A stretch of 34,176 bases of DNA from positions 1 through 34,176 of the forward strand of contig JAFEBR010000271.1 of NCBI GenBank assembly GCA_018242565.1, in the 5' to 3' direction. The number at the start of each line of letters is the position of its first letter. The stretch's first letter is position 1. Source of the stretch: Planctomycetota bacterium. GTDB taxonomy: Bacteria; Planctomycetota; Planctomycetia; Planctomycetales; Planctomycetaceae. Shown here one piece after another: positions 1-34,176 of this stretch. A program made the translations under genes and the position numbers. The notes under the pieces were generated by a model. It ran no database searches, was not told the DNA's origin, and saw only the letters and a program-made list of their open reading frames with translations.

Positions 1-162
1 ATCCAGAATGGGCGTCAAAATCGTGACCTGGGTGATCCGCAGCTAATCCCCCAGAACGGCATTCAAAAAATGTATCGTAATCCGGGTGTGTTCGGGACTG
101 CCGAGCATCCGCTTGAAGGCGTAATCCACCGTGGCAATGATGCCGATTGCGAGGCTCGCCAT
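1..162 (-). pseudogene. Rpn-family PD-(D/E)XK nuclease / putative transposase, N-terminal fragment with in-frame stop
   Basis: Read on the minus strand from the ATG at 162, the frame gives MASLAIGIIATVDYAFKRML, then GSPEHTRITIHFLNAVLGD, a TAG stop (43-45), and LRITQVTILTPILD up to the window edge. The pattern T-V-D-Y-A-F-K-x-[ML]-x-G-[ST]-x-E, then FLNA(I/V)L, then I-x-x-V-x-I-L-x-P is the N-terminal signature of Rpn recombination-promoting nucleases (PDDEXK_2 group), recognised from memory. Family resemblance continues in the same frame beyond the stop, so a CAG to TAG change is the simplest reading. The catalytic D-(D/E)XK part would lie to the left, outside the window. No good Shine-Dalgarno precedes the ATG. 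The gene is probably inactive, though a sequencing difference or readthrough cannot be excluded. Confidence 0.68.
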
Positions 163-373
163 GCAGTCCCCGATGCGTTCTTCGTGATGGTCTCAGGAAT
201 GGAAAACCGACGGCCGGCCCAAGAATTTCCTTTGCAGTCTACCGGCCGACTCGGTGGGTGACAATTCCGCGACCGTCCTCGGCAAATCTCAAGGACACCG
301 GTGGAATCGTGACCAGGTAGCAGACGATCGACAAAACCTGAGGATCGCTTTTCCTCCGAGCGTAACGCTGCAG

Positions 374-496
374 GCGATGCGGGATTCGGCCGGCGAGACC
401 GACAACCAAAAACAGAGACTCGGGCAATGGGAGTTCTGTGCACCGTTGGTCAAATCAGGAAATACGAAAAGCGGCAGCCGGGCGGCCGCACTCCAA
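374..496. repeat. 182-bp-period direct repeat, copy 1
   Basis: This 123-nt segment matches 556-678 without gaps at an exact offset of 182 nt, with roughly 18 mismatches (about 85% identity by hand count). It contains an imperfect hairpin (GCGGC at 471-475 against GCCGC at 485-489). Weaker similarity continues upstream (around 333 against 503) with an offset of 170, implying a small indel. The elements look like extragenic dispersed repeats and show no open frame shared by both copies. Confidence 0.85.
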
Positions 497-555
497 ACGG
501 TCAAAATCTGCGGTATGCGGGGATTCTCACCCCTCGTTCGTGCGTGTTGCCGCGC

Positions 556-678
556 GCGATGCGGGATTCGGCGGGCGAGGCGGACAGCCAAATACCGAGA
601 CTCGGGCAGTGGGATTCCTGTCCACCGGTGTCCGTAGCAGGAAATACGAAAAGCGGCAGCTGGGCGGCCGCACTCCAA
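556..678. repeat. 182-bp-period direct repeat, copy 2
   Basis: Second copy of the repeat at 374-496. It shares the blocks GCGATGCGGGATTCGG at the start, GGAAATACGAAAAGCGGCAG in the middle and GGGCGGCCGCACTCCAA at the end. Differences are scattered substitutions, as expected for an old duplication or two insertions of the same family. Confidence 0.85.
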
Positions 679-774
679 GCCGGCTTCCCACATCCCACAG
701 GATGACCTATGCTCTTCTCAGCCGGATGACGCCGGTGGGTGGCACCGAATGACCGGGATCAGGAATACACAGAC

Positions 775-1707
775 ATGCGGCTGACACGTCGGCAAGTCCT
801 GAAATCAGGAGCGACCGCAGCGGGCCTGGCCATGACGGCCGGGTTGTCACTGGGGAACGAGTCGCTCGGTTTCGTTGCCCAAGCCCAGGCTGTCGAGCCA
901 GAAAAGAACGAGTCAGCCAGCCGCTGGCAGATTGGGTGCTTCAATCGCCCCTGGACCACCGGGAGCTATGACGAGGCCCTGGCTGGCATGCAAGCCGCGG
1001 GATTTCGCCTGACGGGCCTGCTGGGGGATCACAAAGGAGAACCCTTCACCTCTCCCGAGGCCACCCCCGAATACCTCGACCGGCTTAAGGAGCGCATGAC
1101 GGCACGCGGGCTGACCCCCATCGTGGGCTGGCTGCGGACAAGGCACGATCTGGCGCTCACTGAGTCATTGACTCTGGCGAAACAACAAATCGAGCATGCC
1201 CAGCGTCTGGGAGTGAAGTACATGCTCACCGTTGGCGTCGATCCGCCGGCACAATTCGGGCACTTTTACCGAGTCATGGCCGACACGGCCCAGTTTGCCA
1301 GCGAGCGAAAGATTCAGATCGTCGTCAAGCCGCACGGTGGCTGTTCACTCGCCGCGAGTGAAATCCTCCGATGCATCGAACGTGTCGGGCACGACAATTT
1401 TCGGGTCTGGTTCGACCCCGGCAACATTATCCATTACAGCCCCGAGGATCCCGCCGTGGAGGCGGCCCGTTTGGCGCGCTACGTCACGGGAGTGTGTGCC
1501 AAGGACTGTGCGGGCCGCGGGGGGAATGTCATGCTGCCGTTCGGAACCGGGAAAGTGAACTTCGCCGAGGTGTTTGCCAGGCTCAAGGCGGCAGGATTTT
1601 CCGGTCCTGTCCTGGTGGAATGCTGCGGAGGCGAGACGCTCGAGCAGGTGACCGCCGGAGCCCGCGCTAACCGGACGTTTCTCGAGGACATGTTCCGAAC
1701 GCTGTAA
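775..1707 (+). CDS. Tat-exported sugar phosphate isomerase/epimerase-like TIM-barrel protein
   Basis: A 310-residue protein with a twin-arginine leader (MRLTRRQVLKSGATAAGLAM...) and an A-rich cleavage region before AVEPEKNES. The rest reads as a xylose-isomerase-like TIM barrel (AP_endonuc_2 family): G-CFNRPW near the first strand, VVKPHGG, WFDPGNIIHY, CAKDC and VLVECCGGE near the last strand. The D of FDPGN and the E of LVECC are plausible metal ligands; the usual E-N-H motif is replaced by K-P-H, so substrate and activity are uncertain. A GTG at 739 in frame would add 12 residues, but the ATG at 775 puts the RR motif at the N-terminus and has AGGA about 10 nt upstream. It faces the DUF1080 gene convergently, and both products are exported. 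Exact sugar specificity cannot be read from the sequence. Confidence 0.85.
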   Translation: MRLTRRQVLKSGATAAGLAMTAGLSLGNESLGFVAQAQAVEPEKNESASRWQIGCFNRPWTTGSYDEALAGMQAAGFRLTGLLGDHKGEPFTSPEATPEYLDRLKERMTARGLTPIVGWLRTRHDLALTESLTLAKQQIEHAQRLGVKYMLTVGVDPPAQFGHFYRVMADTAQFASERKIQIVVKPHGGCSLAASEILRCIERVGHDNFRVWFDPGNIIHYSPEDPAVEAARLARYVTGVCAKDCAGRGGNVMLPFGTGKVNFAEVFARLKAAGFSGPVLVECCGGETLEQVTAGARANRTFLEDMFRTL

Positions 1708-1832
1708 TCCCCGATCGCGTTGGCGGCCTGTTGAGTTGGCCGAATTGCGTGCCGCCGTACCGATGAATTTCGGGTCGCGAGCCTGTCGCTGGCCGAGGTG
1801 ACGCAGATTTGATCGGGTCACAACACGTGGGA

Positions 1833-1848
1833 ATGCCGTCACCGGCAT
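1833..1848. terminator. Possible stem-loop between convergent genes
   Basis: ATGCCG (1833-1838), loop TCAC, CGGCAT (1843-1848) forms a perfect 6-bp stem in the 209-nt gap between the epimerase-like gene and the DUF1080 gene. There is no T-tract on either side, so a role in termination is only suggested by position. Confidence 0.25.
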
Positions 1849-1916
1849 CTCTGGCCGAGAGACGCGGGTGACGGGGCAAGCACGTCGGTACTGAGACAAA
1901 GCCAAACTGTGCCAGG

Positions 1917-3455
1917 TCACCGCAGTTCCGCGGCTCCGCGGGTCAGTCCGTGCAGAACGCGAATCTCGCCATCGGAGAGGGCGTGGTCGAACACGGCCAA
2001 GTCGTCGAGATAGCCGACATACGCCGCCCCGAGCACCACCAGCACTTTTTCCGGATCCCATCCGAAGGTGAAATCCCAGTTTTCAATCGTCCCCTGCAGT
2101 TTGCCATTGATATGCAACCGCCCTACCTGCGGCCGGCTGCGGTCGTTCACACCGTCGAGCGAGAAAACAACATGCGTCCAGTTCTCGCGAGTAAACGGCG
2201 CTTTTTCGACCTGCACCATTGGCCGTTTGGCGAAGGGAATGTCGGCCCATTGCACATTGTCGGGATTCCAGATGTGAAACAACGGCCGCACAGCGTAGCG
2301 AAAGAAACGGGGAGTCTCGTCCTTCGACCATTCGAGGAAGATAAACCCCTTTTTCAAATCGTCACCGACAATCTGCACCGGATCGCAATACCCCGGTTCG
2401 AGGTCGAGATCGGGGTTCAACTTCAGCCAGACCGAAACCGAAGTGCTCCAGCGCCGATCGTTGTAGCCGATGGCCCCGGCATCCCGATACGCGGGACGGG
2501 TATTCCCTTTTTTCGTAAAGTGCAGGCCGCCGCCAAACCGCCCCCCCGCAGGAACCAGTTGCACTTCTTCATTCGGTACCGCGGCGACAAGCTGGCTTCC
2601 CTGCAGATAACACTGCCGATCTCCTCTCGAGAAGTCGGCTTCGAGTCCCTGATCAAACGACGCATGCAGTGTCAGCCCTTGAGCCAGGCGGGCTTTCTTT
2701 TCCAGGTCGGCGGCGGCGAGAATCTGCCTTCCCTCAGCCGGGCCTATGTCACGGACGAAGATGTTTCGCCAGCGGATTTCTCCGCCATGCGTCTGCAGGT
2801 GGATCGGCCCTTTCTCGGGGATCGCCTGGCCAGGGGCGCTGTAGTTTTCGAGGGGCGCGTCATCGACCACCAGTTGGCCATTGAGCCAGACCCAGGTGCG
2901 GTCTCCCACCTGTCGGATGCGAAACTGGTTCCACTCGCCGAACGGGCGATCGGCCTTAACAGACGGGTCACGCCCCGACGTGCCGGGGGTATTGTTGAAC
3001 AGGCCACCAGACCCCAGATGCGGCTTACGCGTGGGGTTCTTCAAATCGTAAGGCTGATTCCAGTCCCAGATCTGCACCTGGGGCAATCCGCGCAGGTAGA
3101 TGCCGCTGTCGGCCATGGGGACCGTCTTGTAGTCGATCAGCAGTTCGATATCGCCCAGCTCGACTTCAGTCGTCGCGTAAGGGCCGTGTCCATCGTTGAC
3201 GAGTTCGCCATTTTCGATCCGCCAGTGCTTGGGAAACTCTTGCCGTTCTTCGGCGAGTTTGGCGTCTTTTTTGTCCCCCGTCAGCCCGGTGAGATTGTGC
3301 GGGTTCAGTCCATACCAGCCGGTCAGATCGCGACCATTGAACAAGGCGCGAAACCCGGCTGGGGGGCGAGGTTCGTCGGCCTGACACGCGGCCGCGCCGG
3401 TCAGAACTGCCACGGCGCCTAAACCAATCACAACTCGCGAAACCAACGTAGGCAT
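1917..3455 (-). CDS. Secreted DUF1080 (3-keto-disaccharide hydrolase-like) protein with C-terminal LamG-like domain
   Basis: A 512-residue protein. Residues 1-26 form a signal peptide (MPTLVSRVVIGLGAVAVLTG, then AAACQADE); the cysteine could be lipidated, but the lipobox is poor. Residues about 29-240 are a DUF1080 domain: F-x-x-LFNGRDLTGW, YKTVPMADSGIYLRG-P-x-V-Q-I-W-D, KADRPFGEWNQFRI, V-W-L-N-G-Q-L-V, and GPIHLQTHGGEIRWRNI are the hallmark blocks. Residues about 260-500 look like a concanavalin/LamG fold (LTLHASFD, GGRFGGGLHF, SVSVWLKLNPD, WTHVVFSLDG, LHINGK, YVGYLDDLAVFDHALS). DUF1080 proteins are abundant in planctomycetes, and some act on 3-keto sugars; the LamG part probably binds glycan. 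Start is the ATG at 3455; no strong ribosome site is visible. It is convergent with the upstream epimerase-like gene and divergent from the nucleotidyltransferase pair. Confidence 0.9.
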   Translation of the reverse strand: MPTLVSRVVIGLGAVAVLTGAAACQADEPRPPAGFRALFNGRDLTGWYGLNPHNLTGLTGDKKDAKLAEERQEFPKHWRIENGELVNDGHGPYATTEVELGDIELLIDYKTVPMADSGIYLRGLPQVQIWDWNQPYDLKNPTRKPHLGSGGLFNNTPGTSGRDPSVKADRPFGEWNQFRIRQVGDRTWVWLNGQLVVDDAPLENYSAPGQAIPEKGPIHLQTHGGEIRWRNIFVRDIGPAEGRQILAAADLEKKARLAQGLTLHASFDQGLEADFSRGDRQCYLQGSQLVAAVPNEEVQLVPAGGRFGGGLHFTKKGNTRPAYRDAGAIGYNDRRWSTSVSVWLKLNPDLDLEPGYCDPVQIVGDDLKKGFIFLEWSKDETPRFFRYAVRPLFHIWNPDNVQWADIPFAKRPMVQVEKAPFTRENWTHVVFSLDGVNDRSRPQVGRLHINGKLQGTIENWDFTFGWDPEKVLVVLGAAYVGYLDDLAVFDHALSDGEIRVLHGLTRGAAELR

Positions 3456-3814
3456 GGTGCTTGTCTCAGGTTGTCAGGAACGAAGTCAGTAAAAGCACAG
3501 GCGGGCGCGTCACGGCGTCACCCACCATCGTGGATGCCGTCGCAGGGCAAATCGTCGGACGAATCGGCGACAGTGTCAAGTGGTGCGACATCCCGTTCGA
3601 CAGTGGGGTCATCTCGAACTCCGACGGTTGTACGTCACTTCGGCGCCGCGCGGCTCATGTGTTCCAGAAGATTGTCGAGCGGTCCTGCGGTGGTGTGACT
3701 GGCGACGGTGGGTATCTGGTGTCCATAATCCGACGCAGGCAAGCGCTTGCCAACCTGAATCTCTTTCTCCCGACAGGCCGTCGAGTGACCGAACGCGTCC
3801 ACCATCATGCCGAT
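3456..3814. other. Divergent intergenic region, start of the RlaP gene uncertain
   Basis: The frame of the downstream nucleotidyltransferase stays open from 3461, but the extra residues (rich in S, R, G with no recognisable fold) look like untranslated sequence, and no ribosome site precedes 3461. The region should carry divergent promoters for the DUF1080 gene and the nucleotidyltransferase pair. I found no clear -35/-10 pair or hairpin. Confidence 0.45.
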
Positions 3815-4735
3815 TTGATTTACTCCGTGGGCACCCAGGTGGTGACACTGGTCAACATTGTGGGGGCCGCGGGTCTGGTGGTACACCCCCGGGGCGCGGT
3901 GGGGGTGGTGGTCAAAGCGCCGGCTGATGTGAATGACACTTATCGGGTCCGTTTCTCAGACGGGTTCGAAGCCGCACTGGCACGCCAGGCTGTCGAAATG
4001 CTGGCGAGGTTTCTGGAAGGCGCCCTGGGGGACAGCGGCGACATGGCTCCGCAGGTGAACCTGCACGATCGCATTATTTACCGCTGCGTTATCGGGTCCC
4101 AGGCGTACGGACTGGCCGACGCAGGTTCTGATATTGATCGGCGTGGCATCTACCTCCCCTCGGCCGAGCAGCATTGGTCCCTGTACGGTGTTCCCGGCCA
4201 CATCGAGTACGACGAAACGCAGGAGGCCTACTGGGAACTGCAGCGATTTCTGGTGTTGGCACTCAAGGCGAACCCGAACGTGCTGGAGTGCCTCTATACT
4301 CCGCTGGTGGAAAAGGCCACGCCGCTGGCTACCGAGTTGCTGAGCCTGCGTTCGATCTTTCTTTCGCGGATGGTGTACCAGACCTACAACGGGTACGTGA
4401 TGTCGCAGTTCAAGAAAATGCAGGCTGATCTGCGGAATCATGGTGCGCTGAAATGGAAACACGTGATGCACTTGATTCGCCTGCTGTTGTCGGGCATTGG
4501 GGTACTGCGTGACGGCGTCGTCAACATTCGTGTCGAGCATGACCGCGAGCGTCTGCTCGCAATTCGACGGGGCGAAATGCCGTGGGCTGAAGTCGAAGCC
4601 TGGAGACTCAGCCTGCACGATGATTTCAATGCGGCCCTGGAACAGACCCACCTGCCGTCCCGCCCCGATTACGAACGAGCCAATGCCTTCCTGATCAGTG
4701 CGCGACGCCGGGCCTTGCATGAGGACCTCCCGTGA
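3815..4735 (+). CDS. RlaP-type (DNA polymerase beta fold) nucleotidyltransferase, first of a tandem pair
   Basis: From the TTG at 3815 the protein has 306 residues. Residues 1-75 are a small beta-rich segment (YSVGTQVVTLVNIVG, HPRGAVGVVVKAP, YRVRFSDGFEA). The catalytic nucleotidyltransferase motif follows: G94-S95-QAYGL and S105-D106-I-D108-RRGIYLP, the GSx(n)DxD pattern of the pol-beta superfamily. The region ETQEAYWELQRFLVLALKANPNVLECLY and the helical KWKHVMHLIRLLLSG block fit the RlaP family (RNA-ligase-associated polymerase, COG3541-like). Such enzymes are predicted to repair RNA ends by adding nucleotides. Alternative starts are GTG 3785 or an earlier one; none has a good Shine-Dalgarno. 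I prefer 3815 because it begins just before the conserved-looking SVGTQVV segment. The next gene overlaps its stop by 4 nt. No RNA ligase gene is nearby. Confidence 0.82.
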   Translation: MIYSVGTQVVTLVNIVGAAGLVVHPRGAVGVVVKAPADVNDTYRVRFSDGFEAALARQAVEMLARFLEGALGDSGDMAPQVNLHDRIIYRCVIGSQAYGLADAGSDIDRRGIYLPSAEQHWSLYGVPGHIEYDETQEAYWELQRFLVLALKANPNVLECLYTPLVEKATPLATELLSLRSIFLSRMVYQTYNGYVMSQFKKMQADLRNHGALKWKHVMHLIRLLLSGIGVLRDGVVNIRVEHDRERLLAIRRGEMPWAEVEAWRLSLHDDFNAALEQTHLPSRPDYERANAFLISARRRALHEDLP

Positions 4736-5487
4736 TTCCCCTGCCCTTATTACGCCATCAGATCGACGACCACTCCTATCCCCTGCTGTTCGCAACCATC
4801 AGTGGGGCGCATCTGTATGGCTTTCCGTCGCCCGATTCGGATTTTGACCTGCGGGGGGCTCACGTGTTGCCACTCCGCGAGATGATTGGCCTGCAGACCG
4901 GGGCCGAAACTGTAGAGCATTCGGGCTTTCGCGAGGGGTTGGAAATCGATCTGGTCACCCACGACATCGGAAAGTTCTTTCGCCTGCTGCTGAAGAAAAA
5001 TGGCTATGTGCTGGAACAGGTGTTTTCTCCGCTGGTTGTGCTGACTACCCCCGAGCACGCGGAACTCCGGGACATCGCCACCCAGTGCGTCACCCGGCAC
5101 CATGCGCACCATTATTTCGGGTTTGCCGAGACACAGTGGCGACTGTTTGAGAAGGAAGATCCACCCCGCGTGAAACCACTGCTGTACCTGTATCGCGTGC
5201 TGCTGACGGGAATTCACCTGATGCAGACGGGGGAAGTGGAAGCCAACCTGGTCCGACTCAACGAGAGCGCAGGCCTGACCTATGTCGATGAGTTGATTCA
5301 GCGAAAAGTGATGGGGGCCGAAAAAGAACGACTCACTGACGCCGACCTGCAATTCCACGCCCGTGAATGCGCCCGGCTGCGCACGCAACTGGAGCAGGCG
5401 TATGCCGCCAGTACGCTGCCGGAAATGCCAGGTGGCGGCGCGGCACTGAATGACCTGTTAATCCGGCTGCGGCTGAAAACGGGCTGA
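4732..5487 (+). CDS. RlaP-type nucleotidyltransferase, second of the tandem pair
   Basis: A 251-residue protein beginning with GTG at 4732, which overlaps the TGA of the preceding gene (GTGA); GAGGA at 4721-4725 is a well-placed ribosome site, so the two are translationally coupled. The nucleotidyltransferase core is S24-G25-A26-HLYGF followed by D35-S-D37-F-D39-LRG, and LEIDLVTHDIGKFFRLLLKKNGYVLEQ supplies a third acidic residue (about D73). It belongs to the same RlaP family as its neighbour but is shorter, lacks the beta-rich N-terminal segment and has GA where the first protein has GS. The two paralogues share the helical region (PLLYLYRVLLTGIHLMQTGEV) that probably positions substrate. 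Predicted role: cytoplasmic RNA-end or nucleotide transfer reactions together with the upstream protein; substrate unknown. Confidence 0.82.
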   Translation: MIPLPLLRHQIDDHSYPLLFATISGAHLYGFPSPDSDFDLRGAHVLPLREMIGLQTGAETVEHSGFREGLEIDLVTHDIGKFFRLLLKKNGYVLEQVFSPLVVLTTPEHAELRDIATQCVTRHHAHHYFGFAETQWRLFEKEDPPRVKPLLYLYRVLLTGIHLMQTGEVEANLVRLNESAGLTYVDELIQRKVMGAEKERLTDADLQFHARECARLRTQLEQAYAASTLPEMPGGGAALNDLLIRLRLKTG

Positions 5488-5555
5488 TACCAGACTCTCG
5501 CGGCCCAACTCACGTGGCCGGGCCCGGCGCGCCGGACCAGAGACTTCCCCGTGTC

Positions 5556-6473
5556 TCACTCGCGACGGTCGCGCAGGTGCTTGTCGAACCAGTCGGCAAA
5601 TACCTGGACATCTTCCGCCGAGCGCCAGAAATCGCCCCAGCCATGTCCTTTACCCGGACGGATTACCAGTTCCAGTTGCCGGGCGCCAACGGCTTTCGCG
5701 CGGGCGATGAAGCTCTCGGATTGCTGCAACGGCACGACCTGGTCATCATCGCCATGAATGATCAACGTCGGCGGCAGCTTGTCGGTGACGTAATAAATGG
5801 GTGAGATTTCACGGCCCAATTCCTGGCGGCCGGCGGCCGTCAGGGCCCGCGGACCGAACGCCACCTGCAGCGGAGCCAGCGGCCCTTCCCCAACGCCACT
5901 GAGGCCCGGCCCACCGTAGTTCAGAAAATCGGTCGGAGGAAAGAAGCAGACGGCTGCTTGCACCGCGCTGTTTTCGCGATCAACCGGGTCGGGTGCATCG
6001 GCCTGCCCCGGACCGCCCCGCGCCGCCAGCGACAGTGTCAGGTGACCACCGGAACTCGACCCCATGACCCCCAGGCGATCGGGTCGCACCCCAAACCGCA
6101 TCGCGTTGGCGCGGACAAACCGGGTCGCCCGCAACACATCGTCGATTTCTTCGGCAATAGTGAAACGGGGCTGCGAACTGGTCACCACGGCGAACACCGT
6201 GTAACCGCGCGCCAGGTATTCGCGATAATCATCGGGCCGGATGGTCACCATCAGTGGCGTCGCCTTGCTCGACAGCCAGCCTCCGTTGACGAGGAACAGC
6301 AGACCGCATCCATTCGGACGGGCCGGTTGAAAGACGTCCAGCGTCAGTGCCATGCCAAATTTACGACCGTAGACAAGATCTTCGGTCCGCCGATAGGGTT
6401 CGTCGCCGCTCGCAGCAGCACCGACCAGGCACACGACGCAACCCCAGAACCAAACCCGGCAATTTCGCAGCAT
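5556..6473 (-). CDS. Secreted alpha/beta hydrolase (BD-FAE / prolyl-oligopeptidase-like esterase)
   Basis: From the ATG at 6473 the protein has 305 residues with a signal peptide (MLRNCRVWFWGCVVCLVGAAAS). GGAG lies 6 nt upstream of this ATG, which favours it over the ATG at 6479 or the GTG at 6584. The fold is alpha/beta hydrolase: LVNGGW oxyanion region (residues about 62-66), nucleophile Ser140 in MGSSSGG, acid in IHGDDDQVVP (about Asp243/244) and catalytic His277 in GKGHGWG. This arrangement fits carboxylesterases or feruloyl/acetyl-xylan esterases of the BD-FAE group acting on extracellular esters. The exact substrate cannot be read from sequence. It is divergent from the MoxR gene; the 291-nt gap between them holds both promoters but no clear element. 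Confidence 0.87.
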   Translation of the reverse strand: MLRNCRVWFWGCVVCLVGAAASGDEPYRRTEDLVYGRKFGMALTLDVFQPARPNGCGLLFLVNGGWLSSKATPLMVTIRPDDYREYLARGYTVFAVVTSSQPRFTIAEEIDDVLRATRFVRANAMRFGVRPDRLGVMGSSSGGHLTLSLAARGGPGQADAPDPVDRENSAVQAAVCFFPPTDFLNYGGPGLSGVGEGPLAPLQVAFGPRALTAAGRQELGREISPIYYVTDKLPPTLIIHGDDDQVVPLQQSESFIARAKAVGARQLELVIRPGKGHGWGDFWRSAEDVQVFADWFDKHLRDRRE

Positions 6474-6764
6474 CTGCATCTCCGATGAACGTTCGATGGA
6501 CCGTCCCCAGGGCAGAGATCCCTGGTTCACAGGCAGTTTAAGAATATCAACTGCGGGAGCAAACTGTTTCTTGAACCCCGACACATGCGCTGATTACGGC
6601 GGGGTCAATCTGGCGGGCCGGCACAATTCGGAGCCAACGCGCATGAGCTTTTTGACGTATCTTGTTGCCGTGATTGATTGCCAGCGGACCCTGCTCTATG
6701 CTGTCCCCCGCAGCTCGATACGGCACCTGGACCTGTTTTTTGTTTTTTGTTGTCGGAGCAACGA

Positions 6765-7706
6765 GTGGCCAGTGATACTCAAGCCTTAATTCGGTCGATC
6801 GCCGAGAATGTGGCATCGGTCTTTCTGGGAAAACCAGACCCGATTCGCCTGGCCATTGTGGCGATTCTCGCCGAGGGGCACGTCCTGATCGAAGACGCCC
6901 CTGGTGTGGGCAAAACCGTGCTGGCCAAAGCACTGGCCAAGTGTTTTGACTGTAAATTCCGCCGCCTGCAATTCACTCCCGACCTGTTGCCGAGTGATAT
7001 TCTCGGATCGAGCGTGTTCTTTCCGAACCGGGGCGAGTTCGAATTCCGTCCCGGCCCAATTTTCACCAACGTGCTGCTGGCCGACGAAATCAACCGCACG
7101 ACACCCCGCACGCAAAGTGCGCTGCTGGAAGCCATGAACGAAGGCCAGGTCTCCGTCGACGGCCACACCTTCCCACTTGATCGCCCGTTCTTCGTCATTG
7201 CCACGCAGAACCCTTACGAATACGAAGGCACTTACCCCCTGCCCGAGAATCAGCTCGACCGCTTCATGCTCTGCATCGAAGTCGGCTATCCCGATCGCGA
7301 TTTCGAGCGGCAAGTGCTGAATTCCCACCGCAATGGCGAGCCGATCGACAAACTGCAGGCGGTGCTGAATGTGGACCAACTCAAAGAGCTGCAGCAGGCG
7401 GTGCGTCAGGTGCGGGTGGAAGATTCGATCAACGACTATTTGCTCGAAATCGTCACCCAGACCCGCAATCACCCTGATTTCTCGCTGGGGGTCAGTACCC
7501 GCGGCGCCATCACGCTGTTTCGGGCGGTGCAGGGTCTAGCGGCGGTCGAAGGGCGCGATTACGCGATTCCCGACGACGTCAAGCGGCTGGTCGTGCCGGT
7601 CCTGGCTCACCGCACGATTTGTCGAGGTCCTGTGCGGTTGTCGCAGCGGACTCGCGCCCGAGCAATTCTCGAGCAGATTCTGCAGAAGATCCCCGTCCCA
7701 CGCTGA
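6765..7706 (+). CDS. MoxR-family AAA+ ATPase
   Basis: From the GTG at 6765 the protein has 313 residues. CGGAG at 6754-6758, seven nt upstream, supports this start over an earlier in-frame start at 6678. Motifs in order: Walker A (EDAPGVGKTVLAKA, residues about 43-56), the MoxR segment RRLQFTPDLLPSDILG, FRPGPIFTNVLLADEIN with Walker B, arginine-finger region NRTTPRTQSALLEAM, sensor 1 (FFVIATQNP), EGTYPLPENQLDRF, and sensor 2 (VSTRGAI). MoxR ATPases act as chaperones maturing partner proteins, most often with DUF58 and von Willebrand A domain proteins encoded next door. Here no such partner follows; the downstream gene is a secreted thioredoxin-fold protein. A strong stem-loop begins immediately after the stop codon. 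Confidence 0.95.
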   Translation: MASDTQALIRSIAENVASVFLGKPDPIRLAIVAILAEGHVLIEDAPGVGKTVLAKALAKCFDCKFRRLQFTPDLLPSDILGSSVFFPNRGEFEFRPGPIFTNVLLADEINRTTPRTQSALLEAMNEGQVSVDGHTFPLDRPFFVIATQNPYEYEGTYPLPENQLDRFMLCIEVGYPDRDFERQVLNSHRNGEPIDKLQAVLNVDQLKELQQAVRQVRVEDSINDYLLEIVTQTRNHPDFSLGVSTRGAITLFRAVQGLAAVEGRDYAIPDDVKRLVVPVLAHRTICRGPVRLSQRTRARAILEQILQKIPVPR

Positions 7707-7726
7707 CACCGGCTCGGAAGCCGGTG
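7707..7726 (+). terminator. Stem-loop directly after the MoxR stop codon
   Basis: CACCGGCT (7707-7714), loop CGGA, AGCCGGTG (7719-7726): a perfect 8-bp GC-rich stem with a stable-looking tetraloop starting one base after the TGA. No T-tract follows, so it may act as a 3'-end stabiliser or a factor-dependent termination site instead of an intrinsic terminator. Confidence 0.5.
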
Positions 7727-7872
7727 CCCGCCCCGAGTGTCAGTCCACCACGAGAATTTGCCCCAACAGGCCCCCCATTTCCGGATTGCCCGTGACTCGA
7801 TTCCGGAGTTTATAGTAAACTTCGGCGGCATATTTCTCGGCTAGTGGAATCGAATCAACGGAGTGACGACAG

Positions 7873-9846
7873 ATGTCGAAGGCACAACAGACAACCTGGA
7901 TTTGGACCGCCCTGGGATTCTGCCTGCTGGCACCCGCCTCGGCCTTGGCGCAACCGTCGGTCGAAGAAGCCTTGAAACTGCGTCCGGTCCAGGCCGACGT
8001 TGATTATGAAACCCCTGATGCCAAGTCGATCGCCCAGTGCAAAATCAAGCTGGTGACCGAGGGCAAAGGCACCGGTTGGATCGTGACCGGTCCTGCCGGG
8101 CAGCCGCTGCGGCGCTTCATGGATATCGACGGCGTCAAGAACGCCCGGGGCGAAACGACGGTCGACGAATTCTGTTATTATAAGAACGGTCTCGAAGTCT
8201 ATCGTGAGATGGACACCAACGGTAATGGCAAGAAGGATCAGTACCGCTGGTTCAATTTCGGGGGATCGCGATGGGGCATCGACGCCGACGAAAACGGCAA
8301 AATCGACTCCTGGAAACAGATTTCCCCAGAGGAAGTCAGCCGGCTGGCGGTCAAGGCGCTCGCCACCCAGGATGCCGCACTGATCGCCCCCCTGTTAATC
8401 AACAAAGATGACCTGAAGACCCTGGGAATTCGGGGCTCGCTCGAAGAACGTCTGCTGGCTGCCGTGGCTGACCCGGCCGCCAAACTGAAAAAAAACGCCG
8501 CGGGCTCGAAGATTATCAACGCCAACTCGACGTGGGTACGGTTTGATGCGTCGCAAACAGCTCCCCGCGCGTTCACCGAACTGGTCGTTCCGGCGTCGTC
8601 GATCAAGTCGGCCCGCGATATTTCTGTCTATGAAAACGTGATGGGCATCGTCGATTCCGGCAACCCGAGTGCCCCGGGACTGGTGATGATTGGCGAACTG
8701 ATTCGCGTGGGGGACGCCTGGAAGATGACCTCGCTGCCGGTTCCCCTGGATGGCAATGCCCAGATCGAACCGGGCCTGGTCATGAATGAACCACTGCTGC
8801 AATCGGGTCGCGACCCCGCGACTCCCGCCCCGGGTGCGCTCCCGAAAGAAGTTCAAGAGCTGGTCAAGAAGTATCAGGCTTTGCTCGAAGGTCGCCCGGC
8901 TCCCGATGCCGCCCCCGCTGCCTTCCAGAAGTGGGAGAAGACGATCGAGGCCGCCTGTGTCGATTTGACCAACGCCGTGACGTCTGAGGAAGACAAAGCG
9001 CAATGGACCCGCCAACTGCTCGATCACCTCTCGATGGCGGTCGATTCGGGTAAAGATCCTGGCGCAGCCGGACGCATTAAGAAACTCGCGGCCGCGATTG
9101 CCGAGTTGTTCCCAAAATCGTCGTTGATCATTACCTCGAAGTATCGGGTGATCTACGCCGAATACCTCGAAGCGATGCATGAAGCCGAGAAGGATGACGA
9201 AGCCAAACAGAAGATCCACGACAAATGGCTCGTCGATCTGGCCGACTTTCTCGAAGATAACCCGAAGTTTGAACAGGCCCCCGATGCGGCCCTGCAGTTA
9301 GCGCAGGAACTCGAGTTTTCGAACAAGATCGAGAAAGCCACTAAGTGGTATCAGTGGGTCGCCAAGGAACACACCGATTCTCCGATGGGACCCCGGGCCG
9401 CCGGCGCGATCAAACGCCTGGAACTCGTGGGCAAGAGCCTGGCTTTGGCCGGTCCGGGAGTCGCCGGGGGCACGATCGACATCAAGCAGTATCGAGGCAA
9501 ACTGGTCTGCGTCATCTTCTGGGATACATTCAACAAGACCCATATCGAAGACCTGACCGTCTTGAAATCTCTGTACGAGGCCCATCGTGCCGCGGGATTT
9601 GAAATCGTGGGTGTGAATGTCGATCCCGATAAAGCGGCCATCGGACCTTACCTGCAAAAACACGGCGTGAAATGGCCGCAGATCTTCCAACCGGGCAGCC
9701 AGGACAGTCCGCTGGCCCTCGAGTATGGCATCTTCACGCTGCCCACGATGATTCTGGTCGATCGCGATGGCAAAGTGCTAAATCGGGCGGCCACACTGGC
9801 CGACCTGAAGTCGGCAGTCGCCGATTTGGGCGAAAAGAAAAAATAG
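7873..9846 (+). CDS. Exported planctomycete protein with C-terminal thioredoxin/TlpA-like domain lacking redox cysteines
   Basis: A 657-residue protein with signal peptide MSKAQQTTWIWTALGFCLLA ending near ALAQ. Residues 113-122 (MDTNGNGKKD) and 136-145 (IDADENGKID) are two calcium-loop-like repeats. The middle (about 330-520) is charged and helical, probably TPR-like. From about 535, GGTIDIKQYRGKLVCVIFWDTF begins a TlpA/AhpC-like domain: FEIVGVNVD, YGIFTLPTMILVDRDGKV with the cis-proline TLP motif. The active site usually reading W-C-x-x-C is FWDTFNKTH here, so it cannot do thiol chemistry. The ATG at 7873 has GGAG at 7860-7863; a TATAGT at 7811-7816 could be its -10 box. The ABC transporter genes begin 30 nt downstream, so co-transcription is likely. 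Function unknown; binding or scaffolding in the periplasm is a guess. Confidence 0.8.
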   Translation: MSKAQQTTWIWTALGFCLLAPASALAQPSVEEALKLRPVQADVDYETPDAKSIAQCKIKLVTEGKGTGWIVTGPAGQPLRRFMDIDGVKNARGETTVDEFCYYKNGLEVYREMDTNGNGKKDQYRWFNFGGSRWGIDADENGKIDSWKQISPEEVSRLAVKALATQDAALIAPLLINKDDLKTLGIRGSLEERLLAAVADPAAKLKKNAAGSKIINANSTWVRFDASQTAPRAFTELVVPASSIKSARDISVYENVMGIVDSGNPSAPGLVMIGELIRVGDAWKMTSLPVPLDGNAQIEPGLVMNEPLLQSGRDPATPAPGALPKEVQELVKKYQALLEGRPAPDAAPAAFQKWEKTIEAACVDLTNAVTSEEDKAQWTRQLLDHLSMAVDSGKDPGAAGRIKKLAAAIAELFPKSSLIITSKYRVIYAEYLEAMHEAEKDDEAKQKIHDKWLVDLADFLEDNPKFEQAPDAALQLAQELEFSNKIEKATKWYQWVAKEHTDSPMGPRAAGAIKRLELVGKSLALAGPGVAGGTIDIKQYRGKLVCVIFWDTFNKTHIEDLTVLKSLYEAHRAAGFEIVGVNVDPDKAAIGPYLQKHGVKWPQIFQPGSQDSPLALEYGIFTLPTMILVDRDGKVLNRAATLADLKSAVADLGEKKK

Positions 9847-9876
9847 GCGTCCTGACCCCACCACTGATTGTCCGCC

Positions 9877-10794
9877 ATGCCGCTGTTTGCACTCGATCAC
9901 GTCAGTCATTCGTACGGATCGGTGTCTGCGTTGCGGGACGTCACGTTGCAGGTCGAACCCGGCACGATCGGCCTGATTGGCCAAAACGGTGCGGGTAAAT
10001 CGACGCTGCTGAAGATCCTGCTGGGGCTGATCCGCCCCACGCAGGGACGCAGCCAGGTGCTGGGCTGCGATGTCGGGTCAGAGGCCAGAGAATTGCGGGG
10101 CCGCGTCGGCTTCATGCCCGAAGCCGATGCGCTGATTCCCGATCTGTACGGCGTCGATCTCGTGGCGCTGGCTGGTGAACTTTGCGGCATGCCCCGCAAG
10201 CAGGCACTCCGCCGGGCTCACGAAGTGCTGTCGTATCTCGACCTGGGGGAAGTGCGGTATCGTCCCTGCGGAGGTTACTCGGTCGGCATGAAACAGCGGC
10301 TGAAACTCGCCGCCGCACTGGTGCACGATCCCGAGTTGCTGTTGCTCGATGAACCGACCGCCGGGCTTGATCCCGACGGCCGCGATGACATGCTCAACCT
10401 GTTGCAGAGTCTCGCCCGTCGGCACGGCAAATCGCTGATTCTCTCGACTCATCTGCTGGGCGACATCGATCGCGTCTGTGAACAGGTTCTGATCGTCCAC
10501 CGCGGCACCGTGCGCGGCATGGGGCGCATTGGTGATCTGCGGGCCCAGTTTCGCGGCTTATACCGTTTGAGCTGGCGCGGCCTGGCCGCCGGGTTTCTCG
10601 ACCAGTTGCAGTCAGCCGGTGTCCTGTTGCGCTCGACGGACAGCACCGACGCGGTCCTGGTGGAAACACCGAGCGATTGGGCCGTCCGCCGCTTCTACGA
10701 AATCGCGGCGAATTGCAACGTCATCTTGCGAGACATCGTTCCGCAAGAAGAAGATCTCGAAGATTTGTACCACCGCGTCATTCAGGCAGCGTAA
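9877..10794 (+). CDS. ABC transporter ATP-binding protein (ABC-2 type, first ATPase)
   Basis: A 305-residue nucleotide-binding subunit. Walker A is GQNGAGKST (residues 35-43), followed by a Q-loop region, the signature YSVGMKQRLKLAAAL, Walker B ELLLLDEPTAGLDPDG and the H-loop LILSTHLLGDIDR. The C-terminal 80 residues are the variable domain common in ABC-2 exporters of the CcmA/NodI type. Start is the ATG at 9877; a TTG three codons earlier is possible and neither has a strong ribosome site. It is the first of four ABC genes transcribed in the same direction; its permease partner starts 9 nt after its stop. Energises export through the inner membrane; substrate unknown. Confidence 0.93.
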   Translation: MPLFALDHVSHSYGSVSALRDVTLQVEPGTIGLIGQNGAGKSTLLKILLGLIRPTQGRSQVLGCDVGSEARELRGRVGFMPEADALIPDLYGVDLVALAGELCGMPRKQALRRAHEVLSYLDLGEVRYRPCGGYSVGMKQRLKLAAALVHDPELLLLDEPTAGLDPDGRDDMLNLLQSLARRHGKSLILSTHLLGDIDRVCEQVLIVHRGTVRGMGRIGDLRAQFRGLYRLSWRGLAAGFLDQLQSAGVLLRSTDSTDAVLVETPSDWAVRRFYEIAANCNVILRDIVPQEEDLEDLYHRVIQAA

Positions 10795-10803
10795 GTTGGC
10801 AAT

Positions 10804-11676
10804 ATGGCGATTAAAACCGCGGGATATCAGAAATGGGATGAGGCTCGTCGTGCTCCCGCGTGGGGGGTGTGGGCCATTGTCCGTACCGGGTTGACGATCG
10901 TGCTGCGTCGCCGGGTGTTCTGGATCTTGATCGGGCTGGGCCTGCTCAACTTTCTGTTCAATTTCGCTTTCATTTACCTCAAGGCGACATTGACGATTCA
11001 GAATGGCATGATCGGCAACTTCCTCGATAACTACCAGGTGACCGGAACCGGCAGTGCATTCGCCGAGTTCATGTTTGCCCAGGCCTCGATCACAGCGCTG
11101 CTTCTGGCCTTTTCCGGATCGGTCCTCATCGGCGGAGATTACCGGCAGGGGGGCGTGGTGTATTACCTGTCGCGGCGCATTGATCGCCGCCATTATGTGA
11201 TGGGTAAACTGCTGACCGTGGGGGCCATTGTCTCGTTTATCACCACCCTGCCCGCCCTCGCGCTCTACCTGGAATATGGCGTGCTGACCAGTTCGTTCGA
11301 TTATTTTCTGGATCACCCGCGAATCCTGACGGGCATCCTGGGGTACGGACTGGTGCTGGCCGTTGTGCAGAGCCTGCTGTTGTTCGCCATTGCAGCCTGG
11401 GTCCCCCGCACGGTGCCGCTCGTCATGAGCTGGCTGGGGGTCTTCGTGCTGTTTCCGCTGCTGGCCGAGGCGCTCCGCGCGATTCAGGACAATCGGACCT
11501 GGCTGCTGCTGAATCTCTGGGGCGATATGCAGCGACTGGGAAGCTGGTGTTTTGGCACGCTCAACGAAAACAAGGCCCCGGGCGCCCTGACGTGCGCTTC
11601 GATACTCACGGTGCTGTGCGGCCTGTGTCTGTTTCTGATTCTCTCGCGAGTGCGCGCGGTTGAGGTGGTGCAATGA
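10804..11676 (+). CDS. ABC-2 type transporter permease (first permease)
   Basis: A 290-residue integral membrane protein with about six hydrophobic helices: residues about 38-60 (RRVFWILIGLGLLNFLFNFAF), 92-112, 133-155, 175-198, 205-225 and 262-282. The loop GSVLIGGDYRQGGVVYYLSRRIDRRHYVMGK after the second helix is the conserved cytoplasmic coupling segment of ABC-2 permeases. It sits 9 nt after the first ATPase and its last codons overlap the next ATPase start by 4 nt (ATGA), so it is translationally coupled. It presumably pairs with the upstream ATPase. Confidence 0.88.
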   Translation: MAIKTAGYQKWDEARRAPAWGVWAIVRTGLTIVLRRRVFWILIGLGLLNFLFNFAFIYLKATLTIQNGMIGNFLDNYQVTGTGSAFAEFMFAQASITALLLAFSGSVLIGGDYRQGGVVYYLSRRIDRRHYVMGKLLTVGAIVSFITTLPALALYLEYGVLTSSFDYFLDHPRILTGILGYGLVLAVVQSLLLFAIAAWVPRTVPLVMSWLGVFVLFPLLAEALRAIQDNRTWLLLNLWGDMQRLGSWCFGTLNENKAPGALTCASILTVLCGLCLFLILSRVRAVEVVQ

Positions 11677-12629
11677 CCACCACCACAGTGAAACCGTCAC
11701 CCATCGCCCGGTTTCAGCACGTTACGAAATGGTACGGGGCGGTCATCGGTGTCAACGAAGTCAGCGTTGACCTGGTCCCGGGAATCACGGGCCTGCTGGG
11801 CCCCAATGGCGCGGGCAAAACCACCTTCATCAAGCTGCTGACCGGACAATTGAAACCCAGTCTGGGAACGGTGCTGGTCCGTGATTATCCCGCGCACTCG
11901 GCGGCGGCCAAGCGGTTCATCGGCTTTTGCCCCGACACTGACGTGCTCTACGAAGAGATGTCGGGACGCAACTTTGTCCTGACGATGGCCCTGCTGCACG
12001 GACTCGATCGGCACACCGCCCGCGAGCGCACCGAAGCCGCGCTCGCCGAGGTCGACATGCTCGACCGCGCCGATCGCACCCTGCGAGGCTGCTCCAAGGG
12101 GATGCGGCAGCGAATCAAGCTGGCCCAGTCGCTCGTTCATCATCCTGATCTGCTGATCGTCGATGAACCGTTAAATGGCGTCGACCCGGTGGGCCGTCGT
12201 GAACTGATGGACTTTTTCCACCGCTTCTGCGAGCGCGGCAAAGCAGTGCTCGTATCGAGCCACATTCTGGAAGAAATGGATAAGCTGGCCGAGCAGGTCA
12301 TCTTCATGGGCAATGGGCGGGTCCTGGCCCAGGGCACGCTGGCTGAGATTCGCGAGATGCTGGCCGAGCAACCACAGAGAGTGCGCATTCGCTCGCCCCA
12401 GGCCCGGGAACTGGCCACCCACCTCATTGCGTGGGCCCATGTGCAGGGCGTCGAATTCGCCCACGATGACGAGTTGCACCTGAAAATCCTGCAGCCCGAG
12501 GCTTTTTTCCGCCAGTTTTCAGAATTGATCGTGACCCACTGGTTCGAACTGACGTCCGTGGAGACCACCGATGTTTCTGCCGAAGCGATTTTTGATTACG
12601 TCATTCGCGCTGCGGGTCTGGGGATATAG
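11673..12629 (+). CDS. ABC transporter ATP-binding protein (second ATPase)
   Basis: A 318-residue nucleotide-binding subunit starting at the ATG that overlaps the previous TGA (ATGA). Walker A is GPNGAGKTT (residues 43-51), the signature is LRGCSKGMRQRIKLAQSL, Walker B is LLIVDEPLNGVDPVGRR and the H-loop is VLVSSHILEEMDK. About 100 C-terminal residues form the accessory domain of ABC-2 exporters. It differs clearly from the first ATPase of the operon, so this is an old duplication or two different transporters sharing one transcript. Its likely partner permease begins about 108 nt downstream. Confidence 0.93.
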   Translation: MTTTTVKPSPIARFQHVTKWYGAVIGVNEVSVDLVPGITGLLGPNGAGKTTFIKLLTGQLKPSLGTVLVRDYPAHSAAAKRFIGFCPDTDVLYEEMSGRNFVLTMALLHGLDRHTARERTEAALAEVDMLDRADRTLRGCSKGMRQRIKLAQSLVHHPDLLIVDEPLNGVDPVGRRELMDFFHRFCERGKAVLVSSHILEEMDKLAEQVIFMGNGRVLAQGTLAEIREMLAEQPQRVRIRSPQARELATHLIAWAHVQGVEFAHDDELHLKILQPEAFFRQFSELIVTHWFELTSVETTDVSAEAIFDYVIRAAGLGI

Positions 12630-12679
12630 CCCTCCGATCGATGCCACCATCCGCAGCCCCCGACCTCCAGACAAAAACG

Positions 12680-12697
12680 GCCTGGAGAATACCAGGC
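12680..12697 (+). other. Stem-loop in the gap before the second permease
   Basis: GCCTGG (12680-12685), loop AGAATA, CCAGGC (12692-12697) is a perfect 6-bp stem. An overlapping alternative, CTCCAG (12665-12670) with CTGGAG (12682-12687), cannot form at the same time. This is the only sizeable gap inside the ABC operon, so the structure may tune expression of the last gene; there is no T-tract. Confidence 0.35.
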
Positions 12698-12737
12698 AAC
12701 ACGAAGAACGCTGCCCTTCCGATGCAGGATCAGCCGC

Positions 12738-13583
12738 ATGACCGACAATTTCACTGCCAGACCAGCCTCGACAGCAGCACGCACCACGCCCCCTGGCTCC
12801 CTTGCCAGGGGAGCGGCCCCCTCACAGCAGTCGGCCTGCTGGCATTTGTTTCTGCTGACGCTGAAACGTCAATTCTTCTCGCGGCAGACCCTGGTGGCTC
12901 TGAGCCTGTCGGCACTGTCCTGCGTGATTATCATGGCCTGGAGTCGCCACCCCGATCCTGACGCCCGGAAGTTCGCCGAGCAGATAGTCGTGCCACTTTA
13001 CGTGGTCTTCCTGATGCCAATTCTCGCGATCTGCTACGGATCGTCGGTCATTGGGGGCGAGCGGGAAGACGGCACCTTGATTTACCTGTTGATGTCTCCC
13101 ATCCCGCGCCCGTGGGTGTACACGATAAAATTCCTCGCCGGCAACGTCCTCGTCGCCGGCTGGTCACTGTCGGCACTGCTGCTGATGTGCCTGTTGGGCG
13201 GGGCATCGGGACGAGACGTGCTGCCGGTGTTTTTCAGCGCGTGCCTGTTAGGATCGATCGGCTACTCGGGGTTGTTTCTGGGGCTGGGGGTGCTGTTCCG
13301 ACACGGCACCATCATTTCCCTGGCCTATTGGTTTTTTCTGGAGGTTCTGTTCGGCAACATGCCGGGGATCATCAAGCGGGTCTCCGTCGCCTATTACGTG
13401 CGCTGCATGGTGTACGATGCGGGTTCGGCGTTTGACATCGGCCCGCGCGGCCGGGTCGCGCGCGAGACGTTTCTGGCCATTTCCGGACAAGCGGCCGCCC
13501 AGATCCTGAGCCTTGGCATCGCGGTTCTGTTCCTCGTCGGCCTGGTCAGCTTCTGGCGCCGCGAATTTCGAGATCTCAACTGA
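12738..13583 (+). CDS. ABC-2 type transporter permease (second permease)
   Basis: A 281-residue membrane protein. After a hydrophilic N-terminal tail of about 35 residues come about six hydrophobic helices (LVALSLSALSCVIIMAW; VVPLYVVFLMPILAICYG; NVLVAGWSLSALLLMCLLG; VFFSACLLGSIGYSGLFLGLGVLF; SLAYWFFLEVLFG; and the C-terminal ILSLGIAVLFLVGLVSFW). The loop SSVIGGEREDGTLIYLLMSPIPRPWVYTIK, split by no helix, is the diagnostic ABC-2 coupling segment. The ATG at 12738 has AGGATC around 12724. It is the last gene of the ABC operon and is closed by a stem-loop shared with the convergent DUF2007 gene. Probably works with the second ATPase. Confidence 0.88.
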   Translation: MTDNFTARPASTAARTTPPGSLARGAAPSQQSACWHLFLLTLKRQFFSRQTLVALSLSALSCVIIMAWSRHPDPDARKFAEQIVVPLYVVFLMPILAICYGSSVIGGEREDGTLIYLLMSPIPRPWVYTIKFLAGNVLVAGWSLSALLLMCLLGGASGRDVLPVFFSACLLGSIGYSGLFLGLGVLFRHGTIISLAYWFFLEVLFGNMPGIIKRVSVAYYVRCMVYDAGSAFDIGPRGRVARETFLAISGQAAAQILSLGIAVLFLVGLVSFWRREFRDLN

Positions 13584-13595
13584 AGTGCGCTGATA

Positions 13596-13626
13596 TTGTG
13601 GTGCGGGTGTCTCGCCGGCACCACAA
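13596..13626. terminator. Bidirectional hairpin between convergent genes
   Basis: TTGTGGTGC (13596-13604) pairs perfectly with GCACCACAA (13618-13626), giving a 9-bp stem with a 13-nt loop. It lies in the 56-nt gap between the stop codons of the second ABC permease and the DUF2007 protein, the expected position for a shared terminator. T-tracts are absent or very short. Confidence 0.6.
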
Positions 13627-13639
13627 CAGCCCACGCCGG

Positions 13640-14092
13640 CTACTCGTCATCAGCGGGTTCCGATTCGGTATCCGCGGCACTCCACTCGCTGTCGTCCTCC
13701 GTAGAGTCTTCGCCCACGTCGACATACGCTCCGCAGTGTGGGCACTCTTGAACTGACCCGCGCTGGGCCGCGGGGAAGGTCATCTGGCCTTCGCATTCTT
13801 CGCAGATCATTTCGATGGGCTGCGCGTCGTGCACCTGCGGGCCACCATGCAGCGCGGCGGCCCGCGCCTCGTAATTGGCAATGACCTGTCGGGCTCGTTC
13901 CGAGTCGCCACGGTCCACCCACACCTGTGGCTTATGAATTTCCGGGATCAGCCCCCCGACCCAGTCGGCGCCGCGAGAGAGATCTTCGACCGCGAACGCT
14001 TCAATCCCTGCCTGCTGGAGAACCATACAAACCTGTTGGGCCTGCAGGTTGGTGCTCGCGTTGTAAATGGCGACAGGGTCTTGCAGAGGCAT
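13640..14092 (-). CDS. DUF2007 signal-transducing-type protein with C-terminal zinc ribbon
   Basis: From the ATG at 14092 the protein has 150 residues. Residues about 5-75 (DPVAIYNASTNLQAQQVCMVLQQAGIEAFAVED, then QVWVDRGDSERARQVIANYE) match the DUF2007 fold, a small ferredoxin-like domain found in putative signalling proteins. Residues about 97-120 hold a zinc ribbon: CEEC, then 16 residues, then CPHC. The tail (about 30 residues) is strongly acidic (DVGEDSTEDDSEWSAADTE). The longer frame reaching 14245 was rejected because its extra residues look untranslated and the DUF2007 similarity begins at MPLQDPVAIY. Cytoplasmic; partner unknown. It is convergent with the ABC operon. Confidence 0.82.
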   Translation of the reverse strand: MPLQDPVAIYNASTNLQAQQVCMVLQQAGIEAFAVEDLSRGADWVGGLIPEIHKPQVWVDRGDSERARQVIANYEARAAALHGGPQVHDAQPIEMICEECEGQMTFPAAQRGSVQECPHCGAYVDVGEDSTEDDSEWSAADTESEPADDE

Positions 14093-14606
14093 GTTGTCTG
14101 TTCCCAAAGAGAGTTTGCAAATACCAAGTGCACCACGGGGCGTGGGCTTCCAACGGTCAGGCCACAACCCGCCAGTCCCCAAATCGTGACCGCTGGGTGA
14201 GCCAATTGCAATTGCCATCATTTGACACTGCGTGAGCCAGGACAATCCGGGGCTTTACGGAACCCGGGCAAGCCCGTCCCAGTTTTCAGCGGGTTGCTTG
14301 CCCAGGTTTGGGAACTATTTGTCCACGCTGTCGTCCTCAAGGCACCTGCAACTTGAGGAAACTTTCTCGCGACCTCGGTCTGCCATGCGAACGAGCCACC
14401 CGCTCCACGGCCATTTCTGCAGAATTATGGCCGTTTTTCGCACTTTTCGCCATCGCAGGCTGGTATTGACGGGTTTTGATGTTGTTTCTATTCTTCCGCC
14501 CCTTCTCAAGTTCCCACGTCATTCCCATTTCCATTTCCCTTAATGACTGTTTGCCGCGAGAAGTCTCGTGGCGCAGAGCTTGCGCGCTAGCAGGAGCTGT
14601 TCTCGC
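14093..14606. other. Divergent intergenic region, 514 nt
   Basis: This gap separates the DUF2007 gene (minus) from the FlgI-like gene (plus). Open frames of up to about 100 codons on the plus strand have no ribosome site and low-complexity composition near 14480-14545 (C/T-rich), so I do not call them. It contains the long inverted repeat listed separately. AGGAG at 14592-14596 is the ribosome site for the FlgI-like gene. Confidence 0.5.
14261..14308. repeat. Inverted repeat, 12-bp arms
   Basis: AACCCGGGCAAG (14261-14272) pairs with CTTGCCCAGGTT (14297-14308) with a single C/A mismatch on the plus-strand transcript (G·U on the minus-strand transcript). Inside, CCC (14273-14275) can pair with GGG (14291-14293). 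The structure lies about 170 nt upstream of the DUF2007 start and 300 nt upstream of the FlgI-like start. It may be a leader structure for the minus-strand gene or a remnant of a small palindromic element. Confidence 0.6.
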
Positions 14607-16547
14607 ATGTCGACTCGTCGCCGCGAATTCCTGGTCTGGATGCTGATACTGCTGGGCAGTGGATGCCAGAAATCAAGCCTGAGGTCTCAAACTCCGGATG
14701 ATGACGACGTCAAATCTCCCCAGACGCAATTCATCCGCGATCAGGTGACGGTCTCGGGCCTGAATTCCATCACCATCGAAGCGGTGGGTCTGGTCCGCAA
14801 CCTGGATGGCACCGGTGGCGACCCGCATCCGTCGGTGTATCGCACCATGCTGCTGCAGGACATGCGCAAACGCAATGTCACGAACCCCAATACGGTCCTG
14901 CAGGATCCGAACAATACCCTCGTACTGATCCGGGCGGCAGTTCCGCCGGTCATTGAGGTGGGCGATCGTTTCGACGTCGAAGTCGTGTTGCCGGAAAGTA
15001 CCGAAGCCACCAGCCTCAAAGGGGGCTGGCTGATGCAGGCCGACCTCGCTGAGCAGGCCCTCGTCCCCGGCGGACGCCTGCGACAAGGGCACATTCTCGC
15101 CAAAGCCGAAGGGCCCATCATGCTCTCGACCGGCGACGGAGAAGCCGCGTCACGCAACGGCGTGCTCAAACGCGGCCGCATCCTGGGCGGTGGTAAATAC
15201 ATCGGCGGTCTGACCCGCAAAGCCCGCACCCTGGGCCTGTATGTCCGCAGCGATCTGCGTGCCGTCCGTACGACCAAGAAAATCGCCGACCACATCGGCA
15301 AGCGGTTCCACTACCACGAACACGGCATCAAAAAGCCGCTCGCCGAGGCGAAAACCGACCAGCACATCGAACTCAAGATGCATCCGGCGTACAAAGAGAA
15401 TTTCATGCGGTATGTCCGCGTGATTCGCGCCATTGCCATCGACGAATCGCCCCTGGAACTCCGCGAACGGATGGAACGTCTGCGCAAGGCGCTGCTCGTG
15501 CCCCAGACCGCTTCAAACGCCGCCACGGAACTTGAAGCGATCGGCATCGACTCGAGCCTGATTCTCAAGGAAGGGCTGAAGAGCCCCGATCCCGAAGTCC
15601 GCTTCTATTCGGCTGACGCCCTGGCGTACCTGGGTGACAGCAGCGGAATTCCTGAACTGGAACGGGCCGTCCGCTACGAACCGGCCTTCCGCGTATTCGC
15701 CCTCGCGGCCCTCACGACGCTCGGGTCGCCCGAAGCCCGTGGCGTTCTGAACGAACTGATGCTGAAACCGACCCCCGAAATGGTGGATGGCCAGGAACAA
15801 CTCGTGGCCAGTGCCGAAACCCGTTACGGCGCCTTCCGGTCCCTGTGGACGATCGATCATCAGGATGAATTCATCGCCGGCGAATCGTTCTTCGATGAAT
15901 TCAATCTGCATGTGATTGACGCCGAGGGCGATGCCATGGTGCACCTGACACGCTTCCGCGTACCGCAGGTCGTGTTGTTCGGTCGCGATCAATCGCTGAA
16001 AACACCTTTAAACCTCTCGGCAGGCCGCCATATCATGATCACGGCCCCGTCGAACAGCGATACCGTGACGATCAGCCGGTTCCATGCCGATCGTCCGGAT
16101 GAAAAAGTGACCACGAGCACCAACCTGGCCGATGTGATCCGCGCGATTGGCCGCATGCGGGCCTCGTACCCGGATGTCGCCCAGATGCTGGTGCAGGCCG
16201 ACAAGCAGTCGAACCTGTCGGGACGCCTCGAAATCGACGCGATGCCCGCCGCCGGCCGCATCTACTATCGCACCGGTGTGCTGGGTGGCACAGAAAACAA
16301 GAAGGGTGTCCGGGTGGGCGATCCGAACCAGGTTCCCAACATGTTCCCTGCCACACCGCCGCAGGGTGGACGAGGCGGCGACAATGGCTCCCCCGCACCG
16401 GCCGACGAAGACGAACCCGAATCCGGGTCGGCCAGCGTAGCCGACGTCAGCGAAGACGAGGACGAACCGGAGAAGACCAGCCGGCCGAAAGGCGTCATGG
16501 GACTCTTCCGCCGTAAATCCGGCGGAAACCAGGAAGACTCGAACTGA
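14607..16547 (+). CDS. FlgI-like (flagellar P-ring-like) lipoprotein with HEAT-type repeats
   Basis: A 646-residue protein from the ATG at 14607 (AGGAG ten nt upstream). The N-terminus MSTRRREFLVWMLILLGSGC has a lipobox (LGSGC), so it is probably membrane-anchored. Residues about 40-240 resemble FlgI: VSGLNSITIEAVGLVRNLDGTGGDP, then DVEVVLPESTEATSLKGGWLMQADL and GHILAKAEGPIM. Residues about 290-390 have HEAT-like helical repeats (LILKEGLKSPDPEVRFYSADALAYLGD; FRVFALAALTTLGSPEARGVLNEL). The C-terminal 80 residues are acidic, low-complexity and end in a basic patch (PKGVMGLFRRKSGG). No other flagellar gene is present here, and planctomycetes commonly carry FlgI-like proteins outside flagellar clusters, so a flagellar role is not assured. 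The SMC gene follows after 57 nt. Confidence 0.75.
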   Translation: MSTRRREFLVWMLILLGSGCQKSSLRSQTPDDDDVKSPQTQFIRDQVTVSGLNSITIEAVGLVRNLDGTGGDPHPSVYRTMLLQDMRKRNVTNPNTVLQDPNNTLVLIRAAVPPVIEVGDRFDVEVVLPESTEATSLKGGWLMQADLAEQALVPGGRLRQGHILAKAEGPIMLSTGDGEAASRNGVLKRGRILGGGKYIGGLTRKARTLGLYVRSDLRAVRTTKKIADHIGKRFHYHEHGIKKPLAEAKTDQHIELKMHPAYKENFMRYVRVIRAIAIDESPLELRERMERLRKALLVPQTASNAATELEAIGIDSSLILKEGLKSPDPEVRFYSADALAYLGDSSGIPELERAVRYEPAFRVFALAALTTLGSPEARGVLNELMLKPTPEMVDGQEQLVASAETRYGAFRSLWTIDHQDEFIAGESFFDEFNLHVIDAEGDAMVHLTRFRVPQVVLFGRDQSLKTPLNLSAGRHIMITAPSNSDTVTISRFHADRPDEKVTTSTNLADVIRAIGRMRASYPDVAQMLVQADKQSNLSGRLEIDAMPAAGRIYYRTGVLGGTENKKGVRVGDPNQVPNMFPATPPQGGRGGDNGSPAPADEDEPESGSASVADVSEDEDEPEKTSRPKGVMGLFRRKSGGNQEDSN

Positions 16548-16567
16548 TTTCAGCGATTCACACAGGC

Positions 16568-16592
16568 GGCCGCCCGAGATGTCAGGGCGGCC
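16568..16592 (+). other. Stem-loop between the FlgI-like gene and SMC
   Basis: GGCCGCCC (16568-16575), loop of 9 nt, GGGCGGCC (16585-16592) is a perfect 8-bp GC-only stem. It ends 12 nt before the SMC start and abuts its ribosome site GAGGGAA (16594-16600). It could terminate or attenuate readthrough from the upstream gene, or limit translation of SMC. No T-tract follows. Confidence 0.5.
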
Positions 16593-16604
16593 TGAGGGAA
16601 CACG

Positions 16605-19600
16605 ATGCTCAAGTCGCTTGAACTGTTCGGCTTCAAGAGCTTCGCCGACCGCACGCGGTTTGATTTCGCGCCAGGTATTACCTGCGTCGTCGGACCGAAC
16701 GGGTCCGGCAAAAGCAATGTCGTCGACGCCATCAAGTGGATTCTCGGCGATCAGAGCCCCAAGAGTCTGCGCGGCAAAGAGATGACTGACGTCATCTTCA
16801 ACGGGTCGGCCAACCGGAAACCGGCGCCGCTCGCGGAAGCCATGCTGACGTTCGATAATGCCAAGCGGATTCTGGCACTCGATGCCGACGAAGTGCAGAT
16901 CGGCCGTCGGATCTATCGCTCGGGCGAATCGGAATACCTGATCAATCGTGTTCCTGCCCGTCTGAAAGACATCAAGGATCTGTTCCTGGGCACCGGGGCC
17001 GGCACCAGCGCCTACAGCATCATCGAACAGGGCCGCGTGGACCAGTTGCTGCAGGCCACCAACGTCAACCGCCGCATTGTGTTCGAGGAAGCCGCGGGCA
17101 TCAGCCGGTACAAAGTCCGCAAGGTCGATGCGCAGCGCAAGCTCGAACGCGTCGGCCAGAATCTGCTGCGGTTGACCGACATCGTCAAAGAAGTCGAATC
17201 GCAGCTTAACACCCTGCGAAACCAGGCCGCCAAGGCCTCGAAATTCCGCGAATACACCCAGGAACTCAAGCACCTGCGGGTCGGATCGGCCGCCGACGAC
17301 TTCCGGGCGATTCACGCCCGCCTGCAGGCCAACGACCAGAAACGACAGGAACTCGAAACCGAAATCGAATCGTGTGCCGCCGATGCACACGAATGCGAAA
17401 CCCAGCAGGCCGGTGCCGATGGCCAACTGGCCGAGGCCGAAGACCGGTTGCGCAGCGCCGAACGCCGCGAAGCCGAAAACCGCGAAGCGATTGCCGGCCA
17501 TGAAGCCACCGTCAAACACCAGGTGGCTCGGCGCCAGGAACTCGAAGCCGACTACCAGCGTCTGCACAAACAGCAGGCCGAACTGGCGGCTCGTGTCCAC
17601 GAAGTCGCCGGCGAATTCGAACAGACCGTCGTGGACCTCGAAAAGTACCGCGAGGAATTCACGCACCGTCGCGCCGCGCTGGTCGGTGCTGAAGCCACCG
17701 TGCGGGAACTGACCGAACGCGTCACCGTACTCCGCACGACCCTCGAACGCCAGCGGCACGAACTGCTCGACTCGGTGCGGGGCCTGTCGGCGTACGGCAG
17801 CCGGACGACGACCATCGACGCTCAGCTCAATGTGCTGGCCGAAGCCCAACAGGGCGCCGAGCTGCGTCTCGCCGAGATTGCTCGGAAAATCACTGTCTGC
17901 CGCGAACAATTCGCCGCCCAGGAAAAACTCGTCGGCACGGCCGCCGCCCAGCAGCAGACGCTGCGCGAAGAACTGCAGGCCATTCAGAGCCGTCGCGCGA
18001 CTGTCTCAAACGATCAGGCCGATGCCCAGCAGCGGCTGTCTGAACTGCGTGAACAACGCGGCGCGATTCACGCCCGCCGCGGCCTGCTCGAAGAATTCGA
18101 ACGTCGGCAGGAAGGGCTGGGAGTGGGCGTTAAAGAGATTCTGGCGCTGGCCAAGGAAGCGGAAGGCCCCCCCTGGAACCAGGTCCGCGGGCATGTCGTC
18201 GAATTGCTCGAAGTCGATCTCGAAAACGCCGCACTGCTGGAAGTCGCGCTGGGCGCCCGAGCCCAGTTGATCGTGCTCGACGAAGGAGCCCCCCTCGTCG
18301 ATTACCTGCTCGATGGCAAATGCCGGCTGTCGGGCCGCGTCGGCTTTCTGGCCCTCACGCAGTCCGAAACCGCCGAAGGCAAACCCACCTGGCCCGCGGT
18401 ACCGCAGGCTCCCGGCCTCGATCTGTCGGGCCGGCCCGGTGTCGTTTGCCGGGCTGACCGTCTCGTCCGTTCAGCGTCGGGAATTCACCGCCTGCCGGAA
18501 CGCCTGCTGGCGGACACCTGGGTCGTCGAATCACTCGAAGTCGCCATGGCACTGGCGGGCACCACTTTCGAGCCGTGCCGGTTCGTGACGCTGCAAGGCG
18601 AACTGCTGGAACCCAACGGCACGCTCTACGCCGGTTCGCTAAAGGGAGAAACGGCTCTCGTCTCCCGCAAAAGTGAACTCCGCGGCATCAAGAATGAACT
18701 CGTCCGTCTCGATCACCAGATTGGCGTGACTGTCGAGCTTCTCGAACGGCTGTCAGCCGAAGCTGCCGAGCTGTCGCAGCAGGAACAACAGATTCAGTTC
18801 GATCTCGACCTGTGCGCGCACTCGGTCGCCGAACTGCGGACCGCCCTCGGCGGCAAAGAACTCGATCTCGAACGGGTCGTCCGCCAGGAAGCCGATGCCC
18901 GGGCCGACCTCGAACAGACGCACAGACGCATCGACGAACTCCGCCCGGAATGGGACTCGGCCCAACAGGAAAAGGCCCGGTTGGAAGCGGTTCAGCACAC
19001 GTTGCAGGCCAACATTCAAACAGGCGAACAAGACCTGGCTCATGACGAAGCCCGCCTCAGCGAACTGCAGAATCTCTACGCGGCCGAACAACGCGACCTG
19101 GCCAAGTTCGAAGAACGCCTGCAAAACCTCGAAAGCGCCCGCACCCGCCTCGACCAGGAACGCTTCCAGCGCGATCTGCATCGGGAGGAAGCCGAACGCC
19201 GGTTCCAGATGCTGGCGGCCAAGCGCGACCAGATCGAAGTCGAAATCCAGAATTCGAACGCCGTCCTGCAGGATTTGGCGGCCCAGCGCGAAATCCTGGC
19301 CGCCGATGTCGCCCAGTTGCAGATCGAACGCGATCATGCCCGGTTACGCCGAGGCGAACTGTCGGAACGCGAACTGCAGGTCCGGCATCGGCTGCGCGAC
19401 TTGAAAGACCGTCATCACGCGCTGGAAATGCAATCCACCGAAGCCCGCCATCAACTGGCCAGCCTCGCCGACCGGTTGCGCGATGAATTCCAGGTCGAAC
19501 TGGCCGACGTCGCCGCCGCGGGAGCCACAGCCCGCGTCCCCCACTCGGCTCCCAGCGCCAACACCGACGAGACCGACGAAACGGGCGAACCGAACCAGCC

Positions 19601-20354
19601 TTCGCACGCCAGCGAAGCCGACGCTCAGATGTCTGACGAAGAGCATCGCGCCCATGTCGAAGAACAAATCAACAAACTCCGACGCAAGCTCAAGGCTCTG
19701 GGCCAGGTCAACACCGACAGCCTGAACGAACTCGAAGAACTGGAAACCCGGTTCGCCAAACTCAGCGGCCAGTTGCAGGACCTCGTCGAAGCCAAGAACA
19801 CTCTCGAAGAGATCATTCGCCGGATCAATGTCGAAAGCAAACGACTGTTCATCGACACCTTTACCGAAATCCGTGCGAACTTCCAGGAATTGTTCCGAAA
19901 GCTGTTTGGCGGCGGCGAAGGGGACGTCATCCTGGAAGATATGGAAGATGTGCTGGATTGCGGCATCGACGTGGTTGCCCGTCCGCCCGGCAAAGAGCTC
20001 CGCAGCATTTCGTTGCTGTCGGGGGGTGAAAAGACCATGACCGCCGTGGCCATGCTGCTTGCCATCTTCAAGAGCAAGCCCAGCCCGTTCTGTATCCTCG
20101 ACGAAGTCGATGCGGCACTCGACGAAGGCAACGTGAATCGTTACCTGGGGGTCATCCAGGAATTCCAGCAATGGACGCAGTTCATTGTGGTCACGCACCA
20201 CAAGCGAACTATGGCCGGCGCCGATGTGCTGTATGGCGTGACCATGGAAGAAGCCGGCGTTTCGAAACGCATGTCGGTACGCTTTGATGATATCTCGGAA
20301 GACGGGCACTTTAAGAGCCCGTCGACGCCGGCCGGAGCCACGCACGCCGCCTGA
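16605..20354 (+). CDS. smc: Chromosome segregation protein SMC
   Basis: A 1249-residue protein, a normal length for bacterial SMC. The N-terminal head has [17 protein letters not shown] and Walker A GPNGSGKS (residues 30-37), then the [22 protein letters not shown] and [11 protein letters not shown] blocks. Coiled coil (Q/E/A/R-rich) spans about 170-500 and 670-1010, interrupted by a hinge at about 500-660 ([35 protein letters not shown]). The C-terminal head has the ABC signature [15 protein letters not shown] (about 1137-1151) and Walker [16 protein letters not shown] (about 1162-1176). A T/D/E-rich insertion (about 985-1015) is unlike typical coiled coil. GAGGGAA precedes the ATG. SMC dimers compact and segregate the chromosome with the ScpA/ScpB kleisin complex; those genes are not in the window. 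Confidence 0.98.
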
Positions 20355-20660
20355 TCGGCCAATCGGGCCTCGCTCAACCGGCCGCAAACCGGCGCAACGC
20401 GAAATCTTGCTCTTGACCCGAACGGGCCGGCCACTCTCGCGACAACTTCGTGTCGAATTTTTGCAGACGCCGGACCTGAGGTCTGCGACATGGTTGCCGA
20501 TTCTGCGCAACTGCTTGATTGCCATGCCGTTACAACCGCCCGGACACAGCCCGGCAGGAGCAATCGCTAGAGTCCGTATTGACGGAACTCCTATGCCAGC
20601 ACGGTCGTTCGTGCCAAAGAGCCTAAAGTCAGCATGGCCCGCGGATCGAAAAAATACGTT

Positions 20661-20743
20661 AGACGGTTAGAGCTGGAAAAGAACAAAGAATGCGTGTACG
20701 CCGTGCGTTCAGCGCGTTCGACGATTGGCAGCTCTAGTCGTCT
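20661..20743 (+). ncRNA. Candidate structured RNA with 15-bp closing stem
   Basis: AGACGGTTAGAGCTG (20661-20675) pairs along its full length with CAGCTCTAGTCGTCT (20729-20743) if two central G·U wobbles (20666-20738 and 20667-20737) are allowed. The 53-nt interior holds a second hairpin, CGTGC (20702-20706)/GCGCG (20712-20716), with a 5-nt loop. Because the wobbles become A·C mismatches on the other strand, the plus-strand transcript is favoured. It lies in the SMC to HTH-receiver gap. No known RNA family is recognised; it could be an sRNA, part of the 5' leader of the regulator gene or a processed 3' end. Confidence 0.45.
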
Positions 20744-21090
20744 TGAGTCGGAAGGGGGGTGAGGCCATTACAAAGACAAACCACACAATCTGTGCGGGAC
20801 AGTCGCTGTGCAGGCATTCTCTCCCTCTTTTCGGCGCCATGGGTGCGTCGGATTCCACGGCTGCCAGACCGGTAGCTGCGGCAAGAGGTCGCGACTATGG
20901 CGTACCACGTGACGTTGATTCGTTTTGTGAGTACCCGCTCGTTCCCCGCCAACGTATGGCGACAGACCGCTGAGGCGACTAAACCAACAGCAGTCTTTCG
21001 AAACCAGAGACTCGTTCCGACCCAAGACCACGGTGGTTCGCCAAGAGGACCACTAGGCAAGGACAGCCGACCAACGTGGTAGGGGCGTGT

Positions 21091-21143
21091 CTCCAGAGGA
21101 CCCGCAATCCTCTGCCCTGTTAGACAGTATATATAGTCTGGAG
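21091..21143 (+). promoter_or_regulatory. Possible ribosome-site-sequestering leader of the HTH-receiver gene
   Basis: CTCCAGA (21091-21097) can pair with TCTGGAG (21137-21143), which contains the GGAG of the downstream ribosome site (ATG at 21152). Two alternative hairpins use some of the same bases: CAGAGGA (21094-21100)/TCCTCTG (21108-21114), and AGAC (21122-21125)/GTCT (21136-21139). The first fold hides the ribosome site and the alternatives leave it open, which is the layout of a translational switch. An AT-only run TATATATA sits at 21128-21135. Inferred from base pairing only. Confidence 0.35.
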
Positions 21144-21151
21144 AGCCTGCC

Positions 21152-21724
21152 ATGAAGACGATCTTTACTACTGGACAGGTAGCTAAGATCTGTAAAGTAG
21201 CCCCCCGCACAGTCAGCAAATGGTTTGACTCGGGTCGGTTACGCGGATATCGAATCCCCGGTTCACAAGACCGCCGGATTCCACGCGAGCACCTCATCCG
21301 GTTCCTCAAAGAACACGGGATGCCGCTCGGCGAACTGGAAGACGAAGCCGTTGGCAAAATTCTGATCGTCGGTGCCGAATCCGGGATCCGCAACGGCCTG
21401 AAAGATCAGATGGGTGCCGACACCTTCAAGCTCGACTTCGCCAACAGCGGATTCGAAGCCGGCATTCAGGCTGAATCCCTGCATCCCGATTGCGTTGTGA
21501 TCGACTTCATGATGGGTCGCAACGAAGCCGTGATGATTGCCCAAAACCTCCGCAAGAACGCCGAATACCTGGAAACAGTGCTCGTCGGCCTCTTGAGCGA
21601 CGAAGACAACTCCAGCGGTTTCGACCGCTCGGTGTTCAACGAAACGTTCCGCAAACCGTTCGACGTGGCGCTGCTCGCCGAACGCATCCGGACGCTGGTT
21701 GGTCGCCGTAAACAACTCGCCTGA
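21152..21724 (+). CDS. DNA-binding protein: MerR/excisionase-type HTH plus degenerate receiver domain
   Basis: A 190-residue protein with GGAGAG at 21140-21145 before its ATG. Residues 1-56 are a helix-turn-helix of the HTH_17/BldC type (FTTGQVAKICKVAPRTVSKWFDSGRLRGYRIPG, then RRIPREHLIRFL). Residues about 68-185 follow a response-regulator receiver pattern: beta-1 KILIVGAES, phosphoacceptor-like D118 in CVVIDFMMG, and K168 in FRKPF. The acidic pair normally following beta-1 (DD) is missing (GAES), so phosphorylation by the standard Mg-dependent route is doubtful; it may be a pseudo-receiver used for dimerisation. HTH first and receiver second reverses the usual order. It is a single-gene unit closed by a strong terminator. 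Targets unknown. Confidence 0.83.
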   Translation: MKTIFTTGQVAKICKVAPRTVSKWFDSGRLRGYRIPGSQDRRIPREHLIRFLKEHGMPLGELEDEAVGKILIVGAESGIRNGLKDQMGADTFKLDFANSGFEAGIQAESLHPDCVVIDFMMGRNEAVMIAQNLRKNAEYLETVLVGLLSDEDNSSGFDRSVFNETFRKPFDVALLAERIRTLVGRRKQLA

Positions 21725-21844
21725 TCTGTCCCGGCTGGCGGTTTCGCGCCGGCCTCAGGTCCGGGTCTGGCGACAGTCACGGAGGCAACATCCCAGGCCC
21801 GGTCGGCGCGCTGTCGCTGGCTGATCGGATCTCAATGGAATGCC

Positions 21845-21877
21845 AGGCCCGTCTTCTCACGAAGACGGGCCTTTTTT
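21845..21877 (+). terminator. Intrinsic (rho-independent) terminator
   Basis: AGGCCCGTCTTC (21845-21856), tetraloop TCAC, GAAGACGGGCCT (21861-21872) is a perfect 12-bp stem followed directly by a T-run (21872-21877). This is the strongest canonical terminator in the window and ends the HTH-receiver transcript, 120 nt after its stop. The opposite strand lacks a T-tract, so it is directional. Confidence 0.92.
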
Positions 21878-21950
21878 CATTGCGCCACCCAGAGCCAGCA
21901 CGCCCGCGCCGCAACAGCAAGGTGGTCCGCAGCAATTGCAGTCACCGGAT

Positions 21951-24401
21951 TCAGCCCGTGACCTGGAATTTGATGCGCTTCGAGACCAGCTTCATGCCGT
22001 CGACATCCGCCATGTTGACCGTCACCGCGAAAGTTCCCACGGCAGTGTAAGTCACATTGCCTACGACCTTCCAGGTCGAAGACGAAGTTGTCCGTGAGAC
22101 CAGCACGACCGACCAGGTCGGGGTGCCTGTCGTCGCCCCTCCCCAGTTAATGGTCGCGGTAAAGTCGCTTGAGGACGCATACGGATTTGCATCCGAAAAC
22201 GTCGCCACCACGACGTTGCCCGTCGCCAACAGCCGTTTCGCCTGCAGCGTGGCGGCCACCGTCGTGTCGGTCAGCGCGGCGTCAGCCACCTTGAAACTGG
22301 TTTTCGAAGAAGTCAACGTGCTGCCATCGACGTCGAACACGCTGACGGTCGGCCGGTACAAGCCCGCATTGGCATAGGCGGCACTGCCCGTGACTTTGCA
22401 GAGCGTCGCCGTGGCGGTTCGCGACACGACGATGACACTCACGGTCGGAGTCCCGATCACCGTCCCGTTCCAGTTCACTTTGACACTGAAATCTGAGTTG
22501 GTCGAGAGCGGGTTCGCATCGGTGAAAGTCGCCAGAACGACCGTGCCGGTCGTTCGACCTTCGGTCGTGGCATACGTGGTCGCGACCGTGGTATCGGTCA
22601 ACACGGCATCCTGCACGCGAATCGTGGTGTCGGTCGTTTGCAGGGAATTGCCGTCGGAATCACTGATTTTGACCGTCGGAACATACGTTCCGGGCTTGGC
22701 ATACACCACACTCCCGACAACTTTCCATTGCGACGTCGTTCCGGTCTTCCCCACGTAAGCCACCGACACCACGGGTGAGCCGACCACCGTTCCTCCCCAA
22801 ATCACGCTGGCCTTGAACGCCGACAACAAAGCTGACGGATCGGCATCAGTGAATGTCGCCAGCGTGATCGATCCAGTATTGATCCCCTCGACGGCAGACA
22901 CCGTCGTCTTCGGCGTGGTATTCACCAGATCTGCCGAACTGGCATACGTGTACTGGCTGGCTGTCGTAACGACCGATGTCCCATAACCAAAGATCGGCGC
23001 GTTCACATTCGCGTTGGGCGATGAGCTGATCTGATCAGTCTCCTTCACGCCCGATTGCACGGTGACACTCACAGTCCCCGTACCGGCAGGCACGACGGCG
23101 GTCCATTGCGTGTCATTCACATAAGTCACAGTGGTCGCCGGAGTCGTGCCGAAGAGCACCGATAAGTGGCCGGCCGCGCCCGAGAAGTTCTGACCGGTAA
23201 TCGTGATCGTGGTGCCGGCCGCCCCCGACGTGGCGCTGAGACCCGTCACGATCGGTCGCAGATCAACGACTTCGAAATTCCCGGCCGTCAGCGCTTTCAG
23301 ACCATTCGATGCGAAAATGTCGTTCACGTTCCAGGTCTGGCTGATCTGGTTGTTCGCATCCACAGACGCCGAGGTCCCCGTGATGTACATCGCGCTGCCG
23401 ATATCCGCCAGGATCAAGCCGTACTTCTGCATCGCTCTCGCGATGATCTGCGATTGCGGCGGCATGGTATTGATCACGGCATTCACTGTCGCGTTATTCG
23501 CCAGACGCAGTCGGCTTCCCAACGGCAGGTTGGTCGAACCCGCCGTGACTGACACCTTATGCGAGGCCGGATAGACATACTGCGGATTGACGTCGCCCCG
23601 GGGCAAAGTGAAGCGCAGGGCGTGAGTGATGGCCCCCTGCCCTCCCTGGGACACGGGCAACGCTTCATCGGGACGGGCGAGGCCCGCCAGAATCGACAAC
23701 CCGGCGGCGTCGGCCGAAGTGGCTCCCAACGTCCGGAACGTGTTTGTTTTCATATTCCAGACTGTTTCCTGGGCGGCATGCCACAGGCCGTCGGTATGGG
23801 GCAGCTCCACGTCATTGTCATCGGGAAACAACGTCGGATCGGCTGGACGAGTAACGCCATAGAGTTCGTAGGCGATGCTGTTGTCCTGATCCCAGATGAT
23901 CAGGTGCGAATCGCCTCGCTGATTCGCGAGATAGCCCCCGCCGTTGAGATTGGGACCACTCTGATAATCCCCTTCCAGCACCGCCTGACTGGGAATCGGG
24001 ACTGCCACCAGGTCGCTTTCGTCCGGATAGTTGTCGATGATGACGTTGATTTTCGGAGTGCTGTTGCCATGCACGACGTTGTACGGAATCCCGTACAGGG
24101 GATCGCCCGTGTTCGCCGGATTGTCTTCCCCCCAATCGGGATGCAGTCGAATCGAACTGCCGATGTGAGAGATAATCGCCGCCGAATTCGCCGCCACGGG
24201 CGCCTGGCTGATATCCTGATTCCAGGGATTGTCCGCCGGGAATAGCGACTGCCCCAGCAGCGTCGACGACAGGAGTTGCCGTTGTTCCAGCACTTCGGCC
24301 GGCGTGCACATCGTGTGTGCATTCCGACGAACCGCCTGTTGTGAACGATGCCTGGCAAGCCAGCGAGAGAAACACTGCCACACGTGATCACGACCGAACA
24401 T
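21951..24401 (-). CDS. Secreted LEPR-XLL-type planctomycete protein with IPT/TIG domain and three C-terminal repeats
   Basis: From the ATG at 24401 (AAGGA about 10 nt upstream) the protein has 816 residues. Residues 38-45 read LEQRQLLS, a variant of the LEPRxLL motif typical of planctomycete surface or secreted proteins, preceded by a basic segment (WLARHRSQQAVRRNAH). Residues about 50-375 form a domain I do not recognise (FPADNPWNQDIS, PLYGIPYNVVHG, DSHLIIWDQDNSIAYELYG). Residues 383-451 are an IPT/TIG domain (PIVTGLSATSGAAGTTITITG). Three repeats of about 105 residues follow, each with G-x-[IV]-x-LATF-[ST]-DA-[ND]-P, a W-G-G or W-N-G turn, a WKV/CKV-VGS-V/A-Y segment, DxDG, and a VxDAxLTD linker: cadherin/PKD-like beta-sandwiches. 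Probably an adhesive or glycan-binding surface protein. The start at 24488 was rejected for lack of a ribosome site. Confidence 0.8.
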   Translation of the reverse strand: MFGRDHVWQCFSRWLARHRSQQAVRRNAHTMCTPAEVLEQRQLLSSTLLGQSLFPADNPWNQDISQAPVAANSAAIISHIGSSIRLHPDWGEDNPANTGDPLYGIPYNVVHGNSTPKINVIIDNYPDESDLVAVPIPSQAVLEGDYQSGPNLNGGGYLANQRGDSHLIIWDQDNSIAYELYGVTRPADPTLFPDDNDVELPHTDGLWHAAQETVWNMKTNTFRTLGATSADAAGLSILAGLARPDEALPVSQGGQGAITHALRFTLPRGDVNPQYVYPASHKVSVTAGSTNLPLGSRLRLANNATVNAVINTMPPQSQIIARAMQKYGLILADIGSAMYITGTSASVDANNQISQTWNVNDIFASNGLKALTAGNFEVVDLRPIVTGLSATSGAAGTTITITGQNFSGAAGHLSVLFGTTPATTVTYVNDTQWTAVVPAGTGTVSVTVQSGVKETDQISSSPNANVNAPIFGYGTSVVTTASQYTYASSADLVNTTPKTTVSAVEGINTGSITLATFTDADPSALLSAFKASVIWGGTVVGSPVVSVAYVGKTGTTSQWKVVGSVVYAKPGTYVPTVKISDSDGNSLQTTDTTIRVQDAVLTDTTVATTYATTEGRTTGTVVLATFTDANPLSTNSDFSVKVNWNGTVIGTPTVSVIVVSRTATATLCKVTGSAAYANAGLYRPTVSVFDVDGSTLTSSKTSFKVADAALTDTTVAATLQAKRLLATGNVVVATFSDANPYASSSDFTATINWGGATTGTPTWSVVLVSRTTSSSTWKVVGNVTYTAVGTFAVTVNMADVDGMKLVSKRIKFQVTG

Positions 24402-24656
24402 CAACCCGATCCTTAAAAAAGCAACCAAGTCCTGTAAAAACCGGCAAATCGTCGCCGTGGAAGCCAGCGGCCCGGTCTCTAAGCCCAAGGGGAATACGGC
24501 GAGCGACCAGCGTCAAAGGCCCCGCGACCGACCGATCGATCAGAACGCCGATCCGTCGGCATAGGCGATGCTCCTGATTATCACCCCGCAGTCCCATTTG
24601 CCATCCGGGAACTTCCCGATAAGCCACCTCCAGCCTCGGCCACACAGAGGATTCAC

Positions 24657-24683
24657 CTCAGAGTGCTCAGAGACCACAGAGAG
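24657..24683. repeat. Triplicate 9-nt tandem words
   Basis: CTCAGAGTG, CTCAGAGAC and CACAGAGAG follow each other without gaps, and a related CACAGAGGA lies just upstream (24644-24652). Sequences of this kind (cacagag-type words between genes) recur across many environmental bacterial genomes in my experience, so this is probably one copy of a dispersed intergenic element. Confidence 0.6.
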
Positions 24684-24937
24684 TCCGACGCATTGACTGC
24701 CGACCCCCGGCCTCGCGAACAATATCTGTTTGTCTCAGACCGCGATGAGCCCCTCGTTGTTGCCCCCGCTTGATCGGGCCGTGTGGACAGGAGACATGGG
24801 TCACACTTTGTCTACTCAGAAACTGCGGTGCCAGGGCATGGGTCACGCGACTCGCACCGACAGACCGGGTGCTGATCGTTCCCCATGACCCGATCGGCCC
24901 CGCGCGATGCCGAGATTGCAGCCGCGCCGTTTGACCA

Positions 24938-25046
24938 GCCAGCTCACGCTGGCCGTTCGCCAAGGTGTCAGAAGAACCCGTCCTCGGCAGGCTGACAGCC
25001 GGGAATTCCCGGCAACCGCGATGCGCTGACAAGTTAAAAACTTGTC
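24938..25046. repeat. Cluster of palindromes / hairpins
   Basis: Three perfect inverted repeats lie within 109 nt: GCCAGC (24938-24943)/GCTGGC (24948-24953) with a TCAC loop; the uninterrupted 16-nt palindrome GCCGGGAATTCCCGGC (24998-25013); and GACAAGTT (25028-25035)/AACTTGTC (25039-25046) with an AAA loop. Such arrays resemble extragenic palindromic elements. The last hairpin sits 118 nt beyond the stop of the minus-strand GH172-type gene and could also shape its 3' end. Confidence 0.7.
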
Positions 25047-25163
25047 CCACGACCAGACCCGCCGCCCCCCACGCGAGATTCGGCCCCTCCGGTCACTGCT
25101 TCGTCTGTGCCTTCTGTGGCTCAACGACCACCGACCCGGTCACCCACAGACGTGCAAAACCCG

Positions 25164-27272
25164 TTACGGCTTGGCTGGCTCCGTTCGCAGGTAATCCAGG
25201 CCGAAGATATGGCATCCCGTATGCAACGATTTTCCTTTCGGATTCTGCCCCACGACCTTGATACGCAGCGTGTGCTTGCCGGGCGCGAGGTCGAATGTGC
25301 CCAGGGGCAGTTCTCCCGTGTTACTGACTTTCGAGTCGTAGCAATCAAAGAGCCGTTCGATTCGCTGGCCGTCGACGCTCAGTTCAAAGACGCCGTAATC
25401 GACCGCTTTAGAAAAAACGGCCACCAGTCGCTGTTGTCCCCCGGTCGTGGTCTTGAACTCAACGTCGAGTTCGCCACCGAGTGTGGCGTCGGTCCAGATG
25501 AACTGTTCTTCATTGCTCCAGGTCCCGTCGGGGTACTGACTCATCTCCTGCACCCAATGACGGCCGGACGTGATCCGCTTGACTGTCAGCGACTCGCCTT
25601 CGACGACTCCCGGCCGACCCGGCGGCCTAACGAACGTCACCGGCAGTACGTCTTTCATCTCCCGGGTGGGACGCTGGTGTCGCCGTGCTGCCAACGGCAC
25701 GGCCGGATACGGATTCTCAGCCCCCCGTTCTCGATACCAGTAAACACAGGTGTCGTAGAGGGCCGGCCGGCAGTCTCCGTTCGGCATCACTTCCATGAAC
25801 CCCTGGAAACCGGTCGTAAAGGGAACATCATCACACAGATGAAATCGGCAGACCGACGTGTCCTCCTCGGCATCGGGACGAATACGAGTCAGCGCGGCCG
25901 AGGCGCTGTCAAAGGTCACAAACGGTGCTTCCGCGGCCCAGGCATAGCCGATGTAATCTTCGCTCCCCGTGCCAATCGTCGAGGGAAACGCCTCGCCATC
26001 GACAAAGAACTTCTCATCCCCCTCGCCCCACCACCCGCCAAACTTCCAGACATGCTGCGTCATCCCAACAAACCGCCCGCGTCCCTTGACGACCAGCAAC
26101 GGCCAGTCGGGCCAACGATCGCCTCGCTTGCGAACGAACCGCTCGGCAGCCAACCCGGTGAAGTCATCGCCATGCCAGGCCGCGCAGAATCGCAACAGTT
26201 TCGCGGCAGTCGATTGTTCGAGCGGCACAGTCTCTAACTCGATGGCGATTTCGCGCGGCACGGGACCATCATTGCCAACCACCAACCGCATGCCCCGGGA
26301 AAATGGCATATACCAGTGTGCGTAGAACCCGCCGGCAACACAGCCGGTCGGTCGTGTCTGGAATTCATTGAGCCCGGGCGAAGTGCCGAAGAAATCGCCC
26401 AGCGGTGCCCACACACTGGGCCGGTCCTCGCCATCCCAATAGACCGAGAGTGTCAGTTCCCGCAGCGTGTCTTCCTGAGCAATCTTGTCGGTGGGGAGCT
26501 TCAACGGTTTTACCTTCAGCCGTCGCACGGCCCCCGCTCCCGACACCCGCACCTCGCGGGTGGTCCCCGGCGCGATCGTCAGCGTGTCTTTTTTCTGTTG
26601 CATGTTCGCAGGGCCATACGGACTGCCCCCCCACTGACTCCACGCGGCGCTGGCTTGTTTCAACGACGCGACTACGTCGGGCGTGAAGCCCGGAAACGAC
26701 GCCACTTCGCTACCCGGCGCAAACTGCGTATGCGTGCAATGAAAGTACGCCCCCCAACCTTTGTTCATGACCACCTTGCACGATTTGGCAAACGGGATCG
26801 GAATGAACGCATTTCTTCCCCGCGACAAGGTCAGCGCGAGCCCGGGAAACTCCTGCTCTGCATCGCCGAAGTAATCTCGAAATGGCTTGTCGATCACGGG
26901 CGTTGCCTGCCCATCCAGAAAGATCTGGATGTGCCCGGCCTCGGGCAGCGCCGACCAAATCCGCCAGAGCACTCCTGGGCCGGCGAGATCCACCATCACC
27001 TGGGAATCCCCTTCACTGCGAATGCTGCCACTGCCGTCGTTGTTCGCCGACCAGTTCCGATACGTGCCCGTTGCGGCATCGAACTGCGAACCCCGATCAT
27101 GACTCGTCGAAGCGCCGGTCTTCTCTCCGTCGACGACCGGTTCCGCCAGTCGTTCCATCCGCACCAGTCGGGCCACGAGATCCGGATACGAAATCCTCTC
27201 GGCGGCGTTCCCGTCTGAAACGGCCAACATCAATCCCCAGAGAGCCAGAGTCGTGTGCATCGTCGTCTTCAA
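25164..27272 (-). CDS. Secreted DUF2961 (GH172-type) glycoside hydrolase-like protein
   Basis: From the TTG at 27272 the protein has 702 residues with signal peptide (L/M)KTTMHTTLALWGLMLAV ending near GNAA. AGGAAGAG is well placed before this TTG; the ATG at 27260 is the alternative but would lack a basic n-region and a near ribosome site. Family blocks: YPDLVARLVRMERLAEP, GPGVLWRIWSALPEAGHIQIFLDG, PFRDYFGD, FIPIPFAKSCKVVMNKGWGAYFHCTHTQF split by normal spacing, PLGDFFGTSPGLNEF, VGGFYAHWYMPFSRGMRL, and GEAFPSTIGTGSEDYIGYAW. These match DUF2961, now including GH172 enzymes that act on fructofuranosyl and arabinofuranosyl linkages. The C-terminal 130 residues (ELDVEFKTTTGG, VFELSVDGQRI, FDLAPGKHTLRIKV) look like a carbohydrate-binding beta-sandwich. 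Exported; exact substrate unknown. Divergent from the DUF1592 gene. Confidence 0.88.
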   Translation of the reverse strand: MKTTMHTTLALWGLMLAVSDGNAAERISYPDLVARLVRMERLAEPVVDGEKTGASTSHDRGSQFDAATGTYRNWSANNDGSGSIRSEGDSQVMVDLAGPGVLWRIWSALPEAGHIQIFLDGQATPVIDKPFRDYFGDAEQEFPGLALTLSRGRNAFIPIPFAKSCKVVMNKGWGAYFHCTHTQFAPGSEVASFPGFTPDVVASLKQASAAWSQWGGSPYGPANMQQKKDTLTIAPGTTREVRVSGAGAVRRLKVKPLKLPTDKIAQEDTLRELTLSVYWDGEDRPSVWAPLGDFFGTSPGLNEFQTRPTGCVAGGFYAHWYMPFSRGMRLVVGNDGPVPREIAIELETVPLEQSTAAKLLRFCAAWHGDDFTGLAAERFVRKRGDRWPDWPLLVVKGRGRFVGMTQHVWKFGGWWGEGDEKFFVDGEAFPSTIGTGSEDYIGYAWAAEAPFVTFDSASAALTRIRPDAEEDTSVCRFHLCDDVPFTTGFQGFMEVMPNGDCRPALYDTCVYWYRERGAENPYPAVPLAARRHQRPTREMKDVLPVTFVRPPGRPGVVEGESLTVKRITSGRHWVQEMSQYPDGTWSNEEQFIWTDATLGGELDVEFKTTTGGQQRLVAVFSKAVDYGVFELSVDGQRIERLFDCYDSKVSNTGELPLGTFDLAPGKHTLRIKVVGQNPKGKSLHTGCHIFGLDYLRTEPAKP

Positions 27273-27720
27273 GAACTCTTCCTTTCGGCACGTAGGGCGA
27301 TCTGCGTGTGTTCGCCGGATCAGGCCCGGATTCCAAGAGTGGACCTGTCGGCGACGAACATTGTAAAGACCACCCAGCAGACTGTCGTTCATCTCGGCTG
27401 ATCGTCAGACACGCTGCCTGCCCAGTTGCCTGAGTATCCCGCGGGAGAACAGTCGCAACGATCGGATTTCGCCCGTATTCGGACCACCTGGAGACTGTAT
27501 CCGAACGGCGATCCGCAGCCATCGCCGCCAGGCCCTAATAACCAGGCCGTTCTGGCGACTCGGGCCGGCAAAGCCGCGAACGGCGATCACGGCTCTCGAC
27601 GGTCGCCTGATTGACAGACATCTCAACGAGAGCCAAAATTAGTGGAACTTGGTGATATTGCCCTCCCCCTGAATCTCCCGCCGAATGCGCATCGCGTTCA
27701 TCACGCCACGGACACCGTTG
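27273..27720. other. Divergent intergenic region, 448 nt
   Basis: Holds the promoters of the GH172-type gene (minus) and the DUF1592 gene (plus). No strong -35/-10 pair, hairpin or repeat was evident apart from a CCCGCGGG palindrome near 27438. Small open frames on both strands lack ribosome sites. Confidence 0.5.
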
Positions 27721-30084
27721 ATGGCCCAGAGCCGCCTCTCATTTCTGAAGGCCGTTTCCGCGTCGCGGCGGTTCGCTGCCTGGCTGCTGCTTTCGGCGGT
27801 TGCGTTCACCCCATCTGGCGTGCAGGCCGACGAGGCTCCAACCGGAGCGAGCGTTTATCAGGCCAAATGCGCGGCCTGCCATGGAGCCAATGGCGAAGGC
27901 GGAACAGCCAGTTATCCGGCTCCGCTGGTGGGCGATCGCTCGATTGGGGAATTGACCGAGTACATCAGCCGCGACATGCCTGCCGACCAGCCGGGCACCT
28001 GCGTTGGCGACGAGGCGCGCGTCGTGGCGGAGTTCATCCACGGTGCGTTCTATTCTGCCACGGCACAGGCTCGCAATAAACCGGCTCGCATCGAACTGTC
28101 CCGGTTGACCGTGCGACAATTCCGAAATGCCTGTGCCGACATGCTCGCCGAATTCCGCGGTGCCGGTTCGGTCGACGAACGACAGGGGTTGCTGGGCCGG
28201 TACTACAAGTCACGCAACACGCGCTCGCGTGACGTCGCGATCGAGCGCATCGACCCGGTTGTGGATTTCAACTTCCAGGACAAAAGTCCCGATCCCGAAA
28301 AACTCGAACCCCACGAATTCTCGATTCGCTGGGAAGGCTCGGTGCTCGCCCCCGACACCGGCGACTACGAATTCGTCGTAAAGACCGATCAGGCCACCCG
28401 CCTGTGGATCAACGATCTGAAGCAACCGCTGATCGACGCCTACGTCAAATCGGGCAACGACACCGAATATCACGGCTCGCAGTTCTTGCTGGGTGGCCGC
28501 AAATACGGACTGCGTCTCGAGTTCTCGAAGGCCAAACAGGGTGTCGACGACAAAAAGGCCAAAGAGCGGCCGCCTCAACCCGCGATGATTTCGCTCGAGT
28601 GGAAACGGCCGCATCGTCTGCGGGAAGTCATCCCCGCACGCTATCTGTCGGCTCAGCAGCCCCCGGAAATGCTGATCGTGGGAACCGAGTTTCCGCCCGA
28701 TGATCGCAGCCTCGGCTGGGAGAAAGCAACCAGTATCTCGAGAGAGTGGGACCAGGCCACCACCGAGGCGGCCATCGAAGTCGCCCGCTACATCGCCGCA
28801 CGCTCCGGCGAATTCGCCGGGACCAAACCGGGGGACGCCGATCAGATTCCGAAACTCAAATCGTTCTGTCAGCGCCTGGCCGCGGCCGCGTTTCGTCGAC
28901 CACTCGCCGACGAACAGGTCGCGCTGTATATCGACCGGCCCTTCGCGTCGATCACCGATCCAGAAGCCGCCGTACATCGCGCCGTTCTGCTGCTGTTGAA
29001 ATCGCCCCGATTTCTGTACCGCGAACTGGGCTCGGCGACCCCGACGGCCACCGATTCGTTTGATGTCGCGGCCCGCATGTCATTCGGGCTGTGGGATTCA
29101 ATCCCCGATCCCGAACTGCAGACTGCCGCTCGGGAAGGCAAACTCGCCACGCCCGAACAGGTCCGCGCACAGGCGACACGCATGTTGGGGGACCGTAGGG
29201 CACAAACAAAGGTCCGCGAGTTCCTGCTCCGCTGGCTGAAAGTGGAGCGGGTCCCCGAACTGGATAAGGACGCGACTCAATTTGCCGACTTTACTCCAGC
29301 CGTGGCCCACGATTTGAGAACGTCGCTGGAACTGTTCCTCGACGAATTATTGATCAGCGAGGGGGCTGACTTTCGACAACTGCTGCTGAACGACTCACTC
29401 TATCTGAATGGACGCCTGGCGAAGTTCTATGGCGCCGAACTCGGCGAGAATGCCGAGTTTCAGAAAGTGGCCTTCGAACAAGGTGAACGGGCCGGCGTCT
29501 TGTCGCACCCGTACCTGCTCGCCGATTTTGCGTATCAATCGTCGAGTTCGCCGATCCACCGCGGTGTCTTAATCGCCCGCAGCGTCCTGGGACGAACCCT
29601 GCGACCGCCTCCGGAAGCCGTCACCCCGGTGCCGCCGCAATTACAGCCCGATCTGACGACCCGCGAGCGTGTGTCGCTGCAGACGAAAGCCGAATCGTGT
29701 CAGTCGTGTCATGCGATGATCAATGCACTGGGGTTTACGCTTGAGCATTTTGATGCCGTCGGTCGATTCCGCCGTGAAGACAATCGGAAACCCGTGGACT
29801 CACACGGGTCGTATCGCACCCGCAGTGGCGAAACCGTGGAATTCGGCGGTGTCCGGGAACTCGCCCACTTCCTGGCGAACAGCCCTGAAACTCATGCGGC
29901 CTTCGTCGATCAACTGTTCCATGCCCTCATCCGACAACCGATTCGAGCGTGCGGTCCGCACACGAGAGACAACCTGCGGAAATCATTTGTCGAGAACAAT
30001 TTCAATATTCGTCGGCTGATGGTCGAAATGATCACAGTGGCCGCCTGGCCCGCCGACGAGCAGAAACCGCCACCACCACAATAA
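27721..30084 (+). CDS. Exported haem protein: cytochrome c, PA14-like, DUF1592/DUF1588/DUF1585
   Basis: From the ATG at 27721 the protein has 787 residues; an ATG at 27685 would add 12. Neither has a good ribosome site, and 27721 gives a better signal peptide ([21 protein letters not shown], then LLLSAVAF). Domains: a cytochrome c with C50-AA-C53-H54 (to about 120), a DUF1587-like stretch ([17 protein letters not shown]), a PA14-like sandwich (about 150-300, [28 protein letters not shown]), DUF1595/DUF1592 (about 375-540, [28 protein letters not shown]), DUF1588 with a second haem-type motif CQSCH (about 659) in [19 protein letters not shown], and DUF1585 at the end. This composite is almost exclusive to planctomycetes and relatives and is normally paired with a DUF1552 protein, as here 44 nt downstream. 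Probably periplasmic electron transfer coupled to an unknown oxidation. Confidence 0.92.
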
Positions 30085-30128
30085 GTCTACGGGAAATACC
30101 CGTCATTCCCCCCCGAGGAGCGAGTCGC

Positions 30129-31445
30129 ATGTCCAATTTGTCGAGACGCGAGTTTTTGCGTGATCTGGGCCTCAGCGCTTCGATGCTGCCGTTTGTGCTG
30201 AATCTGCCGGGGGTCGGTTTTGCCAATTCCACGGCGCGAAAGCAACGGCTGATCATCATTTTCAGCCCCAACGGGGTGGTGCAGCCCACCTTCTGGCCCG
30301 ACGAGGCCGGCCGCGAGTTCACCTTGAAAGAGAGCCTGTCACCCCTTGAGCCCTTCAAAAACCGGTTGCTGACGCTGCACGGATTGTGTGACAAAGTTCG
30401 CGGCGACGGCGACAGCCACATGCGCGGAATTGGCTGCTTGCTGACCGGCGTCGAACTCTTTCCCGGAAACATTCAAGGGGGCTCCGACACGCCGGCCGGG
30501 TGGTCGAGTGGGATCTCGATCGACCAGGAGATCAAGAATTTCCTGCAGGCAAACTCCGCCACGCGAACCCGGTTTGGTTCGCTCGAGTTTGGCGTACTCG
30601 TTCCCGATCGCGCCGACACGTGGACCCGCATGTCGTACGCCGGCCCGAACAAGCCGGTCACTCCGATCGACAATCCGTACCGCATGTTTTCCAAACTGTA
30701 CGGCCGACGCACCGACCAGGAGCACCTGCAGAGCATTCTCGATCCGCTGCAGGGAGATCTCCAGAAACTGGCGGCGAACTTGAGTGCCGCCGATCGACAA
30801 TTGCTCGACGAGCAGGCGACGTTCGTGCGCGAAATGGAACAGGAACTCAAGTCCTCGACCGCCGAGGCCACCGGCCATGCGGTCCCGGATCTCGAACCGG
30901 GCATCAAGGAAGAGACCGAGAACATGCCTCGGCTCAGCCGAATGCAGATTGAACTCCTCGTCAGCAGCTTCCAGTCTGACGCCGCCCGCGTGGCGACGTT
31001 CCAGTACACCAATTCGGTTGGCGACCTGAAGATGAAATGGCTGGGGGTCGACCAGGGACACCACGAACTGTCGCACGAACCCGACACGAACGAGAAGTCG
31101 CAAGAGAAGTTAACGACCATTAACAAATGGTACGCCGAGCAGGTGGCCTACCTGGCGAAGCGACTGGCCGAAACTCCCGAACCGGGGGGGGACGGCTCGC
31201 TGCTGGATAACACCCTGATCGTCTGGACCAACGAACTGGGTAAAGGCAATTCCCACACGCTCGACAACATTCCATTCGTGCTGGTAGGCAACGGTCTCAA
31301 CTTCGCCATGGGGCAATCGCTCAAGCTGGGATCACTCCCTCACAACCGCCTGCTCATGTCGCTGGCCCATGGCTTCGGCCACCACATCGAACGCTTCGGC
31401 AACCCCGACTTTTGCCGCGACGGCGTGCTGACGCAGTTGACGTAA
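30129..31445 (+). CDS. DUF1552 exported protein, partner of the DUF1592 protein
   Basis: A 438-residue protein with GAGGAG at 30115-30120 placed 8 nt before the ATG. The N-terminus [20 protein letters not shown] carries a twin-arginine signal. The body matches DUF1552: [109 protein letters not shown], and [27 protein letters not shown] (read here as separate blocks). It resembles DUF1501 and sulfatase-like alkaline-phosphatase folds at a distance. Paired DUF1592/DUF1552 genes are conserved in planctomycetes; their reaction is unknown. Same operon as the preceding gene. A small hairpin ACGGG/CCCGT (30089-30103) lies between the two. Confidence 0.93.
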
Positions 31446-31450
31446 TTCGC

Positions 31451-31495
31451 GGCCCCAGCCGCCGCGTTCGCGCAGAACGCGGGACAACCGGGGCC
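31451..31495. terminator. Nested hairpin between convergent genes
   Basis: Outer arms GGCCCC (31451-31456)/GGGGCC (31490-31495) enclose an inner perfect stem CGCGTTC (31463-31469)/GAACGCG (31475-31481) with loop GCGCA. It begins 5 nt after the DUF1552 stop and lies before the stop of the convergent PEP-CTERM gene. There is no T-tract, but position and strength suggest a 3'-end or factor-dependent terminator. Confidence 0.5.
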
Positions 31496-31598
31496 CGCCC
31501 ACAAAACCGCGAATGCAAACGGCGATACGACATTGCCGGGATCCGTACGGCGCATCGGCCGAATGTGGCACGTCCCCCCACACTCTCGGCGAGTGCAG

Positions 31599-32432
31599 CT
31601 ACGAACGCCGCCGTAACCGCGAACCGGCGAACAACACGAGTCCGCCGAGGCCCCACAACACAGACGTCGCGGGCTCTGGAACCGCGGCCGGGACGCTGTA
31701 CGCGCTAATCGAGGCGGGATCCACCAGAAACGAAATCGTGCCATCCAGGGTCAGTGTGGTGCCACCCACGAGGGCGGGAGTGACTCCGAAAGTCGGGGTG
31801 CCGTTGGCGATACCACTGAAGGGACCAGGCGTCGTCCAGACGCTGTTGTAAATGACTGTTTCTACCACGCCGATTGTCCCGGCGGTGGTCACGCCCGAGT
31901 AATTGATGAACCCTTTGACGGCGGCAAAACTGCCGGGACTGCTCATCACCGTCCCGTTGACGACGAAATTGGGAAACAACGTGGATTGCAACGGCAATCC
32001 CGCCGCATCGAGTTGAAACTCGACGTTGAAGTTGAACGTCAATGTCGCGAAACCGAATGTGGCATTGACCTGATTGAGGGTGATGCCAAAGAGATTCAAA
32101 GCGTACGTGTTTGACGCAAAGATATAGCTGGCGTCGATACTGCCCGTCGCAAAGTCAGCGGTGTTCGGATCGGTTGTCAGCGAGAGGGTGACGGTGGAAC
32201 CGTTCCAGGGATTGACCAACGGGCCGGTGTTGGTTGTACCGGCGGGCGGCACCGTGGAGTTGGTGTCGTCGAACGTGATCGACGCCAACGATGTACTGGG
32301 GGTATTGATGGCAACGATACCCGCCTGAGTCGGAGAGCTGAATAGCAGGGCACCCAAAAACGCCAGAGGGGCGGCCTGGAGCAGGAGTCCGAGCAGGTCA
32401 CATTGACGAGTCGCGGGAGCCGTGAGGGGCAT
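31599..32432 (-). CDS. PEP-CTERM sorted exported protein
   Basis: From the ATG at 32432 the protein has 277 residues with a signal peptide (LLGLLLQAAPLAFLGALLF, cleaved near PTQA). The body is a secreted beta-rich domain high in T, S, N, G (ASITFDDTNS, GSTVTLSLTTDP, LFGITLNQVNATFGFATLTF). The C-terminus has the PEP-CTERM tripartite signal: VPEPA, a hydrophobic helix (VLWGLGGLVLFAG) and a basic end (SRLRRRS). Such proteins are processed by an exosortase, which is not in the window, and usually end up in extracellular matrix. The upstream frame to 32546 was rejected because its extra residues do not look like protein. Convergent with the DUF1592-DUF1552 operon. Confidence 0.9.
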   Translation of the reverse strand: MPLTAPATRQCDLLGLLLQAAPLAFLGALLFSSPTQAGIVAINTPSTSLASITFDDTNSTVPPAGTTNTGPLVNPWNGSTVTLSLTTDPNTADFATGSIDASYIFASNTYALNLFGITLNQVNATFGFATLTFNFNVEFQLDAAGLPLQSTLFPNFVVNGTVMSSPGSFAAVKGFINYSGVTTAGTIGVVETVIYNSVWTTPGPFSGIANGTPTFGVTPALVGGTTLTLDGTISFLVDPASISAYSVPAAVPEPATSVLWGLGGLVLFAGSRLRRRS

Positions 32433-33030
32433 GGGAATCGCTTTCTGTTGGGATATGAATCGAACGAGAACCGCACCTGGACAGGATCGAACCCGGGTCC
32501 CCCCGGAAATCCAGCGCCAGAGTACTGGGTTGCCGGAATTATTCAAGCCGGTGGACAGACAAAAAAGGGAGAGTTCATGAACCCCGGGCCCGAGAGATAG
32601 CTCGGTTTACGACCGACGTGCGGCAACGCTCGCAAGGTGGTGGATCCTCTTAAGACGCACGGCGCCAACGGAGGCCCTGTTTGGCAGCGACAGCAATACG
32701 AGTACCGCGAACGAGACGTGCGACCTCAATTCACGAGACGGCTTGCAGTCCTTTCCCGAATACAAGGTCAGCGATGTCCGCAGTCGACCGCGAACAGCCA
32801 GACTACCGATGGCCCGGGCAACCCTCTGGCGTGAAAACCAACTTTTTCAACGTTGGTTCAAGGGAGCGTTCCGTATGCGATGATCACGGACAAAGGAACA
32901 CCATGATCCTGTCGCCAGGCTTCGAAAGTCTGGGCAACCACGGTCAAAACTGCCGTCGAGAGTACTTTTGTGTGTTTGGTATTTTTCGTAGTTGAGTTAT
33001 TCAGAGCGATAAACAGGAGCAGAAAAGAAC

Positions 33031-33057
33031 CGCGGATTTCACGGATTTCGCGGATAT
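33031..33057. repeat. Triplicate 9-nt tandem words
   Basis: CGCGGATTT, CACGGATTT and CGCGGATAT are contiguous. Period and copy number are the same as for the array at 24657-24683, though the word differs. Elements of the form 'cgcggatttcacggatttcgcgg' are familiar as dispersed intergenic sequences in planctomycetes and relatives. Confidence 0.65.
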
Positions 33058-33190
33058 TTTTTTCGAGGGTTTACCACGGAGCGATGGGATGGTGCCGGTG
33101 AACGGTCATACCACAGAATACACAATCTTGGGTCGCCAGTTGCCGACGGTTTCGTGGATCAGGCTGCGACCACCGAGACACCCAGTTTTA

Positions 33191-33220
33191 ATCTGTGTAA
33201 ATCTGCGCAAATCTGTGGAT
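33191..33220. repeat. Triplicate 10-nt tandem words
   Basis: ATCTGTGTAA, ATCTGCGCAA and ATCTGTGGAT are contiguous, a 10-nt period in three copies. Together with the 33031-33057 array 134 nt away it may mark the two ends of one dispersed element of about 190 nt. Confidence 0.65.
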
Positions 33221-33347
33221 CAGCCTGTCCGGAGATCGGGGGATGACGCTGGCGATGTGTGGAAGAGACGTTGGATCGCGGAGCGATCCACGACTTTGGC
33301 GCAATCGACTGAGGGTGGATTCGTTTTTGCGACCGACCCGCACCAAG

Positions 33348-34176
33348 TCAATCTGCGGGCGAGCCTCGATGCAGCTCGATTTGCGAACCCGGCAGTGCCA
33401 TCACGCGGCGGGCCAGTGCACGATCGGAACCTTGTGGAACAATAATGATCACCCGACCGGGTAACGAGATTTTTCCCACGAGTCGCCGGGCGCTGCGGGA
33501 CTCCGCCCCGCGGTCGCGAAACAATTTGGGCTCCGCACTGGTCGAGATGCAGAGCAGAAACAGCCTGGGTGAACCTGCAGGCTGGTTTCCTGCCAGTGCC
33601 AGCCAGGCCCCCTGCAACAACGGTTCTTCACCGATGACTTGCCGCACGGGAGCCAACTCGCCTTCCGTCAGCCCATGCGGCAGGCAGGGCATTCGCGACG
33701 ATAATCGCCGATGCCCTTCGCGCATCCAATCGGTCCACGCGTCGCGACCATCCAGCCGCGCTTCCATGTCCCGCATTTCCTCGAAATGCCCCGTCAATTG
33801 ATAATACGCACGCAAGGCCTGACAGGCCGGCTCGTAATAGCTGTCGCGCTGCTGGTCGACCAGGCTCTCCAACATGGCCGCTCCCTGCTCGTTTCCCCGG
33901 GTGACTTTCAGCAGTGCCCATTCGAACGCAGCCGGCCGATGCGGAGGCTGGCGCTCCAGCAATTTCTCTAAATACGGCGGCAGAGCCGCGCGGCCTTCCA
34001 GAATTTTCACGAGACAGGCCAATTCCCAATGCAGCGAGACATCTTGGGGCCGCGTCCCGGCCAGCGACTGCAATTGCGACAGACGATGTCGCAACCCCAG
34101 CCGGCGTCTTCGCTCAGCCGCCCACGGCGGCCGCACGGTGTCAGCCCAGCGCTGATTGACCCGTTGCGTCAGTTCC
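33348..34176 (-). CDS. C-terminal part of a probable M48-metalloprotease-type protein (TPR-like region), partial
   Basis: The minus-strand frame is open from the right edge of the window, so 275 C-terminal residues are visible and the start is outside. The visible part begins ELTQRVNQRWADTVRPPW and continues as paired helices (LACLVKILEGRAALPPYLEKLLERQPPHRPAAFEWALLKV, read in pieces; GNEQGAAMLESLVDQQ; ACQALRAYYQLTG), a TPR-like layout, then a mixed alpha/beta end (RLFLLCISTSAEP, RVIIIVPQGSD, VMALPGSQIE). From memory this resembles the C-terminal region of planctomycete M48-family proteins, whose HExxH peptidase and membrane part would be encoded to the right. No catalytic motif is visible here, so the family call is tentative. 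A GTG at 34136 is in frame but probably internal. Confidence 0.5.
   Translation of the reverse strand, partial: ELTQRVNQRWADTVRPPWAAERRRRLGLRHRLSQLQSLAGTRPQDVSLHWELACLVKILEGRAALPPYLEKLLERQPPHRPAAFEWALLKVTRGNEQGAAMLESLVDQQRDSYYEPACQALRAYYQLTGHFEEMRDMEARLDGRDAWTDWMREGHRRLSSRMPCLPHGLTEGELAPVRQVIGEEPLLQGAWLALAGNQPAGSPRLFLLCISTSAEPKLFRDRGAESRSARRLVGKISLPGRVIIIVPQGSDRALARRVMALPGSQIELHRGSPAD

Follow-up and report, generated by a model that had tools for sequence, protein, structure and literature searches.

A conserved structured RNA upstream of an HTH_17-receiver gene in Planctomycetaceae, probably part of a long mRNA leader

CsrA binds RNAs with the SELEX consensus RUACARGGAUGU, and its high-affinity sites are hexaloops that contain GGA and are closed by AC/GU (PMC7652899). 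Repression of glgC by CsrA involves GGA in a loop together with GGA in the Shine-Dalgarno sequence (PMC7652899). The putative leader described here resembles such CsrA/RsmA-controlled leaders in combining an upstream loop GGA and a Shine-Dalgarno GGA in one mRNA, and in that its host genomes carry csrA. It differs from the glgC type in its length of ~490 nt, its several covarying hairpins and family-wide conservation, an upstream block that reaches related orders, and the small number of loop sites in the lineage studied; its CsrA sites are candidates from sequence. The CsrB/CsrC/RsmX-Y-Z decoys have repeated ARGGA-loop hairpins, as do many relatives of the locus described here, but here the element is fixed before one gene, has few sites per molecule, and no independent terminator was seen. 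The uncharacterised cis-regulatory motifs in Rfam are likewise covarying structured RNAs that lie before one gene family and were found by comparison, whereas no Rfam family matches this leader. The leader is new as an RNA family and of a general kind that is already known. Our literature search found no study of post-transcriptional control in Planctomycetes, where it is almost undescribed. The leader adds an RNA family for annotation and, being conserved, covarying and placed on a near-universal regulator, offers a concrete target for asking what the CsrA paralogues of these bacteria do.

The window, by which we mean the whole stretch of 34,176 nucleotides analyzed, contains a gap of 797 nt (20355-21151) flanked by an SMC gene (16605-20354) and by a gene whose protein has HTH_17 and receiver domains. 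A sequence-only reading had proposed that a candidate structured RNA, transcribed from the plus strand, lies in this gap; the extent of the gap was confirmed. The features discussed below are as follows.

20624..20651, + strand: promoter-like block TAAAGTC-N16-CGAAA (7 + 16 + 5 nt), a putative promoter
20661..20675, + strand: 5' strand of P1, the stem of the original finding (fold, covariation, base-by-base pairing), close to the predicted 5' end of the RNA
20688..20719, + strand: inner hairpin (20688-20695/20712-20719), with a 4-bp apical stem (20698-20701/20705-20708)
20729..20743, + strand: 3' strand of P1 (fold, covariation, base-by-base pairing)
20752..20759, + strand: G-run AAGGGGGG, just 3' of P1 and kept in most family members
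20992..21121, + strand: element B, a second structured element immediately before the gene (E 2.6e-19 for the covariance-model match)
21056..21068, + strand: hairpin GGC-AAGGACA-GCC in element B, candidate CsrA site
21094..21114, + strand: final hairpin in element B, CAGAGGA/TCCTCTG, with covariation among family members
21140..21145, + strand: Shine-Dalgarno sequence GGAGAG, containing GGA, candidate second CsrA contact
21152..21724, + strand: gene downstream of the leader, encoding the HTH_17 and receiver domain protein of 190 aa

When the pairs of P1 were listed singly, the 15-bp stem was present as originally described, with 13 Watson-Crick pairs and tandem G·U pairs at 20666/20738 and 20667/20737, and the second hairpin said to lie inside it was also found. 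P1 is the sole 15-bp stem in the 34-kb window when up to two G·U pairs and a spacer of up to 60 nt are allowed, and six sampled sequences with the dinucleotide content of the window contained no such stem. The predicted RNA fold of the hairpin has a free energy of -36.2 kcal/mol (z -3.86), and none of 200 shuffles was equally stable. The hairpin sequence is single copy in the genome, and we therefore rejected a repeated or mobile element. The original claim that it belongs to no recognized RNA family held in an Rfam scan, which gave no match at the gathering score; at a low threshold there were two weak matches, far below gathering scores and neither covering the hairpin. No tRNA or tmRNA was found, and the covariance-model matches to 6S RNA (RF00013; contig C390) and RNase P RNA (RF00010; contig C763) lie elsewhere in the genome.

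A DNA search returned one close homologue, from the same genus, with 83% identity (L039). The gap could be aligned with this homologue only from ~20578 on, the conserved block extending into the HTH gene, and the stretch just behind the SMC gene showed no conservation. A short open reading frame from 20634 (MARGSKKYVRR...) was rejected since it has an early stop in L039 and lacks its start codon in L121. Among six near relatives, both sides had changed in 10 of the 27 pairs of P1 and the inner hairpin, a value reached by none of 500 shuffles; 82% of the cells paired, compared with 28% once the partner was slid by one base. The tandem G·U is itself a local variant that is not conserved, relatives having G-C, U-A or U·G there. 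The alignment was trimmed to the stem; for the whole family we used an alignment-free permutation in which P1 strands were exchanged between genomes. Across 42 non-redundant family members, own strands paired with a mean of -14.4 kcal/mol versus -10.6 kcal/mol for exchanged strands (0 of 10000 permutations; z -9.8, which is optimistic because the exchange ignores phylogeny). The same mean was -12.0 kcal/mol on the minus strand. Thus, relatives keep the stem by compensatory and wobble changes, as expected for the plus-strand RNA that had been proposed, and our check for relatives with conserved flanks and a missing stem showed that the stem persists. We judge the hairpin to be a genuine, undescribed structured RNA.

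The HTH_17-receiver gene was present in 100 of 101 genomes and so is near-universal among family members. We collected the sequences upstream of this gene from 99 loci and searched them with an iterated nucleotide profile (E < 1e-3). The region around P1, which we call element A, was found in 77 of the 99, on the same strand as the HTH gene and ~390-670 nt before the ATG, and weak matches to its 5' part occurred in Pirellulales relatives (L091, L095, L096). From 5' to 3' the order is the promoter-like block, the P1 5' strand, inner hairpins, the P1 3' strand and AAGGGGGG, followed by more hairpins, element B, the Shine-Dalgarno sequence and the ATG. A single inner hairpin lies within P1 in the relatives of the window, and usually two (P2 and P3) elsewhere in the family, where P3 often reads GATTGC-ARGGAW-GCAATC; in L121, L122 and L041 P1 is interrupted by an internal loop. 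Residues inside P1 differ widely between genera, making a small-molecule riboswitch unlikely.

The sequence-only reading had overlooked a second structured element near the start codon, predicted here from covariation. This element B is separated from element A by ~200 poorly conserved nt and consists of a CCCC/GGGG stem, a second stem, a hairpin GGCY-AGGAN-RGCC and the last hairpin. AGGA is invariant in the family; the window closes this loop with only 3 bp. Both sides had changed in 16 of 21 pairs (0 of 500 shuffles). RNAalifold returned a structure for the trimmed set and none for the full, poorly aligned set. When the element B model was run against 59 genomes, every match with E < 1e-5 was the leader of the HTH gene, one per genome; in other families it gave nothing except one weak match at chance level. 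Covarying secondary structure and a constant position and strand before one gene are both as expected of a structured 5' leader. Based on these comparisons, the hairpin is most likely not an isolated RNA and would form the 5' domain of a conserved mRNA leader, ~490 nt in length, with a predicted regulatory function.

The spacer between TAAAGTC and CGAAA in the promoter-like block was identical in length in ~65 of 69 readable cases, with no sequence conservation inside the 16 nt, and the P1 5' strand starts ~9 nt after CGAAA. A constant distance between two short conserved sequences suggests a promoter that would start transcription at P1. The spaced block did not recur elsewhere above a control pattern. 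The TAAA box led us to examine a sigma-28 (FliA) promoter (TAAA - about 15 nt - GCCGATAA), which we rejected: the spacing of the block is 2 nt longer, the block was upstream of flagellin genes at 0 of 30 loci, and several genomes with the element, this one included, have no flagellin match. The same-genus relative G001 has two flagellin matches. When 170 family genomes were searched for exact copies of the block together with the start of P1, ten matches were obtained, compared with none for a reversed control pattern. All ten precede the leader of the HTH_17-receiver gene, those of eight genomes being known leaders; one extra match, in genome G010 (contig C117), precedes element B and the opening codons of the HTH gene at the contig end. 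This second copy, comprising A, B and the beginning of the HTH gene (G010:C117:21589-22031; L219), is cut by the contig end and is a duplicate or comes from a second strain, the full copy being on C70.

These searches tie element A to the HTH_17-receiver gene, making a cis leader likelier than a free small RNA. We regard as unlikely the reading in which element A is a separate small RNA, such as a CsrB/RsmZ-like decoy for CsrA, and element B the gene's own leader. Element A does have its own promoter-like block and folds compactly, with its 5' end in a closing stem, and with the poorly conserved stretch between A and B it could end as its own RNA, through a terminator or an internal promoter there. 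However, none of our searches found element A away from the HTH gene, P1 is not followed by an evident T-run terminator, GGA-loop hairpins run on through the stretch between A and B, and each A element has one or two GGA sites, far below the number in known decoys.

The reading that we favor, with a probability of roughly 55%, is that a ~490-nt leader on one gene acts in cis, likely through CsrA-family proteins. Transcription would begin at the TAAAGTC-N16-CGAAA block, just before P1, and give one transcript of ~490 nt that has P1 and the inner hairpin as its 5'-terminal domain and runs on into the HTH_17-receiver mRNA. The leader would act in cis on the expression of this gene only. Across family members, GGA would be displayed in the loops of P3, of a hairpin between A and B, and of element B, with a further GGA in the Shine-Dalgarno sequence. 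CsrA-family proteins may bridge these sites and block, or perhaps stabilize, translation initiation.

We counted hairpin loops in 55 non-redundant leaders, using stems of at least 6 bp. Hairpins exceeded their frequency in shuffles by a factor of 2.4 (8.5 versus 3.5 per kb), and each leader has one to three with a GGA loop. GGA occurred in 36 loops of such stems. The expectation was 6.8, the minus strand had 5, and two similarly sized control regions had 10 and 11; the z of this enrichment is inflated because the GGA sites are partly homologous and not independent. GGA ranked first of the 64 triplets in over-representation in loops, whereas the overall GGA content of the leaders was barely above that of shuffles (z 2.6). 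GGA is kept while the stems around it differ between genera, for example in cagagcAGGGACgctctg, cggaacAGGATgttccg and gccggacAGGGAAgtctggc, and loops of the GATTGC-AGGGAT-GCAATC type fit the SELEX consensus with its hexaloop. The Shine-Dalgarno GGA, part of GGAGAG in the window, is conserved as TTGGAGAG. All 59 genomes searched contain csrA, with 2 to 16 matches each and 11 in this genome. Together, the loop GGA, the Shine-Dalgarno GGA and the presence of csrA in the genomes searched make cis control by CsrA the best mechanism on offer, and we give CsrA-type translational control through the leader about even odds, judging from sequence. Such control would be weakest in the lineage of the window because most GGA-loop hairpins were lost there: outside element B, the leaders of the window, L121, L122, L041 and L124 lack strong GGA-loop hairpins. 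ARGGA loops, expected of a CsrA target, occur family-wide and are largely missing from this lineage except at 21056-21068.

In these planctomycetes csrA is strongly multiplied, and several copies adjoin flagellin genes (e.g. in G002, G008 and G013). We tentatively propose, as a wider picture that is somewhat doubtful, an undescribed RNA family in which a two-element leader spans Planctomycetaceae, with its block reaching Pirellulales, the regulator, near-universal, DNA-binding and response-regulator-like, serves as a hub controlled by an expanded set of CsrA paralogues, and the G-run of element A and the CCCC strand in element B may act as alternative partners. In the window, the run AAGGGGGG could pair with a C-rich stretch at ~20815-20832; the C strand of element B is another partner possible in principle.

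Pairing between this conserved G-run and the element B CCCC strand would also be an example of RNA-based switching, one form of a cis leader controlled without CsrA; autoregulation by the HTH-receiver protein or control by another RNA-binding protein are others. Restriction to a single gene is typical of autoregulated leaders and the N16 spacer, being constant, could reflect a two-part protein-DNA site, but HTH_17 proteins are, to our knowledge, binders of DNA and not of RNA. Control of this kind also leaves unexplained why loops on the plus strand alone favor the triplet GGA, and we consider it improbable. Intergenic DNA commonly holds short inverted repeats, yet that P1 is a DNA-level repeat or chance palindrome with no RNA role is very unlikely, being contradicted by the compensatory and G·U-compatible changes, the better pairing of the plus strand, the stability relative to shuffles and the single copy in the genome.

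Elsewhere in the window, the neighboring open reading frames 3461-4735 and 4732-5487 (together 3461-5487) encode proteins that look alike when read by eye and have GSxAYG/SGAHLYG-like nucleotidyltransferase motifs.
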